From Anaerolineales bacterium (GTDB lineage: Bacteria > Chloroflexota > Anaerolineae > Anaerolineales > Villigracilaceae): DNA of 64,000 nt. This document shows positions 1 through 64,000 of the stretch, in pieces. The stretch spans positions 4,145,223-4,209,222 of the forward strand of contig JABTTV010000001.1 of assembly GCA_015075725.1 (NCBI GenBank), read 5' to 3'. The stretch's first letter is position 1; every line of letters starts with the position of its first letter. The position numbers were made by a program, and so were the translations under genes. Under the pieces are notes generated by a model. The model saw nothing but the letters and a program-made list of their open reading frames with translations, was not told where the DNA came from and made no database searches.

Positions 1-608
1 AGACCTGTGCTGGTCATCAAGTTCATCGCCTGATAAAAACCAATCGAAGATTGCATCTGCATCTCGAACTCTGTTGTGATGGTCAACGGATGGGCGGTAT
101 CCACCAGCACCAAACCCGCGACCTCATCGGGATATGTCAGCGCGAACAGCCTCACATGGACTCCGCCCAACGAATGACCGACCAGCAGATACGGACCCGC
201 CTCTCCCGCCGCCTCAAGCAGATCATGCAATTCGGACACCGCCTGCGCCCCGTCACGCGGACCTGGAGCCGCTTCGCTCCACCCGTAGCCTGCTCGGTCG
301 TAGACGCAGACTCGCGTCGACCGACTCAATTCATCTTGAATGGGCATCCACTCGACGGAGAAACTGCCGTTGCCCGCGTCGATCACTACCGTAGGCGAGC
401 CGCTTCTGACGCAATGAATTTGCATGAGATGACCGTTCACGTCCACGAGTTTACCTGGCGCGGGGAATTGTTCACGGGTCCGCGCAAGGGCGATACGTTG
501 ATAGGTACAACCTCCCATGAGAAGAAGAGCGGTGATGAGGATGACCCATAATAGCGTGCGGAGGATCCGTGAAAGACAGCTTGTGTTTTTCTTCTGCACA
601 TCCTTCAT
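1..608 (-). CDS. Alpha/beta hydrolase, 3' part cut by window edge
   Basis: The reverse strand from the ATG at 608 stays open to the window edge, so the C-terminus is missing. The start is backed by AAGGA about eight bases upstream. The N-terminus has a hydrophobic stretch (LLWVILITALLLMGG) followed by Cys, so the protein is membrane-anchored or a lipoprotein. Then come the usual alpha/beta-hydrolase landmarks: a strand ending VVIDAGNGS (oxyanion region), the motif VYDRAGYGWS, and the nucleophile elbow GHSLGG. The strand LVLVDTAHP follows. The catalytic Asp/His region lies outside the window. The family is clear; substrate cannot be told. It does not appear among simple ATG-to-stop frames because it has no stop inside the window. 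Confidence 0.85.
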   Translation of the reverse strand, partial: MKDVQKKNTSCLSRILRTLLWVILITALLLMGGCTYQRIALARTREQFPAPGKLVDVNGHLMQIHCVRSGSPTVVIDAGNGSFSVEWMPIQDELSRSTRVCVYDRAGYGWSEAAPGPRDGAQAVSELHDLLEAAGEAGPYLLVGHSLGGVHVRLFALTYPDEVAGLVLVDTAHPLTITTEFEMQMQSSIGFYQAMNLMTSTG

Positions 609-644
609 TATCTATTTCCTTGCATCCTTGAGTGAATTCTTTTT

Positions 645-1541
645 TCATGCCCGATCATTCGGTTCAGACAGGAATTCCAGGATGACCTTCAATTCGTTTT
701 GTTGGTATAGAAGTGCAATAACGAATATCATCACGATGTATTGCATCAGGTTTGCCGTAAACTGGTTTTCTATGACGACAAAATAAGCCAGCGAACGCGT
801 GGCGTTATTCATTGCAATATGAGCAATGGAAGGAACAAAGATGCTCTTGCTCCTGGCGTACACATAACAAAGATATGTATGCGTGCAGATCGCACCGATG
901 ATCGCAGCAAGGTGATTGGTTATTGTTTGCCAGACGGGGATCGGGGCCGGGACGGGAAAGACCAACGCCAGCGGCTGGTGCCACAGATACCAGATCAGCC
1001 CGCCGAGGAGTAATCCAAGCCAGGGCTTGTCCGGGGATAGAAACGGGAACATGAACCCTCGATGACCGAACTCCTCTCCGAAACCAGAGACGATGCCGGG
1101 CATGATGTTGAACACGGTCAACCCGCCGATGACAAACAGCCACAACATCATTTGGGGCGTGAAGCCGGGCGGAAGTCCAGTCGATAAATCCTCTCCCGTT
1201 GCAGCGAACTGCTGGGCAAGCAGGTCGAGGAAAACTTTTCCTGAAAAAACCCAGCGGATGGAACCTGATAGCGTGAACAGCGCGAACGAAAAAGCGGTGA
1301 TGCCAAGCGAGTACAGCCAGAATTTGACGTAATCTCTGAACCTGCCAAATCGCAGATGGGCGTCCTTGAAGCGCGGTGCATGGAAGGCCAGACGCGTGAC
1401 GAGCGCGGTAATTGCTGGCGTGAGCATGTATCCGCCCGCCAGATAGACGCCCTGCTCTCCCATCATCCTTGCGCCGATCACAAACCCCGCACAGAGAATG
1501 ATGAGAATTGCGAAATAAGCGACAATGGATCTATTTTTCAT
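645..1541 (-). CDS. CPBP-family intramembrane metalloprotease
   Basis: A 298-residue polytopic membrane protein. The three CPBP (CAAX protease / bacteriocin-processing) motifs are present: EExxxR as E156-E157 to R161 in GFGEEFGHRGF, the second motif with H188 in WYLWHQP, and HxxxN as H241 to N245. In this family these residues form the intramembrane metal site that cleaves peptide bonds within or near the membrane. Bacterial members work in peptide maturation, self-immunity or membrane-protein turnover; the substrate here is unknown. It lies downstream of nothing obvious on its strand and is followed by the hydrolase at 1-608, also on the minus strand, 36 bases away, so the two may be cotranscribed. 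Confidence 0.88.
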   Translation of the reverse strand: MKNRSIVAYFAILIILCAGFVIGARMMGEQGVYLAGGYMLTPAITALVTRLAFHAPRFKDAHLRFGRFRDYVKFWLYSLGITAFSFALFTLSGSIRWVFSGKVFLDLLAQQFAATGEDLSTGLPPGFTPQMMLWLFVIGGLTVFNIMPGIVSGFGEEFGHRGFMFPFLSPDKPWLGLLLGGLIWYLWHQPLALVFPVPAPIPVWQTITNHLAAIIGAICTHTYLCYVYARSKSIFVPSIAHIAMNNATRSLAYFVVIENQFTANLMQYIVMIFVIALLYQQNELKVILEFLSEPNDRA

Positions 1542-1901
1542 GATCGACCTGCCTTTTTATCCGATCTATTTGATCGAAAGAACCGTAAGTACTAGATCGA
1601 GAATCTTGGCGAACAAACCGCGGGGTGCGGCTTGGTTTGAGCATTCATGGTTTTCTCTTTCGTCAAACAGAGCCACGTTCGATCAGACTCTTGATTCAAG
1701 ATCCGCCTGACAGGCGCAAGGCATACCTGTCACTTGTCTGACAGGGAATACAAACAGAATTTCGACAAATGCAATGATCTTTGTTCCATGCAGCCCCATT
1801 CCTCCTCTCCGCCATTCAGTTTACAAAATTCCCTCCCGGAATTCACGTGTCGAAAATCACTTCGCGCTATAATCAGGTAAATCATCCTCAGGAGACATCG
1901 C
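1542..1901. other. Intergenic region between divergent CPBP gene and upp
   Basis: About 360 bases without a convincing gene. It must hold both divergent promoters. A perfect TATAAT lies at 1868-1873 for upp, with no good -35 at the normal distance. A small hairpin CCTGTCA-6-TGACAGG sits at 1726-1745, with a further CCTGACAGG at 1706-1714. The same core recurs in the hairpin between rpsO and pnp (35629-35660), suggesting a dispersed intergenic repeat. Confidence 0.6.
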
Positions 1902-2528
1902 ATGTCCAACGTCTACGAATCGAAACACCCGCTGGTCGCACACAAACTCGCCCGGCTGCGCGATAAGAAGACGGAGCCAAAGAAGTTCCGCGAACTCGTA
2001 CGTGAGATCGCGGGACTTCTCGCATATGAAGCCACCGCCGACCTTGCCACCTCCCCGGTCGAGATCGAAACACCGCTGGCGAAGATGAACGCCCAACAAC
2101 TTCGGGAAAAGATCGGACTGGTTCCCATCCTGCGGGCGGGACTGGGAATGGTGGAGGGCATTTGGGAGTTGATGCCCAGCGCCGAGGTCTGGCATATTGG
2201 TCTGTACCGCGACGAGAAGACGCTCAAGCCGGTGGAGTATTACAACAAACTGCCCATCGAGCCGCGGGTTGCCGTATGCCTGATTCTCGACCCGATGCTG
2301 GCAACAGGAGGCTCTGCGACAGCAACCGCAGAGGTTCTGAAAAAATGGGGTGTGAAGAAGATCAAGTTCGTCGGGTTGATCGCCGCGCCGGAGGGAATCA
2401 AAGCCATGCAAACGGCGCATCCCGATATTGACATTTATGTGGCCGCCATAGACGATCATCTCAACGAACACGCCTACATCGTGCCGGGCCTGGGCGATGC
2501 GGGTGACCGTCAGTTCGGAACCGGCTGA
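1902..2528 (+). CDS. upp: Uracil phosphoribosyltransferase
   Basis: A 208-residue protein of the normal length for Upp, which makes UMP from uracil and PRPP in pyrimidine salvage. The PRPP-binding loop is seen as [13 protein letters not shown] (about 127-139), preceded by the conserved [13 protein letters not shown] and YRDE segments. The C-terminal uracil-binding segment [16 protein letters not shown] is intact. The ATG at 1902 follows AGGAGA (1890-1895), and an exact TATAAT stands 28 bases upstream. It appears to be monocistronic or the first gene of a short run. Confidence 0.97.
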
Positions 2529-2596
2529 GGATGGCAATTGGAGTGATGTGAAGGATTGGAGAATTGCTGAATTAGCGATTGAAAATTGGAGGCCAT

Positions 2597-2923
2597 GTGG
2601 CTTTTGATTTGAAACTGGTCGAACGGATTCGGCCTCTATTGAAGGGAATTCCGTTCGTGGAAAAGAAGATGTTCGGCGGAGTCGGATTTCTCATTCATGG
2701 GAACATGGCGTGCGGGGTATTGGAAGACAGTCTTATCATTCGGGTGAAACTTGAAAAGTACGAGACACTTCTCAAAAAGCCGCATGTCAGACTCTTTGAC
2801 TTTTCCGGCAGGCCGATGAAGGGCTGGCTGGTGGTGGATGCGAAGGGCTGCAAAACTTCCTCCCAACTCGACAAATGGGTCAAAGAAGGCACGGAGGTCG
2901 CGCTTACATTACCGCCGAAATAG
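2597..2923 (+). CDS. TfoX N-terminal domain protein
   Basis: A single-domain protein of about 108 residues resembling the TfoX/Sxy N-terminal domain: VERIRPLL, then KKMFGGVGFLIHGNMACGV, an RVxxExYExLL region, FDFSGRPMKGWLVVD and a C-terminal helix. The frame opens earlier at a TTG (2579), but the GTG at 2597 has GGAGG just before it (2588-2592) and gives the N-terminus expected of the family, so I prefer it. Stand-alone TfoX-N proteins have no settled function in such bacteria; a role in competence should not be assumed. The next gene starts three bases after its stop, so they are probably cotranscribed. Confidence 0.82.
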   Translation: MAFDLKLVERIRPLLKGIPFVEKKMFGGVGFLIHGNMACGVLEDSLIIRVKLEKYETLLKKPHVRLFDFSGRPMKGWLVVDAKGCKTSSQLDKWVKEGTEVALTLPPK

Positions 2924-2926
2924 AAT

Positions 2927-3475
2927 ATGAAAACCACGGCGTTCATCATTCTTTCAGCGATCCTTTTATTCATTTCGCACAAATCCCTGCGCTCTCCGCG
3001 CTCGCATGGTTTTTATCGCTTTTTTGCCTGGGAATGCATGTTGGGATTGTTTCTGTTGAACGTAACCTTTTGGTTCTACAAACCCCTCGCGTGGAATCAG
3101 TTGATTGCGTGGGCGTTGTTGTTAGTCTCGCTCGTGCCGCTTGGGCTTGGGATTTACGAATTGAGAACAAGGGGCAAACCCGCCGGGATACGCAATGGCG
3201 ATGATTCCCTGCTGGGTTTCGAAAAGACCACACAACTGGTCGTGAGCGGGGTTTACAGGTATATCCGCCACCCGCTTTACTGTTCGCTATTGTTTCTCAC
3301 CTGGGGTATCTTCTTCAAACAAATTTCGGCGATGGGCGTTCTTCTGGCTGTCCTGGCGACGACCCTATTGATCCTGACCGCCAAAACCGATGAAGCTGAG
3401 TGTATTCATTTCTTTGGAACGCAGTATCAGGAGTATATGAAAACGACGAAGATGCTCATCCCTTTTCTGTTCTAG
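2927..3475 (+). CDS. Isoprenylcysteine carboxyl methyltransferase-like membrane methyltransferase
   Basis: A 182-residue integral membrane protein with about five hydrophobic segments. It carries the ICMT/phospholipid-methyltransferase signature: GVYRYIRHPLY at about 108-118 (the conserved RHP motif that binds S-adenosylmethionine), then a hydrophobic stretch, the acidic DEAE element and FGTQYQEYM near the C-terminus. Family members methylate lipids, prenylcysteines or other small hydrophobic substrates at the membrane; the substrate is unknown. It starts immediately after the TfoX-like gene, suggesting one transcript. Confidence 0.85.
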   Translation: MKTTAFIILSAILLFISHKSLRSPRSHGFYRFFAWECMLGLFLLNVTFWFYKPLAWNQLIAWALLLVSLVPLGLGIYELRTRGKPAGIRNGDDSLLGFEKTTQLVVSGVYRYIRHPLYCSLLFLTWGIFFKQISAMGVLLAVLATTLLILTAKTDEAECIHFFGTQYQEYMKTTKMLIPFLF

Positions 3476-3536
3476 GGATTTGCACTGCAGGAATACCATG
3501 TCCATTCATTAATCAGTCGAAGGAAAAGGAGCATAC

Positions 3537-3875
3537 TTGTATTTTGCAGGCAACGGGATCGAGGAGGGGCTGGGGGAAAACATGAAAATCCATGCGATGA
3601 TCCTTGAAACATGCAAACGGCTTTCCCATTCACGGGTCTTGATCGACGACAGGCAGGTCGAGTACACATCGTCCATCCTTTCACTTTACGACCTGGCGGG
3701 ACATTACAAAACGACGGGTGCATTCTCCGAACTGGACAAGGTGGCGGTTGTTGCCAATGTGCAGTATCACAAGGATAATGTGTTCTATGAGAATGTCACG
3801 CGCAATCGCGGGATCAATTTGAGGGTGTTCTATGATTTTGACGAAGCAGTGGCATGGTTGAAGAATGATGAATGA
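3537..3875 (+). CDS. Small SpoIIAA/STAS-like hypothetical protein
   Basis: A protein of about 112 residues. Its shape (SRVLIDDRQVEY, then SLYDLAG, KVAVVAN, and a C-terminal NRGINLRVFYDFDEAVAWL) resembles the second half of SpoIIAA/STAS-like proteins, where a helix packs against a parallel sheet. The TTG start at 3537 has an AAGGAG-like site before it; an internal ATG at 3582 would give a 97-residue form. Either start leaves the domain with a shorter N-terminal part than usual, so it could be truncated. No catalytic residues are recognised and no function can be assigned. Confidence 0.65.
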   Translation: MYFAGNGIEEGLGENMKIHAMILETCKRLSHSRVLIDDRQVEYTSSILSLYDLAGHYKTTGAFSELDKVAVVANVQYHKDNVFYENVTRNRGINLRVFYDFDEAVAWLKNDE

Positions 3876-3890
3876 CAAGAAAATCTCTCC

Positions 3891-4901
3891 ATGAAAGCCC
3901 AACTTCTGCGCGCGACAGCGGCTCTTGAAGAAAACCCGGCTCCCCTTACCTTGGAGGACGTGCCGGATCCGGTACTGGATGCAGGCAAGGTTCTGCTCAA
4001 AGTCACCCGCTGCGGAGTCTGCCACACCGAATTGGACGAGATCGAAGGCCGGATGCCGCCTCCAAGATTGCCAGTCATTTTGGGGCATCAAGTGGTGGGG
4101 ATTATCGAAGAGGGCGGCAACAAAGGCAGTCGAGTTGGCGCGGCGTGGATCGCATCCGCGTGCGGAGATTGCGATTTCTGTAATAGCGGGCGCGAAAATT
4201 TATGTCCTGATTTCAAGGCGACGGGACGCGACATCGACGGAGGTTACGCCGAGTACATGAAAGTCCGCGCGGATTTTGTGCATCCCATCCCGGATTCGAT
4301 TTCAGATTCGGAAGCCGCTCCATTGTTGTGCGCTGGAGCGATTGGGTACCGGTCATTCAGATTATCCAATTTGCAGGATGGGGGATCTATAGGCTTGATG
4401 GGCTTTGGCGGGTCGAACCACCTTGTCTTGAAATTGGTGAAATTCAAGATTCCCAATTCGAAGGTCTTTGTCTTCAGTCGTAACCCCCAGGAACGTGAAT
4501 TCGCCCTCTCCTTGGGAGCAGATTGGGCGGGAGGCATAGATCAGAATCCACCCGGAGCGTTGGATGCGGTCATAGATACCACCCCGGTTTGGGGTCCGGG
4601 TATCGAGGCGTTGAAAATCCTCAAGCCGGGGGGCAGACTGGTCATCAATGCGATCCGTAAAGAGGAAACGGACAGGGATGTCCTCCTCCAGTTGAATTAC
4701 CCGGAGCATTTATGGATGGAGAAGGAAATCAAGAGCGTGGCGAATGTGACGCGCGAAGACGTGAGCGATTTCTTGAAGCTGGCGGCGGGGGCGGGGATCA
4801 AACCGGAATATCAGGAATATGATATGAAGGACGCCAATCAGGCGCTGATCGAAATGAAGCAAGGTAAAATCCGTGGAGCGAAAGTATTAACTGTCATTTG
4901 A
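3891..4901 (+). CDS. Zinc-dependent alcohol dehydrogenase family protein
   Basis: A 336-residue medium-chain dehydrogenase. The catalytic zinc ligands are C41 in TRCGVCHTELD, H66 in LGHQVVG and C147 in LLCAGAIGYRS. Four structural-zinc cysteines are C91, C94, C97 and C105. The Rossmann glycine motif is GLMGFGGSNH and the nucleotide domain runs to the C-terminus. The family oxidises alcohols or reduces aldehydes with NAD(P). GHQ replaces the more usual GHE. It heads a run of same-strand genes (FGGY kinase, PLP lyase, amidase). An aldehyde-reducing role toward the lyase product is an inference only. Confidence 0.9.
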   Translation: MKAQLLRATAALEENPAPLTLEDVPDPVLDAGKVLLKVTRCGVCHTELDEIEGRMPPPRLPVILGHQVVGIIEEGGNKGSRVGAAWIASACGDCDFCNSGRENLCPDFKATGRDIDGGYAEYMKVRADFVHPIPDSISDSEAAPLLCAGAIGYRSFRLSNLQDGGSIGLMGFGGSNHLVLKLVKFKIPNSKVFVFSRNPQEREFALSLGADWAGGIDQNPPGALDAVIDTTPVWGPGIEALKILKPGGRLVINAIRKEETDRDVLLQLNYPEHLWMEKEIKSVANVTREDVSDFLKLAAGAGIKPEYQEYDMKDANQALIEMKQGKIRGAKVLTVI

Positions 4902-4910
4902 GGAGTGGGC

Positions 4911-6506
4911 ATGTCGTCGGAAAAATATGTGCTTGCGATCGATCTGGGGACTTCGGGACCGAAAGTTGCTTTGTTCTCATTACGCGGGGACCTGGTGGGA
5001 AGCGAGTTTCAGGAAAATCGCCTGATCCTCCTGCCCGATGGCGGCGCGGAGCAATCTCCCGCCGAATGGTGGGAGGCGATCGATACAGCCGTCAAACGAT
5101 TGCTCGGCAGGAAACTTGTACCGAATGACGACATTATCGCAATTGGAACAACAGGGCAATGGTCCGGTACTGTTGCGGTCGACAGGGATGGCAAGGCGTT
5201 GTCGAATGCGATCATCTGGATGGATTCAAGAGGCGAGCCGTATATCCGCGAGATCTGCGGGGGTGCGATCGAAGTGGAAGGGTACGAGCCGGTAAAACTT
5301 TGGAAATGGATTCGTGCCACGGGAGGTGTACCGAGCAACACCGGCAAGGATCCCATCGCGCATATCCTGTACTTCAAAAATGTTCATCCGGAAATATACG
5401 AGCGCACATATAAGTTCCTGGAACCGATCGATTACCTGGGATTGTTATTGACAGGGAAATTCGCCGCCTCAGTCAACTCGATCGTGCTGCATTGGTTGAC
5501 CGACAATCGAAACATCGACCGCATCGTTTACGACGAGAAGCTTGTTCGTTTATCGAAAATCGATCGGGGCAAACTGCCCGACCTGCGCCATGCAAATGAC
5601 ATGCTTGGCTCATTACTGCCTGCTCTTGCAGGTGAATGGGGTTTACGCGATGACGTAAAAGTGATCATCGGCTCTCCTGACGTTCACTCCGCGGCGGTCG
5701 GCTCGGGGGCGGTGGCGGATTACGATACTCACCTTTACGTCGGCACCTCAGGCTGGCTGACCTGCCACGTGCCGTTCAAGAAAACGGACATTTCCCACAG
5801 TCTTGCCGCACTTCCATCCGCCATTCCAGGCAGGTACTTGCTCACCAATGAGCAGGAGTGCGCAGGAGTGAACCTGCAATTCCTACGCGACAATTTGTTT
5901 TTATATCAGTACGAACTGTCGAACCAGAAACCCGGTCATGCCTATAAATTATTCGACGAGATCGCTGCACGGACTCCCGCCGGGAGCGGAAACTTGATCT
6001 ACACTCCCTGGCTGTACGGCGAGCGGGCTCCCGTCGACGATCGCTTCGTGCGTGGAGGTTTTTTCAACCTCTCCCTGCAAACCTCACGGGAGGACATGGT
6101 GCGAGCAGTATTCGAGGGAGTGGCTTTCAATACTCGCTGGCTCTTGAAGTATGTCGAGCAATTCATTAACAAGCCAGTTGAATATATCAACATGGTCGGG
6201 GGCGGGGCAAAGTCGGATATCTGGTGTCAGATCCACGCGGACATATTGGACCGCCCGATCCGGCAAATGAAAGATCCAATCGAAGTCAACGTGCGTGGGG
6301 CAGCTTTGCTGGCGGCGGCATCGCTGGGGCACATCCACTATGACGATATCGCTTCGCGCGTGCCGGTGGCGAAAACCTATACACCCAATCCCGACCATCG
6401 AAAGATTTACGATGAATTGTTCGGCGAGTTTTTGGCAGTGTATGAGAACAACAAGAAGGTGTATGCGAGGCTGAACAGGGGGATGGCAATGGAAAGCGGG
6501 AAGTAG
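4911..6506 (+). CDS. FGGY-family carbohydrate kinase (xylulokinase-like)
   Basis: A protein of about 531 residues. The ATG at 4911 is preferred over the GTG at 4905 because AGGAG (4901-4905) sits five bases before it. The N-terminal phosphate loop [10 protein letters not shown] lies at 9-18. The catalytic-base segment [13 protein letters not shown] is near residue 260, and the C-terminal adenosine motif [17 protein letters not shown] follows. FGGY kinases transfer the ATP phosphate to a sugar or polyol; the exact sugar cannot be read from sequence. It starts nine bases after the alcohol dehydrogenase stop and is followed 22 bases later by the PLP lyase, so the three are probably one operon. 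Confidence 0.9.
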
Positions 6507-6528
6507 AAAGAAGAAATTAAGGATATAT

Positions 6529-8031
6529 ATGAACCTCGAAGAATTATTAATGAAGAATATCGGCAAACTCCCGCCGCCGATGGTGGCATGGGCGGAGAAG
6601 CGCCTGAAGAAAATCCCATCCATCCGCCGCAAGATCGAAAAGGAATACGATGAATTAATGGGCGGGTTGGAAACATCACTGAAACCCTACAAGGATAAAT
6701 TCCCAGCCTTTGCAAGGCTGCCTGAAACAGGCCGCAGCCGCGCGGAGATTTTGCAGGAAATGGAATCGCTTCGCAAACGGGAGGAGGCGCAATGGAAGGA
6801 TGGTTTCGTCTCCGGCGCGGTCTACCACGGCGATGAAGAACACATCGAATTCTTGAACCGGGTGTACGCGATCAACTCACAGAGTAATCCCCTGCATGCG
6901 GATGTCTGGCCCAGCACGACCAAGTTCGAGGCGGAGATCGTATCCATGTGCGCAAACATGCTCGGAGGCGAAGGCCAGGCTGTGTGCGGGACCGTATCCT
7001 CAGGCGGAACGGAAAGCATCATGCTGGCGATGAAAACCTATCGCGACTGGGCACGGGACACCAGGGGAATCGCGCGTCCCGAAATGATCGCCCCTATCAC
7101 AGCTCATGCAGCATTCGACAAAGCCAGCCAGTATTTCGGGATCAAAATGGTCAAGATACCTGTGGATGCGGACTCGCGCGCCGATGTGAACGCCGCGCGA
7201 AGAGCTGTCAATCGCAACACGGTGGTCATCATGGGGTCCGCCCCCTCGTTCCCACACGGAGCCATCGACCCGATCAAGGATTTGTCCGACCTTGCGCTTA
7301 AGCATAGGGTTGGTTTTCACACGGATGCATGCCTGGGCGGGTTTGTGCTACCCTGGGCGGAGAAATTGGGCTACGCTGTCCCACCTTTTGATTTCCGCCT
7401 GCCCGGTGTGACATCCATTTCGGTGGATACGCATAAGTTCGGTTATGCCGCGAAAGGCACATCGGTGATCCTGTACCGCAACAAGGAACTGCGCCATTAT
7501 CAATATTACACAACCACCGAATGGCCCGGCGGGTTGTACTTCTCACCCACCTTTGCGGGCAGCCGGCCGGGCGCGTTGAGCGCGGCATGTTGGGCGGCGT
7601 TGACTTCCATCGGCGAACAAGGCTACATGGACGCGACAAAAAGGATTCTCGAAACCGCCGAGTATTTGAAAAATGAAGTCAGGCAAATCCCAGAATTGCG
7701 CCTGATCGGCGATTCATTCTTCGTGATCGCATTCGCGTCCGACAGCCTCGATATCTACAAAGTCCTGGAGTTTATGAGCCGCAAAAAATGGAGCTTGAAC
7801 GGATTGCACAAGCCTTCGTGCATGCACATCTGTGTGACGCTGCGACACACCCAGCCCGGCGTGAAGGAGAGCTTCATCTCCGACCTCAAGGCTGCGGTGG
7901 CGCATGTGAAAAGTCATCCCGAGGAGAAGGGGAGCATGGCGCCCGTGTATGGCATGGCATCCACCATGCCCATGCGCGGACTGGTGAGTGATATGCTAAA
8001 GAAGTATCTGGATTTGATTTTTAAAGTTTAG
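6529..8031 (+). CDS. Sphingosine-1-phosphate lyase-like PLP enzyme
   Basis: A 500-residue group II PLP decarboxylase fold, close in length to characterised bacterial S1P lyases. The signature follows the S1P-lyase (Dpl1/SGPL1) family: [59 protein letters not shown] (H264, D266) and the PLP lysine K303 in [13 protein letters not shown]. It ends AGSRPG plus a C-terminal domain. No N-terminal membrane helix is seen, unlike the eukaryotic enzyme. The family cleaves phosphorylated long-chain bases to a fatty aldehyde and phosphoethanolamine. A related amino-acid decarboxylase activity cannot be excluded by eye. Confidence 0.85.
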
Positions 8032-8140
8032 CTGTGTAAACGGCGTTGTCAAACACCAGGCTTGCCCTGAGCCTGCCTGCGAAACGAAGTGCTGACGAAA
8101 GGAAAGCGGAAACTACGACCAATCCGAAAAGAGGCGCATC

Positions 8141-9826
8141 ATGAAAAACCAATATGACCTGAAATCGGTCAACTTCCCCTACCTTGCCGGTGGAATGTTG
8201 AAATTGACCGCGTCCTTGCTTGAAGGACCGCTGCAGGGATTGTTGATTCCCAATCTGTTCGAAACCGCGGGCATTACTCACCTGCGCAAACAGCACTTTG
8301 ACGAACCGCCAACGAATCTTCCAATTCATTACACCGGGGTATTGCAAACCGACCCGGCATCCGTACCGGAGGCGCTTTGGCCTGAAAAACCATCTCAAGG
8401 CAAGGGATTTCGATTTGCATCCATCCACGATTTTGCCAAAGCCTATCGCGATGGAAGGACGACCCCGGAAGAAGTTGCAAATCGTGTGCTGGACTCCATC
8501 GAAGCCAGCGATTCGTCCAACCCGCCGATCAGGGCATTCATTGCCATCAACCGCGACAATGTGATGAAACAGGCAAGTGAATCGACTCAGCGCTTCAAGG
8601 AAGGCAGACCGCTTGGCATCTTCGACGGCGTACCCGTCGCAGTCAAAGATGAAATCGATATGACGCCCTACCCCACCACTGTGGGAACCTCGTTCCTTGG
8701 TAAGACGCCTGCAAAAGAAGACGCAACTGTTGTTGCGCGATTGCGCGCAGGGGGCGCATTGCTGATCGGCAAAACCAATATGTATGAGATCGGCATCGGC
8801 GTGACCGGGCTGAATCCGCATTACGGCACGCCGCGCAATCCCTACAACACAAACCATTACACGGGTGGTAGTTCAAGCGGATCCGCCACTGCTGTTGCCG
8901 CCGGGTTCGTTCCAGTCGCCATCGGCGCGGACGGAGGCGGCTCGATCCGCATTCCTTCGGCGTTTTGCGGACTTGTCGGCTTAAAACCCACCTTCGGCAG
9001 AGTCACCGAACACGGAGCGTACCCCCTCGACTGGAGCGTCGCTCATGTGGGACCCATCGGCGCTTCTGCCACCGATGCCGCACTGACCTATGCCATCATC
9101 GCCGGACCCGACCCGAAAGACGCAAACTCCCTGCACCAGCCGCTACCCACCCTCGAAGGCTGGGACAATCTCAATTTGAACGGGTTCAGAATCGGCATCT
9201 ATCGCCCCTGGTTCGACCATGCGGAAGAAAAGGTTGTTACCTTGTGCGATGCCATGGTCAAGAATTTCGAAGAGATGGGGTGCGAAGTAAGGGAAATCGT
9301 AATTCCCGATCTCGAAGCCAATCGTGTGGCACATTTATTCACCATTGTCAGCGAGATGCTGCAGGGTCTTGGGAAGTATTATGACAAATACCATCGCGAG
9401 CACGGAAACGATGTCCGGGTCAACCTTGCGCTGGGCCGGCAGTTCAGCGCGGACGATTATGTCAAAGCGCAGCGCATCCGCACCCGGATGATCGGTCACT
9501 TCGTGAGTGCCTTCAAAGAAGTGGATGTGATCCTTACTCCCACGACTGCCATCGCCGCGCCTGTGATCAAGAAGAGCGCCCTACCAGATGGCGATTCTGA
9601 TCTCACCGTCCTGACCGAGATCATGCGCTTCGTCACCACCGCGAACATGACGGGTCACCCCGCAATTTCCTTCCCTGTCGGTTACACTCAAATCGGATTG
9701 CCCGTTGGCATGCAAGCCATCGGTCGCGCATGGGAAGAGCATCAACTCCTCCGAATGGCGCTCGCCGCGGAACAGGTTGTCGAGCGAAAAGCGCCCCAAG
9801 TTCATTATCCGATCCTCGGTAAATAA
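8141..9826 (+). CDS. Amidase-signature enzyme, plant FAAH-like architecture
   Basis: A 561-residue amidase-signature hydrolase. The Ser-cisSer-Lys triad can be placed: K169 in VAVKDEID, the cis-Ser in TGGSSSGS (244) and the nucleophile S268 in [16 protein letters not shown]. An N-terminal extension of about 90 residues ahead of the core, with ALWPEKPS and a [16 protein letters not shown] helix, resembles plant fatty acid amide hydrolases that cleave N-acylethanolamines. That subfamily call is from memory of the pattern. It lies 109 bases after the S1P-lyase-like gene on the same strand. An ordinary amide hydrolase is the fallback call. Confidence 0.88.
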
Positions 9827-9828
9827 CC

Positions 9829-10563
9829 ATGACCCTGCAAAAAGATCCCGAAGGTTTCGAAAAAAAACATCTGGACAGCATTGTTGACCTTAATGGAAAA
9901 CGCATCATGGAGGTCGGATGCGGCGAAGGGCGTTTGACGTGGAAGTACGCCTCCGCCTCGTCCCTGACCATCGGGTTTGACCCCGACCATTCGGCCTTGC
10001 GTGTCGCCCGTGCGGATTCCTCCCCTGACCTGCACGACAAAGTCCGCTTTGCGTGTGCCAGCGCAAAAAACATTCCTTTCCGTAAAGAAACTTTCGATAT
10101 CGCCATCCTCGCCTGGTCGCTTTGATGAATGGAACACGAGAGCATGGTCCATGCTCTGAACGAAATCCATCGAATCCTAAAGCCGCGAGGCATCCTGATC
10201 GACCTGCGCCCCGTCGAGGATAATTGGTCTGTGGAGGTGGTTTCTTCGACCGGACATAGGGTCGCAGGCAAGTTAATGGATATGCCCGTCGGCATCGCAG
10301 ATGATAACGCCGCGTTCAAAGCGATGAAGGAGGTTGAAGCGCTCGGTTGGTTCTCGAAAGAAAAGGGTGACGAATTCGGTTTCTTCTACATCTGGGACAC
10401 ACCCTCCGAGATGAAGTCTTACATCGACGAGGAATGGGAGGATTTCGAAAAGCTGGACGACGACCTATACCGAAAAACAAGTTCGTTATGGGCATCGGCC
10501 AATGCCGATGCCCGGGTCCGTGTACGGGTCAAAATGTGGATTGCGGCGTGGAAGAAGCTATAA
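9829..10563 (+). CDS. SAM-dependent methyltransferase with two adjacent in-frame TGA codons (candidate selenoprotein)
   Basis: Two frames, 9829-10125 and 10129-10563, are in the same phase and separated only by TGA TGA (10123-10128). Joined, they make one class I methyltransferase of about 244 codons. Motif I EVGCGEG lies at 28-34, the acidic FDPDHS strand follows, then FDIAILAWSL, the two TGA codons (99 and 100), and MEHESMVHALNEIHRILKPRG, the usual post-motif helix and strand. The break falls inside the fold, so two independent genes are very unlikely. As I recall, homologs carry Cys-Cys after WSL. A 7-bp hairpin with loop GGTCC follows 17 bases after the second TGA. Read as Sec-Sec, the protein is intact; otherwise it is a nonsense-mutated gene. 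It begins three bases after the amidase stop. Confidence 0.75.
10139..10157 (+). promoter_or_regulatory. Candidate bacterial SECIS hairpin
   Basis: A perfect stem AGAGCAT / ATGCTCT (10139-10145 with 10151-10157) closes a five-base loop GGTCC. The loop begins 20 bases after the first in-frame TGA and 17 after the second. Bacterial SECIS elements sit directly downstream of the UGA inside the coding region and need a G-U in a small apical loop; the E. coli fdhF element, from memory, has the loop GGUCU 18 bases after its UGA. The match in position and loop is close, but the hairpin is also a plain palindrome in coding DNA, so it is only a candidate. Confidence 0.5.
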
Positions 10564-10582
10564 TTATAAGAGATTAATCCTG

Positions 10583-10608
10583 GAGGCGGTAATAGACCGT
10601 CTCTTTTT
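10583..10608 (+). terminator. Rho-independent terminator after the methyltransferase
   Basis: GAGGCGGT (10583-10590), loop AATAG, ACCGTCTC (10596-10603), then five T. The 8-bp stem has one G-T pair. It lies 20 bases after the methyltransferase stop and closes the run of genes starting at 3891. Confidence 0.8.
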
Positions 10609-10655
10609 GTTCTCTATACTACAAGAAAGATGTCCTCGCAGATTTGGAGAATGAA

Positions 10656-11723
10656 ATGAAAAAAAACTTATCGGTATTCTTCTTGCTTTCGATATTACTT
10701 TCCAGCTGCGGCGCAGAGGCAACTCCCCTGCCCATTCCCTCACCCCAGCCCGCCACAGCGACACCCACTTTTACACTGACTTCGGAGCCAGCACTCACAT
10801 ATTCCCCGGCGCCCACCGCCACTCCTGTTCCGCACCCCATGAGCATCATCGCGCTCAGAAACCAGGAATATCCCGGCAGCGAGATCACCGTCGTTAAAGA
10901 ATTGGAGCGCGGCGTGAATTACCGCCGATATTATGTCTATTATCTTTCTGAGGGACTGAAGATCTATGCCCTGCTTACCATTCCCAATGGCGAGAAACCC
11001 GATGGGGGCTTCCCTGCCATCGTCTTCAACCACGGCTACATCCCGCCGGACGTGTACCGCACGACCGAGCGATACATTCACTATGTCGATCAACTTGCGC
11101 GCTCGGGCTACGTCGTTTTCCGCATCGATTACCGCGGACACGATCAATCCGAAGGCGAGGCGACAGGCGCATACGGCAACCCCGGCTACCAGATCGATGT
11201 CATGAATGCCGTCACATCCCTCCAACGGCATCCCGATATAAACCCGGAGAAGATCGGCATGTGGGGCCATTCGATGGGCGGATATTTGACCCTGCGCGCG
11301 ATGGTCATTTCGGATGAAGTGAAAGTCGGCGTGATCTGGGCTGGCGTCGTCGCTTCGTATACGGACCTGCTCTACAACTGGCGGCGGACGGGCGCATTCA
11401 CTCCCTCACCGAGCTCCACAGGGAGGGGGTGGCGCGGCGCATGGATCGAGCAATATGGAACTCCGGAGCAGAACCCTGTCTTTTGGGATTCTGTCTCTGC
11501 GACATCCTACCTCGCGGAGCTTTCCGGACCATTGGAACTGCATCATGGAACTGCGGACGAAGATGTCCCCGTTGAGTTTTCGATCCGGCTGGCGGAGTTG
11601 GGACGGCAGTATGGACAGATCGTAAATTTATATACCTACGACGGCGACAACCACAATATATCCAAATATTTCTCGCAGGCAATGAGACAAACGATCGCAT
11701 TCTACGATATCTATTTGAAATGA
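10656..11723 (+). CDS. Secreted lipoprotein alpha/beta hydrolase (prolyl-oligopeptidase-like)
   Basis: About 355 residues. The ATG at 10656 (GGAG six bases upstream) is preferred over the TTG at 10644. A lipoprotein signal peptide ends in the lipobox LSSC with Cys18, followed by a long Pro/Thr/Ala-rich linker typical of surface proteins. The hydrolase domain shows FNHGY, FRIDYRGHDQSEG, the nucleophile elbow GHSMGG, HHGTADEDVP (acid) and GDNHN (histidine). It resembles the dienelactone-hydrolase/S9 group; substrate unknown. In-frame residues TPSPSSTGRGW (bases about 11398-11433) look like a small inserted palindromic repeat, as in moeA. A TATACT lies at 10615-10620. Confidence 0.88.
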   Translation: MKKNLSVFFLLSILLSSCGAEATPLPIPSPQPATATPTFTLTSEPALTYSPAPTATPVPHPMSIIALRNQEYPGSEITVVKELERGVNYRRYYVYYLSEGLKIYALLTIPNGEKPDGGFPAIVFNHGYIPPDVYRTTERYIHYVDQLARSGYVVFRIDYRGHDQSEGEATGAYGNPGYQIDVMNAVTSLQRHPDINPEKIGMWGHSMGGYLTLRAMVISDEVKVGVIWAGVVASYTDLLYNWRRTGAFTPSPSSTGRGWRGAWIEQYGTPEQNPVFWDSVSATSYLAELSGPLELHHGTADEDVPVEFSIRLAELGRQYGQIVNLYTYDGDNHNISKYFSQAMRQTIAFYDIYLK

Positions 11724-11808
11724 CGATAGTGACGTAATACTGAACGAAGCGAGGCATCTCCACTCCTTTCTGAGAGACTCTTCGCTCCGCCAAGAGTGAC
11801 ACAATTGG
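11724..11808. other. Convergent intergenic spacer, possible dispersed repeat
   Basis: The short gap between two convergent genes reads as a purine/pyrimidine-alternating tract (GAACGAAGCGAGGCATCTCC, then a stretch with ACTCTTCGCTCCGCC and AAGAGTGAC). Its style resembles dispersed intergenic repeats of bacterial genomes, but only one copy is visible here. No clear terminator stem was found. Confidence 0.3.
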
Positions 11809-13776
11809 CTATCTATCAAAATGCAAGATCGCGAGGTTGCCCTCGAAATACCGGGCGATCTGTTCGGGAATGTTCCCAAGCGTATCCTGAACACGTTTGC
11901 GGGAGCCAAAACCCGGCAGGATGATGAAATCGCTGACGACTTCGTGTTCCAATTTCTCTGGTTTGAGCTGGTCTTTCAATGTCTCCAGCTTATATACCTG
12001 GTCGGGGTTGATTGCGGCAAATAATGCTTCGAGGTTTTGAACATAGCTTTTATCCGCGCGGACGAGCAGAGGGACGTTCAACGCCTTGGCGATGGCAAGC
12101 GTGGCTTCCACCATCCGGCGCAGGGCGATGGGAGGCACCGCTTTGGGTGGAACAATAAAGATCACCTGCCGCATGCTGTTCAATGGCAGGGATAACTTCC
12201 CCGCCACCACCGGAGAATCGGTTCCCCAGATCACTTCATCCAGGACCGACCCAAGAACGCTCTCACGAAAGGTCCGCCGTCCGCGCCAGCCCATGACGAT
12301 CAGTGAGGCCTTTTCCTCCTGTGCCATATGAAGGATTCCCTGTGCATGAGTGGCGGCAAGACGCGGTATGAATTCGATCTCGGCGTCCGGATCATGCATG
12401 GATTGGCTCACTTTGCCTAATAATTCCTTATGCATCATCAGACTATTGTGTTCGTTCGGTCCCTTGTCCTGCGCGATGCTGACCGCCAAAACCTTTCCCT
12501 TCGAACCCCGGGCGAGCAAACTTGCAAGAGAAACCAAACCTTCGGAGTGTCCCGACTCGGAGACGGGGACGAGAATCCGACCGAAGAGTGAAGTCTGCTC
12601 AACGTCGGCGGAGACAGTTTGAATGTCGGGGGCGAACCGCTGGACGATGAGAGGCGAAGTGATCGAAGTGAGGAGAATCATCAGGATGGCGGCGTTGAAG
12701 AGTGTTGGGTCAAAAAGTCCAGTTTCCAAACCGATAACAAGGGTTGGGATCGTGACTGCAGCCTGGGCATGGGATAACCCATAGACGGTCCAGAACTCGG
12801 ATTTTGAGTATTTGTAAATCCGGGCAGTGAGCCAGGCGGCGATGAATTTGGAAACGTATGCAACGACTGTGACCCCTGCCGCCACAACAATGGTCTGCGG
12901 GCTTTCGAGAAAAGTCAGCGGATTGGTGATCAGACCGCTGTATAATAAAAAGACGGGAATGAAAAAGGACTCGCCGATAAAGAGTACATGACCCGCCACC
13001 GGGCTGTGGCACGGCAACATCGAGTTGACCGCCAGTCCCGCAAGGAACGCACCGACCACTTCATGCACGCCGATGACTTCAGCCACAAAGGCGGCGACAA
13101 AAAGCGCGACAATCACGAATTGAAATTCGACGGCGCGACCAGTGAGTCTTTGAAAGACAAACTTGCCAAAACGCGGCAACCCAAAAATGATGAGCGCCGT
13201 AAAGATGGCAAGTAGAACGAACAATTGAGCAAAATAACCGAAGCTCAAACCGCCCTTGCCTGCGCCGAGGACTACTGCAAGGATAATGAATGCGCCAATG
13301 TCTGTAAGGACGGTTGCGCCGGTTGTGACGGCCACCGCCTCATTACGAGTGACGCCAAGCTTTGTAAGGATGGGGAATGCGATAAGGGTATGGGATGCAA
13401 ACGCAGAACCAAGCAGGATCATCCCAAGCCAGTCGAGCCCGAGGATGTAGCCAAGCCCCATACCCATCAATTGCGGAAAGATGAAGGTGATGATGCCAAA
13501 CACCAAAGCCCGTGCGCGGACCTTCATGAACTGATTGATATCGACTTCGAGACCGGCACTGAACATGAGGTAGACCAGTCCGATGGTCGAGAGGAATTGG
13601 ATGCGGTCGTTATCTTCGAGCAGGCCAAGCCCGTGCGGACCGATGAGCATGCCGCCGATTATGATGCCGATGATGCCGGGCAGTTTTAACCGTTCCGAGA
13701 TCAGCGGCGTGATCAGGATGATCGCCATGACGATCAGGAAAAAGCCTACGGGTTTGGAGAAGAGTTCTTCGAGCAC
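11809..13776 (-). CDS. CPA2-type cation:proton antiporter with C-terminal USP domains
   Basis: A 655-residue protein. Residues about 1-385 form a 12-13-helix Na+/H+ (Kef/NapA-type) exchanger with the usual PGIIGIIIGGMLIGPHGLG entry helix and a transport core around SAFASHTLIAFP and AEVIGVHEVVGAFLAG. Residues about 395-530 form a universal-stress-protein fold with the marks RILVPVSESGHS and VMGWRG. A second, weaker alpha/beta region follows to the C-terminus. No TrkA-N (RCK) domain is seen, so gating may rely on the USP part. The role is cation and pH homeostasis at the membrane; ion specificity is not readable. Confidence 0.9.
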   Translation of the reverse strand: MLEELFSKPVGFFLIVMAIILITPLISERLKLPGIIGIIIGGMLIGPHGLGLLEDNDRIQFLSTIGLVYLMFSAGLEVDINQFMKVRARALVFGIITFIFPQLMGMGLGYILGLDWLGMILLGSAFASHTLIAFPILTKLGVTRNEAVAVTTGATVLTDIGAFIILAVVLGAGKGGLSFGYFAQLFVLLAIFTALIIFGLPRFGKFVFQRLTGRAVEFQFVIVALFVAAFVAEVIGVHEVVGAFLAGLAVNSMLPCHSPVAGHVLFIGESFFIPVFLLYSGLITNPLTFLESPQTIVVAAGVTVVAYVSKFIAAWLTARIYKYSKSEFWTVYGLSHAQAAVTIPTLVIGLETGLFDPTLFNAAILMILLTSITSPLIVQRFAPDIQTVSADVEQTSLFGRILVPVSESGHSEGLVSLASLLARGSKGKVLAVSIAQDKGPNEHNSLMMHKELLGKVSQSMHDPDAEIEFIPRLAATHAQGILHMAQEEKASLIVMGWRGRRTFRESVLGSVLDEVIWGTDSPVVAGKLSLPLNSMRQVIFIVPPKAVPPIALRRMVEATLAIAKALNVPLLVRADKSYVQNLEALFAAINPDQVYKLETLKDQLKPEKLEHEVVSDFIILPGFGSRKRVQDTLGNIPEQIARYFEGNLAILHFDR

Positions 13777-13802
13777 GCATATCCTTCGTTATTGGCAATT
13801 GG

Positions 13803-14228
13803 TTATTGGGCCGGGTCGAGCTTTTCCATCCAGCGAGATGGGTTGCCCAGTTCGGTAAAACCAAACTGATTATACAATCCATGAGCGTCGCGAGTGAGAA
13901 GACACCAACGTTTCATCCCCTGTAAATCAGGGTGGGACATTACACATTTCATCATCCATTTTCCCAACTCCCGACCGCGATAGTCCTCGTGGATAAAGAC
14001 ATCGCAAAGATAGGCAAAGATGGCGCGGTCAGTCACCACGCGCGCGAAGCCGATTTGTCTTTCCCCATCGTACAAGCCGAAATTCACCGAAAACTGTATC
14101 GATTTCTCGATCACCCCACGCGGACGTTTGTCCGCCCAATAGGCGCGTGAGAGGAAATCACAAATTGCATCCACATCAAGGCGCGAAGGGTCATCTGAAA
14201 TGATAAAGCTGTCTCTTTTGTATTCCAT
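13803..14228 (-). CDS. GNAT-family N-acetyltransferase
   Basis: A 141-residue single-domain GNAT protein. The acetyl-CoA loop is in HEDYRGRELGKWMM, preceded by beta strands FGLYDGERQIGFARVV and AIFAYLCDVFI, and followed by the C-terminal LLTRDAHGLYNQFGFTEL. The substrate is unknown. Upstream on its strand an extended -10 (TG-A-TAAAAT, hexamer 14235-14240) ends only six bases before the ATG, and no Shine-Dalgarno is visible, so the transcript may be leaderless. The gene ends 26 bases from the antiporter start and may be cotranscribed with it. Confidence 0.88.
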   Translation of the reverse strand: MEYKRDSFIISDDPSRLDVDAICDFLSRAYWADKRPRGVIEKSIQFSVNFGLYDGERQIGFARVVTDRAIFAYLCDVFIHEDYRGRELGKWMMKCVMSHPDLQGMKRWCLLTRDAHGLYNQFGFTELGNPSRWMEKLDPAQ

Positions 14229-14348
14229 ACAAATATTTTATCAGGCTGGAATCAAATAAGGTAAACTTGGCATAACCATCTTCCTTTATTCCTCTTTCTT
14301 CTTTCGTCACCTCCCACTCCCTATTTTCTACTTTCCACGGAGCCTCCC

Positions 14349-15401
14349 ATGCGCCTCACCAACATGATCACCGCTGTTGACCTGCACGCCTGCGGCGAAC
14401 CGGGGCGAGTCATCACCGGCGGCGTGCTCGACGTGCCCGGCAGGACGATGTTCGAGAAGATGAAATTCATGGAGAAAAATCTCGACGACCTGCGCCTGCG
14501 TATGTTACGCGAGCCGCGCGGATACCCCGCCTTATGCTGCAACGTCATCATGCAGCCTACGAATCCAGACGCCGCCGCAGGCTTCATCATCATGGAGCAG
14601 ACCGAGTATCCGCCCATGTCTGGCACGAACACCATCTGTGTGGCGACAACCCTGCTCGAGACAGGCATGATTCCTATGCGTGATCCCGTCACCGAATTCA
14701 TGCTTGAAGCGCCCGCTGGGCTGGTCGGCATCCGTGCTGAGTGCAAAGATGGCAAGGTCACGCAAATCACGTTCAAGAACGTCCCCGCTTTTGCCGTGCA
14801 TCTCGACCTCAATGTCGAAATCCCCACGCTTGGCACCGTCAAAGTGGACGTGGCTTGGGGTGGCATGTTCTACGCGATTGCAGACGCCGCGCAATTCGGC
14901 TTGCAACTCACGCCCGACGAAGGCAGAGACATCACCCGCATCACTGAAATGGTCAAATCTGCCACGGCAGAGCAATACCCGGTCATGCATCCTGATAACC
15001 CGGAAATTACCGGTCCAACCATTGGGCAGCTTTCCGCGCCGCCGGTACATCCGCAAGCGCACCGCAAAAATGTCGTCACTGTTTCCACCGGCAAAATCGA
15101 CTGGAACAAACCCTCCACCTGGACAGGCGTCATTGACCGTTCTCCCTGCGGCACGGGCACATGCGCCAAGATGGCAACACTGTACGCGCGCCATCAACTT
15201 GGCTTGGATCAAGATTTCATCCACGAAGGGATTCTCGGCACGCTCTTCACGGGTCGGCTCATCGAAGAGACGCAGGTCGGTCCGTACAAAGCCGTTGTCC
15301 CCACCATTGGCGGCACAGCGTGGATCACGGGCATCCATCAATTCGTGGTCGACCCCAGTGACCCATACCCGAATGGATTTACAATCGGCGATATCTGGTA
15401 A
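14349..15401 (+). CDS. Proline racemase family protein (Ser/Cys catalytic pair)
   Basis: A 350-residue member of the proline racemase / hydroxyproline epimerase / 3-hydroxyproline dehydratase family. The second catalytic site DRSPCGTGT is intact with C267 and D263. The first, normally a Cys in MCGH, reads MSGTNT with Ser91. Racemases and epimerases use two Cys; Thr/Cys enzymes dehydrate trans-3-hydroxy-L-proline; a Ser/Cys pair points away from a simple racemase. The ATG follows GGAG six bases upstream. Amino acid catabolism is likely but the exact substrate is not settled by sequence. Confidence 0.88.
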   Translation: MRLTNMITAVDLHACGEPGRVITGGVLDVPGRTMFEKMKFMEKNLDDLRLRMLREPRGYPALCCNVIMQPTNPDAAAGFIIMEQTEYPPMSGTNTICVATTLLETGMIPMRDPVTEFMLEAPAGLVGIRAECKDGKVTQITFKNVPAFAVHLDLNVEIPTLGTVKVDVAWGGMFYAIADAAQFGLQLTPDEGRDITRITEMVKSATAEQYPVMHPDNPEITGPTIGQLSAPPVHPQAHRKNVVTVSTGKIDWNKPSTWTGVIDRSPCGTGTCAKMATLYARHQLGLDQDFIHEGILGTLFTGRLIEETQVGPYKAVVPTIGGTAWITGIHQFVVDPSDPYPNGFTIGDIW

Positions 15402-15454
15402 TGGGCGATTCACAAATAACTATGCAAAACCACCTGCTGGCTGAAGGAGTTCCC

Positions 15455-16093
15455 ATGGGTCCGACGAGGACAGATTCAAAAATAGAAAAATGGAGCGGGA
15501 TTGCATCCCTTTTGCTGGCTGTCACATTTTTAGTGCCGGCATTTATCTATCTCGTTGGAGACTTACGCTCAACCATTGGTCAACTTGCTTATCACCTGGC
15601 CGATTTTATGTACGGACCGGTTTGGTCTGTGTGTCTCGTCATTGTAGTATTCACACTTCGCGAAAAATCCGGCGGGCAAGCATCACGGCGCATGTCGCTG
15701 GCGTTGATGTCAGCATTCCTCTCCGCAGGGATGATGCTGGCCGTCGCCTTCATCCGTTCATCCAACCGGCAATATCACATTCTTCATCCCGAATTGAACC
15801 TGCAAGAATCCATTCCTGTCCTCGTCGTGTGGACCACGCTTATTGCAGGTTTAACCGCCGTCGGCTGGCATTTTTTGGGATGGACTCAAATCCTAATCGG
15901 CATCGTCCATTGGGAGTCTCAGCAGATGCCGCGCCTGCTAAACCTGGTTTATTTTGCAATGGGCTTCGTTTCACTTTTTATTTATTTATTTCCAGCCGCC
16001 GAAGGGCTGGGTATATTGCTAGGCATGGTCTTATACACCTGGCAAGGCGTTCTATTTATGAAAACCAAACGAATAAGCAAAGATGAACGATAG
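15455..16093 (+). CDS. Conserved-looking membrane protein of unknown function
   Basis: About 212 residues. The ATG at 15455 has AAGGAG (15444-15449) at a good distance and is preferred over the ATG at 15401 that overlaps the upstream gene. Six hydrophobic segments are visible, starting GIASLLLAVTFLVPAFIYLV, with short charged loops. The overall length and helix count resemble DUF4386-like membrane proteins, but I do not recognise a signature motif. No catalytic or binding residues can be named. It may be cotranscribed with the proline racemase family gene. Confidence 0.6.
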   Translation: MGPTRTDSKIEKWSGIASLLLAVTFLVPAFIYLVGDLRSTIGQLAYHLADFMYGPVWSVCLVIVVFTLREKSGGQASRRMSLALMSAFLSAGMMLAVAFIRSSNRQYHILHPELNLQESIPVLVVWTTLIAGLTAVGWHFLGWTQILIGIVHWESQQMPRLLNLVYFAMGFVSLFIYLFPAAEGLGILLGMVLYTWQGVLFMKTKRISKDER

Positions 16094-16098
16094 ATCGC

Positions 16099-16147
16099 GG
16101 ACGATAGGCAATCTTTTTCATGGTCAAACGTCAATGGTCTATCGTCC
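16099..16147. repeat. Inverted repeat between convergent genes
   Basis: GGACGATAG (16099-16107) and CTATCGTCC (16139-16147) form a perfect 9-bp inverted repeat around a 31-base loop, between the membrane-protein gene and moeA, reaching into the moeA stop codon. There is no T-run, so it is more a repeat or an mRNA end structure than a classic terminator. Confidence 0.5.
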
Positions 16148-17415
16148 TAGATCAAAATCACTTCCACGATTTCACCCGCGCTCAATCCCGTTGCGTCAGG
16201 ATGAATTTTCAGCAAGCCATCACCCGCCGCCAGGGTAAATATCAAATTGCTCTTCCCAAATATCGGCTCGGCGATCCAACCCTCACTCCTGCCCCCTCTC
16301 CCTGAGGGCGAGGGGGACAACTTCACCGCCCACCAATCTTCGCGCCCTGCCTGCGACGGCAGGTTGACGGTTAACTTTGCCTGCACAGTCGCTTTGGGTT
16401 TGGGTATTGCGCCCAGCAACCTCTCGATGACCGGCACGACAAATAAATATCCATTCACCAGGGCGCTGACGGGATTGCCGGGCAACCCGATGACCGCTTT
16501 GCCCTTGCACTTGCCGAGGATGGTCGGTTTGCCGGGACGGGTGTTGATGCCATGCACAAGCACACCGGGTTCCCCAAGTTGGCGGATGACTTCAGCGGTC
16601 ATGTCGCGGGTGGAGGCGGACGACCCGGCAGTGACGATGACCACATCACACTCATTGAGAGCCTTCGCCGAAGCGCTTTTCAGTAACTCAAATTCATCGC
16701 CAATGATCCCATAGCGGACGGGAATTCCCCCGCTCTTCTCGATCAATGCTCCCAGCGTGTACGAGTTAATGTCGCGCACCTGTCCGGGTCTTGGATATTG
16801 TCCAGGTTCGATGACTTCATCGCCTGTTGAGATCAACCCTACCCGCGGCTTTCTGGCTACGCGCAGGGATGTGATTCCCAACGCCATCAGCCCGCCAATT
16901 TCGGCTGGGCGCAAAGTGGCGCCTTTGGGAATCACGATCTGGTCTTTGGCAACATCCTCGCCAATACGGATGACATTCTCGCCGTCTGCGACGGATTTAA
17001 AAACCTCGATCTCTGGGCGGACGGACCCCGCGCCTACAATTTGCTGGGTGTATTCCAACATTACAACCGCATCTGCGCCATCCGGGAGCATGCCGCCAGT
17101 GTGGATCAAAGCACATTGACCTGCGCCAATTTCAATGGACGGCTCATCCCCCATTGGCACCTCGCCGATGAGATGAAGATACGCTGGCAGGGAGTCTGTC
17201 GCGCCAAAAGTGTCTGCGGCGCGGACGGCATATCCATCCACGGTGGTGCGAGGGAATTCGGGCAACGGGTGCGGCGCAACAATATCCTCGGCAGTGACTC
17301 TGCCCAGGGCGGAATCCACAGCCAGGATTTCTGAATCAGGCGTCGCCCTGGAAAGAGCCGCAAGAAGTTTTTCACGCGCTTCGTCCGGCGGGAGGAGGGT
17401 CAGAAATTCGGGCAT
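16147..17415 (-). CDS. moeA: Molybdopterin molybdenumtransferase MoeA
   Basis: A 422-residue protein with the MoeA layout: N-terminal region EFPRTTVDGYAVRA (the usual TS/T-x-DGY site), a domain with GADAVVMLEYT and GENVIRIGEDV, and the MoaB/Mog-like domain with GLISTGDEV, DINSYTL, VTAGSSAS (GGxS-like), HGINTRPGKPT and GLPGNPVSA. MoeA inserts molybdate into adenylylated molybdopterin in cofactor synthesis. The C-terminal domain IV is interrupted in frame by SPSPSGRGGRSEGW, encoded around the perfect palindromic hairpin 16292-16316, a small repeat insertion. No other Mo-cofactor gene lies nearby. Confidence 0.95.
   Translation of the reverse strand: MPEFLTLLPPDEAREKLLAALSRATPDSEILAVDSALGRVTAEDIVAPHPLPEFPRTTVDGYAVRAADTFGATDSLPAYLHLIGEVPMGDEPSIEIGAGQCALIHTGGMLPDGADAVVMLEYTQQIVGAGSVRPEIEVFKSVADGENVIRIGEDVAKDQIVIPKGATLRPAEIGGLMALGITSLRVARKPRVGLISTGDEVIEPGQYPRPGQVRDINSYTLGALIEKSGGIPVRYGIIGDEFELLKSASAKALNECDVVIVTAGSSASTRDMTAEVIRQLGEPGVLVHGINTRPGKPTILGKCKGKAVIGLPGNPVSALVNGYLFVVPVIERLLGAIPKPKATVQAKLTVNLPSQAGREDWWAVKLSPSPSGRGGRSEGWIAEPIFGKSNLIFTLAAGDGLLKIHPDATGLSAGEIVEVILI
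16292..16316. repeat. Palindromic repeat inserted in moeA
   Basis: CCCCCTC (16292-16298) and GAGGGGG (16310-16316) form a 7-bp stem, with CCC/GGG inside it. Read on the coding strand it gives part of the residues SPSPSGRGGRS, which have no counterpart in a standard MoeA. A related sequence (CTCCCT at 11401-11406 with AGGGAG at 11420-11425) is inside the lipoprotein hydrolase and also encodes an SPSxxGRG peptide. Confidence 0.6.
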
Positions 17416-17450
17416 ATCGGGTTAAAAGTCGAAGGTCAAAGGTTGTAAGG

Positions 17451-18314
17451 TTAGCGAAGCCAAAAGGTGAGAGTGAGGAAGTAGGTGGTGAGACCAAAGA
17501 CGGCTAATGAAGTGGATGCGAGAAGCCTCCAGTTGGGCGGATTGCCATTTGCTATGGCACGAAGTTGAAGGATCTGAAAAATGGCGAAGGGAAGCGTGAG
17601 GAATGCAGGCGCGACGAGGCGGAGGGCAAAACCAAAAAGCGGGGCAATCGCGAAAGTAAGATAGGCAAAGATGATAAGACTGTGATGGAGCGGAACGGCG
17701 CGCTCCCACGTGATTCGCCGAAGGAGTGTTCCACGTTCGTATTTTTGGTCATCGGGGAATGTGGTGAAGTTGATGACAAGAAAATATGCAAGGGCAAGCG
17801 CGGAAAGCGGCAGCAAAAGTGTGGTCAGCAGGCGGGACATTTCGCCGGTTTGCAGGAGGAAGGCGAGGGATGGGATGATGTAGGCAATATGAACGGCGAG
17901 GATAAGTTCGCCAAATCCGCGGTTGACAAGTTGAAAAGGCGGGATGGAGCTAATAAGGATGAGGATAAGGGAAAAGAGCAGAAATTGGAAAGCGGTGAGC
18001 GAGAGGGTGAAGTTGAGGTAGATGAGGAAAACAATGACAGCAATGGTGCCGATCATGCCGATGGAAGTATAGAGAAGGTTGTTGCGGAGAGTCTCTTTTT
18101 TCTGTGGGGTTTCACCTCCGATGAGCGGCTCATTGTGCGGACGGAAGACTTCGCGCAGATAGGACATGCTGGTTTGAGCCAGCAGGGCAATCGCCAAGCC
18201 AAGCACGAACGGAATAGGTTGAAACGGCTTGCCCAAATAGGCAGGGATGCCCGCGCCGAGGAGGTAGGTCAGTGCGGCAAGCAGGAGGTGAAGGGGGCGG
18301 GTAAGGCGAAACAT
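17451..18314 (-). CDS. UbiA-like prenyltransferase homolog with degenerate motifs
   Basis: A 287-residue membrane protein with about eight or nine helices. The opening RPLHLLLAALTYLLGAGIPAYLG matches the start of UbiA-type prenyltransferases (compare menaquinone-synthesis MenA). The family needs two Asp-rich motifs, NDxxDxxxD and DxxxD. The first is degenerate here (SYLREVFRPHNEPLIGG has no Asp), and the second reduces to FPDDQKYERGTLLRR. So it either uses different ligands or has lost catalysis. It stands between moeA and an aminotransferase on the same strand. Family assignment is from overall shape and is moderate. Confidence 0.65.
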   Translation of the reverse strand: MFRLTRPLHLLLAALTYLLGAGIPAYLGKPFQPIPFVLGLAIALLAQTSMSYLREVFRPHNEPLIGGETPQKKETLRNNLLYTSIGMIGTIAVIVFLIYLNFTLSLTAFQFLLFSLILILISSIPPFQLVNRGFGELILAVHIAYIIPSLAFLLQTGEMSRLLTTLLLPLSALALAYFLVINFTTFPDDQKYERGTLLRRITWERAVPLHHSLIIFAYLTFAIAPLFGFALRLVAPAFLTLPFAIFQILQLRAIANGNPPNWRLLASTSLAVFGLTTYFLTLTFWLR

Positions 18315-18336
18315 TTGGTAATTGGAGGTTAGAGGT

Positions 18337-19446
18337 TTATGATCTCACCAGATACTCTTCCAAACGCTCCACCGCTTGAGGGAGGTTTTTGCGTCCCAGA
18401 CCCAGGCGGAAGTGGTTGGTCGTTTCGTCGTACATTGTGCCGGGGAGCAGGAGGACTCCTGCCTTTTTGACGAGGTCGTCACAGAAAGATTCGACATTGC
18501 CTTCGAGAAGTCTCGGGAAGCCCATCGAACCCGCCTTCGGGCGATGCCAGGTGAAAAGTGAAGCGTGGCGCGTGAAGAGATTGTCAATGATAGTTAAGTT
18601 GCTTTGGATTATGTTCAGATTTCGACCGGCAAGCTTCATGCGGTGACGAAGGGCAACTTCGGCAAGGAACTCGCTGGGGGCAGAGTTGCAAATGGTGGTG
18701 TAATCTTTCAGGGAAGCCAATTTGTTGTAAAGGTCCCGGTTTTTGGTGGCGATCCAGCCGATACGCAAACCTGCCAAACCGTACGTTTTGGAAGTGACGC
18801 CAAGCGAGACAGCGTGGACGCCATAGTCCACGGCGGCGGGAAGCCGGTCGGCCGGGTTGTATTCGGATTCGCGGTAGACCTCGTCGGAGAAAAGAAGTAA
18901 TTTATTTTCTTCTACAAGTTCATTGAGTGAGTCAAAGTCCGCGCGGGGCATGAGATAACCGGTTGGATTGTGCGGCACATTAACGATAATCGCTTTTGTC
19001 GATGAACGGATGAGGCGGCGCAGTTCAACCAGATCCAACGCCCAGCCGTTCTCTTCGCGCGCACGCCACGGGCTGACAAGGCATCCGAGTCCCTTTGCCA
19101 CCTCGCTCAGGGATTGGTAATGCGGCGATTGGACAATGACATGGTCATTCTCCTTCAAAGCCGCCAACATGAAAAGGTAGATGGCTTCGTTCGCGCCAGA
19201 AAAGACCAAAATGTCTTCAGGCTGGGTTGTCGAATACATTCCTGCAATCTCCGATCGCAAAGCGGGGCTGCCCAACGATTCAGTGTACCCAAGCCAGTGC
19301 CTTTGGAATTTATCCGCCGCGCCATCTTCGAGGGCAAGCAACTCCGAGATCGACATGGATTCACAATCCGAGGAGCAAAGCAGGAATTCGGTGTTGAATT
19401 CGTATCTTGCAAAATAACGTTCGAGTTTGAAAGGAGAGAGTAGCAT
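18337..19446 (-). CDS. PLP-dependent aminotransferase, class I/II
   Basis: A 369-residue fold-type I aminotransferase. Landmarks: FSGANEAIYL (PLP phosphate region), HNPTG (159-163), FSDEVYRE (D187-type aspartate binding the PLP ring nitrogen), the Schiff-base lysine K220 in VTSKTYGLAGLRIGW, and the C-terminal FRLGLGRKNL with the substrate carboxylate arginine. The length is slightly short for a typical aspartate aminotransferase. The amino donor cannot be told; the closest named groups I can think of are amino-acid-modifying class I/II enzymes of secondary metabolism. Confidence 0.9.
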   Translation of the reverse strand: MLLSPFKLERYFARYEFNTEFLLCSSDCESMSISELLALEDGAADKFQRHWLGYTESLGSPALRSEIAGMYSTTQPEDILVFSGANEAIYLFMLAALKENDHVIVQSPHYQSLSEVAKGLGCLVSPWRAREENGWALDLVELRRLIRSSTKAIIVNVPHNPTGYLMPRADFDSLNELVEENKLLLFSDEVYRESEYNPADRLPAAVDYGVHAVSLGVTSKTYGLAGLRIGWIATKNRDLYNKLASLKDYTTICNSAPSEFLAEVALRHRMKLAGRNLNIIQSNLTIIDNLFTRHASLFTWHRPKAGSMGFPRLLEGNVESFCDDLVKKAGVLLLPGTMYDETTNHFRLGLGRKNLPQAVERLEEYLVRS

Positions 19447-19515
19447 AAAAACCTTTTCGACAGGAAAGGGTCATCAAGAGCGTAAAGGAAAACCTCAGCG
19501 ACACTTTGTGGCGAA

Positions 19516-19986
19516 TTATTTCAAAGCCCGCTTCACATCCCGATAATGAAGTTGATTGTGCAGGTATAACATCTTCACCATTTCGCGAATGACCGTTTCG
19601 CCCAGGAATGGGTGCCGCCCCTTGATCTCCAATTCCGCTTCCTTCAGTCCGCTTACCCACTGCACGGACCCGGCGCGGGTTTGTTTGTATTGTTCGATCA
19701 GTTCAGCAGGAGACAAATCTTTTGTCTTTTCCTGCTGTGCGGTGTTGTAGCGGTCAATGGAGAAATCAACTGAAGATCCTTCGCCGGTCGTGCGAATGCG
19801 TTCGAAGAGTCGGATCAATCCGCGCTCTGAGGTGACAAAATGCGAAAGCACATTGCGGATGCTCCACGTGGTCCCTTCGGTGTATACATCAGCATTCCAT
19901 TGCTCTTCGCTCAATCCCGCAAAGAACGCCGTCATGCGTTCACCTTCGGTTTTAAGTTTTTCGGCAAGTTCTGAAACTTCAGACAT
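19516..19986 (-). CDS. DinB-family protein
   Basis: About 156 residues after choosing the ATG at 19986, which has AGGAGA upstream; the frame is open 33 codons further but without a ribosome site. The four-helix DinB shape is seen in EQWNADVYTEGTTWSIRNVLSHFVTSERGLI (first metal-site His in LSHF) and in the last helix MVKMLYLHNQLHYRDV, which gives further His ligands. DinB-like proteins are metal-binding four-helix bundles, some of which act as thiol-dependent S-transferases. No partner gene is evident. Confidence 0.85.
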   Translation of the reverse strand: MSEVSELAEKLKTEGERMTAFFAGLSEEQWNADVYTEGTTWSIRNVLSHFVTSERGLIRLFERIRTTGEGSSVDFSIDRYNTAQQEKTKDLSPAELIEQYKQTRAGSVQWVSGLKEAELEIKGRHPFLGETVIREMVKMLYLHNQLHYRDVKRALK

Positions 19987-20020
19987 GCGTTTCTCCTGAT
20001 AAACTTTCCAAAACCAAGGG

Positions 20021-21670
20021 TTATGGTCCGGGAAAGTTTGCGTAGTTGATCGAGCGTTTTCCCGTTGTCGGGTAGTAATAATCACGAAACTCAGAAATGC
20101 GCTTCACCAATCGTTCGCTATCCTCGAAATCAGGGCGCACATAATAATAATGTGTATCGTACGGACTGTCGCCAAACACGGAGGCGAGAACATAACCGTT
20201 GTCTTCTGCGTACGTTTTGAGCAGAATGGTCATGTTGAACCAGCGCTGGGCAAGATTGGCATCGGTCAACCTGGGCGGCACGAGCGGCGAATAATAATCA
20301 TGGAACATGATGATGTGCGGCTTTTTACTGTCGAGGTATTCCGCAGTTAAACCATTATGGGCAATAAACTGGTCATTCAATCCCCACGTATCGATCGCAT
20401 CCCAGCCCGAATAATACGGGATCAAGCCCGCCTCGGTCGTCGCGACCAGATAGCCTTTGCCGCGGAAGTCGGACAGCATCTGCGCCATCTCCAACCGTCC
20501 ATCACGCTCGTAGGGTCGGTCACAGGATTGTTGATGCAGGGCGAGGAAGCAATTTTGGAACCAGGAATAATAGACGATGCCTCCCGCAAGGCTCATCAAT
20601 GCGACAATGTACGCGGCTCTTTCCCGGGCTTGAATTTGATCCAGCGCTTCGAGCCTGAGATGCCCGATCAGCGGAATCCACGACATCAGCGCGATAGGCA
20701 CGATCGCATATTGAAAACGCGCACCGTAGTTCATCTCGTCGGAGATCAAGCCGAACGCCGCCGCAAAGCCAAGGATGGGCACAAGATACGCGATGGCGGT
20801 TTTTGTCGTTTCTTTGGAACGGAAGGCAACAATAAAAGCGAACGCCACTGGAAGGCACAAGCGCAAGGCATTCAGCAGTGAAGAATTGAAAGCAGCCCAA
20901 TCCCAGCCTTCCTCCCCCTTTTTATAGAATGGATTGGGCAGGGGATAACCGAAATAATCCCAACGCCAGAGGAAGTAAAAGCCGCCTAATGTGAGAAAGA
21001 CCGCGCCAAAGACAATAATAATGGAAAGAGAGTCATTCAGTCCGCGCATGAGGACGATTGAAAGCAAAATCAGCGAGGCAAGGATGACGCCTTCAGGGCG
21101 GATCAATCCCATGACGAGACCGCTCAGGGCGAAAGCGAGGGAAAGCCACCAGCGGGGTTGCGGTTCTTTCATCAGATTCAAGCCTAAGGTCCAGGTGGAG
21201 GCGGCGGCGAGGGCAAAGAAAGGCGTCCCGAAGTAGGCGGATACATAGGAGAGTCCAGTTCCAACAGCAAGATAAAGCCCGCTTATAAAAGACGCAGGAA
21301 TACTGCCGTTATGGATGCGGCGATTTGTCCAGTAGATGATGAGTACCGTAAGTAAATGTGAAGCAAAGCCAATGCCGCGCACGGACTGACCGACCGTGAG
21401 CCCGAGTTTGATCAAACCAGCCGATGCGACCATAAAAAGAAAATCCGTGGCGCCGTCAACCGGTGGTTCACCAATATTCCATACAATGCCATGTCCGGCT
21501 GCGAGGTGCTGCGCATACCTCATGAGCATCGCTGCGTCTTCAAAAGGCGGAATGGCAAAATCGATGAAGTTGAACGCGTAATAAACGACGGAGACGAATA
21601 AAAGTACGGAGACGATGATGTCTGGAAGGAGTTTTTTTGTGGGAGACATTGGGGATTGGCGAATAGTCAA
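20021..21670 (-). CDS. Polytopic membrane protein, probable GT-C-type glycosyltransferase
   Basis: A 549-residue protein with about 10-12 hydrophobic helices in the first 375 residues and a soluble C-terminal domain. After the first helix there is an acidic loop FEDAAMLMRYAQHLAAGHG, the place where GT-C enzymes carry their catalytic Asp/Glu, and IGEPPVDGATDFLF is reminiscent of the arabinosyltransferase-like group. The sugar donor and acceptor are unknown. The start is unsettled: the TTG at 21670 and an ATG at 21649 both lack a clear ribosome site. It ends 34 bases before the DinB-like gene. Confidence 0.65.
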   Translation of the reverse strand: MTIRQSPMSPTKKLLPDIIVSVLLFVSVVYYAFNFIDFAIPPFEDAAMLMRYAQHLAAGHGIVWNIGEPPVDGATDFLFMVASAGLIKLGLTVGQSVRGIGFASHLLTVLIIYWTNRRIHNGSIPASFISGLYLAVGTGLSYVSAYFGTPFFALAAASTWTLGLNLMKEPQPRWWLSLAFALSGLVMGLIRPEGVILASLILLSIVLMRGLNDSLSIIIVFGAVFLTLGGFYFLWRWDYFGYPLPNPFYKKGEEGWDWAAFNSSLLNALRLCLPVAFAFIVAFRSKETTKTAIAYLVPILGFAAAFGLISDEMNYGARFQYAIVPIALMSWIPLIGHLRLEALDQIQARERAAYIVALMSLAGGIVYYSWFQNCFLALHQQSCDRPYERDGRLEMAQMLSDFRGKGYLVATTEAGLIPYYSGWDAIDTWGLNDQFIAHNGLTAEYLDSKKPHIIMFHDYYSPLVPPRLTDANLAQRWFNMTILLKTYAEDNGYVLASVFGDSPYDTHYYYVRPDFEDSERLVKRISEFRDYYYPTTGKRSINYANFPGP

Positions 21671-21703
21671 TGGAGATCGCGGATGGGATTTGCTCTTTGA
21701 TCG

Positions 21704-22420
21704 TTAGATCAATGAATAACCGCCGTCGACGACGATGGTTTGACCGGTAATATACTCGTTCTTTATGAGAAATTCTAGCGCAGATGTGATCTCATCCAGC
21801 GTGGCAGCCCGTTTTAGAGGAAGCCTTTTCACCAAAAGTTCCCATTGCTCAGGGGTGACGAACTCGCCAGGAAGGACAAGCCCGGGCGCAATGGCGTTGA
21901 CGCGAACCTTCGGCGCAAAGGCGCGCGCAAGGGTTTTCGTAAGCGACTCCAATCCCGCCTTGCTGACGGCGTAGGATGGGTATCGAGTCCACGGTTTTTG
22001 GGCGCCAACGTCCGATATATTTACGATCAATCCGCCGTCCTTCATGCGTTTGACAGCATGCTGGGCGATCAGAAATGGCGCACGAAGGTTTAGGTCCAGG
22101 GCGGTGTTCCATTCCTGCAATTCAAGATCGAGCGGGCTCCCCACAGGCATTACCGCAGCCGAATTTACCACAACCCTCAAAGGAGCGTGAAACTCATCGA
22201 CCAGCGAATAAAGAAAATCGATTTTTTCGGGCAGAGTCAAATCGGCGCGAATCGGAAGACAGTCCACGCCCATGGATCGAATTTCGTCGACGGTCTGTTC
22301 CGCTTCAACCACAGACCCGCGATAATGCAGCGCAACCGAATATCCCATGCGGGCAAGAGTCAACGCAAAGGCTTTGCCGAGACGGTGAGCGGAACCGGTC
22401 ACAAGGGCGAGTGAAGACAT
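21704..22420 (-). CDS. SDR-family oxidoreductase (pteridine-reductase/FabG-like)
   Basis: A 238-residue classical short-chain dehydrogenase. The cofactor motif is TGSAHRLG (8-15), where the HRLG form is usual in pteridine-reductase-like members and favours NADPH. NSAA, the catalytic S136, Y150 and K154 (YAVSK), and the C-terminal GQTIVVDGGYSL are all intact. It reduces a carbonyl or pterin-like substrate; the exact one is unknown. The gene ends 33 bases upstream of the GT-C-like gene on the same strand. Confidence 0.92.
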   Translation of the reverse strand: MSSLALVTGSAHRLGKAFALTLARMGYSVALHYRGSVVEAEQTVDEIRSMGVDCLPIRADLTLPEKIDFLYSLVDEFHAPLRVVVNSAAVMPVGSPLDLELQEWNTALDLNLRAPFLIAQHAVKRMKDGGLIVNISDVGAQKPWTRYPSYAVSKAGLESLTKTLARAFAPKVRVNAIAPGLVLPGEFVTPEQWELLVKRLPLKRAATLDEITSALEFLIKNEYITGQTIVVDGGYSLI

Positions 22421-22497
22421 GAGTAAATTGTAACGGAATTTTCATCCTTTACCCATTGGGGTTTCCAGTATTATTGCTCATCTTAAAAGGAGCGTAT

Positions 22498-23160
22498 ATG
22501 GAAAACCAACAAGCTACCCAATCTCTAAATTCATCAGGTTCGAAGCGCGGCTGGCTGATCGCAGGTGTGCTTATCCTGGCATGCTGCTGCCTGACAGCAA
22601 TAAGCGCCGGGGCGGCCGGTGTATTTTTTTACCTTTCGCCATCAGCCGCTGAATCATCGGGTCTTTCCGCCCCAAGCATGGATGCGCTGGCGACTGCGCA
22701 AGACTTGAACAACCTATCCGCGCCGATTTTCATCACCAATTGGGAACTGGCCGGCGAAACGCCCGGCGAACATCGAATTTGCCGGGAGTTCACGGGAGTA
22801 AGCGAGAGCGCCACACCCAATGTTCACTTGAATTGTATCTATAACGCAGCCCTCGGCTCGACCTTCGACGGTATCATTGAGTCGTTTTTTCAAAGCGGGC
22901 AACTGTATGCAGACGAACAAGCCGTCCCGTCTAGATTAAGTATCCCCTATGAGCACGCCATCTACGTGGGTACTCATCCCAATGCGCATGTTCTGATCGA
23001 CCTGCTGGTACTCAAAGACGGGCGCTTGTACTGGTCGAGTGTTACCATGATGAGACCCGCAGGCGCCGAGCCGATCGCCACTTATCAGGAGTATTACGAA
23101 GGATCAGTGGATGTATTCCTGTATGAGGTCATTAAAATCAATATGAGCAAAGTGCCCTAG
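22498..23160 (+). CDS. Membrane-anchored hypothetical protein
   Basis: About 220 residues from the ATG at 22498, which follows AAAGGAG; an upstream in-frame start at 22456 has no ribosome site. A short polar N-terminus is followed by one membrane helix (residues about 18-42, LIAGVLILACCCLTAISAG with three adjacent Cys) and a soluble domain of about 170 residues outside the membrane. No known domain is recognised. Four Trp/Tyr-rich strands suggest a compact beta domain. Function unknown. Confidence 0.7.
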   Translation: MENQQATQSLNSSGSKRGWLIAGVLILACCCLTAISAGAAGVFFYLSPSAAESSGLSAPSMDALATAQDLNNLSAPIFITNWELAGETPGEHRICREFTGVSESATPNVHLNCIYNAALGSTFDGIIESFFQSGQLYADEQAVPSRLSIPYEHAIYVGTHPNAHVLIDLLVLKDGRLYWSSVTMMRPAGAEPIATYQEYYEGSVDVFLYEVIKINMSKVP

Positions 23161-23172
23161 CTGTATAAAATT

Positions 23173-23205
23173 CCCGGAGAGGCTGAAGGTCCAAGCCTCT
23201 CTGGG
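23173..23205 (+). terminator. Hairpin after the membrane-anchored protein gene
   Basis: A 12-bp stem (23173-23184 with 23194-23205, one G-T pair) with a nine-base loop lies 13 bases after the stop. It is strong but not followed by a T-run, so it may act as an mRNA 3'-end stabiliser or a weak terminator. Confidence 0.5.
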
Positions 23206-23214
23206 AGAATCAGG

Positions 23215-23220
23215 TATAAT
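23215..23220 (+). promoter_or_regulatory. -10 box for tRNA-Arg
   Basis: A perfect TATAAT ends ten bases before the first tRNA base, the distance expected for a stable-RNA promoter. No good -35 is visible at 16-18 bases. Confidence 0.5.
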
Positions 23221-23229
23221 CGCGGCCAC

Positions 23230-23302
23230 GCCCCAGTAGCTCAATGGATAGAGCGGCTGACTTCGGATCAGTAGGTTGTGGGTTCGACTCCTGCCTGGGG
23301 CG
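23230..23302 (+). tRNA. tRNA-Arg (anticodon TCG)
   Basis: A 73-base cloverleaf. The acceptor stem pairs GCCCCAG with CTGGGGC. The D arm is GCTC-loop-GAGC, and the anticodon stem/loop is GCTGA-CTTCGGA-TCAGT, giving anticodon TCG for CGA/CGN arginine codons. The T arm contains GGTTCGACTCC with the invariant TTCGA. The discriminator base is G, and CCA is not encoded. Its 3' end faces the Pel cluster 194 bases away, a usual site for island integration, though no repeat of the tRNA end was found on the far side. Confidence 0.95.
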
Positions 23303-23496
23303 CCTATTTATTTAATCGGCGACTGCCCCCGTTGAGGGGATGAGATGGGTACGACATGTTGAAACCAAATATAATGATTACTTTGCAGGCAATACTATCC
23401 CTATAAACTTCAAATCAAAAGCAAACCTAAAAGCAATGACAGAAAAGTGAGCCACGCTGCACGAATTTTTTCACCTTAACTGTCTGGAATTCAATA

Positions 23497-24933
23497 TCAA
23501 TAGTCCAATTTTTGTATTAAATTTGTTAGGATGCTCCTTTTCTGGACAAAGAAAACCGGCTGCTCAGTGAAAATATGATAATCGAGACGATCGGTGTAGG
23601 AATACAATCGCCGCAGCGCCACCAGATACAAAATAATACTGGCAACTATGAAACCAAATCCATAATACGTCTGTGGAAGCGAAATCGTGTAAAACGTCAG
23701 CGCCGTGTTTGCGACAAAAAACATGGCGGAAGCCAATAAGGCATCCCGGTTGCTGGAAAAATAAAGAAGGAACAACAAAAGACTGTTCCCAATGGCAAAG
23801 ATACCGTACCCTACACAGAGCACCCGGAACACTTCGATCATGCTCCCGCTAAATCCAAGTTTCAAATAAGCGATCAATTCCCCGAACAAAGTAACAGCGA
23901 TCAGGGATATAAATATTTGCTGGATCGCAAGGTAAAAAATCTCCTGCTTCAACACATCCAACATTTCATCATAGGCTTTTTCAATATTAAGCAACGATCC
24001 GTCCCCATTTAGCAGATTGAAATACAAGTGATACTTCGGGTAAAAATTCACCTCCACGGTTGTTACGAAATTCACCGTGGTGAAAAGACTGGTCATAAAC
24101 GCCATCAGCGCCGGAATGTCATGCCGCGGTGCGTGATAAAAATATCCATCGACTTGTACTCCCCAGGGGCTCACCCACATCAGAATCAAATGAATGAACA
24201 AACCGAGGGTTGAAAATAGTCCAACGAAGGGGAGTTGCGGATATTTTTCGATCCAAGCCAGAAACCTTAAAGGGCTGCCCGAACCCACCGGAAAATATTT
24301 ATGAATTAGGACTGTGAAATCAACAATCAATACCCCATACGCAATACATGCAGATGCCAGTAGCGAAGCAACAACTTCATAACCCAAGGTTACAAAAATT
24401 AACCCACATAAAAGCCCTACTGCAACGCCGATCAGGAAGCCCCACAGAATTCCACGATACTCTTTGATCGCCGAGATATAGCTGATCTGAATCCACACAA
24501 CGACACCTTCACAAAACAAGGCAAAGGAATACAGGGCGAAATTGAATTCCAAGCTGTTGATCGAGAGAAATCCAATCCACAATACCGAACCGATCACCAG
24601 GAAAAGCCCAATTGCGCCGTACATCGAAGGCAATATTCTTTCGTACGCATTGATATATAACATATCAGCAACGTATCGGGAAAGGACAAAAAGGAGGAAG
24701 CTGGTTAAAATCAAGGAAAACAACAGTGAATATGTGATGATGACCACAATCAAGTTTTGCTGCTGGTTTGTCGCGCCGCCATATGAAGAAATATAACGCG
24801 TCCCGAGCAATAAAAGCACACCCATCAGTGTGGGACCAGCGATCACAATACTTGCATAGATGTTCGCCCTGACCTGCAGTAACAGCCCCTTGTTTTGAAA
24901 TAATTTTTTTAATTCGAAACCGATACCTGCCAT
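23497..24933 (-). CDS. pelG: PelG, polysaccharide transport membrane protein
   Basis: A 478-residue integral membrane protein with about 12 helices, of the PelG family. The start MAGIGFELKKLFQNKGLL is characteristic, as is the last conserved part with DVLKQEIFYLAIQQIFISL. In the Pel system PelG is the inner-membrane polysaccharide exporter working with the glycosyltransferase PelF. The ATG lies 25 bases inside the end of pelF, so the two are translationally linked. It is the last gene of the cluster and ends 194 bases before the tRNA-Arg 3' end. Confidence 0.93.
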   Translation of the reverse strand: MAGIGFELKKLFQNKGLLLQVRANIYASIVIAGPTLMGVLLLLGTRYISSYGGATNQQQNLIVVIITYSLLFSLILTSFLLFVLSRYVADMLYINAYERILPSMYGAIGLFLVIGSVLWIGFLSINSLEFNFALYSFALFCEGVVVWIQISYISAIKEYRGILWGFLIGVAVGLLCGLIFVTLGYEVVASLLASACIAYGVLIVDFTVLIHKYFPVGSGSPLRFLAWIEKYPQLPFVGLFSTLGLFIHLILMWVSPWGVQVDGYFYHAPRHDIPALMAFMTSLFTTVNFVTTVEVNFYPKYHLYFNLLNGDGSLLNIEKAYDEMLDVLKQEIFYLAIQQIFISLIAVTLFGELIAYLKLGFSGSMIEVFRVLCVGYGIFAIGNSLLLFLLYFSSNRDALLASAMFFVANTALTFYTISLPQTYYGFGFIVASIILYLVALRRLYSYTDRLDYHIFTEQPVFFVQKRSILTNLIQKLDY

Positions 24934-26339
24934 CGAGACACAGCCCTTTCGTATACATTCATATAGCGGTTGATCATATCGTTAATATCAAATTTTTCCT
25001 TAACCCTGTTTTGCCCCGCCTCTCCCATTATCTTCCGCTTCTCCTCGTGCTGGCACATTTCCAACAATGCTTGAAGCAACTTGGATTGATGCATCGGCGG
25101 AACGCATATTCCCGCATGCCCAAAATCATCCTCCGGCCCGCCTTCCACAAGCTCGCGGCAACTACCCACGTCCGTTGTGATAACCGGCCTGCGCGCAGCC
25201 AAGGATTCGAGAATCGCAAAAGGCTGCCCTTCTGAAATACTGGTCAAAATCGTAAAGTCGATTTTTTCCAGATACTTTGTGGTCTGTACAGTGCCTGGAA
25301 TAATAATATCCTTTACCTGCAGATATTCGATCAAATCCAGACATTCCTGATGATATTCCTCGTCGTCTACGCCTCCAATGATGTGCAAGCGCACGTTTTC
25401 CATTTCCTGCTTCAGGCGGGAGAATGTGTAGATTAACGTCTTCAAATCCTTGATCGGTGCAAACCGCGCAATAATGGCAATATCGACCCAACCATCCCTG
25501 ATCTTTTCGGGAATCGATAAAAATTTATGAAGATGCAACCCATTTCCAACAATCTCGCATTTTTCAGGCGGGCAGCCAAGTTCTTGTTGGATCATGCTTG
25601 CGCGCCGGTACAAGCTTGTCACACAATGCGCCTGTTTGTATGCAAGCCGGGCAAACATTAGATACATGGAGATCCATAATTCCTTGAAATAGGATTTAAC
25701 CCAGTCCGATCTCAGAATTTCCTCCTCGCGTTCCCGCGTGTATATGCCATGTTCGGTCAGAACAAAAGGTTTATCATATTTTATGGATGCGAGAGCCGCG
25801 AGAACGCCAGCGTATCCCGTCGAGGGGCTGTGATATAAGTCCGCCTCAGGCATGGGTTGCGCGATCAAATAAAGAAGCGGTAAAAACATTGATCGAATGG
25901 TCCAAAACAAATCCTTAAATCCTGCAAATGGAAACTCCGCACGGGCATATTCCTTCAAAATTGAAAGCAATTCTTCACTTAAGAAAAACTCCACCGAGCG
26001 GTTCGTTCGCAAATTGAAACTCTCGAGAACTACAGACCAATCCGGATCACCACACCGGATCAGATCAGTCAAGGCTGCTCTTTCCCTGCCTGAAAACTTC
26101 AAATTAGGGTTATTATTGATCTTGAGGTTGAAGGATGCGCCGAGAAAATTCTCATGCACCTGCACTACATTGGAGGGAAGCTCGTAAACAAATTTCGATT
26201 TGGAGCTCTCATCCTTGTCAGTAATCGTCCAGAGAACAAACTCATGCCCCGGTAGGGAGCGGATGTATCCATCCACCCACGTGGATACTCCGCCACGGAC
26301 ATATGGATAATTCCCCTCCAGAATGAAACATATCTTCAA
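24909..26339 (-). CDS. pelF: PelF, GT4 glycosyltransferase for Pel polymer
   Basis: A 476-residue GT4 (GT-B fold) enzyme. The start ICFILEGNYPYVRGGVSTWVDGYI is the PelF hallmark (family-specific GGVSTW). The donor site shows the EGQPFAILE element of retaining GT4 enzymes, preceded by IARFAPIKDLKTLI and IIGGVDDEEYHQE. PelF polymerises N-acetylated hexosamines from UDP-sugars in the cytosol. It overlaps the upstream deacetylase gene by four bases and pelG by 25, which marks one tightly coupled operon. Confidence 0.94.
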   Translation of the reverse strand: MKICFILEGNYPYVRGGVSTWVDGYIRSLPGHEFVLWTITDKDESSKSKFVYELPSNVVQVHENFLGASFNLKINNNPNLKFSGRERAALTDLIRCGDPDWSVVLESFNLRTNRSVEFFLSEELLSILKEYARAEFPFAGFKDLFWTIRSMFLPLLYLIAQPMPEADLYHSPSTGYAGVLAALASIKYDKPFVLTEHGIYTREREEEILRSDWVKSYFKELWISMYLMFARLAYKQAHCVTSLYRRASMIQQELGCPPEKCEIVGNGLHLHKFLSIPEKIRDGWVDIAIIARFAPIKDLKTLIYTFSRLKQEMENVRLHIIGGVDDEEYHQECLDLIEYLQVKDIIIPGTVQTTKYLEKIDFTILTSISEGQPFAILESLAARRPVITTDVGSCRELVEGGPEDDFGHAGICVPPMHQSKLLQALLEMCQHEEKRKIMGEAGQNRVKEKFDINDMINRYMNVYERAVSRWQVSVSN

Positions 26340-28192
26340 GGCAATTCCTCAAAATCAACAACAACTTCCGATGCACTAGCCTGGAGCAGGTAACGATCAG
26401 AAGTAATTTGGGTAATGGCGCCACCCCTGACTGATACAGGTATTCGAGTAGACCGCAATATCAGCCAGGCTTCATCGTAAAAGTTACCCAGGGAAATCTC
26501 AAGCGCATTATTCTGAAAGTTCGTGGTGAGGGCGAGTCGAGAGTACCTTTGAACCGCCATTGCGGCTTCGCTGGATGTCATATTTCTTAATCCCGGGGCA
26601 GCTTCTGCCAGCCACGCTATGTATTCGATGTATTGGTCGCGAAGGTTTTCCCAGCCCTTTTCCGCGCCCCGCTCGGGATCAAGAATATCGTCCGGATGCA
26701 GAAAATGGGAATTAATATAATGCATCGCAATTTCATTAATTGCCGCCCATTGCATATATTCATCATCGACCAAATTGTAGCTTGAGATCACCCTCGGAAG
26801 TTCGATAACTCCGTCCGATGCCTCGCCAAATTCTTGGACATACACAGGCATATCCGAAGGCAAATAGAGGCTCGCGATCAATTTCAAGTTTGGCACCACC
26901 AAGGGCAGCCACCTCCTCGAATCAAAACACAGTACGTTGGAAGGAGGAATGTAGCCAAGCACGTTGTAATCAGGAAATACTTCACTGGTAAAAGTATAAA
27001 GGTCAAGCACCGATAATTGAGCTGCTTCGGTATTCGACCAGGAAGGATAATCAAACTGCTGGTTGACATCATTAGCCGTGGTGCATAACGGTACGTGGTT
27101 ATGACCGTGAAATATGATTTCACCGCCCATGGAAAGAAGCGACCGCCCGAAGAAGTTGTGTGGTTCCTGGTCTGACTGCTGGTATAAAGGAGGCGTTACC
27201 ACCTGAGTATATGTTTCAATAATTCCAGCGGTATAGCGGATGTTGTATTGCTCGGCTATCTCCTGCATTTCAGGCCACCATATCTCAGTAAAAAATACCG
27301 AAGACTCCATGTCGGGATAATCACGGGTAATATAATCGTTTTGTCCTTCGGGTAGGGGCGCAGGAAAATCATCAATAAAATATACGGAACTATTAATAAC
27401 AGGATAAACCACAACTTCCTGGGTTAATGTATACGCAGAAGCCGTGATCCCCCTGGCCGCTTTGTTGGAGAACTGATCCGAGTTTACAAAAACGACATGA
27501 CCATTGCCGCGCGCGCAATCCCACAAAAGGGGTATGGCCGTACCGTCTCCACTAACAAGGTGAACATCGCAATCTTCACCCAATTCCACATCATAGCTTC
27601 TTCCATTGATGAAATCCACACCAAGACGTCTGCCCTCGGTACCTGGCAGGAGGTCCGTTTCAAATTCGACCCCCTGGGTTGAAACCAATCCGTCGGAGAT
27701 TTTTGTGACGCCGACTCGCGGAGAGATTTGGTAAAGTAATTCAGTGGGATCAGGGCGGATTAGAAACAGAACACTTCCTCCAGCATCCAACCAGTTCAAA
27801 ACGGAATCAACCTCTGCAGTTGCCTTGGTTAGATCGAGAATGACGACAATAGCAGTGTGATAATCAGAGAGGTCTAACGGCCGGGAGGAATCAACACCAT
27901 AGACATCGTACTTAACCCTCATGTCAGCCAATGTGGCATACAGATTTTCCATTATATCTGTGTAATACTTCTGAGTGTTACTAGACTCGTATATAACAAC
28001 AGTGTTTGCAGGATTCTCAGGAAAGAAATTGAACACATTGACGTTTTCCTGTGGTAAAAATTGCAATGCTGTGTAGTATTTCGGTTCGACAGTATATTGG
28101 ATACCTGCCCGCTGCACAAAAAGAGTAAACGCAAGCGCGACAAGCAGAGCTAGCGGAAGGAGCAAAAGAGAAAAGTTATAGGTATGCTTCAT
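26336..28192 (-). CDS. DUF2194 / PelA-like polysaccharide deacetylase
   Basis: A 618-residue protein with an N-terminal signal anchor (LLLLPLALLVALAFTLF), an N-terminal region with a Rossmann-like look (about 60-240), and a catalytic deacetylase part. The deacetylase marks are VYFIDDFPAP (D275-D276 as catalytic base and metal Asp) and HGHNH (362-366). These match PelA/DUF2194-type deacetylases; there is no glycoside-hydrolase domain in front, as is typical for the Gram-positive form of PelA. It would partly deacetylate the exported polymer outside the membrane. Overlap with pelF is ATGA. Confidence 0.85.
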   Translation of the reverse strand: MKHTYNFSLLLLPLALLVALAFTLFVQRAGIQYTVEPKYYTALQFLPQENVNVFNFFPENPANTVVIYESSNTQKYYTDIMENLYATLADMRVKYDVYGVDSSRPLDLSDYHTAIVVILDLTKATAEVDSVLNWLDAGGSVLFLIRPDPTELLYQISPRVGVTKISDGLVSTQGVEFETDLLPGTEGRRLGVDFINGRSYDVELGEDCDVHLVSGDGTAIPLLWDCARGNGHVVFVNSDQFSNKAARGITASAYTLTQEVVVYPVINSSVYFIDDFPAPLPEGQNDYITRDYPDMESSVFFTEIWWPEMQEIAEQYNIRYTAGIIETYTQVVTPPLYQQSDQEPHNFFGRSLLSMGGEIIFHGHNHVPLCTTANDVNQQFDYPSWSNTEAAQLSVLDLYTFTSEVFPDYNVLGYIPPSNVLCFDSRRWLPLVVPNLKLIASLYLPSDMPVYVQEFGEASDGVIELPRVISSYNLVDDEYMQWAAINEIAMHYINSHFLHPDDILDPERGAEKGWENLRDQYIEYIAWLAEAAPGLRNMTSSEAAMAVQRYSRLALTTNFQNNALEISLGNFYDEAWLILRSTRIPVSVRGGAITQITSDRYLLQASASEVVVDFEELP

Positions 28193-28205
28193 AATGGCGT
28201 CAACT

Positions 28206-29096
28206 TTATCGGGAAAGCCAATATTTCAAAGACTCCCTGCCCTCCCTCGTCCACTGAATTTCAACGGGAATCCGGGACAGGATATCCTCCAATCTCCTAC
28301 TATCCATGCTATCCACACAGGCGCGGATGTATGAAATCCAAGATCGCTCGTCCAATGGCCACTCTTTGACAAGGCGGTCCACAATGTCATATGCCGCGTT
28401 AAATTCCCCCAACTTGATGCGATTTTTCAACATTTTGATCAAAACTTCCTGCGGCTGATCCGCCATTTCCAGTTTTTTTTCCAGGGCTTTGGAAAATACA
28501 ATCCTCATATTCCGAAGTAAATGTTCCTCCAACAGACCGCTTTCAATGTATTGCTCCAACGATTCGACATACTTGTCCAACAAGGACTTGTCGGCTGGGT
28601 CGTTTTCTATTGCGACAGCTAATTTTTGTATGGAAAGTTGTAAATCTTTCTGGGCTTTGGAGATGGTTGTCGTGGCGTAGTGCGAGGTCTCAATATCCTC
28701 ATTGTATTTTGCTATATTCAGGACATCAAGAAATTTCATGGGATCTGAATAAAGCGTCTCCAACATATACTTCCTTCGAATGCTCACGTCATTTATAAGT
28801 ATTGCTTCTTCCAAAGGGACAATGTCTTTATTCTCATTAAAACTTTTCAACGTAACCCACAGGATGTTATCGCCCAGTGAAAGTGTCTCAAGGTCCACAG
28901 GTTTGCTGTTCTGCAGTTTCATGACATTCATTGACTCTGCCACACCAGCTATCAGGGGACCGAAGAGAGGCACAAAAGTAACCACGATAACATATTCCCA
29001 CCGAAGATGTGTTCTTCCGGTAAGAATGTAAAACACGCAGACCCCCGCCAATAAGAGATGCAACATAACGAAGTAGGCCTCGAACGGAATGCTCAA
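28206..29096 (-). CDS. pelE: PelE-like membrane/helical-repeat protein
   Basis: A 296-residue protein with two membrane helices at the N-terminus (about 8-25 and 33-52) and then an all-helical, TPR-like soluble part to the end. This architecture and the position between pelD and the deacetylase are those of PelE in Gram-positive-type clusters, where it belongs to the inner-membrane complex. The TTG start at 29096 has GGAGAG upstream. Sequence similarity to PelE cannot be judged by eye, so the call rests on architecture and neighbours. Confidence 0.7.
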   Translation of the reverse strand: MSIPFEAYFVMLHLLLAGVCVFYILTGRTHLRWEYVIVVTFVPLFGPLIAGVAESMNVMKLQNSKPVDLETLSLGDNILWVTLKSFNENKDIVPLEEAILINDVSIRRKYMLETLYSDPMKFLDVLNIAKYNEDIETSHYATTTISKAQKDLQLSIQKLAVAIENDPADKSLLDKYVESLEQYIESGLLEEHLLRNMRIVFSKALEKKLEMADQPQEVLIKMLKNRIKLGEFNAAYDIVDRLVKEWPLDERSWISYIRACVDSMDSRRLEDILSRIPVEIQWTREGRESLKYWLSR

Positions 29097-29131
29097 ACTT
29101 TATCTCTCCAATAAGGTCGTTAATTTATGAA

Positions 29132-31306
29132 TTAATCGAAGGGAAGGTCTGCCGCTTCTATCAACCTGCCCTGGATGCCGTGCCGCTCCAAGCGTCTGAC
29201 AATCTCAGAGGAGGCAAGCCGATCCGCCTGAGAGAGAAGAACATAATATGTTCCATCCCGCAACATCCCTACAATGTCGACGGAACGAATCTCTTTTGAA
29301 AGCAAATGATAAAGTCCTTCTATCTCCTCCTTTGATTCTTCCAACAGGATTAGCTGGAAGTCGGAGACTTTGCTCCTTTTCATTTCGAGCCGAACTTTGA
29401 GCAGATCAAGGAAAGCCTCCTGATTCATGATCCGGGTAGTTGGCAAGTACATTTGCGAGTAATTTGCATCCAGAAAAATTGTGGCACGGACCAGGGATGC
29501 TTCTATCAAACCACAAATCACCTTGAAAAGGTTGTAATAATAAGTCGAGAATTGGTCGAACTCAGCTGACCAGATGACGATCATCGCTACCGGAACATTG
29601 AACGGATAGGAATTATTAAACACCGGTGCTACATATGCCGGGTAGTTTTCTAGCAAGCGGGTATTTTGGAATATCCTCCCACTTTCGATGGCATCCAGCA
29701 ATTCGGGGTAGTCATTTAACTTCAAGGATTTTTTCAGAATTAACGAGGAGATCATCTCGGGCGATTTCGCCTCCAGCCGCGCATACGCCCGGCTGCTGTC
29801 CAGTGTATAAATAGCGATGTTTCTATTATTCATCAACTCTTCAAGGATGGTCAACGCCCGGAAATAAACGGCATGTTCCTGAAGTTTGTCGAGTTCCTGG
29901 GTGATTGTGAAAATCTTTCCAAAACTATCGCGATACCCTATCAACCGCTCTCGAAATTCGTCTTTCAAGGCGCGAATTTCATTAAAGACCTCAAACAGGA
30001 ATGTGTATTTCTCCATGAGCAATTGATATTGCTTCTGCCCATTGACTATTTGGTTCTCTGTTTTATCATGAGCGTAACCGGTAATCAGGCCTGCGGCAAG
30101 ATACATGACGAACGGAAACCAGTTTCCCACATTATAAACGAGCAGCTGCCATTCCACATTTAATTGAAACCATGTGTAAACCACAAAAATGCCCATCAGG
30201 ATCGATGCGTACAAACCAAACTGAAGTCCGTAAATCGAGCCCATGATGACAACATACACCAGGCGAAAATCCACGTATTGAAACTGTATCAGGGTGTTAG
30301 TCAGCTGACTCAGGTAAATTGCGAGCGCCGCGCCTCCAATAAGTTCGGCCCATCGTAATAGCGGCCTATCAGAGCGAAATCTTTCAGCCATAGTGCGTAC
30401 GAACGACCGTTTTGCCAAAGTTCTGCCCGCCGCCGCAATGACCTCTGGAAGTTCGGACTGTAAATCACGGGTATCATTCCATTCAAAAATTCTTTTTGCC
30501 AGGGCGTTATCTGCAGGCCGCGTCAGAGCATTATTTTTATTCCCTTCTTGAAAAGTAATATTGGGGTAATAGTTTCCAAGCATATCAGCCAGGTTTGAAA
30601 AGTCCATCGGATTCGACATTGACAGATTCACGCTAGACGTTTCATGAGAGTAATCCGCATTAACAGCATTGTTGATGAAATCCGCTACATCATCCTCATG
30701 CAAGAAGGCACAGGGTGAATCCGGTGCGCCAGGCAATACGATTTTCCTGCCATGACGGCCACTATCAATTAACCGGTTTAACAATCCGTTTTTTTCCTGC
30801 CGCCCGTAAACAAATGGCACGCGCACAATCGTCAGATTTAAACCGTAATTTCTTTGGTAGAACTGGCAAAGTTGTTCGCAGGAATGAAGAACGTTTCCAT
30901 TGATCGATTCCGGAGTCCCCCGGTCGTCACCTGAAGGATTTTTCGAATTTCCTAAAACTTCCGTGGAACTAATGAAAATGAAGTGACGGAGTTTCTCCGA
31001 CCCAAAGTTTTCCAGCGTATTCTTTAGAGCGTCCAATTGGTGGCCATCCGAATAGTTACCGCCAGTACTATCAAGCAATTCCTCTCTTGTGGCTAAAAAT
31101 ACGACAATGTCGAATTTATAAGAAGAAAGGATATTAAAAAAAACTGGGTCGGCTGGGTTTAAAGAATGAACAATGACATTTCGCTGGTTTACATGGATAG
31201 CTTGCGAGTTATATGATGCCAAAACGACTTTGTTTTGGTCCTTAATCAATCTCTGCGTTATCGGAAGGGCGAGAGAAGAAAGATTTCCGGTAATTAAAAT
31301 ATTCAC
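29132..31306 (-). CDS. pelD: PelD-like c-di-GMP receptor with N-terminal SDR-like domain
   Basis: 724 residues. Domains in order: an NAD-epimerase/SDR-like domain (about 1-280), four membrane helices (about 320-425), a coiled linker, a GAF-like domain (about 460-600) and a degenerate GGDEF domain (about 610-724). The SDR part keeps the opening ILITGN but the YxxxK pair reads H141 and Q145, so it is probably not an enzyme. In the GGDEF part the I-site RxxD is kept as RSVD (674-677), while the catalytic GGDEF reads RDGTY. PelD proteins of this kind bind c-di-GMP to activate polymer synthesis. The GTG start has no clear Shine-Dalgarno. First gene of the cluster. Confidence 0.85.
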   Translation of the reverse strand: MNILITGNLSSLALPITQRLIKDQNKVVLASYNSQAIHVNQRNVIVHSLNPADPVFFNILSSYKFDIVVFLATREELLDSTGGNYSDGHQLDALKNTLENFGSEKLRHFIFISSTEVLGNSKNPSGDDRGTPESINGNVLHSCEQLCQFYQRNYGLNLTIVRVPFVYGRQEKNGLLNRLIDSGRHGRKIVLPGAPDSPCAFLHEDDVADFINNAVNADYSHETSSVNLSMSNPMDFSNLADMLGNYYPNITFQEGNKNNALTRPADNALAKRIFEWNDTRDLQSELPEVIAAAGRTLAKRSFVRTMAERFRSDRPLLRWAELIGGAALAIYLSQLTNTLIQFQYVDFRLVYVVIMGSIYGLQFGLYASILMGIFVVYTWFQLNVEWQLLVYNVGNWFPFVMYLAAGLITGYAHDKTENQIVNGQKQYQLLMEKYTFLFEVFNEIRALKDEFRERLIGYRDSFGKIFTITQELDKLQEHAVYFRALTILEELMNNRNIAIYTLDSSRAYARLEAKSPEMISSLILKKSLKLNDYPELLDAIESGRIFQNTRLLENYPAYVAPVFNNSYPFNVPVAMIVIWSAEFDQFSTYYYNLFKVICGLIEASLVRATIFLDANYSQMYLPTTRIMNQEAFLDLLKVRLEMKRSKVSDFQLILLEESKEEIEGLYHLLSKEIRSVDIVGMLRDGTYYVLLSQADRLASSEIVRRLERHGIQGRLIEAADLPFD

Positions 31307-31432
31307 TTCGCAATAATTCCCAATGACTTTCTGCTATAGGTTAAATTTCGTAACTGTATCCACTGAATTGAGCTCATAGAATGGATAGAAATAGCTTCCC
31401 GCAAAACTTGATTTCGATTTACGCGCCCTTTA

Positions 31433-31459
31433 GTTGATTTATAATTTATGGAAATCAAC
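31433..31459. promoter_or_regulatory. AT-rich inverted repeat upstream of pelD
   Basis: GTTGATTT (31433-31440) and AAATCAAC (31452-31459) flank 11 bases, about 130 bases before the pelD start codon. This spacing is like that of a helix-turn-helix operator. A further ATCAACC follows on the right. No binding protein is encoded nearby, so an operator is only an inference. Confidence 0.4.
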
Positions 31460-31788
31460 ATTTATCAACCTATTATACACCCGCAGTTTTTGACGCCGGA
31501 AGGAAAGGAATTTCAACGGTATCGAAACATAATTGTCGCTTGAAGCGTACAGTGCACAGATAATGCCATATCATGATTGGGAAAGGCGCACCTGCCCGAT
31601 TAAAAATCTTTTCGAGTAACATGGTCTGTTGAATGAGTTGCAGTTTAGAATCACCATAGCAGTTTTATTATACACCGGGCAATCGCCATATAGGGATTTT
31701 ACTTCCTTACAAAATTATTTCAGACGGATGAGGAGGTCTTTGTTTTTCCCTGTTAAAATTAGATTCTAGATAGGTTTACAATATGGGT

Positions 31789-31822
31789 CACAGCTCGACT
31801 TCAAGGCGAAAATCGAGCCGTG
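31789..31822 (-). terminator. Hairpin downstream of the ABC permease gene
   Basis: On the minus strand CACGGCTCGA pairs with TCGAGCTGTG (one G-T pair) around a 14-base loop, 25 bases after the permease stop. No T-run follows, so it may be an mRNA end stabiliser rather than an intrinsic terminator. Confidence 0.4.
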
Positions 31823-31846
31823 AAACCTAAATATCAGGACACTCTC

Positions 31847-32632
31847 TTACGCCGATGCTCCGGAGTAATTCCTCAAACCAAACCTCCAGATGACCCTCGT
31901 AATGGTCGCCAAAACCACGGTCAGGGCGAGAGCACCAAGCCAGGTTTGGAGAGACAGGCGTCCAGTCAGGGCGGAGGCGGGTACGGTCACGGCAAAGGCG
32001 ACGGGGACGAGAAAGGTCAAGCCGTATCTCAGCCAGTTCGGGTAGATATCCACGGGCCAGCGACCTGCGGCATAGAGACCTTCGAAGAGATTGGCAATCT
32101 CATGCACGCGCACAAACCAGAACGCGGTGGATGTAATGACAAGCCAGAAGCAATACACCATTATGGCACCCATGACCAGCGCCGAGATGAACCCAAGAGA
32201 AGACCAGAAATCCATACGCCAGCCAAGTTGTGACATTGCGACGATTAAAACGATCGTCCCGATGATTACGTCTGTGTTTTGCCATAGGCGATACTCGCGC
32301 ACACTTGCCAATAACTGCGCGTCGGCGGGTTTGGTAAGGATGTAATCGAGAGTCCCTTCGCGGATTTCGTCCATGAGCCGTTCCATGTTCGGCTGGATCG
32401 CCGAGCGAATGATGCCGCCAGTGATGGTGAAAACACCCATCACGGCAAGCAAATCCGCCTTGCCCCAGCCGCCGAGCTCATTGACCTGGTTGAAGACAAG
32501 GTTCAAGCCGATCAGGCCGGTGGCGAGCGCAATGAAGGTTTGGAGAATCTGGATATAAAGATTGGCGCGGTATTGGAATTCGTTCATGATCCCGATCCGC
32601 AGGTAGTTGAAAGCCAGTTTAAATCCCTGCAT
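31847..32632 (-). CDS. ABC-2 type permease (COG3694-like)
   Basis: About 261 residues with six hydrophobic helices. The ATG at 32632 has GGGAGG upstream; the frame continues another 67 codons upstream but only as shadow of the next gene. The MDEIREGTLDYILTKPADAQLL segment between helices is typical of ABC-2 export permeases of the group that occurs in threes with one ATPase and a second permease. It starts two bases after the preceding permease stop. Together the three genes form one exporter; its cargo is unknown. Confidence 0.85.
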   Translation of the reverse strand: MQGFKLAFNYLRIGIMNEFQYRANLYIQILQTFIALATGLIGLNLVFNQVNELGGWGKADLLAVMGVFTITGGIIRSAIQPNMERLMDEIREGTLDYILTKPADAQLLASVREYRLWQNTDVIIGTIVLIVAMSQLGWRMDFWSSLGFISALVMGAIMVYCFWLVITSTAFWFVRVHEIANLFEGLYAAGRWPVDIYPNWLRYGLTFLVPVAFAVTVPASALTGRLSLQTWLGALALTVVLATITRVIWRFGLRNYSGASA

Positions 32633-32634
32633 GA

Positions 32635-33438
32635 TTAACCTCCCACCGCCGAAAAGCGGCGAATGGCGATCTTCCAAATCTGACTGACGAATACTGCGCC
32701 AAAGAAAACCCATATGAACTGCATTCCCAAGCCGATGAACAAGTCGTTGACAGACATGTTCCCCACCAGCACTTCGATGGGATAGCCAAACGCCCAGCGG
32801 AACGGGAAGAACCACGCCGCCCTCTGCACCCAATCAGGCATGAGCGAGAGAGGCACGAGGCGGCCGGAGAGGATCAGCTCTGCGGCAAAATACAACTCGA
32901 ACAAGGCGCTGACGCGCGTCGTCCAAAATGTGACCATGCCAAGCAGCGACAAGGTGATGGTGCGAATCAGGTACGCCATCCATATCGCTACAAAAAATAC
33001 CACCCCGTCGAGAAGGGTCGGATTCAGGTCCGGTTTGAAAATCAGCGAAAGCACAAGCGCCAGGGGAATCCACAGGATGATCATGACAACCTTCCAACCG
33101 GCAAAGAACGCAACATCTTCATGCAAGGGATGCATCGGACGAAGAAGCGACATCGAAAGCCTTCCCTGGCGGATGCGCCATTCCCAACCGTAGGGCGTAA
33201 AGGCGATGTTCATCTGGCGCACGAGCGTCCATACGATGTAATAAGCGGCAAGCGAGCCGGGAGTATACCCACCCACCGACCCACCCTGCTGTTCGGCGAC
33301 CGCAGACCAAACCACCATGTAGATGACCGGTTCGGCAAGCATGCCGATCATATAAAAATAATTGGCGATGGGATACTGCCACTGCTCGAGGACCGAAACC
33401 CTCATCATGGACGTGTAAAAATCGAAATAGCGTTTCAT
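32635..33438 (-). CDS. ABC-2 type permease (COG4587-like)
   Basis: A 267-residue membrane protein with six helices. The loop GWEWRIRQGRLSMSLLRPMHPLH before helix three parallels the REGTLDYILTKP loop of the neighbouring permease, and both are expected to contact the ATPase. Its start codon overlaps the stop of the ATPase gene (ATGA, 33435-33438), so the two are coupled. It would form a heterodimeric channel with the product of 31847-32632. Confidence 0.85.
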   Translation of the reverse strand: MKRYFDFYTSMMRVSVLEQWQYPIANYFYMIGMLAEPVIYMVVWSAVAEQQGGSVGGYTPGSLAAYYIVWTLVRQMNIAFTPYGWEWRIRQGRLSMSLLRPMHPLHEDVAFFAGWKVVMIILWIPLALVLSLIFKPDLNPTLLDGVVFFVAIWMAYLIRTITLSLLGMVTFWTTRVSALFELYFAAELILSGRLVPLSLMPDWVQRAAWFFPFRWAFGYPIEVLVGNMSVNDLFIGLGMQFIWVFFGAVFVSQIWKIAIRRFSAVGG

Positions 33439-34421
33439 TCGAGCGCCTCCTTCCTGACCGCGAAGACGGATTCGATCACATCTTCGATGGGCGCGGCCTC
33501 GACAGTGAGGTCATCAACGGATAGTTCAGTGAGAAGGCGGGATGTGACCGCCGAGGTCTTTTCCTTGGGAACGCGCATCATCACTCTGGACCCGTCAATG
33601 GATACCACATCCCCGTATTGACTAAAGTCTGCGGCGGGATTATCGAGCGTAAAGCCAACGGTCTTGAAGGCGGAGAATTTTTCGACCAATGCGGCAAGGT
33701 CGCCGTCAAAAAGCAACCGTCCATGATGAATGACGATGACCCGCCTGCATAGGGCTTCCACATCCGCCATGTAGTGGCTGGTGAGCAGGACCGTCGCGCC
33801 GTAGCGTTTGTTGTATTCCGCCACGAACGAACGGATGCGCTTTTGCATCGTCACGTCGAGACCCAGAGTCGGCTCATCGAGGAAGAGAATCTTCGGTTTG
33901 TGCAGCAATGCACCGACGAATTCCATCTTCATGCGCTCGCCCAATGAAAGATTCCGGACGGGTTTTTGCACAAGGTCTTTCAACTCGAGCAATTCCACGA
34001 ACTCATCGCGGGTGCGCTTGAATTCATCTGTCGGGATGCTGTAGATGGCGCGTTGAAGATCGAACGAGTCGAGAGCGGGCAGATCCCATGAAAGCTGGTT
34101 GCGATTGCCCATCACCAGCGTTATCTGACGCAGATAATCGTGGTTGCGTTTGGCGGGTTCGTAACCCAACACAGATAGCCCGCCGGATGTGGGGTGCAAG
34201 AGTCCGCTGAGCATTTTGAGCGTGGTGGTCTTTCCAGCGCCGTTCGGGCCGAGAAAACCGACGACTTCACCGGGCTGGATGTCGAACGATATTTCATCCA
34301 CGGCTTTGACGGTCTTGTACGTCCGTTTGAAGAGCCCTTTCGCGGCGGCTTTCAAGCCCGCTTCGCGCTCGGGGACCTGATAATGTTTTGCCAGTTTCGA
34401 GATCGAAATGACAGAAGGCAT
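33435..34421 (-). CDS. ABC transporter ATP-binding protein (COG4586-like)
   Basis: A 328-residue ATPase. Walker A GPNGAGKTT, the Q-loop region with MGNRNQLSWDLPALDSF, the signature LSLGERMKME (variant of LSGGQ), Walker B ILFLDEPTLGLD and the switch His in LTSHYM are all intact. A C-terminal domain of about 90 residues follows, as in antibiotic and lipid exporters. The start has AGGAGAT upstream. A leader ORF and a terminator (34487-34601) lie in front of it, so expression is likely controlled by attenuation. Confidence 0.92.
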   Translation of the reverse strand: MPSVISISKLAKHYQVPEREAGLKAAAKGLFKRTYKTVKAVDEISFDIQPGEVVGFLGPNGAGKTTTLKMLSGLLHPTSGGLSVLGYEPAKRNHDYLRQITLVMGNRNQLSWDLPALDSFDLQRAIYSIPTDEFKRTRDEFVELLELKDLVQKPVRNLSLGERMKMEFVGALLHKPKILFLDEPTLGLDVTMQKRIRSFVAEYNKRYGATVLLTSHYMADVEALCRRVIVIHHGRLLFDGDLAALVEKFSAFKTVGFTLDNPAADFSQYGDVVSIDGSRVMMRVPKEKTSAVTSRLLTELSVDDLTVEAAPIEDVIESVFAVRKEALE

Positions 34422-34486
34422 GGATATCTCCTGATAAAGTCTTTTGCTGTTGGTATTGTTGAACTAATAGTCCGCCCGGCGGCAAT

Positions 34487-34518
34487 AAAAAAACCGCAGG
34501 GCATCGACGCGCCTGCGG
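34487..34518 (-). terminator. Intrinsic terminator ahead of the ABC ATPase
   Basis: On the minus strand CCGCAGG (34518-34512) pairs with CCTGCGG (34500-34494) around 11 bases and is followed by seven T (34493-34487). It is strong and textbook-like, yet stands upstream of the ABC ATPase on the same strand and just after a small leader ORF, the position of an attenuator. Confidence 0.88.
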
Positions 34519-34538
34519 ATGGAAAACATGGGATTTAA

Positions 34539-34601
34539 TTACCCAATCAGCCCGCTGGGAGGCACGCAAAAATCTACCTGGTTGTTCATTACGATTGCCA
34601 T
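34539..34601 (-). CDS. 20-residue leader peptide ORF before the ABC exporter
   Basis: ATG at 34601 with a perfect AAAGGAGG (34610-34617) eight bases upstream, 20 codons and TAA at 34539. The peptide is MAIVMNNQVDFCVPPSGLIG; it has no signal or membrane segment and contains a Pro-Pro pair, a known stall-prone element. It ends 21 bases before the terminator stem, and the ABC ATPase gene starts 66 bases beyond the terminator. The strong ribosome site for so short a frame argues for a regulatory leader. Function is inferred from arrangement only. Confidence 0.65.
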   Translation of the reverse strand: MAIVMNNQVDFCVPPSGLIG

Positions 34602-34639
34602 TCGAAGTGCCTCCTTTCAGATTAGAATTGAACGGGCAG

Positions 34640-34668
34640 AGTTTATCACAGACAAAAACGATATGCAA
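34640..34668 (-). promoter_or_regulatory. Promoter of the leader-ABC exporter unit
   Basis: On the minus strand TTGCAT (34668-34663), a 17-base spacer and TGA-TAAACT with extended -10 (hexamer 34645-34640). It is 38 bases before the leader ATG. Confidence 0.5.
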
Positions 34669-34745
34669 GAATGAATTTCGAAAACCAGGATTCGAAAGTC
34701 TGACGACCTTCGAGCCAAATCAGGAGATTTGCCGCACGGAGTGAA

Positions 34746-35246
34746 ATGAACAAACAGGAACTCGAACAGGAACTGGAAGAAACCCGCCGTCGCTTTACCG
34801 AAGTGGTGAATTCGATCCCCGAGCGAAATTATCCCCTGCCCACCCATAACCCCGAATGGACGGTGGGCGATATTCTTCATCATATTACACTGGGTCCGCG
34901 GGCGATCGCGCTGGAAATCTGGCTGATCGTCCATGCGCGGAAATTGTTCAGCTTCGTAATGAGCCATTTCCCGTCGCGGATTTTCAATTCGCTCAATGCG
35001 TGGTTTGGACGTAGAAAAAGACGAATCAATCGTCAGGGATTGCTCAAGGCTTACGGGAGGGCACATTCAATTATATTGTCCGGGTTGATGCGGATGCGGG
35101 AGGAGGACTTGCTCAAATCGGTTGTATATCCCGTGGAGTTCGTCTCCGATCTTGCGGGGGAGGTCACACCTGAGCGTCTCTTCCGTTATGTGACCGCGCA
35201 TTTCGAGATGCATGAACGTCAGTTGAGGAGGGATTCTCTGGTATAA
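34746..35246 (+). CDS. DinB-superfamily protein
   Basis: A 166-residue helical protein with a DinB/DUF664-like shape: helix one EELEETRRRFTEVVNSIP, the HxxxH-like metal site in TVGDILHHITLGPRAIALE, and the last helix ERLFRYVTAHFEMHERQLRRD with two further His. It is divergent from the ABC exporter and starts right beside that operon's promoter. It ends 101 bases before rpsO, and a promoter for rpsO lies at its 3' end. The function of such proteins in this context is unknown. Confidence 0.78.
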   Translation: MNKQELEQELEETRRRFTEVVNSIPERNYPLPTHNPEWTVGDILHHITLGPRAIALEIWLIVHARKLFSFVMSHFPSRIFNSLNAWFGRRKRRINRQGLLKAYGRAHSIILSGLMRMREEDLLKSVVYPVEFVSDLAGEVTPERLFRYVTAHFEMHERQLRRDSLV

Positions 35247-35247
35247 T
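35239..35247 (+). promoter_or_regulatory. Extended -10 promoter of rpsO
   Basis: TGG-TATAAT (TATAAT at 35242-35247) is an extended -10 matching the consensus fully. It overlaps the end of the DinB-like gene and leaves about 95 bases of leader before rpsO. The -35 is weak. Confidence 0.55.
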
Positions 35248-35255
35248 TTTCCGCC

Positions 35256-35347
35256 GTGACTGGTCCTGCCCTGCGGTAGGTCCTCTTTAGAGGATGAGCT
35301 GCGGACATGGAGACCTGCATAGTTTTTAGAAAGGAGACGCATACGTC
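35256..35347 (+). promoter_or_regulatory. Structured leader of rpsO, candidate S15 autoregulation site
   Basis: The leader has a small hairpin CCTC-TTTA-GAGG flanked by CTGCGG and GCTGCGGAC repeats, and the ribosome site AAAGGAGA (about 35331). S15 represses its own mRNA in several phyla by binding such leader structures. Fold and binding are unproven here. Confidence 0.3.
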
Positions 35348-35620
35348 ATGCCGCTCGCAAAGGAAATTAAAACGAAGGCGATCACGGATTTTCACCGCCA
35401 CGACAAGGATACCGGCTCGCCCGAGGTCCAAGTCGCAATTTTGACCACCCGCATCAATCAATTGACCGAGCATTTGCGCAATAACAAGCAGGATCAATCC
35501 TGTCGGCGCGGATTGCTCAAACTGGTGGGGCAACGCCGCCGCTTGCTCACCTATCTGCGCCAAAGCAATTACCAGGCGTACCTTAGTGTGACCGATCGTT
35601 TGCAATTGCGCCGCAAGTAG
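35348..35620 (+). CDS. rpsO: 30S ribosomal protein S15
   Basis: A 90-residue protein of the size of S15. The signature HDKDTGSPEVQVAILTTRINQLTEHL is followed by the conserved SCRRGLLKLVGQRRRLLTYL; both bind 16S rRNA. S15 binds 16S rRNA helix 22 early in 30S assembly. It is followed by pnp in the order widely conserved in bacteria, with a perfect hairpin between them. Confidence 0.98.
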   Translation: MPLAKEIKTKAITDFHRHDKDTGSPEVQVAILTTRINQLTEHLRNNKQDQSCRRGLLKLVGQRRRLLTYLRQSNYQAYLSVTDRLQLRRK

Positions 35621-35628
35621 TAATCTGA

Positions 35629-35660
35629 GACCTGACAGGTTTTTGGAAACCTGTCAGGTC
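35629..35660 (+). terminator. Perfect 14-bp hairpin between rpsO and pnp
   Basis: GACCTGACAGGTTT (35629-35642), loop TTGG, AAACCTGTCAGGTC (35647-35660), then TTTATG. In other bacteria the rpsO-pnp gap holds a terminator and an RNase III processing site, so it may play either role. The CCTGACAGG core also occurs before upp, so it may also be a dispersed repeat. Confidence 0.6.
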
Positions 35661-35696
35661 TTTATGTGTAACCCGCAGTCAGGAATTGAACAGCGC

Positions 35697-35717
35697 GAAT
35701 GACGCAAGGCGTCATTC
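35697..35717. repeat. Short palindrome in the pnp leader
   Basis: GAATGACGC-AAG-GCGTCATTC forms a 9-bp stem with a three-base loop, about 80 bases before pnp. It could be a further processing structure or a dispersed repeat. Confidence 0.45.
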
Positions 35718-35796
35718 CCACTCTTCAGTCCCTGACCCGAGGCGGGATATGTAAGGGGCGGATCGCCATCTGCCCTGATTTAGGAGACAATCAAAT

Positions 35797-38064
35797 ATGA
35801 AATCCGAAGGTAAACGTTATTCGACCGTTGTTGGCAACAAGACGGTGACCATCGAAACGGGCCGCCTTGCCGGGCAGGCTGGCGGCGCGCTTACGCTGGG
35901 TATCGATGAAGCGATCGTGTTTGCATCCGCCACAATGGGCGGCGTGCGCGAAGGCATCGACTTCTTCCCTTTGAGCGTTGAATACGAAGAAAGGCTTTAC
36001 GCGGGAGGAAAGATCCCCGGCTCTTTCTTCCGCCGGGAGGGACGCGCCTCCACAGAGTCGATCCTCACTGCGAGATTGACCGACCGGCCTCTGCGCCCGC
36101 TCTTTCAGGATGGCATGCGCAATGAAGTGCAGGTCATCATGTACTCTTTTTCGTCCGACGGCGTGAACCCGCTGGATATCCTCGCCATCAACGCCGCCTC
36201 CACCGCGATCATGATCTCGGATATCCCCTGGGGCGGACCTGTCGGAGCCGTCCGCGTTGGACGAGTGAACGGCGAATTCGTCATCAACCCGACGTTTGCT
36301 GAAATGGACGCCTCCGACCTCGATCTGAGAATCGCCGGCACGAGAGACGCCATCCTCATGGTGGAGTGCGGCGCGAACGAAATCCCCGAGGATGTGATGG
36401 CGGCCGCGTTAGATCTGGGACATAAATCGATCCAGCCGATCATCGAATTACAAATGCAAATGGCGGCTGAGATCGGCAAGCCCAAACGTGAAGTAAAACT
36501 TTATCTCCCGAGCGAAGAGATCAAGAAGAAAGTTTTTGACCGTGTCAGCCAGGCGATGAACGAACTGCTCGACAAACCTCTCGCCAAAGTCGAATTCTAT
36601 TCAGGCATGACCGCGATCAAGGAAACTGCCGAAGTTGAATTCTGCACCGTGCCGGAGGGAGGCAACCCGGCCGACCACATGCCCGTCAACGAATTCCGCG
36701 AGGCGTTCGAACTGGCAGAGCAGGCTGTCGTTCGCGAACGGATTTTGAGCATGGGCAAACGACCGGATGGCCGTCAGCCGACCGAGATCCGCCCGATCTG
36801 GTGTGACGTAAACGTCTCACCGCGCGCACACGGAACAGGCTTGTTCACAAGAGGCGAGACGCAAATTCTTTCCTTTGCCACGCTCGGCACCCTCGGCGAA
36901 GCGCAGGAGTTGGATAACCTATCCCCCAACGACACAAAGCGTTACATGCATCATTACAACTTCCCGCCGTTTTCGACTGGAGAGGTCAAACCTCTTCGAG
37001 GCCAGAGCAGGCGCGAGGTCGGGCATGGGGCGTTGGCAGAACGGGCGCTGGAACCGATCCTCCCGAACGAAGAAACATTTCCGTACGCCATCCGCGTCGT
37101 GTCCGAGGCGTTGTCCTCCAACGGCTCGACTTCGATGGGATCGGTCTGCGGTTCTACCCTTGCGCTGATGGATGCCGGTGTGCCGATCAAGGCTCCCGTT
37201 TCCGGAGTGGCGATGGGACTGATCACAGATGAATCCGGCAGGTATAAGATCCTGACCGACATTCAGGGAACCGAAGACCATCTCGGCGATATGGATTTCA
37301 AAGTTGCCGGCACATCCGCTGGCATCACCGCCCTGCAGATGGACATCAAGATCTCCGGCTTGAGCACTCAGATGATGAAGGAAGCGCTCGAACAGGCTCG
37401 CGTGGCAAGAATGTCCATCATGGAGAAAATGCTTGCCGTCCTGCCCGAACCGCGCAAAGAACTGAAACCGCACGCGCCGCGCATCATCACGGTGAAAATA
37501 CCGGTGGACAAGATCGGAGCGTTGATCGGACCGGGCGGAAAGAACATTCGCGCATTGCAGGATGAAACCGGCGTGAAGATCGACATCGAAGAAGACGGCA
37601 CCGTATATATCGCCTCGACGGACAGCGCAGGAGCAAAGATCGCGCAGGAACGCATCGAAGCAATGGGTGAGTCGGCGGTGCCGGGCAACATCTATACCGG
37701 CAAGGTTGTGCGTATCGAAGCCTTCGGCGCGTTCGTGAACATACTGCCCGGAGTTGACGGACTTGTGCATATCTCCCAACTCGACAGCGAACGGGTGGAA
37801 AAAGTTGAAGACGTGTGCGTGCTCGGCGATGAACTCACTGTGATGGTCACTGACGTCGACCCGCAGGGCAAGATACGTTTATCCCGCCAGGCAGTGCTCG
37901 AAGGCTGGACCCTCGAAGAAGCGCGCGAAAAAGACAAGGGCGGCGGTGGACGCAACGGCGGAGGACGGGGCGATAGGGGTGGTCCGCCAAGACGCGGCGG
38001 AGACCGGGGCGGGCGAGGTGGTCCACGAGGCGGCGGTGACCGCGGCGGACGCGATCGAAGATAA
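35797..38064 (+). CDS. pnp: Polyribonucleotide nucleotidyltransferase (PNPase)
   Basis: A 755-residue protein with two RNase PH-like domains (about 1-225 and 310-550), the KH domain with IGPGGKNIRALQDETG (about 570) and the S1 domain with GKVVRIEAFGAFVNILPG (about 630-700). PNPase degrades RNA 3' to 5' with phosphate and can add tails. The C-terminus (about 712-755) is a Gly/Arg-rich RGG tail (GGRNGGGRGDRGG, then several RGG repeats) that should be unstructured and RNA-binding; such a tail is not part of the standard enzyme. It is followed by an intrinsic terminator. Confidence 0.97.
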   Translation: MKSEGKRYSTVVGNKTVTIETGRLAGQAGGALTLGIDEAIVFASATMGGVREGIDFFPLSVEYEERLYAGGKIPGSFFRREGRASTESILTARLTDRPLRPLFQDGMRNEVQVIMYSFSSDGVNPLDILAINAASTAIMISDIPWGGPVGAVRVGRVNGEFVINPTFAEMDASDLDLRIAGTRDAILMVECGANEIPEDVMAAALDLGHKSIQPIIELQMQMAAEIGKPKREVKLYLPSEEIKKKVFDRVSQAMNELLDKPLAKVEFYSGMTAIKETAEVEFCTVPEGGNPADHMPVNEFREAFELAEQAVVRERILSMGKRPDGRQPTEIRPIWCDVNVSPRAHGTGLFTRGETQILSFATLGTLGEAQELDNLSPNDTKRYMHHYNFPPFSTGEVKPLRGQSRREVGHGALAERALEPILPNEETFPYAIRVVSEALSSNGSTSMGSVCGSTLALMDAGVPIKAPVSGVAMGLITDESGRYKILTDIQGTEDHLGDMDFKVAGTSAGITALQMDIKISGLSTQMMKEALEQARVARMSIMEKMLAVLPEPRKELKPHAPRIITVKIPVDKIGALIGPGGKNIRALQDETGVKIDIEEDGTVYIASTDSAGAKIAQERIEAMGESAVPGNIYTGKVVRIEAFGAFVNILPGVDGLVHISQLDSERVEKVEDVCVLGDELTVMVTDVDPQGKIRLSRQAVLEGWTLEEAREKDKGGGGRNGGGRGDRGGPPRRGGDRGGRGGPRGGGDRGGRDRR

Positions 38065-38076
38065 ACAAGAATGAGT

Positions 38077-38115
38077 CAGAATCCCGAAGTTCGAATGAAC
38101 TCCGGGATTTTTTAT
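38077..38115 (+). terminator. Intrinsic terminator of pnp
   Basis: AATCCCG (38077-38083) pairs with CGGGATT (38100-38106), with an inner GTTC/GAAC, and a T-run follows. Confidence 0.85.
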
Positions 38116-38198
38116 TTCGAGACTTTTTATCCGATTCGGGGTTTTACCATGCATCGGGCAATATCCAATTTATCAACCCCAAAACAGGAGAGTAAACC

Positions 38199-39086
38199 AT
38201 GCAAGAAAGCATAATTTCAAGTGTGATCCTCCCGCTGGCGATCGCCATCATCATGGTGACTCTGGGCATGACATTAACGGTTGCGGACTTTCGCCGCATC
38301 TTCGTGCAACCGAAACCGATCTTCATCGGTTTGTTCTGCCAGATGATCCTGCTCCCGCTGCTTGGTTTCGCCGTGGCTGGACTTTTCGGCTTGACAGCGG
38401 TCTACGCCATCAGCCTTATCCTGCTGGCAGTCTCGCCAGACGGCGCGACGTCGAATCTCATCATCCACGCAGGGGACGGCGACCGCGCGCTCGGCATTAC
38501 ACTGACCGCCATCACCAACATGCTGGCATTTCTGACGATTCCATTCGGATTGGGAATCGCCTACTCCCTGTACGGGACCGGCGCGCTCGACATTGACTTC
38601 CCGGTCGTGGACACGATGATCCAGGTCGCGGTCATCACACTGATCCCCACATTGATCGGCATGGGTATCCGCCAGTGGAAACCGGAGTTTGCCGAGAACA
38701 GCAAACGCTGGTCGAAGACCTTCGCCACGGCCTTTCTTTTCCTCGTTATCCTCGCGCTCGTCGTGCAGAATTGGGATGTGATCGTCCGTGACGGTCCACG
38801 CTTCGCCCCGGCGTTCATACTCCTGAACATCGCCTCGCTTGTCGTAGGATATTACGTCCCCAAATTCCTGGGCATCGACTACGTCCAATCCATGACCATC
38901 GCCATCGAGACCGGCTTGCAGAACTCGACGGTCTCCATCACGGTCGCACTCACGCTGCTGAATAATAACGAAATGGCAATCATCCCCGGCTTGTACGCCA
39001 TCTGGATGTACGTCACCGGCTTCGGATTGGCTTATTTCATGGCAAGGCGCAATCCCACCCCCGCCGCGGAAAGTTCTCCGGCGTAA
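38199..39086 (+). CDS. Bile acid:sodium symporter (BASS) family transporter
   Basis: A 295-residue membrane protein with about nine or ten helices. Features of the BASS/SBF family: LAVSPDGATSNLIIHAGDGDRALGIT (the family's crossing motif, with its helix break) and IAIETGLQNSTVSITVAL (second crossing motif). Family members import organic anions, such as bile acids, pantoate or pyruvate, with Na+; the substrate is unknown. It is monocistronic between two terminators, 38077-38115 and 39109-39138. Confidence 0.9.
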   Translation: MQESIISSVILPLAIAIIMVTLGMTLTVADFRRIFVQPKPIFIGLFCQMILLPLLGFAVAGLFGLTAVYAISLILLAVSPDGATSNLIIHAGDGDRALGITLTAITNMLAFLTIPFGLGIAYSLYGTGALDIDFPVVDTMIQVAVITLIPTLIGMGIRQWKPEFAENSKRWSKTFATAFLFLVILALVVQNWDVIVRDGPRFAPAFILLNIASLVVGYYVPKFLGIDYVQSMTIAIETGLQNSTVSITVALTLLNNNEMAIIPGLYAIWMYVTGFGLAYFMARRNPTPAAESSPA

Positions 39087-39108
39087 ACTCGTTTGAATAA
39101 TTCACAGA

Positions 39109-39138
39109 ACGGACGGATATAAATTCCGTCCGTTTTTT
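39109..39138 (+). terminator. Intrinsic terminator of the BASS transporter gene
   Basis: ACGGACGGA (39109-39117) pairs with TCCGTCCGT (39125-39133) around a seven-base loop, followed by a T-run. Confidence 0.88.
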
Positions 39139-39153
39139 ATTGAAAGGAGCTGT

Positions 39154-39453
39154 ATGTACATTATCGTCTGGGAATATCAAGTCAAAAAAGAAAAACTTGA
39201 TGAGTTCATAAAAATCTATTCCGCGCATGGAGACTGGTCGGAATTGTTCCGAAAAGCGCCCGGCTATCTTGGCACGGAGCTCTTGCACGATGAAAACGAC
39301 CCGGAACGATATCTCACCATCGACCGATGGGATTCCAAAGGGAGTTTTGAGGCATTTCTGTCCCGATGGGGTAAGGAGTATGGAGAATTGGATAAATTGT
39401 GCGAAGGCCTGACGGAGGACGAGAGATTGCTAGGAAGATTCATGCAGGGATAA
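39154..39453 (+). CDS. Antibiotic biosynthesis monooxygenase (ABM) domain protein
   Basis: A 99-residue single ABM-type ferredoxin-like domain. The start YIIVWEYQVKKEKLDEFIKIY is the first strand plus helix, then GDWSELFRKAPGYLGTELLHD, RYLTIDRWDSKGSFEAFL, and a C-terminal helix. Some family members are small cofactor-free oxygenases or haem-degrading enzymes; others have no known activity. The start has GAAAGGAGCTGT upstream and lies just after the BASS terminator. Confidence 0.85.
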   Translation: MYIIVWEYQVKKEKLDEFIKIYSAHGDWSELFRKAPGYLGTELLHDENDPERYLTIDRWDSKGSFEAFLSRWGKEYGELDKLCEGLTEDERLLGRFMQG

Positions 39454-39477
39454 GCCTTTCGATTGAGTAATTTTTCA

Positions 39478-39486
39478 TGCTAAACT
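39478..39486 (+). promoter_or_regulatory. Extended -10 before the MFS gene (possibly leaderless)
   Basis: TGC-TAAACT (TG at 39478-39479, hexamer 39481-39486) ends nine bases before the ATG at 39496, and no Shine-Dalgarno lies before it. The -35 region is weak. The mRNA may begin at or next to the start codon. Confidence 0.45.
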
Positions 39487-39495
39487 TCCCACGCC

Positions 39496-40737
39496 ATGAC
39501 CAAAATCAAAACTCTTTACTCCCGCTACCCCCGCCAATATTGGTTGATGATCCTCGGCATCGTCATCTCCACTGCAGGCGGGAGCATGGTCTGGCCCTTC
39601 ATGCTGATCTATGCGGGGGGGAAACTCAGCCTGCCGCTCAGCGCGGTCGCCTCGCTCATTTCCATCAACGCAGGTGTGGGTTTATTCGCATCCTTTCTCG
39701 CAGGCTCCCTCGCCGATAGAATCGGGCGTAAAGCCGTGATGGTCGTCAGTCTCGCCATGATCGGGGTGGCTTACATCTTCATGGTCCAGGCTGAGACCTA
39801 CATCCATTTTGCGATCCTGATGGCCTTCATCGGCATGTCCAACCCGATGTATCAGGTCGGCGCGGATGCCATGCTCGCGGACATGATCCCCTCCCACCAA
39901 CGGACCGACGCCTACTCCATCAACCGCATCGCCAACAACGCCGCATTCGGCATCGGTCCAGCCGTCGGCGGATTTCTCGCCTCCACTTCCTACAGCCTCG
40001 CCTTCTACGGCGCAGCGGTCGGATTCCTCGCCTACAGCCTGATCTGGATTCTTTTCGCGAGAGAAACGCTCCACGTCCCGCCTGAGGCGCGGAGGAACAT
40101 CCACATTGGCATCAAGCCGCGACCCGACTCCAACGGTTATCTGCGCGTCTTCAAAGATAAAGCCTACATGACATTCGTTGCCCTATTCGCAACCGGCATG
40201 ATCGCCCCATCCATCCTGTGGATTCTCATGCCCGTTTACGCCAAGACCGGCTTCAATATCCCCGAGTCGCTTTACGGCTGGATTCCAACCACCAACGCCG
40301 CCATGTGCGTCTTTGTCCAGTATGCGGTTACAAATATCTCGCGCAAATATAAAACCCTGCCTGTGATCGCGGTCGGCATGTTCATCTATGCACTCGGCGC
40401 GGGAAGCGTCTCGCTTGCGATCGGCTTTTGGGGTTTCTGGCTCAGCATGGTCATCCTGACCTTCGGCGAACTGACCATCGTGCCCACCGCCAGCAAATAC
40501 GTCGCCGATATTTCACCCGAAGATATGCGCGGGCGTTACATGTCGATGTATTGGTTCGGCTGGGGTCTCTCGCGTACCTTCGCCCCGCTCATCGGTGGCT
40601 GGCTGAATGATAATATTTCACCCAAGTCCATTTGGATCGGAGGTCTGCTCTTTGGGCTGACCAGCGTCCTCGGCTTGATCCTGCTCAACAAGTTTTCCCA
40701 ACGCCCAAGCGACGCATCCCTCCCCGCCGCAAGTTGA
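39496..40737 (+). CDS. Major facilitator superfamily transporter
   Basis: A 413-residue 12-helix MFS protein. The conserved loop after helix two reads GSLADRIGRKAVM (GxLaDrxGRr). A second copy of the loop after helix eight is less conserved. Residues SYSLAFYGAAVGFLAYS and the central cytoplasmic loop fit an efflux-type, drug/metabolite carrier. Its substrate is unknown. It starts possibly on a leaderless transcript. Confidence 0.9.
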   Translation: MTKIKTLYSRYPRQYWLMILGIVISTAGGSMVWPFMLIYAGGKLSLPLSAVASLISINAGVGLFASFLAGSLADRIGRKAVMVVSLAMIGVAYIFMVQAETYIHFAILMAFIGMSNPMYQVGADAMLADMIPSHQRTDAYSINRIANNAAFGIGPAVGGFLASTSYSLAFYGAAVGFLAYSLIWILFARETLHVPPEARRNIHIGIKPRPDSNGYLRVFKDKAYMTFVALFATGMIAPSILWILMPVYAKTGFNIPESLYGWIPTTNAAMCVFVQYAVTNISRKYKTLPVIAVGMFIYALGAGSVSLAIGFWGFWLSMVILTFGELTIVPTASKYVADISPEDMRGRYMSMYWFGWGLSRTFAPLIGGWLNDNISPKSIWIGGLLFGLTSVLGLILLNKFSQRPSDASLPAAS

Positions 40738-40772
40738 TTCCAACCATTCATTTCCCCTATCCCTTTTTCCCA

Positions 40773-41186
40773 ATGAATCAATCCCTCGCCCTAATTACCT
40801 ATCTCGTCCGCGATTACGACGAAGCCATCGAATTCTTCATCAACACATTGCATTTCGATCTTATCGAAGATACCCCTCAGGAGGGCAAACGCTGGGTCGT
40901 CGTCAAACCGCGCGGTGGTGCCGGCTCATCCCTTTTGCTTGCAAAAGCCTCCACAACCGAACAGACAGCCGCCATTGGGAATCAAACCGGCGGGCGGGTC
41001 TTCCTCTTCCTACATACAGACGATTTTCAACGCGACCATGAATACATGAAGGCGCATGGCGTACAATTCCTCGAAGAGCCGCGTCATGAAGTTTACGGCA
41101 TTGTTGCTGTGTTCAAGGATTTATACGGGAACAAATGGGATCTTCTGGAGCCAAGCCATGCGCGACACCAAATTGATACTCATTGA
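40773..41186 (+). CDS. VOC-family (glyoxalase-like) protein
   Basis: A protein of about 137 residues starting at the ATG 40773. One vicinal-oxygen-chelate module pair is seen: LALITYLVRDYDEAIEFFINTLHFDLIED, WVVVKPRG, VFLFLHTDDFQRDHEYM, then VAVFKDLYGNKWDLLEP, where the last segment carries the usual metal Glu. The upstream His of many dioxygenases is not evident. The substrate is unknown. No Shine-Dalgarno is seen, and the gene is 35 bases from the MFS stop. The following kinase-like gene starts inside its last 29 bases. Confidence 0.88.
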   Translation: MNQSLALITYLVRDYDEAIEFFINTLHFDLIEDTPQEGKRWVVVKPRGGAGSSLLLAKASTTEQTAAIGNQTGGRVFLFLHTDDFQRDHEYMKAHGVQFLEEPRHEVYGIVAVFKDLYGNKWDLLEPSHARHQIDTH

Positions 41187-41706
41187 GGGTCTGCCTGGCG
41201 CAGGGAAGTCCACTACGACTAAATGGATCCATGATACGTTAACAGCCCATGGAATTGAATCGCAATTCTACCGGGAGGACGATGAGCCGCATCCCATCCC
41301 CTGCCTCGATTTTGACACACAGGGGCTACCAAAAAAAGTCATCCCCTTATTGGAGAAATTTGCACTACAAGCCGGGGTGTCATCCACCATAACGGCCATC
41401 GAGAGTCGCATCTGGCAGAACACGTGCCTTTACATGTTGATGAGTGAAATCGATAGTGGAGAAATCATCGAGTTCGCGCATAAGGAAGAAGAAATCCTCG
41501 CTCCCCTTGCTCCGGTATTGATCCATCTCGACCAGAATGATACAAAAACCGCCCTCGAACGACTCCGCCTCATGCGCGGCAAGGCATGGATGCTGTCAAC
41601 AAAGGAGGAATTGCTGTCTTATCCCTGGTTTAAGAACCGCGGGTTAAATGATTTCGAAGGGTTGGTGAGTTTGTTCGAGGAGTGGCGCAGACTGTCTGGT
41701 AGGTAA
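41158..41706 (+). CDS. P-loop NTPase / nucleotide-kinase-like protein
   Basis: A protein of about 182 residues from the ATG at 41158, overlapping the VOC gene by 29 bases. The Walker A is EGLPGAGKSTT (about 9-18), followed by a helix and strands such as IESQFYREDDE and VLIHLDQND, where LDQND looks like Walker B. ERLRLMRGKAW may form the lid. This resembles a small-molecule or nucleoside kinase. The substrate is unknown. Confidence 0.82.
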   Translation: MRDTKLILIEGLPGAGKSTTTKWIHDTLTAHGIESQFYREDDEPHPIPCLDFDTQGLPKKVIPLLEKFALQAGVSSTITAIESRIWQNTCLYMLMSEIDSGEIIEFAHKEEEILAPLAPVLIHLDQNDTKTALERLRLMRGKAWMLSTKEELLSYPWFKNRGLNDFEGLVSLFEEWRRLSGR

Positions 41707-41809
41707 TATGATGACTGGCACGGGTCGAAGATCAGAATCCTGGACCCTTACAAAGACTGGGAATCAAGCCTTGGACAGATAAAAGAATATTTGTTTTTGG
41801 AATAATAAA

Positions 41810-42415
41810 CTACCCATCCCCGTACTTTCCCAGCATTTCTTCCAACTTCTTCTTCACCCCCGCCCATTCATTATCCAAGATCGAATAGAAGACCGAATCG
41901 CGGATTCTCCCGTCCGAGAGGATCATGTGATTGCGCAGCACGCCCTCCTTCACCGCACCGATGCGTTCGATGGCTTGTTGCGAGCGCACATTGAGCGAAT
42001 CCGTTTTGATCTGCACGCGGATCGCCTTCAAGGTCTCGAAAGCGTGGGTCAGCAGCAAATATTTACATTCCGTGTTGACAGCCGTGCGCTGGAAATCCAA
42101 TCCGTACCAGGTGCCGCCCACTTCCAATCCGCGGTTGGGTGGATCGATATTCAAATAGCGGGTCGAGCCTGCGATACGACCCGAAGCGAGATGGATGACG
42201 GCGAAGGGAAGATCGGTCCCTTTTTCCTCGCGCGCGAGAAGGTCGGTCACAAATCGGCGGAAATCCGTTTCGGCTTTCATCTCGCCGTACAACATATACT
42301 TCCAGAAATCCTGTCCCTTGCCGATCTCTGCCAACCCGGCAATATGCTTTTCCCCCAACGACTCGAGGCGGACGTGCCTTCCCTGCAAGGTAACTCGCTT
42401 AATCCACTTGCTCAT
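41810..42415 (-). CDS. RimJ/RimL-type GNAT acetyltransferase
   Basis: A 201-residue GNAT protein of the RimJ/RimL kind: opening TLQGRHVRLESLGEKHIAGL, GRIAGSTRYLNIDP, LEVGGTWYGLDFQRTAVNTECKYLLLTHAF (acetyl-CoA loop variant), KTDSLNVRSQQAIERIGAVKEGVLRNHM and VFYSILDNEW. These enzymes acetylate protein N-termini or small molecules. Its ATG overlaps the stop of the SRPBCC gene upstream (ATGA at 42415), so the gene is the last in a coupled murE-SRPBCC-GNAT operon. Confidence 0.9.
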   Translation of the reverse strand: MSKWIKRVTLQGRHVRLESLGEKHIAGLAEIGKGQDFWKYMLYGEMKAETDFRRFVTDLLAREEKGTDLPFAVIHLASGRIAGSTRYLNIDPPNRGLEVGGTWYGLDFQRTAVNTECKYLLLTHAFETLKAIRVQIKTDSLNVRSQQAIERIGAVKEGVLRNHMILSDGRIRDSVFYSILDNEWAGVKKKLEEMLGKYGDG

Positions 42416-42872
42416 TCCATGCTCCCAAACAGTTCCGTGATCCTTTTTTGCCGGAAATCGAATATTTGCCGCAATCGTCTGCCCACCCAGAGGTCGTGGA
42501 CGAGGTCTCCCAGGAAACCGTACGGTGGGACATAGGATATTTTGTCGGTCATCTTGACTCCGCCTGCCTTCGCCGCGAAAATGTGTTCATGATGCCAAAG
42601 CCTGTACGGACCGATGCCTGTTCGTCAACAAAATATTCCCGGTCCCGCACATGTGTGATCTCTGTCAGCCATAACGAACGGACTCCGCGGATAAACTCCA
42701 CGCGGTATTCGATCATTTGTCCTTCATACATTTTCGCATCCCCACCTGCAACGATTTCAAAGTTCATATCCCCGGGTGTGATTGTGTTCAGATTGAGAGG
42801 GTCGCAAAAGAAATCCCAAACTTCATTCAGCGTTCCAGGGATGTTCTGTTCGCGGTGCAGGTAATGGATCAT
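42412..42872 (-). pseudogene. SRPBCC-family protein interrupted by a frameshift
   Basis: The frame from 42872 reads MIHYLHREQNIPGTLNEVWDFF and runs to EYFVDEQ near 42625; it then goes out of phase and ends at 42549. In another frame, from about 42622, the reading continues as IGPYRLWHHEHIFAAKAGGVKM, then SYVPPYGFLGDLVHDLWVGRRL and ends GSME at 42412, exactly overlapping the GNAT start (ATGA). Joined, it is a normal SRPBCC (START/Bet v1-like) lipid- or ligand-binding protein of about 152 residues. One base appears missing in the run near 42622-42625. The gene is translationally coupled on both sides, so either it is a recent pseudogene or the sequence has an error. Confidence 0.8.
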
Positions 42873-44458
42873 CCCTTAAGCCATTCCTCTTCCATCTTAT
42901 CCTGTGTCGGCAAATAAGGCATCGCTGGTCCTTTTGCCCCAAGAAATTCCGCCAGCGCGGCGCGCATCGCTGTGCGGTCATCCCAGAGATATTCGGTCTT
43001 CCCAAAGCACATGGACTGTTCATGCCCTTTCCCGCAGGATAGAACAATATCGCCTTCCCGAGCAAGCCTCAACGCAAACTTGATCGCCTCGCCACGGTCA
43101 GGTACGCGCCAGAAGGTCTTCCCCTCCACGCCGCCTTTGGAGATCGCCCCTTGCGCCATTTCTTCGAGAATACCATCCAACGACTCAATACGCGGGTCTT
43201 CAGCGGTCAATACAGTCATATCTGCCAATTCAGCGGAAGTCTCTGCCATCATGCGGCGTTTTTCTTTATCGCGCAAACCAGCCGAACCAAACACAGCTAT
43301 TACGCGTTTATCGGTCATCGTACGTCCGGCTTCGAGTGAGACCTTGAGAGCATTGGGAGTATGGGCAAAATCCACTATGGCAGTGAAATTCTGGCCCATG
43401 TCTATGCGCTCCATTCTGCCCGGGATTCCTTCGAGCGAGGCAATTCCCCTTGCTGCGACCTCAGGGTCAATGCCAAGTCCATAAACGGCGGCAGTCAACG
43501 CGGCAAGACAGTTCGAGATGTTATAAGCCCCAACCAATTTACTCGAAATGCCTACGCGAAAGTCTATCGCTGCGGCGGTAAATTGGATTCCTGAAGGGTT
43601 GAAACCGATTTCTTCGGCCCGTACGTCCGCCCCCTCCCCCAACCCATAGTTGATCTTTTTTGTTTTGATGAACCCATTCAGAAAGCCGAAGGATTTTTCG
43701 TCGTCGAAGTTGATCACTCCCAAACGCGGATTACCCTGGGTTTTTTCGCGAGTCCACTCGAGACTGCTGAAAAGCCTAGCTTTCGCAGCGCGGTAATTTT
43801 CATAGCCGCCGTGCTGGTCCATGTGCTCGTGCGTGATATTGGTTACGACACCGATGTCGAACTCACAGGCATCCACGCGGTATTGCGCCCAGCCGTGTGA
43901 TGTGGTCTCCAAAACAACATGAGTCAGCCCGGCGTCCACCATCCTTGCAAGATATGCCTGAACATCATGCGCGTCCGGCGTTGTGACGTGGAATCCCGTA
44001 TCTAGCATTTCATCGCCGATCACCGCATTGACGGTCGAGATCATTCCTGTTTTGAGTCCTGCTGCAACCATGACCTTGTAAAGAAGATTACTGGTGGTGG
44101 TTTTGCCGTCCGTGCCCGTCACGCCAATGACGGTCAGCTTGCGGGCGGGAAAGCCATGGAAGGCCGCGGCAAGCCAGGTCAGCGCGCGACGCGTGTCATC
44201 GAGTCGCAGATAAGGGATGGAGAGTCCGCCTAGGTCGCGTTCCCCGATCACCGCCGAGGCACCACGCGCGATCGCATCCTGAATGTAATCGTGGCCGTCT
44301 GCTGTGCCGCCTTTCATCGCAACGAACAGATATCCGGGTTCGATGGCACGGCTGTTGATGGCAATGCCTTCTACAAGAGCATCCGGAACGTCGGCAGGCT
44401 TGTCCAGTGGAAAATCGATAAACAAATGGGAAAGGGGAGTTTTGTCGTGTTTTGTCAT
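42869..44458 (-). CDS. murE: Mur ligase, UDP-MurNAc-tripeptide synthetase (MurE)
   Basis: About 529 residues from the ATG at 44458; the frame is open 45 codons further upstream but that stretch is the terminator region. Motifs: INSRAIEPGYLFVAMKG (N-terminal UDP-binding domain), GVTGTDGKTTT (ATP loop), TTPDAHDVQ, ETTSHG, NITHEHMDQHG and DFAHTPNAL with the last domain SCGKGHE. The third-residue specificity segment reads AEDPRIES, where meso-DAP ligases have DNPR and lysine ligases differ, so the diamino acid is not certain. MurE adds the third amino acid of the peptidoglycan stem peptide in the cytosol. It is coupled to the SRPBCC gene. Confidence 0.93.
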   Translation of the reverse strand: MTKHDKTPLSHLFIDFPLDKPADVPDALVEGIAINSRAIEPGYLFVAMKGGTADGHDYIQDAIARGASAVIGERDLGGLSIPYLRLDDTRRALTWLAAAFHGFPARKLTVIGVTGTDGKTTTSNLLYKVMVAAGLKTGMISTVNAVIGDEMLDTGFHVTTPDAHDVQAYLARMVDAGLTHVVLETTSHGWAQYRVDACEFDIGVVTNITHEHMDQHGGYENYRAAKARLFSSLEWTREKTQGNPRLGVINFDDEKSFGFLNGFIKTKKINYGLGEGADVRAEEIGFNPSGIQFTAAAIDFRVGISSKLVGAYNISNCLAALTAAVYGLGIDPEVAARGIASLEGIPGRMERIDMGQNFTAIVDFAHTPNALKVSLEAGRTMTDKRVIAVFGSAGLRDKEKRRMMAETSAELADMTVLTAEDPRIESLDGILEEMAQGAISKGGVEGKTFWRVPDRGEAIKFALRLAREGDIVLSCGKGHEQSMCFGKTEYLWDDRTAMRAALAEFLGAKGPAMPYLPTQDKMEEEWLKG

Positions 44459-44471
44459 GGCATCGAGCAAT

Positions 44472-44509
44472 AAAAAAGGATTTTGGCAATTGTATCGCCA
44501 AAATCCTTT
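44472..44509 (-). terminator. Intrinsic terminator between the NAD(P)-binding gene and murE
   Basis: A perfect 13-bp stem AAAGGATTTTGGC/GCCAAAATCCTTT (44475-44487 with 44497-44509) with a nine-base loop. On the minus strand it is followed by a T-run. It ends the gene at 44530-45180 and lies immediately before murE. Confidence 0.88.
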
Positions 44510-44529
44510 GAAATCGGACCGCCGCAAGG

Positions 44530-45180
44530 TTAAGTCGATACGACCTTGATATTGAATCGGTGCGAGCCGGTGGAGAGTCTCAAGCTGCGCCACAACAAAG
44601 AGTACATCTCGACAGCGCGCGAGGTGGTGATATCACCGAGATCAATGATGTGTTTCCAATGGAACCAATCGTGCAGGATCTTGATCACCCGCGCCTTGGC
44701 ATCCGCGCTGTTGCCGCTGACGAAAATATCCGTCCGCTCCACAAGTTTGTCCGGGTCCACCATCACAGTGCAATAGACCGTGTTCAATGTCTTGACCACA
44801 TAGGTTTCGGGGAATGCGCGCTGAATCTGCTCGCCGAGCGAATCAGTATTGCAGATTATAAGTTTCCAATGTTTTTCGTCGGAATAATCCAGTGGGTTGG
44901 AGGTGTCGATCAGGATCTTGCCCCGCAGATATTTAGCACCAGCCAAGTACAGCGCATCGAGCGTCGCCGAACCGAGCGTGCAATTAAATATGATCTCACC
45001 AAATTCCGCCGCATTGGCAAAGGTTCCAAAAAGCGCGTTATGCTTCTCCTCCTTTGCCCAGGCAACCGCTCTCGGGTTGGCTTCCTCCCTTGAGCCTATC
45101 ATTACATCATGGCCCAACTGCACCAATTTCGAGCCAATCGTCCGCCCCACTTCTCCCGAACCCAATACTGCGATATTCAT
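44530..45180 (-). CDS. NADPH-dependent F420-reductase-like (NAD(P)-binding) protein
   Basis: A 216-residue protein with an N-terminal Rossmann domain: VLGSGEVGRTIGSKL (6-20), the NADPH-favouring SRE of IGSREEANPRAVAW, TLNTVYCTVMVDP and FVSGNSADAKARV. It is closest in pattern to F420H2:NADP+ oxidoreductases and similar coenzyme-F420-dependent reductases. True F420 use cannot be shown from sequence. It starts 39 bases after the V/A-ATPase D gene with GAGGTG upstream, and may be the last gene of that transcript. Confidence 0.8.
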   Translation of the reverse strand: MNIAVLGSGEVGRTIGSKLVQLGHDVMIGSREEANPRAVAWAKEEKHNALFGTFANAAEFGEIIFNCTLGSATLDALYLAGAKYLRGKILIDTSNPLDYSDEKHWKLIICNTDSLGEQIQRAFPETYVVKTLNTVYCTVMVDPDKLVERTDIFVSGNSADAKARVIKILHDWFHWKHIIDLGDITTSRAVEMYSLLWRSLRLSTGSHRFNIKVVST

Positions 45181-45219
45181 GATGTCACCTCGAGTTTGTT
45201 TGACAATTCTTGAATTTGG

Positions 45220-45855
45220 CTAACCTTCAGCTTTCGCCTTGGTCATCTTTGTTTTCAGCCATTTTAACCGAAAGGTTTCCTCGCGTTCGCGCTCTTCCAG
45301 GGAACTGACGATAAATTCGATCTGGTGCCTGTACTGCGGAATAAAGATGTGCTGGAGCGCGTTGACGCGCCGCTGGGTCTTGCGCAATTCGTTGGCAAGC
45401 CTCCACACCGCCGCGGTCAACATGGAAAGCTGCGGGATGCGCAATAGAACCTCGCGAAATGCGTCGCTGGCTTCATCAAGCACCGCAGAAGTATCTCCGG
45501 GGCTGTAGGGAAGTTTCGGCGGCTCGCCGCGCGCCTCGATCTGGGGGATTGCGACTCCCATCACGCCGCGCAGGCGCAGATGGACATCCACGGTTTTATT
45601 GACCGCCAGCGACGCCCATTCCACATGGTCGGAGCCCATGACAAGACGCGCCTTTTCCATCGCATCGTAGGCGATATCAAGCAGCCTCCAGACCTCTTTT
45701 TGAAGCGCATCCGCCTCTTTCGCCACACGAACCAGTTCGCCTGTCAGAGCTTCGCGTTTGCGATCAAGGATCTCGTACCCTTCTTTCGCAAATCGCAATT
45801 CCTTCTTGAGACGGATCAGGTTCGTGCGGGTGGGAGCAATATTAATTTGAGGCAT
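45220..45855 (-). CDS. ntpD: V/A-type ATPase subunit D
   Basis: A 211-residue coiled-coil subunit: two long helices (about 10-75 and 130-210) with the family start [14 protein letters not shown] and the central sheet region [12 protein letters not shown]. Subunit D is the central rotor shaft in the A3B3 head. Its start overlaps the end of subunit B by 14 bases. Last subunit gene in the operon. Confidence 0.95.
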
Positions 45856-47269
45856 CGTCGCCCTTGTAGTATTGTGCGATCTCGTCGAGAGTGACGCGGG
45901 TCAATTCCTTCTTCGGGAGGATCGAAAGCAGTTTCCAGCCGATCTCGAGCGTCCGTTCGATGGAGCGGTTTTCTGTAAAACTCTGGTTGACGAATTCCCT
46001 TTCGAAAGCGCGTCCGAACTTGAGGTATTTCTGGTCCACATCCGAAAGTTCCTCCTCGCCGATCACGGAGGCAAGAGCACGCACATCTTGTGTGCGGGCA
46101 TACGCCGCATATAACTGCGCACCCCAACGCGGATGATCGTCGCGCGTGCGGTTCTTGCCGATGCCGTCCTTCATCAAACGCGAAAGGCTCGGCAGGACGG
46201 CAACGGGAGGATAGATACCGGCGAAATTTAGCTCACGACCCAGCACGATCTGCCCTTCTGTGATGTAACCGGTCAGGTCGGGCATTGGATGCGTGATGTC
46301 ATCGTTCGGCATGGTCAGGATCGGGATCTGCGTGATCGATCCTTTGCTCGTGCGGATGCGTCCGGTTCGTTCATACATCGACGCCAGATCGCTATAGAGA
46401 TAGCCGGGGTACCCTTTTCGGCTCGGTACTTCGCCGCGCACGTTCGATATCTGACGCAGGGCTTCGCCATAGTTGGTCATGTCGGTCAATACGACCAGAA
46501 CATGTTTTTCGAGTTCGTAGGCAAGGTATTCCGCCAGCGTCAATGCCGCGCGTGGAGTGACGATACGCTCGACCGGGGGATCGTCCGCGAGATTAAGGAA
46601 CATCGCCACCCGGGTGAGCGCCCCGCTTTCGGTGAACGAGCGGCGGAAGTAATCCGCCACATCGTTCTTCACTCCCATCGCGGCGAATACGATGGCGAAT
46701 TCCTCCCCTTCAGTTGGCGGCGCTCCTGCAATCTTACCCAGAGTCGCCTGGCGCACGATCTGCGCTGCAAGTTGGTCGTGGGGCATGCCGGCACCGGAGA
46801 ACAATGGAAGTTTCTGTCCGCGCAAAAGTGTGTTCACACCATCGATCGTGGAGATCCCTGTCTGAATATAATCTCGCGGATAGATACGCGCCGTCGGGTT
46901 GATCGGCTGTCCGTTCACATCCATGTAGCGGTCGGTCAACGGTTCGGGACCGCCGTCGATGGGATTGCCCAGGCCGTCGAAGATGCGCCCGAGCATCTCC
47001 TCTGCAACGGGAATGTGAAGAGTATTACCCAGGAATCTCACACGGGTACCGTCAATCGAAAGACCGGTGGAACCGGCAAATGCCTGGATGACTGCGAATC
47101 CCTCACCCACTTCGAGCACGCGTCCACGCCGAACCTGACCGCGTGAATCCTGGATTTCAACGACTTCGTCGTAGCGGACGTTCGCGCCGCCTTCGACCAC
47201 CAAAATCGGTCCCTCGATGCGCCCGACGCCGAGAACTTCCTGTCCGCCTTGTACTGTTACATCGCTCAT
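45842..47269 (-). CDS. ntpB: V/A-type ATPase subunit B
   Basis: A 475-residue regulatory subunit of the A3B3 hexamer. It shows [43 protein letters not shown], where the P-loop is degenerate (SGAGMPHD), as expected for the non-catalytic B subunit, and [13 protein letters not shown] and [11 protein letters not shown] near the nucleotide interface. It overlaps subunit A by four bases (ATGA). Confidence 0.97.
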
Positions 47270-49035
47270 GATCTGTACTCCGCATCCAATTGACCCATCT
47301 GCTGGTCAATCTGTTTTTGAATGTCGTCGAATTTGTGCATTTCCTCGTTCGTCACAGTGGACTTGGCTCGAATGATCGTATCCACAACGGGCAGATCGTG
47401 GATCAAGTTGATCGGCGCTCCCCGCCGGACGATCGCCATGCCGCGCTCGTGAAAGTACAGCACCAGTTCGAGCATACGGATCTGTTTTTCCACCGACGAG
47501 AACGCATCCACAGATTCAGTGGCATTCTGCTGCAGAATCCCTTCACGGATGAGGCGGGTTGTTTCGAGTACCATGCGTTCCGTATAAGGAAGCGCATCGG
47601 GACCCACAAGTTTGACGATCTGGGAGAGGCGGCTTTCCTCGCTCAACAATTCCATGGCACGGTTGCGCATGGAAAGCCAGTCCTTGCCGGTCTTTTCCCG
47701 CCACCAGGAAGCCACATCCTCGAGATATTCCGAGTAAGAGTCCAGCCAGTTGATGGCCGGGAAATGTCGCGCCGAGGCGAGGGATTTATCCAATGCCCAG
47801 AAACAGCGGATAAAGCGCTTGGTGTGTTGGGTTACGGGTTCGGAAAAGTCGCCGCCGGGAGGCGAAACCGCCCCAACGATCGAGACCGACCCCTGCGTGC
47901 CGTTGAGATTATTCACAAATCCCGCGCGCTCGTAAAATTCAGCCAGACGCCCGGCGAGATAGGCGGGGTAGCCCTCTTCCGCGGGCATTTCTTCAAGACG
48001 GCCCGATACTTCACGCAAGGCTTCCGCCCAACGGGATGTCGAGTCTGCCATCAACGCAACGTGGTAGCCCATATCGCGATAATACTCGGCGATGGTGATC
48101 CCCGTATAAATGCTGGCTTCGCGCGCCGCAACAGGCATGTTGGACGTATTCGCTATCAGCACGGTACGTTCCATTAAGGGGCGACCAGTTCTCGGGTCGA
48201 CAAGATGCGGGAATTCCTGAAGCACCTCGGTCATTTCGTTTCCGCGTTCGCCGCATCCAATATAGACGATGATCTCGGCATCCGCCCATTTGGCGATGCT
48301 GTGCTGGGTGACGGTTTTTCCGGATCCGAAAGGACCGGGAATCCCTGCCGCGCCGCCTTTGGCGACCGGGAAGAATGTATCCAGAATCCGCTGACCGGTT
48401 ATCAGAGGAATGTTCGCTCCGCGGCGGCTCACAAACGGTCGCGCCCGGCGAACGGGCCAGCGCTGGAGCATCGTGACCGATTTTTCCTCCCTTCCCATTT
48501 TCACTTTTGCGATGACGTCTGTGACTGTGTATTCGCCGGATGCCGCAATCCAAGAGACCGTGCCAGAGTCGTCCGGGTTGAGCATAATGCGGTGTTCGAA
48601 TGTATCAGTTTCCATCACAGAGCCGAGAACCGCGCCGCCTTTGACTTCGTCACCGACCTTCACTTTGGGTGTAAATTTCCATTTTTTCTCGCGGCTGATC
48701 GAATCGAATCGGGCGCCGCGATTGATGAAGGAGCCCACCGCCTCCTCGATCAACGGAAGAGGCCGCTGAACACCGTCGTAAATGCTTTGGATCAATCCCG
48801 GACCCAATTCCACCGAAAGCGGCAATCCCGTTCCATAGATCGGCGCGCCGGTCTGCATGCCCGCCGTTTCTTCGTACACTTGAACCGTCATCTGGTCGCC
48901 TTTAAGACCGATCACTTCACCTACCAGGCGTTCGGTACCCACTTCAACAAGTTCGAGCATGCCCACATGACGGGAACCACGGGCGCGGACGACGGGTCCG
49001 CTGATCCAGGTTATCGTTCCAACTTGTTCGCTCAT
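47266..49035 (-). CDS. ntpA: V/A-type ATPase catalytic subunit A
   Basis: A 589-residue catalytic subunit. The Walker [10 protein letters not shown] sits near residue 232, preceded by the non-homologous insert that marks A subunits ([23 protein letters not shown] region). [32 protein letters not shown] carries the catalytic Glu and SSSR-like element. The subunit hydrolyses or makes ATP at the head. Overlaps subunit E by four bases. Confidence 0.97.
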
Positions 49036-49652
49036 ACGTTTTCTCCCATCAACACTTTATACACAGAGGAACGCAGGGCGCTTTGCAGACGCTCCAGGCG
49101 GGTTTCAAGGGTGTTGTCAAAATACAGTTTGCCGCCGGAGGCGCTGACCACAACACCCGTCCCTTCGTCGAGATTCCCACCGAAAGAAAATTTACCGTTC
49201 AGTTCCTTCGACAGGTCGTCAAGTTCCAATACTTTGCGGGTAACTTCATCCGCCCGGATTTCCGCCTGGTCCACCTTCAACTGGCTCAAGGCTTCACGTG
49301 CCAGCATTTCGACAATGGCGTTGAAATCCTTTCGATTCTTCACGTCGGCAAGTTTTTTCTTCGCCTCTTCGAAGACGTTGTTCAATATTTTTTCACGTTG
49401 TTCGAGCTGCATGGACCGCGCCTTGAGCTGGGCGGTCGCCAGGGATTGACTGCGCAGACGGTCCGCGTCTGCCCTGGCACGGTCGAGGATGACCTTACGT
49501 TCCGCCTCCGCCTGTTCCCGGGCACGATTGCGAATGGCATCGGCTTTTTCCTTCGCCTCCGCACGCAGTCTCTCGGCGTCCTCTCGCACCTCCACCATGA
49601 TCGCGACGCCGAGCCGTTCGATATCTTCCGCTTCAGGTTTCATAACGCTCAA
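49032..49652 (-). CDS. ntpE: V/A-type ATPase subunit E
   Basis: A 206-residue peripheral-stalk subunit: the N-terminal half is one long charged coiled coil (AERLRAEAKEKADAIRNRA and so on) and the C-terminal half is the globular fold that ends near KLYFDNTLETRLERLQSAL. It dimerises with the G/H subunit to hold the head static. Overlaps subunit A by ATGA. Confidence 0.9.
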   Translation of the reverse strand: MSVMKPEAEDIERLGVAIMVEVREDAERLRAEAKEKADAIRNRAREQAEAERKVILDRARADADRLRSQSLATAQLKARSMQLEQREKILNNVFEEAKKKLADVKNRKDFNAIVEMLAREALSQLKVDQAEIRADEVTRKVLELDDLSKELNGKFSFGGNLDEGTGVVVSASGGKLYFDNTLETRLERLQSALRSSVYKVLMGENV

Positions 49653-49690
49653 TCCAATCTTATCCTTTGGTTTAGAACTTGCAGGAAGGC

Positions 49691-49996
49691 CTACAACTTG
49701 ATGCCGATCGCCCGCAGGACGATGTCGCCAAGAGAAGCCTGGCCCTCCGGAACGCCGCCCCGCGATGGAATTTCCACCACCAATGGAATGGTGCTCCGCA
49801 GGTTCAGGTGTTCCATGCGAGCGGGGATCAATTCAGCCACATCCTGCGTGACAAGAACTATGCCGACTTCCTTGCTGGCTTGCGCCTCGTCCAATGCGCG
49901 GTTGGCTTCCTCGGCGGTGGAGGCCACGATTCCACCCACGCCCGCCAGGGAGAAGCCCAACACCGCATCAGGATGACCGATGACCAGGATCTTCAT
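49691..49996 (-). CDS. V/A-type ATPase subunit F
   Basis: A 101-residue protein of the F-subunit kind: KILVIGHPDAVLGFSLAGV, a Rossmann-like alternation, and a C-terminal helix ASLGDIVLRAIGIKL. It binds the rotor shaft with subunit D and, in ATPases of this kind, can modulate activity. It lies between E and K in the usual order. Confidence 0.92.
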   Translation of the reverse strand: MKILVIGHPDAVLGFSLAGVGGIVASTAEEANRALDEAQASKEVGIVLVTQDVAELIPARMEHLNLRSTIPLVVEIPSRGGVPEGQASLGDIVLRAIGIKL

Positions 49997-50018
49997 AGGG
50001 CAATCCGGGTTTCCCCGA

Positions 50019-50450
50019 TTACGGAAGCACGAGGAAGGAGATGATCAAGCCGTAGATGGCGATCCCTTCGGATAGGCCCACGAAGATCAAAGCGCGGCCG
50101 AAGGATTCAGGTTTTTCTGCAGTGGCGCCGACTGCCGCAGCGCCGGAACCGCCCACCGCAATGCCCGCGCCGATGCAAGCAAGACCCGTGGAAAGCGCCG
50201 CAGCGAGGGTCGCATATTGATCCACTGCCGCCTCCTGGGCTGCGCCTGCCGCAAGTACCGATGTTGGCGATGCAAACCAAACAACCGCCAGACCCGCAGC
50301 AAACAACCCGACCAGGAAATTAAATCCATTGAAGCCGCTCACAAGACGGGATACCGCCTGCGATGGGTTGGATTTACCGTTTTGAAGCAGGTAAATCACC
50401 GCCGGAATCACCGGGACCAAACCGACCAGTACTGCAAAGACCAAGAACAT
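50019..50450 (-). CDS. ntpK: V/A-type ATPase proteolipid subunit K
   Basis: A 143-residue proteolipid with four membrane helices: an N-terminal pair without an acidic site and a C-terminal pair with one essential Glu in IFVGLSEGIAIYGLIISF. The Glu is followed by Gly-Ile-Ala, without the Ser/Thr (and Gln) motif that marks Na+-binding rings, so H+ is more likely. One carboxylate per four helices gives fewer ions per turn than F-type rings, a ratio associated with pumps rather than synthases; this is inference. Confidence 0.93.
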   Translation of the reverse strand: MFLVFAVLVGLVPVIPAVIYLLQNGKSNPSQAVSRLVSGFNGFNFLVGLFAAGLAVVWFASPTSVLAAGAAQEAAVDQYATLAAALSTGLACIGAGIAVGGSGAAAVGATAEKPESFGRALIFVGLSEGIAIYGLIISFLVLP

Positions 50451-50531
50451 TGTTTATCTCCTTTTAGTTGGAATAATTTATTTATTCACACTCGTTAGCG
50501 ACCATGAAAGGCAGGTTCACCGGATGCAGGG

Positions 50532-52535
50532 TTAAGCCTCCTCCCGCGAGGGATTCAACTTCAACGGCTCGAACTGCAGACCACCGCCATGGAAGAACTT
50601 GCCGAGGATCTCGTAATAGTGCAAACGCATGGTCTGGATGCCGACGATCAGGCCTTCGAAACCGATGATGAAGATATTGCCGAGCAGGATCGTGATCCAA
50701 AAGCCAATGTTGGGCTCCTCACCTGCAAGCGAGAAGATGGCGAGACTCAAACCGCCGTGCGCAACGGCAAATGCGCCCACGCGAACAAAGGAAAGCGTGT
50801 TGCTCAGCATGCTGATGACGGATTCGAACAAGTCCATGAAAGAGGTCACGAGGAACATCATGAAACCACCGATGCCTTTCCCTTCGATCAGGGTGTGTCC
50901 TTCGACCATATTCCGGAAAAAGCCGCCGAACATCACGAACAGGGCGAAGACACCTGCCAGGGTAGTGAATGGAAGCGGAAGGTTGCCGATCGCCACGGCG
51001 ACTTTCGGAGCGATGGCAGTATCACCGAGGAAACCACCCAGCAGAGCCAGGAAACACAGGTAAAAGAGGAAAGCGGCAACGCCTGAATGACCAAATAACA
51101 AATGCGCCCAATCCCTTGAGCGGAGGCTATTGAACATGCCGAGCAGAAAGCCGATCATCAATATAACGATCCCGGCGTCGATGGCAATGCTGAGGATGCC
51201 GAGAATGTTGTGAAGAGGGCTCATCCAGGTAGGCTCAAAGTGGAAGTGAAGATATTCCTCGACCAGATGGCCCTCGAAGCCGAAGATGCTTCCGTACAAA
51301 AACCCAAATAACGCCGCAGACAGTCCGCAATACACGAGCAGCAAGCCAAGGCTTTGCATGCCTTTCATGAATATCTTCTTATGCATGAGGAAGCCAGCCA
51401 GTGCCATCACCAATCCCTGCCCCAGGTCGCCGAACATCGCACCGTACAGGAGGGGAAAAGTGAACGCCATCAGCAGTGTCGGGTCGAGTTCGCTGTAGCT
51501 GGGATGCCCATAGGTACCCACTAGCATTTGAATGGGTTTCAACCATTTGTTGTTAAACAATGCGACCGGGATATGCGAGCCATGACCGGATCGGGTCGTC
51601 GGAATGGCTTCGATCAGAATCTCATTCGAGGCGTTCTTGAGCTTTTCGGTCAATTCCTCTAGGTGCGCAGTCGGCACCCACCCCACCACGACGTATGTGT
51701 GGCGCAACTGCCCAAAACGCACAATCGCATCCGCCATGATGCGGCTGATGTGCATATCCCAAAGCAGCTGCTGAAGTTCTGTTTTATGAGCCGAAGCCAT
51801 TTTCGCGAGACTTGCTTCGAGATCGGATATCCTCTTCTTTGTCGCTTCGATCTCCTGCTTGAGCAAAACGGTGATCTGTTCAGGGGTTCCACTGAACTCA
51901 TCGGGCAGAGCCAACGGGTTGAGATAGGCGCTTTTTGCCGCGCGCTCCAAAATATCAGAATTGCTTTTGGGTCCCAACAGCCAGACAACAGGTTTCTGAG
52001 GATCGTCCCGCAGGGTAAAGAACACATGCAGAACCCTCGAAAGGCTGGTCTGCAACCTGCTGATATTCGCGGCAGGAATCACACCCAGGATGGAATGCAT
52101 GTACGCGGACTGACGCAAGGCACTCACTTCCACATTTACTTCGGAAATCGGCTCCAATTGTCGAAGTTGACTCTCCAGGAGTTCGAGCCGCTTCTTATCC
52201 GCCGATAACTGGTCGCTGGTCCCCTTGACTTCGTCTTCGATCCGGTCAAGCGACTGCCGAACGACATCCAGATCGGCAATGGATTCTGCATCGGCTTTGG
52301 CGGGATACTCCTCCAGCAAACCGAGGTTCTGCATCAAGGTCTGCACGCGGCGCTCCATTGCGGAGTAGGCGCCTGCCCTGTCCTGCCATCCGCTGGGACC
52401 CAAGTTCTCCACGCCCAAATGCGCACTATCCACCTGATGAAACACGCTGTGTCCGCTCAAGACCTTGACGACAGCCATCAAGTCCTTGGATGGAACGATC
52501 AGCTCGAGTTCGGTCATTTCTCTCGGAAAGAACAT
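50532..52535 (-). CDS. ntpI: V/A-type ATPase subunit I (a)
   Basis: A 667-residue stator subunit. The N-terminal ~350 residues are cytosolic and coiled (long helices around 75-140 and 225-265); the C-terminal half has about eight helices, with LLYGAMFGDLGQGLVMAL and MLSNTLSFVRVGAFAVAHGGL, which carries the essential Arg of the ion path (FVRVGA). The second in-frame Met (residue 7, MTELELIVPSKD) could be the real start because family members begin so. Together with K it forms the membrane motor. Confidence 0.95.
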   Translation of the reverse strand: MFFPREMTELELIVPSKDLMAVVKVLSGHSVFHQVDSAHLGVENLGPSGWQDRAGAYSAMERRVQTLMQNLGLLEEYPAKADAESIADLDVVRQSLDRIEDEVKGTSDQLSADKKRLELLESQLRQLEPISEVNVEVSALRQSAYMHSILGVIPAANISRLQTSLSRVLHVFFTLRDDPQKPVVWLLGPKSNSDILERAAKSAYLNPLALPDEFSGTPEQITVLLKQEIEATKKRISDLEASLAKMASAHKTELQQLLWDMHISRIMADAIVRFGQLRHTYVVVGWVPTAHLEELTEKLKNASNEILIEAIPTTRSGHGSHIPVALFNNKWLKPIQMLVGTYGHPSYSELDPTLLMAFTFPLLYGAMFGDLGQGLVMALAGFLMHKKIFMKGMQSLGLLLVYCGLSAALFGFLYGSIFGFEGHLVEEYLHFHFEPTWMSPLHNILGILSIAIDAGIVILMIGFLLGMFNSLRSRDWAHLLFGHSGVAAFLFYLCFLALLGGFLGDTAIAPKVAVAIGNLPLPFTTLAGVFALFVMFGGFFRNMVEGHTLIEGKGIGGFMMFLVTSFMDLFESVISMLSNTLSFVRVGAFAVAHGGLSLAIFSLAGEEPNIGFWITILLGNIFIIGFEGLIVGIQTMRLHYYEILGKFFHGGGLQFEPLKLNPSREEA

Positions 52536-52608
52536 AACATCTCCATGTTTGGAAGTGATAAGTTACTCGTCACCAACCCTCACTTTTTGGGAAGGCGATA
52601 TTTCCAGG

Positions 52609-53694
52609 TCATTGGATCATCTTCGTCTTCAGTAGCAATCCGCGGTATTCCTCGTCCGAAACCCCGGAGGATTTCGCTTCGATCAGGACGGTCAGATCCT
52701 GGATTTCAAAATCGCTTAAGATGAGGTAAGCTAGCGGGATGCCGATATGGAATGGGTCGCCGATGAAAGCCGCCACACACTGCCGCATCACCTGGCGCTT
52801 GAGCTGCTGCTCCAATTTCGGCAAACCGGACTGCGGGTGTTCCAACAGAGCGTTCACATCGGGAATTCCCGGGTAGACACGCGAGACCGTCGCGGCAATA
52901 TCCGAACCTGCCGCGATCGCGCGGACATCCTCGTCCCTGACGCGGAAGCCAAACGGCAGGGTGTAATTGATCAATTCCTCTTCTGAAAGCTTGTGATAGA
53001 TCTTGTATCGAATCACCCACATCAAATTGTTCATATCGAGCAGGGAGCCTATGATCTTGACTCCCATTTCCCGGTCCTTGCCGGAGAGTTTCTTTGCTTC
53101 AGACCACAGCCTCCGCCAGTAGTCCAGGTCAAGAGCCACTTCCAGGGGGAAGAGATTCTGCTCCGCGGAAAAACGTTTCATCGCGAAGGACATGGTCGCT
53201 TCATACGGCGTACCATGCAGCAGGTCCACAGCAGAGGCGACGCTGCCCGATTCCACCATTGCCTGGGCGGGGATGGAGGCGGTCGATCCCAGAGGGAAGA
53301 GCACTTCACGCACGCGATCCCATGCTGCAATTTCTGAATTCCATGGAGCAACTGTTTGAATACTGCGCATGACAGCTTTTAAATTACCCACCTCGTAATA
53401 ACGGAACATCTGCTTGATCAACGGACGGGTCTGTTCCGGAGACTGCTGGACGACGCTGGAATAGGAGTCTGCCAGCCTGTTCTTGATCTGAAGGATGACA
53501 CGCCGCGGTGTCAGTTCGTTGTCTTTGAGTCCGGTGAGATATTTTCCATAAGGCGATGTCTTCAACGCGCCCACCAAGGACATGAAATCAGGTGAATCGC
53601 TCAGACGGATCATATCCTGCGGGGTGAACAAATAGGAATACATTGCCCGCACCCGGGTGCTGATCGCCGCGTAACCGGAAACGCCGCTCGCCAT
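52609..53694 (-). CDS. ntpC: V/A-type ATPase subunit C (d)
   Basis: A 361-residue all-helical subunit. It opens YAAISTRVRAMYSYLFTPQDMIRLSDSPDFMSLVGALKTSPYG, the typical start of archaeal-type C subunits, and continues as three helical modules (for example VIRYKIYHKLSEEEL). It links the central shaft to the proteolipid ring. It begins four bases after the end of the G/H-like gene and is followed by subunit I after 73 bases. Confidence 0.93.
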   Translation of the reverse strand: MASGVSGYAAISTRVRAMYSYLFTPQDMIRLSDSPDFMSLVGALKTSPYGKYLTGLKDNELTPRRVILQIKNRLADSYSSVVQQSPEQTRPLIKQMFRYYEVGNLKAVMRSIQTVAPWNSEIAAWDRVREVLFPLGSTASIPAQAMVESGSVASAVDLLHGTPYEATMSFAMKRFSAEQNLFPLEVALDLDYWRRLWSEAKKLSGKDREMGVKIIGSLLDMNNLMWVIRYKIYHKLSEEELINYTLPFGFRVRDEDVRAIAAGSDIAATVSRVYPGIPDVNALLEHPQSGLPKLEQQLKRQVMRQCVAAFIGDPFHIGIPLAYLILSDFEIQDLTVLIEAKSSGVSDEEYRGLLLKTKMIQ

Positions 53695-53697
53695 GAT

Positions 53698-54009
53698 TTA
53701 CGCCCTGCCGATGACGCGTTCGAGAACGAAGGCAACCGCCTTGTCGAAATTCTTCCTGGCAATCGCCTCAAACTCGCTGTTTTTGGCGGCGATCTCGGAT
53801 GCCAGCTCATCCGAGGCATCCTGTGACTGCGCATCGGCGAGCATCTTCCGCGCCTCATCATGCGCATCGGCGATCGCCTTTGCAATTAGAGCCTGTGCCT
53901 CCTGCTCGGCTTTTACAGGGATCTCCTGCGCCTCGCGTTTGGCTTTATCCTGCATTTCCTGCGCCTGTTTTTCGATCTCGAGCACCTGCTGAATGTGTTT
54001 CTCGTTCAT
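53698..54009 (-). CDS. V/A-type ATPase G/H-like peripheral-stalk subunit
   Basis: A 103-residue coiled-coil protein: Ala/Glu/Lys-rich helix from residue 5 to 65 (EIEKQAQEMQDKAKREAQE) and a shorter helical end. Length, composition and its place as first gene of the operon fit the small stalk partner of subunit E. It has GAGGTGAT upstream and its own promoter at 54056-54084. Confidence 0.85.
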   Translation of the reverse strand: MNEKHIQQVLEIEKQAQEMQDKAKREAQEIPVKAEQEAQALIAKAIADAHDEARKMLADAQSQDASDELASEIAAKNSEFEAIARKNFDKAVAFVLERVIGRA

Positions 54010-54055
54010 AACGGTATCACCTCACTCAGGTCTATCGGGATGATTAATGCCCGCT

Positions 54056-54084
54056 ATTGTAAAGTATTAAGACACGACAATCAA
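54056..54084 (-). promoter_or_regulatory. Promoter of the V/A-ATPase operon
   Basis: On the minus strand TTGATT (54084-54079), a 17-base spacer and TACAAT (54061-54056). It precedes the G/H-like gene by 46 bases. The operon therefore has its own start, separate from the F0 genes. Confidence 0.75.
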
Positions 54085-54133
54085 GGGCGGATTTCTCCAA
54101 TGACGATTTTTATTGTGAAATCGTAAACATGCG

Positions 54134-54162
54134 AAAAACGCTCCCATCCTGGGAGCGTTTTT
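54134..54162 (-). terminator. Intrinsic terminator of the F0 operon
   Basis: A perfect 13-bp stem AAAAACGCTCCCA/TGGGAGCGTTTTT with a three-base loop. It is nearly symmetric and could act on both strands; on the minus strand it ends the transcript coming from atpI to the b-delta gene. Confidence 0.9.
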
Positions 54163-54176
54163 CTGTATTAAACCAT

Positions 54177-54202
54177 AGAGGGCTTTGACAGGAAAGCCCT
54201 CT
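54177..54202 (-). terminator. Second hairpin after the F0 operon
   Basis: A perfect 10-bp stem AGAGGGCTTT/AAAGCCCTCT around six bases, just after the b-delta stop and ahead of the terminator at 54134-54162. It is without a long T-run on the minus strand. The pair of hairpins marks the end of the F0 unit. Confidence 0.7.
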
Positions 54203-54210
54203 TTCCTATT

Positions 54211-54945
54211 TTATTTCAAGCTTTGACGCAGGCCTTCAAGTTTTCCGGCAACAGAGCCGTCCATGACCTTGTCACCCACTTTGATGACGAGCCCACCCAG
54301 AATGGACGGATTGACAAGGAATACAACTTCCGTCGCGCCGACCTTGCTCGAAAGATCCTTCTTAACAACAGCTTTCTCGTCTTCAGTGAGCGAAAGCGCG
54401 CTCGTCACTTCGGCGGAATTGCCTTTGAAGTTGACATCGTCCAGCACGACGATCTTCCCGGATTTCACCCCGGAGAAGAATTCATCAAGGAGCGCACGTT
54501 GTTTCTTTTCATCCAGCGCCTCCCCGACGAGTTTATTGGCGGCGGCGATCGCAAGTGCCGCCACCTGCCCGCGCAGATCGCCGAGGATGCGGTTGCGCTC
54601 CAATTCGGCTTCCGCGACCGCAGACTCCCGCGCCTGTGCGGCCTCCGCTTCAGCCGCAGCTTTCACATCCTTGCTGGCGACTGTGGCCCGTTCCGTGGCT
54701 TCGCGGACGGTCTTTCCCGCTTCAGCCTGCGCATCGGCAAGGATCTTAGCCGCCTGTTTTTCCGCGTCAGCCCTGGCTTCGGCTGCGATACGTGCATCTT
54801 CCAAGCCTTGTGCGATCTTCTTCTTGCGGGTTTCCATCATATCCAGCATGGGTTTGTACACCCAGGCGTTCAGCGTGAGGAACACGATGATGAACGCAAT
54901 GATCTGGACGATGAGGAGACCAAGATTGATACCTAATGCTTCCAT
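54211..54945 (-). CDS. atpF: F-type ATP synthase subunit b fused to a partial delta
   Basis: 244 residues. Residues about 9-28 are the single membrane helix of subunit b (LLIVQIIAFIIVFLTLNAWVY), residues 30-150 its long Ala/Glu/Lys coiled coil, ending near NKLVGEALDE. Residues about 165-244 are the C-terminal domain of delta, with SLTEDEKAVVKKDL, VNPSILGGLVIKVGD and GSVAGKLEGLRQ. The N-terminal six-helix delta domain, which binds F1 alpha, is missing, so this is shorter than the well-known fusions. It is followed by a double hairpin, not by atpA, atpG, atpD or atpC. Confidence 0.88.
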   Translation of the reverse strand: MEALGINLGLLIVQIIAFIIVFLTLNAWVYKPMLDMMETRKKKIAQGLEDARIAAEARADAEKQAAKILADAQAEAGKTVREATERATVASKDVKAAAEAEAAQARESAVAEAELERNRILGDLRGQVAALAIAAANKLVGEALDEKKQRALLDEFFSGVKSGKIVVLDDVNFKGNSAEVTSALSLTEDEKAVVKKDLSSKVGATEVVFLVNPSILGGLVIKVGDKVMDGSVAGKLEGLRQSLK

Positions 54946-54963
54946 CTGACTCTCCTATCCGCT

Positions 54964-55203
54964 TTATACGACCTTGAAGAGCATGAGGAACGCAATGACC
55001 AGACAGTAGATCGCGATCGCTTCAGAGAACGCAATCCCCAGGATCATGTTGGTCAAGAGGTTTCCGTAAGTATCGGGGTTGCGAGCCATACCCGTAAGCG
55101 CGCCTTGCACGCTGAGCCCGATTCCCACACCAGCGCCTGCGGCGCCGATCATCGCCAAGCCCGCGCCCACATAGCGCATCGCATCCAGAATGTTTCCTTC
55201 CAT
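54964..55203 (-). CDS. atpE: F-type ATP synthase subunit c
   Basis: A 79-residue hairpin protein: helix one with the Gly/Ala motif GAGLAMIGAAGAGVGIGLSVQGAL, the polar loop MARNPD and helix two with the essential Glu in GIAFSEAIAIYCLVIAF. The Glu is followed by Ala, and helix one has no Gln at the Na+ position, so the ring is likely H+-specific. It starts 30 bases after subunit a. Confidence 0.95.
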   Translation of the reverse strand: MEGNILDAMRYVGAGLAMIGAAGAGVGIGLSVQGALTGMARNPDTYGNLLTNMILGIAFSEAIAIYCLVIAFLMLFKVV

Positions 55204-55233
55204 GTTTCAATCTCCTTAAGAATGGTTGATAAT

Positions 55234-56238
55234 TTAGATTTCGTGCGCCGCTTCCACATGAGAGTCTTCATGCTCCTCATGCTCGCCGTGACCTTGCGTG
55301 GCTTGCGCCATGAACACCATGGTCAGCATACCGAATACGAACGCCTGAATGATACCGACGAACAATTCGAACATCATCACCATCGCCGGCAGGATCGAAA
55401 TACGACCCAACAAACCCGCCACAATGGCCACCAATACGATACCCGCAAACATGTTACCGAAGAGACGGAAGGCAAAGGAGAGAATCTTCGAGAGCTCCGA
55501 GATCAACTCCAGCAAGCCGACCAAAAAGTCCATTGCGCCAAAGAACGGTACCTTGAACATCCGGCGCGTATTGAAGAACTTGCTCAAATAGCCGAGGCCC
55601 TGCGCGCGGAAGCCAATCACCTGGATCATCACCACAGAGATGATCGCCAGCGCGGCAGTGAAGTTCAGATCCACTGAAATACCACGCAGGAAGGGGTAAA
55701 TCACATAGTGCCCTTCTTCAGCAGTCAGGAACATGCCTTGCACGGCATAACCGTGTTCACCATGCGCTTCTTTAATGAGACCGATGGACTCAAAGCCGGG
55801 GACCAGTTTCAACAGGTTTGCGAACAACACATAGATCATGATGGTTGCAAACCAGGGGAAAATCGCCCGCGCCCACTTGGCGCCCGCAGAACCTTCGGTC
55901 AGGTTATAGAGCATCTCGACCAAAGCTTCCATCAGGTTGCCGATCCCGCTCGGTACCATATCCGTCTGCGCGCTCCGTTTAATGGAGCGGTTGGTGTAAA
56001 ACGCAATCACAATCAGCAACACAATCGTAATTGCCAACGTGGGAAGCGTATTCACAAGATAGAACGAGCCAATCACCGGAAGGGTGAACAAAGGCTCATA
56101 ACTCAGTTTTTCCGGGGCAACCACGATCTCAGGCTGAATGGGAATAAAGATCCCGCCAAGGATAAAGCCTGCGATCATGAGGACCAGGACGATCCACCGC
56201 CGCCAGGGGGTGCGTTTTTGGGTTTCCAAGCCCGCCAT
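55234..56238 (-). CDS. atpB: F-type ATP synthase subunit a
   Basis: A 334-residue subunit with an N-terminal extension of about 80 residues and then five or six helices. The half-channel helix with the essential Arg is in LSFAFRLFGNMFAGIVLVAIV. It ends with a His/Glu-rich tail (HGEHEEHEDSHVEAAHE). It forms the stator of the H+ path beside the c ring. The gene starts three bases after the atpI stop. Confidence 0.95.
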   Translation of the reverse strand: MAGLETQKRTPWRRWIVLVLMIAGFILGGIFIPIQPEIVVAPEKLSYEPLFTLPVIGSFYLVNTLPTLAITIVLLIVIAFYTNRSIKRSAQTDMVPSGIGNLMEALVEMLYNLTEGSAGAKWARAIFPWFATIMIYVLFANLLKLVPGFESIGLIKEAHGEHGYAVQGMFLTAEEGHYVIYPFLRGISVDLNFTAALAIISVVMIQVIGFRAQGLGYLSKFFNTRRMFKVPFFGAMDFLVGLLELISELSKILSFAFRLFGNMFAGIVLVAIVAGLLGRISILPAMVMMFELFVGIIQAFVFGMLTMVFMAQATQGHGEHEEHEDSHVEAAHEI

Positions 56239-56241
56239 TAC

Positions 56242-56511
56242 TTATTGTTCCTTTTCTTTGGTCTCATATTTTTCCTGCAATTTTGCCAGCGTCCTGCGGG
56301 AAACAAACAACATCAGCAGCACCGAGACAGGAATGCCTGCAAAAAGCAAAATCAGGGTAAAAACGGGCTTCGTATCGAACACCCCATCGAGCCAGAGCCC
56401 GAGGAATACCGAAGCCATAATGACAACCAGGGTCAGACAACCGACCTGCCCAATCATCACAACGAGCAGGGTATTTAGAATATTACGACCCTTTTGTTCC
56501 GATTGTGCCAT
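56242..56511 (-). CDS. atpI: AtpI-like F0 assembly protein
   Basis: An 89-residue protein with two membrane helices (about 12-35 and 48-68) and charged ends, as in AtpI, a factor that helps assemble the c ring or imports Mg2+. It is the first gene of the F0 operon. The promoter at 56520-56549 ends about nine bases before the ATG and no Shine-Dalgarno lies between, so the transcript may be leaderless. Confidence 0.8.
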   Translation of the reverse strand: MAQSEQKGRNILNTLLVVMIGQVGCLTLVVIMASVFLGLWLDGVFDTKPVFTLILLFAGIPVSVLLMLFVSRRTLAKLQEKYETKEKEQ

Positions 56512-56519
56512 GTTGCACG

Positions 56520-56549
56520 ATTATAACTGACAGGTCAGACAATCGTCAA
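56520..56549 (-). promoter_or_regulatory. Near-consensus promoter of the F0 operon
   Basis: On the minus strand TTGACG (56549-56544), an 18-base spacer and a perfect TATAAT (56525-56520). The A of the atpI ATG (56511) is nine bases past the -10, so the start codon is close to the expected transcription start. Confidence 0.85.
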
Positions 56550-56567
56550 AGGCAAATTGCAGGGTGC

Positions 56568-58016
56568 CTAGAACAGGTTGAAAGCGCCTGCATCCGACCA
56601 GTTGAAGAAGGGCGCGAAGATCGTACCGATCAGGATAACGCCAAGAACCAATACCACCAAAGCAATCATATAAGGCTGAGTCAGCGGGACAGGGTGCCTG
56701 TCTTCGTCTTCATTCGGCAGGCGGTACAAATAAACGAATTTCAAGACGTTCAGATAATAGTACAAGCCGATGATCGAGTTGATGATCCCTACCACAACCA
56801 ACCAGATATAGTTTGCCTGGACGCCCGCAGCGAAGACCAATATCTTTGCGATAAATCCTCCGAAGGGGGGCATTCCCGCCAGAGAAAGAAATGCCGCCAG
56901 CATCATCAATCCGAGCAGAGGATTCCTTCGACTTAGACCGGCGTATTCACGGATATCTTCGATACCGGTAATCCGGCTGTATGCCATCACGATGCCAAAG
57001 GCGAGCAGGTTCGTGGCAATATACGCTGCAAGGTAAAAGACAACACTTGCCGCGCCGAATTGACTGAATCCCACCACCCCGATCAGCGCATAACCCGCGT
57101 GGGAGATGGAGGAATAGGCGAGCAGGCGTTTGATGTTCGTCTGCGGCAGAGCCAGCAAGTTGCCAACAGTCATGGACACCGCCGATAGTACCGCAAATGT
57201 CATCGTCCAGATCTGATCGAAACCAGGGAAAACGACAAAGAACAGACGCAAAATGACCGCAAACCCCGCAGCCTTCGAAGCCGTGGATAGAAAACCGGCC
57301 ACGGGAGTCGGCGCGCCTTCGTACACATCCGGCGCCCAAAAATGGAATGGAACAATGGAAACTTTGAAGCCCAGCCCAACGACCACAAGGGATACAATGC
57401 CAAAGCCGATCAAGGGCGGGATTTTACCGGACGCCAGCGCTCCCGCAATGCCATACAAATCGGTCGTACCCGAAAAACCGAACAGCAGACTGAAACCGTA
57501 AAGCATAATGGTGGATGCCAACGTGCCGTACAGGAAATACTTGAAACCCGCCTCCGTACTGCGCTCATCATCCAGAAGAAAACCGGATAACACATAAAGC
57601 GGAATGGAAGCGGTCTCAATGGAAAGATACAGCATGACCAGATCCGCAGAGGATGCCATCAGGTTCATGCCGATCAACGATGCGAGCAGCAGGAGATAGG
57701 CTTCGCCTCGTTTCCCCGCCCTGTCATGGTCCATCAACAGCAGCGCAGTTGCCGCCGCGGCGAACATGAAAAGCATTTTGAGGAAGAAGCCCAGCCAGTC
57801 GAATCGGATCATACCGCCCAAAGTCATCTCGGGTTCTCCGGGGCGACCAGCCAGCAAACAGATGATCATGGAGACGAACAAACCGCCTGCTGTGAGCCAT
57901 CCGGCATTTCGGCGCTGTTCGCCCTTCCAGAACGGCTCGAAGACGAGGACCAAAAGCCCGATGGCCAGGATCAGGATCTCGGGAAGGATGGAGGCGAAGG
58001 TCAGTGTCGTAAACAT
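56568..58016 (-). CDS. nuoN: NADH-quinone oxidoreductase subunit N
   Basis: A 482-residue antiporter-like complex I subunit with about 14 helices. YLSIETASIPLYVLSGFLL carries the conserved Glu of the first proton channel, and GFKVSIVPFHFWAPDVYEGAPTPVAGFLSTASKAAGF carries the Lys pair and the broken helix. KRLLAYSSISHAGYALIG follows. One of three proton-pumping antiporter subunits (L, M, N). Its start overlaps the upstream nuoM stop (TAATG). Confidence 0.95.
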   Translation of the reverse strand: MFTTLTFASILPEILILAIGLLVLVFEPFWKGEQRRNAGWLTAGGLFVSMIICLLAGRPGEPEMTLGGMIRFDWLGFFLKMLFMFAAAATALLLMDHDRAGKRGEAYLLLLASLIGMNLMASSADLVMLYLSIETASIPLYVLSGFLLDDERSTEAGFKYFLYGTLASTIMLYGFSLLFGFSGTTDLYGIAGALASGKIPPLIGFGIVSLVVVGLGFKVSIVPFHFWAPDVYEGAPTPVAGFLSTASKAAGFAVILRLFFVVFPGFDQIWTMTFAVLSAVSMTVGNLLALPQTNIKRLLAYSSISHAGYALIGVVGFSQFGAASVVFYLAAYIATNLLAFGIVMAYSRITGIEDIREYAGLSRRNPLLGLMMLAAFLSLAGMPPFGGFIAKILVFAAGVQANYIWLVVVGIINSIIGLYYYLNVLKFVYLYRLPNEDEDRHPVPLTQPYMIALVVLVLGVILIGTIFAPFFNWSDAGAFNLF

Positions 58017-59536
58017 TATGCACCTCCCAAAAGGGCCATGATGTAGGTGACTCCCGATTCGATCATCGGCACCATGATGGAGGGAAAGACACCAAGAGCG
58101 ATCATGAACAGGCAGAGGGTCGAGATCGCGACCTTGTCCATGACCGTGATGTCGCCCATGTGTCCCTGGAGATTTTCAGGCATCGGGGAGAAGAACACCT
58201 TGCGGATGTTCATCATGATGTACGCCGCTGTGATGACAATCGAAATGGAACAGATGACCGCCACCAGCCATTGCTCCCGCCATACACCCATGAAGATCGG
58301 GAATTCAGCAACGAAGCCGGAAAAACCGGGCATGCCCATCGAGACCAGACCGCCGATGATGAAGCCGATGGCAGCGAACGGCATCACTTTGACCATGCCG
58401 CCCAGTTCGGGAATCATGCGCGTGTGCGAGCGGTCATAGATCATTCCGGTCACAGCAAAGAAGAGGGCCGTCATCACACCGTGAGAGAACATCTGCACGC
58501 CTGCGCCGAGCAAACCGGTTTCATTCAGTGTGGAGATGCCAAGCATGACAAGTCCCATGTGCGAAACAGAGGAAAAACCGATCATGTATTTCAAGTCGGT
58601 CTGTACAAAAGCGATGTACGCGCCATAAACGACAGCGATGCCTGCAAAGGTCATGATGAGGGGCGACCAGGTCTTTGCGCCTTCGGGCAGGAGCATGACG
58701 CCAACGCGAAGAGCGGCGAAAGCGCCGAGTTTCATCAACACACCGGCATGGAACATGGAAACGGCCGTGGGCGCGGCGACGTGGCCATCCGGCGACCAGT
58801 TATGGAAGGGCCAGATGCCGCCCAACACCGCAAAGCCGAGAAATACCGGCAGGAACCACAAGTTTTGGAACGCGGTCGAGAAGCCTGCATTTTCCATCTC
58901 AAGCATATCGAACGAAAGCACGCCGGTATTTTGATATTGCACCCAATACATCGCCAGCACGCCGACAAGAGCCACGACCGATCCCACGAAAAGATACAGC
59001 GTCAGTTTCATTGCCGCATATTCACGGGTCTTGACCCAGCCCCAGATGGCGATCAGCAGGTACATCGGGAAGACGGCGATCTCATAAAAGAAGAACAACA
59101 TGAACAGATCAAGTGAGACAAAAACGCCGAACACGCCGCCCGCCAGCAAAAAGAGAAAGGCGAAGAATTCGCGTGGTCTGTCCTGGATGCCAGCCATCAC
59201 ATGCGGATCGTCGTCGCCCCAGGAGATGAGAACACCAGTAAACATGACAATGCCCGTGAGCAGGACGAGCGGCGCGCTCATGCCGTCCACGCCGAAGTGC
59301 AGGGCAAAGTTCAGCGGCGGGATGTTTATCCAAGTATATTTTTCGATGAATTGATAACCCGTCATATCCCGCAGCAAATACTGGAGGTAGACCCAGGCGG
59401 ACAACAGGAGGTCGATCACCGCCGCCGCCAGAGCCGCTGCGCGGGCCTCGTTCTTCCGGTTTGCGGGCAGCATCAGGATGAAGATGCCCGCCGCAAACGG
59501 AAGGAGGGTAATAACACTCAGAACTGGAAAAGTCAT
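58016..59536 (-). CDS. nuoM: NADH-quinone oxidoreductase subunit M (second copy)
   Basis: About 506 residues from the ATG at 59536 (GAGGTGATT upstream). A complete antiporter-like subunit: FFYEIAVFPMYLLIAIWG (channel Glu), FAVLGGIWPFHNWSPDGHVAAPTAVSMFHAGVLMKLGAF (Lys and broken-helix motif) and KYMIGFSSVSHMGLVMLG. It differs clearly from the neighbouring nuoM at 59593-61113, so it is an old duplicate rather than a recent copy. Confidence 0.92.
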   Translation of the reverse strand: MTFPVLSVITLLPFAAGIFILMLPANRKNEARAAALAAAVIDLLLSAWVYLQYLLRDMTGYQFIEKYTWINIPPLNFALHFGVDGMSAPLVLLTGIVMFTGVLISWGDDDPHVMAGIQDRPREFFAFLFLLAGGVFGVFVSLDLFMLFFFYEIAVFPMYLLIAIWGWVKTREYAAMKLTLYLFVGSVVALVGVLAMYWVQYQNTGVLSFDMLEMENAGFSTAFQNLWFLPVFLGFAVLGGIWPFHNWSPDGHVAAPTAVSMFHAGVLMKLGAFAALRVGVMLLPEGAKTWSPLIMTFAGIAVVYGAYIAFVQTDLKYMIGFSSVSHMGLVMLGISTLNETGLLGAGVQMFSHGVMTALFFAVTGMIYDRSHTRMIPELGGMVKVMPFAAIGFIIGGLVSMGMPGFSGFVAEFPIFMGVWREQWLVAVICSISIVITAAYIMMNIRKVFFSPMPENLQGHMGDITVMDKVAISTLCLFMIALGVFPSIMVPMIESGVTYIMALLGGA

Positions 59537-59553
59537 AATCACCTCGTATTGCG

Positions 59554-59595
59554 TAATGCGTAATCCGTGAATCACGCATTACGGATTACGCATTA
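59554..59595. repeat. 15-bp perfect inverted repeat between the two nuoM genes
   Basis: TAATGCGTAATCCGT (59554-59568) and ACGGATTACGCATTA (59581-59595) flank a 12-base loop that itself repeats ACGCATT. The right arm includes the stop codon of the upstream nuoM. No T-run follows. It resembles a dispersed intergenic repeat, or an mRNA stabiliser or processing site tuning expression of the second copy. Confidence 0.7.
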
Positions 59596-61113
59596 GAAGA
59601 GGGCCGTCACTGCCTTGTTGATGATATCCAAAATCCACAGAGGCCAGAGACCCGTCAGCAGCATGAGCACCATGAGCGGGGCCATGACAATGACCTCGCG
59701 TGCATTGATCTCGGTCAGTTTATGTTCACCGTGTGCCCAATGTTCGTTCATCGGTCCGTGCAGGACTTTCTTGATTCCCTTCAGGATGTATGCGCCGGTA
59801 AAGAGCAAACCAAGCATGGAGATGGCGGTGTAGATCGTCAACGGCTGGTAGGAACCCCGCACGATCATGAATTCGGAAACAAAGCCGTTCAGTCCCGGCA
59901 AGCCCAGCGACGCCATCGAGGTAAAGATCAGGATGCCGCCGTAAACAGGAACAAGCGGGAACAAACCACCGAAATCGTCGAGGTTGCGTGTGTGAGTCCG
60001 TTCATAAATCACGCCGACGAGGAAAAACATGCCAGCAGCGGAGAGTCCGTGGTTGAACATTTGCAAGACCGCACCGCTCATGGCGATGTGGGCGTCGGTG
60101 GTTCCGGCGGCAAGCCCAGCCGCAGCGATGCCGAGGACGACAAAACCCATGTGATTGACGGAAGAATACGCGACAAGCCGTTTGAAGTCCGTCTGGCCGA
60201 ACGAGCCGAACGCTCCAAAAACGATCGCCGCTACTGCAAGGAATGCCAGCGCGCCGGCAAATATCTTCGCTTCAACAGGATAAAGCGGAAGCACCAGGCG
60301 GATAAATCCGTACGCACCAAGTTTCAGAAGGACGCCCGCCAGGATCATCGAACCTGCGGTCGGAGCCTCGGTGTGAGCATCGGGCAGCCAGGTATGGAAG
60401 GGCCATATGGGTACCTTGACCGCAAATGCGATCGCAAACGCCCAGAAGGCAATGGATTTGACCGTGGCTACTGGCATGCCGAGCAACATTGCACCGGGGT
60501 TCAGCGCGTTCCAGTTCTGATAAAGCGAGACGAGATCATAACTCCCGAAGAGGACGCCCAGCATCTGCACCGCAAGCAACAGGCCGAGCGAGCCGCCCAT
60601 GGTATAGATCATGAACTTCAGGGACGCGTAATCCTTGTTGGCGCTCCCCCACTGGTTGATGAGGAAGTACATCGGGACGAGGCCGATCTCCCAGAACACG
60701 AAGAAGATCAAAAGGTCAAGGGCGAGGAAAACGCCCAACATGCCCGTTTCGAGAAACAGGAAAAGCATCATGTACGGCTTGACGCGGTCTGTCACACTGA
60801 ACGACGCGAGAATGGCAAGCGGCGTCAAAAGCGTGGTGAGCAGGACCATCGAGAAGGATATCCCATCCACGCCGAGATGGAAGGATGAATTCAACGCTTC
60901 ATACCAGACGTATTTTTCCTCCAATTGAAAACCGGCGACATTGGGGTCGAAGCGGTTCCAAAGGACAAGGGTCAGCAGGAATGGAATCAGACTGGCGACA
61001 AACGCAAACCAGCGGTGAAGTTTCGCTTCGTTCGGCATGAAAAGCATGATCAACGCCGCAACCGCGGGTGTGAAGAGGATCAGGCTGAGGAGATGTGTGT
61101 TTAGATATTCCAT
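59593..61113 (-). CDS. nuoM: NADH-quinone oxidoreductase subunit M (first copy)
   Basis: A 506-residue antiporter-like subunit: FFVFWEIGLVPMYFLINQWG (channel Glu), AFAVKVPIWPFHTWLPDAHTEAPTAGSMILAGVLLKLGAYG (Lys and broken helix) and KRLVAYSSVNHMGFVVLGIA. This one has the standard NuoM pattern. It starts nine bases after nuoL. It ends in the inverted repeat at 59554-59595. Confidence 0.95.
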   Translation of the reverse strand: MEYLNTHLLSLILFTPAVAALIMLFMPNEAKLHRWFAFVASLIPFLLTLVLWNRFDPNVAGFQLEEKYVWYEALNSSFHLGVDGISFSMVLLTTLLTPLAILASFSVTDRVKPYMMLFLFLETGMLGVFLALDLLIFFVFWEIGLVPMYFLINQWGSANKDYASLKFMIYTMGGSLGLLLAVQMLGVLFGSYDLVSLYQNWNALNPGAMLLGMPVATVKSIAFWAFAIAFAVKVPIWPFHTWLPDAHTEAPTAGSMILAGVLLKLGAYGFIRLVLPLYPVEAKIFAGALAFLAVAAIVFGAFGSFGQTDFKRLVAYSSVNHMGFVVLGIAAAGLAAGTTDAHIAMSGAVLQMFNHGLSAAGMFFLVGVIYERTHTRNLDDFGGLFPLVPVYGGILIFTSMASLGLPGLNGFVSEFMIVRGSYQPLTIYTAISMLGLLFTGAYILKGIKKVLHGPMNEHWAHGEHKLTEINAREVIVMAPLMVLMLLTGLWPLWILDIINKAVTALF

Positions 61114-61122
61114 GAGTCGCTC

Positions 61123-63243
61123 CTACGCCATCAAAAGGAAGTACAGCAGCCCGCTGATCACAAAAATGACGATCAATGTGAGCAGAAGGTATTGCTGGAT
61201 TCGTCCTGTCTGAATCGGGCGGAGGTTTTTACCGAACCACCAGGTCACCTCCGCGGAACCATCGCCGAAGAAACGATTGATGACGGGCAGGTCGATGTAA
61301 TTCCGAATCGCGCCTCCGACTCCGCCGGTGGCTGGTCCAAACAGGTGAAGGATTCCATCGATCACGCCCTGGTCCATCCATTTGGAAACAAAGACCTCCG
61401 AGAACCAAATGGCGGGCTTGATGAACAGGAAGTTATATAATTCGTCGAAATACCATTTATTCTTGAGGACGGGAATTTGCAGCCGGTCTTCGGCAGGTGA
61501 TTTGACATTCCGGTAGGCAAAATAACCAAGGGTCAAACCGCCGAGAGCCACAAGAAGCGATGTTGCCAATGGAACGATATTGAACGCCAGTTCTTCAGCA
61601 TGCTCGTGAAGCATCGAGCCGACGAATTCGTGGAACCAATTGGGGACAAGTCCGCCCGTCGCCCAGTGCGGCATGCCGACCCAGCCATATCCAACCGCAA
61701 AGACGGATAGCACCACAAGCGGGGTTGTCATCGTCCACGGAGTTTCTTGAGCGTGTTTTGCCTCTTCCGTGCGGGCTTCGCCGAGGAAAGTCAATGTAAT
61801 CTGGCGCATGGTGTAGAAAGCGGTGAGGAAGGCGGCGAAAGCGAGAGTGAAGAAGACGATCGTATGTCCGTGCGCCCAGGCATCAGCCAGAATCTCATCC
61901 TTCGACCAAAAGCCGGCCGTCAACACCGGGAAGCCCGAAAGCGCAAACCCGCCGATCAGAAAAGTCCAAAAAGTGATGGGCATCTTTTTCCGCAATCCGC
62001 CCATGTTGAACATATCCTGCGGGTCTACTTTATGATTGCCGGTATGAAGCACTCCATGTTCCATGCCGTGAATGACGGAACCGGAACCGAGGAAGAGCAG
62101 CGCCTTGAAAAATGCGTGAGTCACAAGGTGGAAAGTCGCCGCCACATATGCATGAATGCCGAGCGCGGCGATCATGAAACCAAGCTGTGAGATCGTGGAG
62201 TAAGCTAGAACGCGTTTGATATCGTTCTGCGCCACCGCAATTGTTGCGGCGAAGAGCGCTGTGAACGCGCCGATGAAAGCCACGAAGGTCATGGTCTTTT
62301 CATCGAGGCTGATGATCGGGAACATGCGGATGACGGCATACACACCGGCGGAGACCATCGTGGCAGCATGGATCATCGCGCTGACAGGGGTGGGACCTTC
62401 CATCGCGTCCGGAAGCCAGACATGCAGCGGGAATTGAGCCGATTTACCGATCGTGCCGATGAACAAAAGGAGGCCGATCAAGCCCGCAGCGGAGAGACCC
62501 AGGATTCCCGTCGGGACGGAGGCGAGAGCGTGTAAAACTTCCTCGCGGAAAATATCCTTGAAGGAAAGCGATCCGGTCACGCTATAAAGGAAGGCGATTC
62601 CCAACAACATGAACACGTCGCCCACGCGGGTGGTCATGAAGGCTTTGATCGCGGCATTGCGCGCGGATTCTTTCCCGTACCAGAAGCCGATCAGCAGGTA
62701 CGAGCACAAACCCATGATCTCCCAGCCAACGAACATTGTTAGCACATTGTCGGAAACGACCAGCACATACATACCGAAAGCGAACAACGCAAGAAAAGCA
62801 AAGAATCGCGAATACATCGGTTCGACGGACGGAACCGTGTGACCGTGAACCGTCGCGCCATGAGGCGGCAAACCGGCGTGGTCATGGTCGCCTTCGGGCT
62901 GACCGAAATTGTGATAGCCCACACTGTAAAGGAAGATCATGAAGATCGTCCATGCGACAAAGAAAAGGGTCGTTGCTGAAAGCGGATCCAACAATACGCC
63001 GATCTTGAGGTAACTGTCACCGGTCGCCAGCCAGTTGACCGACGACTCGAAGGGGTGTTCTGCAAGATGTTCCACTCCCAACGCGCGAGCAAAGACGACC
63101 ATCCCGCCCAGCCAGGAAAGGAAAGCCGCGCCCACCCCCACTGTATGGCTGAGCATCTTGCTCCTGTTCGTAAACAAAACGATCAGGAAGAAGGCAAGCG
63201 CCGGGGGCAATGGAATCAGCCAGATCAATAATTCAGTCGTCAT
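61123..63243 (-). CDS. nuoL: NADH-quinone oxidoreductase subunit L
   Basis: A 706-residue subunit with about 16 helices and the long lateral helix at the C-terminus. TMFVGWEIMGLCSYLLIGFWY carries the channel Glu. GKSAQFPLHVWLPDAMEGPTPVSAMIHAATMVSAGVY carries the Lys and broken-helix motif, and KRVLAYSTISQLGFMIAALG follows. It is the distal pump. GGAGGCTTA precedes the ATG. Confidence 0.96.
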   Translation of the reverse strand: MTTELLIWLIPLPPALAFFLIVLFTNRSKMLSHTVGVGAAFLSWLGGMVVFARALGVEHLAEHPFESSVNWLATGDSYLKIGVLLDPLSATTLFFVAWTIFMIFLYSVGYHNFGQPEGDHDHAGLPPHGATVHGHTVPSVEPMYSRFFAFLALFAFGMYVLVVSDNVLTMFVGWEIMGLCSYLLIGFWYGKESARNAAIKAFMTTRVGDVFMLLGIAFLYSVTGSLSFKDIFREEVLHALASVPTGILGLSAAGLIGLLLFIGTIGKSAQFPLHVWLPDAMEGPTPVSAMIHAATMVSAGVYAVIRMFPIISLDEKTMTFVAFIGAFTALFAATIAVAQNDIKRVLAYSTISQLGFMIAALGIHAYVAATFHLVTHAFFKALLFLGSGSVIHGMEHGVLHTGNHKVDPQDMFNMGGLRKKMPITFWTFLIGGFALSGFPVLTAGFWSKDEILADAWAHGHTIVFFTLAFAAFLTAFYTMRQITLTFLGEARTEEAKHAQETPWTMTTPLVVLSVFAVGYGWVGMPHWATGGLVPNWFHEFVGSMLHEHAEELAFNIVPLATSLLVALGGLTLGYFAYRNVKSPAEDRLQIPVLKNKWYFDELYNFLFIKPAIWFSEVFVSKWMDQGVIDGILHLFGPATGGVGGAIRNYIDLPVINRFFGDGSAEVTWWFGKNLRPIQTGRIQQYLLLTLIVIFVISGLLYFLLMA

Positions 63244-63330
63244 TAAGCCTCCAAGAGCAGAGAAAGGTAATTAGAGGTTGGAGGTTTTTTCGGGCTCATC
63301 TCCAATCAGCCAATCTCCAATGTCTACCCT

Positions 63331-63639
63331 CTAGAATTTCAACATATCCACATCGTTCGCAATCACCGTATTGCGGCAGCGGTACATGGAAATAACCAGC
63401 GCAAGGCCGACCGATACTTCGGCGGCGGTGACTGCAAACACGATGATCGAAAAAACCTGACCGGACATCGAAAACACATCGCTGTATCGCCAGAACGATA
63501 CGAGGTTGATGTTGACGGCGTTGAGCATCAATTCCACGCCGAGCAGGATCGCAACCGCGTTCCTCCGCGCCAGCACGCCGAACATGCCAACGCTGAACAA
63601 CGCCGCCGCGAGGATCAAATACCATGAATGAGGGACCAT
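63331..63639 (-). CDS. nuoK: NADH-quinone oxidoreductase subunit K
   Basis: A 102-residue, three-helix subunit with the two conserved Glu in ILLGVELMLNAVNINLV (first) and IIVFAVTAAEVSVGLALVI (second), which are part of the central hydrophilic axis. It stands 14 bases after nuoJ and 87 bases before nuoL. That gap has TTAGAGGTTGGAGG-like direct repeats without a gene. Confidence 0.95.
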   Translation of the reverse strand: MVPHSWYLILAAALFSVGMFGVLARRNAVAILLGVELMLNAVNINLVSFWRYSDVFSMSGQVFSIIVFAVTAAEVSVGLALVISMYRCRNTVIANDVDMLKF

Positions 63640-63653
63640 GATGATTCCGCCTC

Positions 63654-64000
63654 CTATTTATCAGATTTCCCGGCGCGGGGGTTGAACGCGACGTACACCG
63701 CGCCCACCAATGCCGCCAGGAGTAAAACAGACGCAACCTCGAACGGAAGGACGTATGCATTGGGCGAGACCAGCGCTTCGCCCAACAATCCGATCGAATC
63801 GAACCCGGGCGGGAGCTCTGATGCGGTTTTTGTGAAACCGCTCCACTCTCTGAGCATGTAAACCAATCCACCGAATACAAGCAGCGAAACCAGGACGCCT
63901 GCCCACCAGTTCTTATTGATCTGCGGGCCCGCATCGCGCATATCCTTTCGCGTGAGCATCACCGCGAAGATGAATAGGATGGCGATCGCTCCGATGTAGA
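63654..64000 (-). CDS. nuoJ: NADH-quinone oxidoreductase subunit J, 5' part outside window
   Basis: The C-terminal ~114 residues of NuoJ. The strand starting at the window edge reads YIGAIAILFIFAVML, the conserved helix of NuoJ, followed by a charged loop, a helix LVSLLVFGGLVYMLREW and a final helix VLLLAALVGAVYVAF. The N-terminal helices lie beyond 64000. The gene is upstream of nuoK, in the normal order. Confidence 0.92.
   Translation of the reverse strand, partial: YIGAIAILFIFAVMLTRKDMRDAGPQINKNWWAGVLVSLLVFGGLVYMLREWSGFTKTASELPPGFDSIGLLGEALVSPNAYVLPFEVASVLLLAALVGAVYVAFNPRAGKSDK

What the first reader, a model, noticed from the sequence alone, without database searches (positions are those of the whole stretch)
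9829..10563. Methyltransferase with TGA-TGA inside the fold and a SECIS-like hairpin directly after it
One SAM-dependent methyltransferase is split only by two adjacent in-frame TGA codons (10123-10128). The conserved segments on both sides are in phase and complete. Seventeen bases after the second TGA stands a perfect 7-bp hairpin with the loop GGTCC (10139-10157), close in loop and position to the E. coli fdhF SECIS. I recall Cys-Cys at this place in homologs, which would make a Sec-Sec (UU) protein, a rare arrangement. The same window uses TGA as a normal stop elsewhere (for example upp), so a code change is unlikely. Alternative: a double nonsense mutation.
Basis: partly seen in the sequence, partly recalled or inferred. 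Interest (0 to 1): 0.8.

Follow-up and report, generated by a model that had tools for sequence, protein, structure and literature searches.

The report
Methyltransferase with two adjacent selenocysteines
This bacterial gene almost certainly reads two "stop" codons in a row as the rare amino acid selenocysteine, placing a selenium pair at the predicted active site of a methyltransferase family found in well over a hundred genomes, an arrangement I found in no list of bacterial selenium proteins.

Summary
TGA-TGA (10123-10128) lies inside one open frame (9829-10563) of a class I SAM-dependent methyltransferase. Among 76 family loci found by protein similarity, the two codons are TGA TGA in 55, TGA TGY in 17, TGT TGA in 2, TGY TGY in 2, and never TAA or TAG. 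The genome has SelA, SelB, tRNA-Sec and SelD, and its SelD and a formate dehydrogenase carry an in-frame TGA. A hairpin (10139-10157) fits the published bacterial SECIS model. Its stem covaries, partly at a synonymous site, and it is broken in the two Cys-Cys relatives. Both halves are under purifying selection. A pattern of TGATGA plus hairpin matched at least 120 GTDB contigs, all family members, mostly Chloroflexota, some labelled Acidobacteria, Armatimonadetes or ANGP1. The family reaches no NCBIfam cut-off tested, and adjacent Sec-Sec is absent from a 2026 inventory of 119 prokaryotic selenoprotein families; the only precedent I found is an algal PDI. New here are the Sec-Sec pair in a methyltransferase, and apparently one SECIS serving two consecutive UGAs. 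The substrate is unknown; a soft metal(loid) or chalcogen held by the selenolate pair is my guess. No experiment shows selenium incorporation.

The parts
9829..10563 (+). Coding sequence of the Sec-Sec methyltransferase (244 aa with both TGA read as Sec; stop TAA 10561-10563)
   Evidence: one frame, Methyltransf_11 across the TGAs; full-length relatives with the same reading; dN/dS about 0.12 before and 0.15 after the TGAs against the nearest relative
10123..10125 (+). First UGA, Sec99
   Evidence: TGA or Cys codon in all 76 homologous loci
10126..10128 (+). Second UGA, Sec100
   Evidence: TGA or Cys codon in all 76 homologous loci
10139..10157 (+). SECIS-like hairpin AGAGCAT-GGTCC-ATGCTCT (or 8 bp with loop GTC)
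   Evidence: covarying stem, broken in Cys-Cys relatives; MFE -11.6 kcal/mol; the Sec-selD and Sec-fdhA genes of this genome have hairpins with the same GGTC(C/T) loop
8141..9826 (+). Amidase directly upstream, 2-base gap, probably co-transcribed; context only
   Evidence: Pfam Amidase 354 bits; this amidase is upstream in 14 of 120 loci. No functional link shown

Best explanation
The gene encodes a selenoprotein: a class I SAM-dependent methyltransferase in which two consecutive UGA codons are both translated as selenocysteine by the cell's SelA/SelB/tRNA-Sec/SelD system, directed by one SECIS hairpin whose GGUCC loop begins 20 nt after the first and 17 nt after the second UGA. Shown by sequence: conservation of the Sec/Cys pair, conserved and covarying hairpin, presence of the machinery, purifying selection on both sides. 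Inferred: that one hairpin serves both UGAs, that both are decoded efficiently, and that the -Sec-Sec- pair lies in the loop after strand beta-4 facing the SAM methyl group. Most likely role (inferred, about 0.35): the vicinal selenolates bind and activate a soft substrate, such as a metal(loid) or a chalcogen nucleophile, for methylation; a redox-active diselenide is the main alternative. The stated confidence is for the Sec-Sec selenoprotein reading, not for the substrate.
For: Pair states in 76 homologous loci found by protein similarity: UU 55, UC 17, CU 2, CC 2, no TAA/TAG. Within the GTDB family, 68 matches: 48 with two TGA, 18 with one, 2 with none. UU/UC/CU/CC changed at least 12 times on the tree. 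SelA, tRNA-Sec, SelB and SelD found in the same genome, above cut-offs; Sec-SelD and Sec-FdhA present. SelA occurs in 42 of 44 phylum-sample genomes with the family against 280 of 356 others, P = 0.005. Hairpin: in 67 distinct Sec rows, pair 18-32 is A-T 32 or G-C 33, one G-T, one mismatch; in 113 distinct contig rows 113 of 113 pair where 79% is expected. The hairpin is lost in the two CC relatives. All 120 contigs hit by the DNA pattern are family members. AlphaFold2 model pLDDT 85 puts 99-100 between strand 89-95 and helix 103-116.
Against: No selenium labelling or mass spectrometry was available. The A-T/G-C switch in the stem happened only about 4 times on the tree and an independent-pairs test could not reach significance. 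The hairpin overlaps a coding motif (MVHAL), so coding constraint contributes to its conservation; only two Cys-Cys relatives, one clade, separate the two. SelA was not found in 2 of 44 Chloroflexota draft genomes and 4 of 15 draft genomes labelled as other groups, probably incompleteness or misbinned contigs, not shown. No conserved neighbourhood supports any substrate.
Confidence: 0.92

Rival explanations
1. Double nonsense mutation: a decaying pseudogene whose frame happens to stay open.
For: Two stops inside a domain are what a pseudogene would show in a single genome.
Against: The same two codons recur in 55 of 76 homologous loci and in at least 120 contigs; dN/dS about 0.15 downstream; the stop is always TGA, never TAA or TAG.
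Confidence: 0.01
2. Only one UGA is Sec; the other is decoded as something else (near-cognate Trp or Cys) or most ribosomes stop there, giving a truncated major product.
For: One hairpin for two UGAs is unusual for the bacterial mechanism as reviewed in PMC13188914. UC (17) far outnumbers CU (2), so position 99 may be the more important Sec.
Against: Both positions exchange only with Cys; CU relatives carry Sec at the second site alone, one of them (L083) with the full hairpin at the same distance; UU is the commonest state over the whole range.
Confidence: 0.06
3. Two coupled genes: the first half stops at TGA and a second polypeptide restarts at ATG 10129, the hairpin aiding reinitiation.
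For: In the window TGATGA is directly followed by ATG.
Against: The codon after the pair is a possible start (ATG, GTG, TTG) in only 33 of 76 loci, otherwise ATT, ATC, CTG, ACC and so on; CC relatives read straight through this codon with no stop at all.
Confidence: 0.01
4. TGA is reassigned genome-wide (for example to Trp, Cys or Gly).
For: None found.
Against: 12 of 31 long frames in the window end in TGA; a complete Sec system is present.
Confidence: 0.005

Closest known systems
MduS, methyltransferase-domain double selenoprotein (NCBIfam NF045649)
   Same: SAM methyltransferase domain and two Sec residues
   Different: Window protein scores 37 bits against a cut-off of 380, over residues 5-124 only; MduS is listed with a CxxU motif in PMC13188914
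Arsenite methyltransferase (ArsM) selenoproteins and fusions (NF008823, NF041536, NF041537)
   Same: Class I methyltransferases in which Sec replaces Cys
   Different: Listed Sec motif UxxG with one Sec, or fused to DUF2284/AhpD domains; fusion-model scores 23-25 bits against cut-offs of 575 and 510
Algal PDI_e (GUGUU motif), PMC7539508
   Same: Two consecutive Sec residues; its authors call it the first such case
   Different: Eukaryotic protein disulfide isomerase, i.e. another enzyme in another domain of life; no sequence comparison was made here
CpaM, corrinoid protein-associated methyltransferase (NF043040)
   Same: Best-scoring NCBIfam model for the window protein and most of ten diverse family members
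   Different: 45-70 bits against a cut-off of 180
TleD (PDB 5gm1), teleocidin methyltransferase
   Same: Best solved-structure match by sequence; SLCH aligns with SLUU, so Cys and His stand at the two Sec positions
   Different: No Sec; E 2.7e-12 over the SAM domain only

Membership tests
Bacterial selenoprotein | In-frame UGA aligning with Cys in homologues, conserved in relatives | tested here: met
Bacterial selenoprotein | SelA, SelB, tRNA-Sec and SelD in the genome | tested here: met
[quoted passage not shown]
   Loop GGTCC, 7 bp, 20 and 17 nt, -11.6 kcal/mol
Bacterial selenoprotein | Selenium shown in the purified protein | not testable with these tools
   No experiment available
Class I SAM-dependent methyltransferase (Pfam Methyltransf_11) | Score above the curated cut-off and Rossmann-type fold | tested here: met
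   65.7 bits against 21.2; model matches 1vl5 at Z 13.4, rmsd 6.2, 195 aligned
MduS (NF045649) | Score above 380 bits | tested here: not met
   37.1 bits
ArsM fusion selenoproteins (NF041536, NF041537) | Scores above 575 and 510 bits | tested here: not met
   23.5 and 25.4 bits
CpaM (NF043040) | Score above 180 bits | tested here: not met
   57.5 bits
Methyltransferase/UXPK-star double selenoprotein (NF047649) | Score above 460 bits | tested here: not met
   30.3 bits

The most novel reading that the evidence does not exclude
A widespread, unnamed family of bacterial selenoenzymes in which a vicinal Sec-Sec pair forms the substrate-binding or catalytic site of a methyltransferase, and in which a single SECIS element directs Sec insertion at two successive UGA codons, so that SelB must deliver two tRNA-Sec to the ribosome in consecutive elongation cycles.
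Probability: 0.7. Interest if true: 0.88.

Novelty: new variant of a known kind. Interest (0 to 1): 0.8.

Why it matters
As I understand it, one bacterial SECIS usually serves one UGA at a set distance. Here nature offers a graded series (UU, UC, CU, CC with the hairpin lost) in one family, which makes the question of how SelB handles two consecutive UGAs directly testable. A Sec-Sec dipeptide at a methyltransferase active site would also be new chemistry, and these genes are probably annotated as truncated or split in many Chloroflexota and Acidobacteriota genomes. If the substrate is a metal(loid) or chalcogen, the enzyme may matter for environmental arsenic, mercury, tellurium or selenium cycling; that part is speculation.

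Tried and rejected
Gene neighbourhood: clustering of neighbours in 120 loci gave only lineage-bound neighbours (amidase 14, DUF1801 15, zinc alcohol dehydrogenase-like by inspection 13, ICMT/PEMT-type membrane methyltransferase 10, BMP-type substrate-binding protein by inspection 16); no partner runs through the family, so no function from context. Viral contigs: no match to the DNA pattern. Fold search returned many unrelated methyltransferases at similar Z (11-13), so fold does not give the substrate. In the wide alignment the Sec/Cys pair is the only universally kept soft-ligand pair; Cys31 is kept in 85% of rows, so an ArsM-like three-Cys site is not evident. The independent-pairs test of stem covariation lacked power. 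The source paper for MduS (Haft and Tolstoy 2025, PMC12013261) is not in the held library, so its Sec positions could not be compared directly; supplementary files could not be read. A first script failed on minus-strand loci and was redone; another needed a wider motif.

Full report
OBSERVATION. TGATGA lies at 10123-10128 in frame with ATG 9829 and stop TAA 10561-10563; reading both TGA through gives a 244-residue protein with UU at 99-100. The joined protein matches Methyltransf_11 from residue 28 to 124, across both codons. The hairpin AGAGCAT-GGTCC-ATGCTCT is at 10139-10157; its stem starts 10 bases and its loop 17 bases after the second TGA. TGA is a normal stop in this genome: 12 of 31 long frames in the window end in it.

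MACHINERY. The genome has SelA (441 bits), tRNA-Sec (68.5 bits, gathering score 47), SelB (355 bits, cut-off 242) and SelD (357 bits, cut-off 125). SelD has one in-frame TGA, as does a formate dehydrogenase alpha subunit. The hairpins after those two TGAs end in GGTCC and GGTCT loops, the same apical motif as in the methyltransferase gene. SelA is in 54 of 57 genomes of the genus.

HOMOLOGUES. Of 57 genus genomes about 36 hold a close relative, most with two TGA inside. In a phylum sample of 400 genomes, 44 had a match at 1e-25 or better and every match listed carried one or two TGA. Tallying 76 loci found by protein similarity gives UU 55, UC 17, CU 2, CC 2, and no other codon. In the GTDB family 68 matches have two TGA (48), one (18) or none (2). 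The states changed at least 12 times on the protein tree. SelA is found in 42 of the 44 genomes, against 280 of 356 others (P 0.005).

RANGE. Record titles are mostly Chloroflexi/Anaerolineae, with several Acidobacteria, three Armatimonadetes and three Terrabacteria ANGP1; the Solirubrobacterales contig L185 looks like a misbinned Anaerolineales contig. Of 15 such non-Chloroflexi genomes 11 have SelA. Titles are the depositors' labels; I did not verify them. The nearest relative of the window gene (94% identity) is in a Candidatus Villigracilaceae MAG (L003/L171).

SECIS. The hairpin satisfies each constraint of the bacterial SECIS model as printed in PMC13188914: loop, stem, spacing to either UGA, energy (-11.6 kcal/mol). 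In 67 distinct Sec rows the pair at offsets 18 and 32 (from the first TGA) is A-T (32) or G-C (33) with one G-T and one mismatch; offset 32 is a synonymous third base of Ala. In the contig set, where the pattern left R and Y free, 113 of 113 rows pair, 79% expected. The two Cys-Cys relatives have lost the hairpin and the MVHAL peptide that it encodes. Caution: the switch happened about four times on the tree, so Fisher's P (2e-16) overstates the evidence. One CU relative (L070) has a weakened stem.

SELECTION. Against its nearest relative the window gene has dN/dS about 0.12 before and 0.15 after the TGAs; other close pairs are similarly low on both sides. The codon after the pair is a possible start in only 33 of 76 loci, which speaks against a split gene restarting there.

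STRUCTURE AND FUNCTION. The AlphaFold2 model (pLDDT 85, pTM 0.83) is a Rossmann-type methyltransferase with residues 99-100 in the loop between strand 89-95 and helix 103-116. In the related TleD structure Cys and His stand at these positions. From general knowledge of class I methyltransferases, this post-beta-4 loop lines the substrate site next to the SAM methyl group; I did not measure distances. A methyltransferase that keeps a vicinal Sec/Cys pair there probably uses it on a soft substrate. This functional part is inference, about 0.35; a diselenide redox switch is the alternative. Neighbourhoods give no help.

NOVELTY. No NCBIfam 20.0 model comes near its cut-off for the window protein or ten diverse members. 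The 2026 inventory of 119 prokaryotic selenoprotein families lists methyltransferase selenoproteins (ArsM, MduS, fusions) but none with adjacent UU. The algal PDI_e was described as the first consecutive Sec-Sec protein (PMC7539508). The literature held is open-access only, so an unseen report remains possible.

Noticed in passing
G000:C1:4017571-4018500 (L054) and G000:C1:3826553-3828412 (L220): Two further selenoprotein genes in the same genome: SelD and formate dehydrogenase alpha, each with one in-frame TGA followed by a hairpin with a GGTC(C/T) loop.
   Followed up: partly
L060 and L082 (G117 contig C16, about 5 kb apart): Two copies of the family in one genome, both UC, close together on one contig but with clearly different sequences.
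   Followed up: no
L126, L136, L166 and others, upstream of the family gene: An ICMT/PEMT-type membrane methyltransferase lies upstream in about 10 of 120 loci, with an 8-11 base gap to the family gene in some; possible functional partner in that lineage.
   Followed up: partly
window 4905-9826: FGGY carbohydrate kinase, PLP-dependent decarboxylase and amidase in a row on the + strand upstream of the gene, with short gaps; probable operon whose link to the methyltransferase is unclear.
   Followed up: partly
L185 (JAUQWL010000076.1, labelled Solirubrobacterales): Contig carries a family gene very similar in the compared stretch to the Anaerolineales one in L004/L126 and its genome shows no SelA: probably a misbinned contig.
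   Followed up: no
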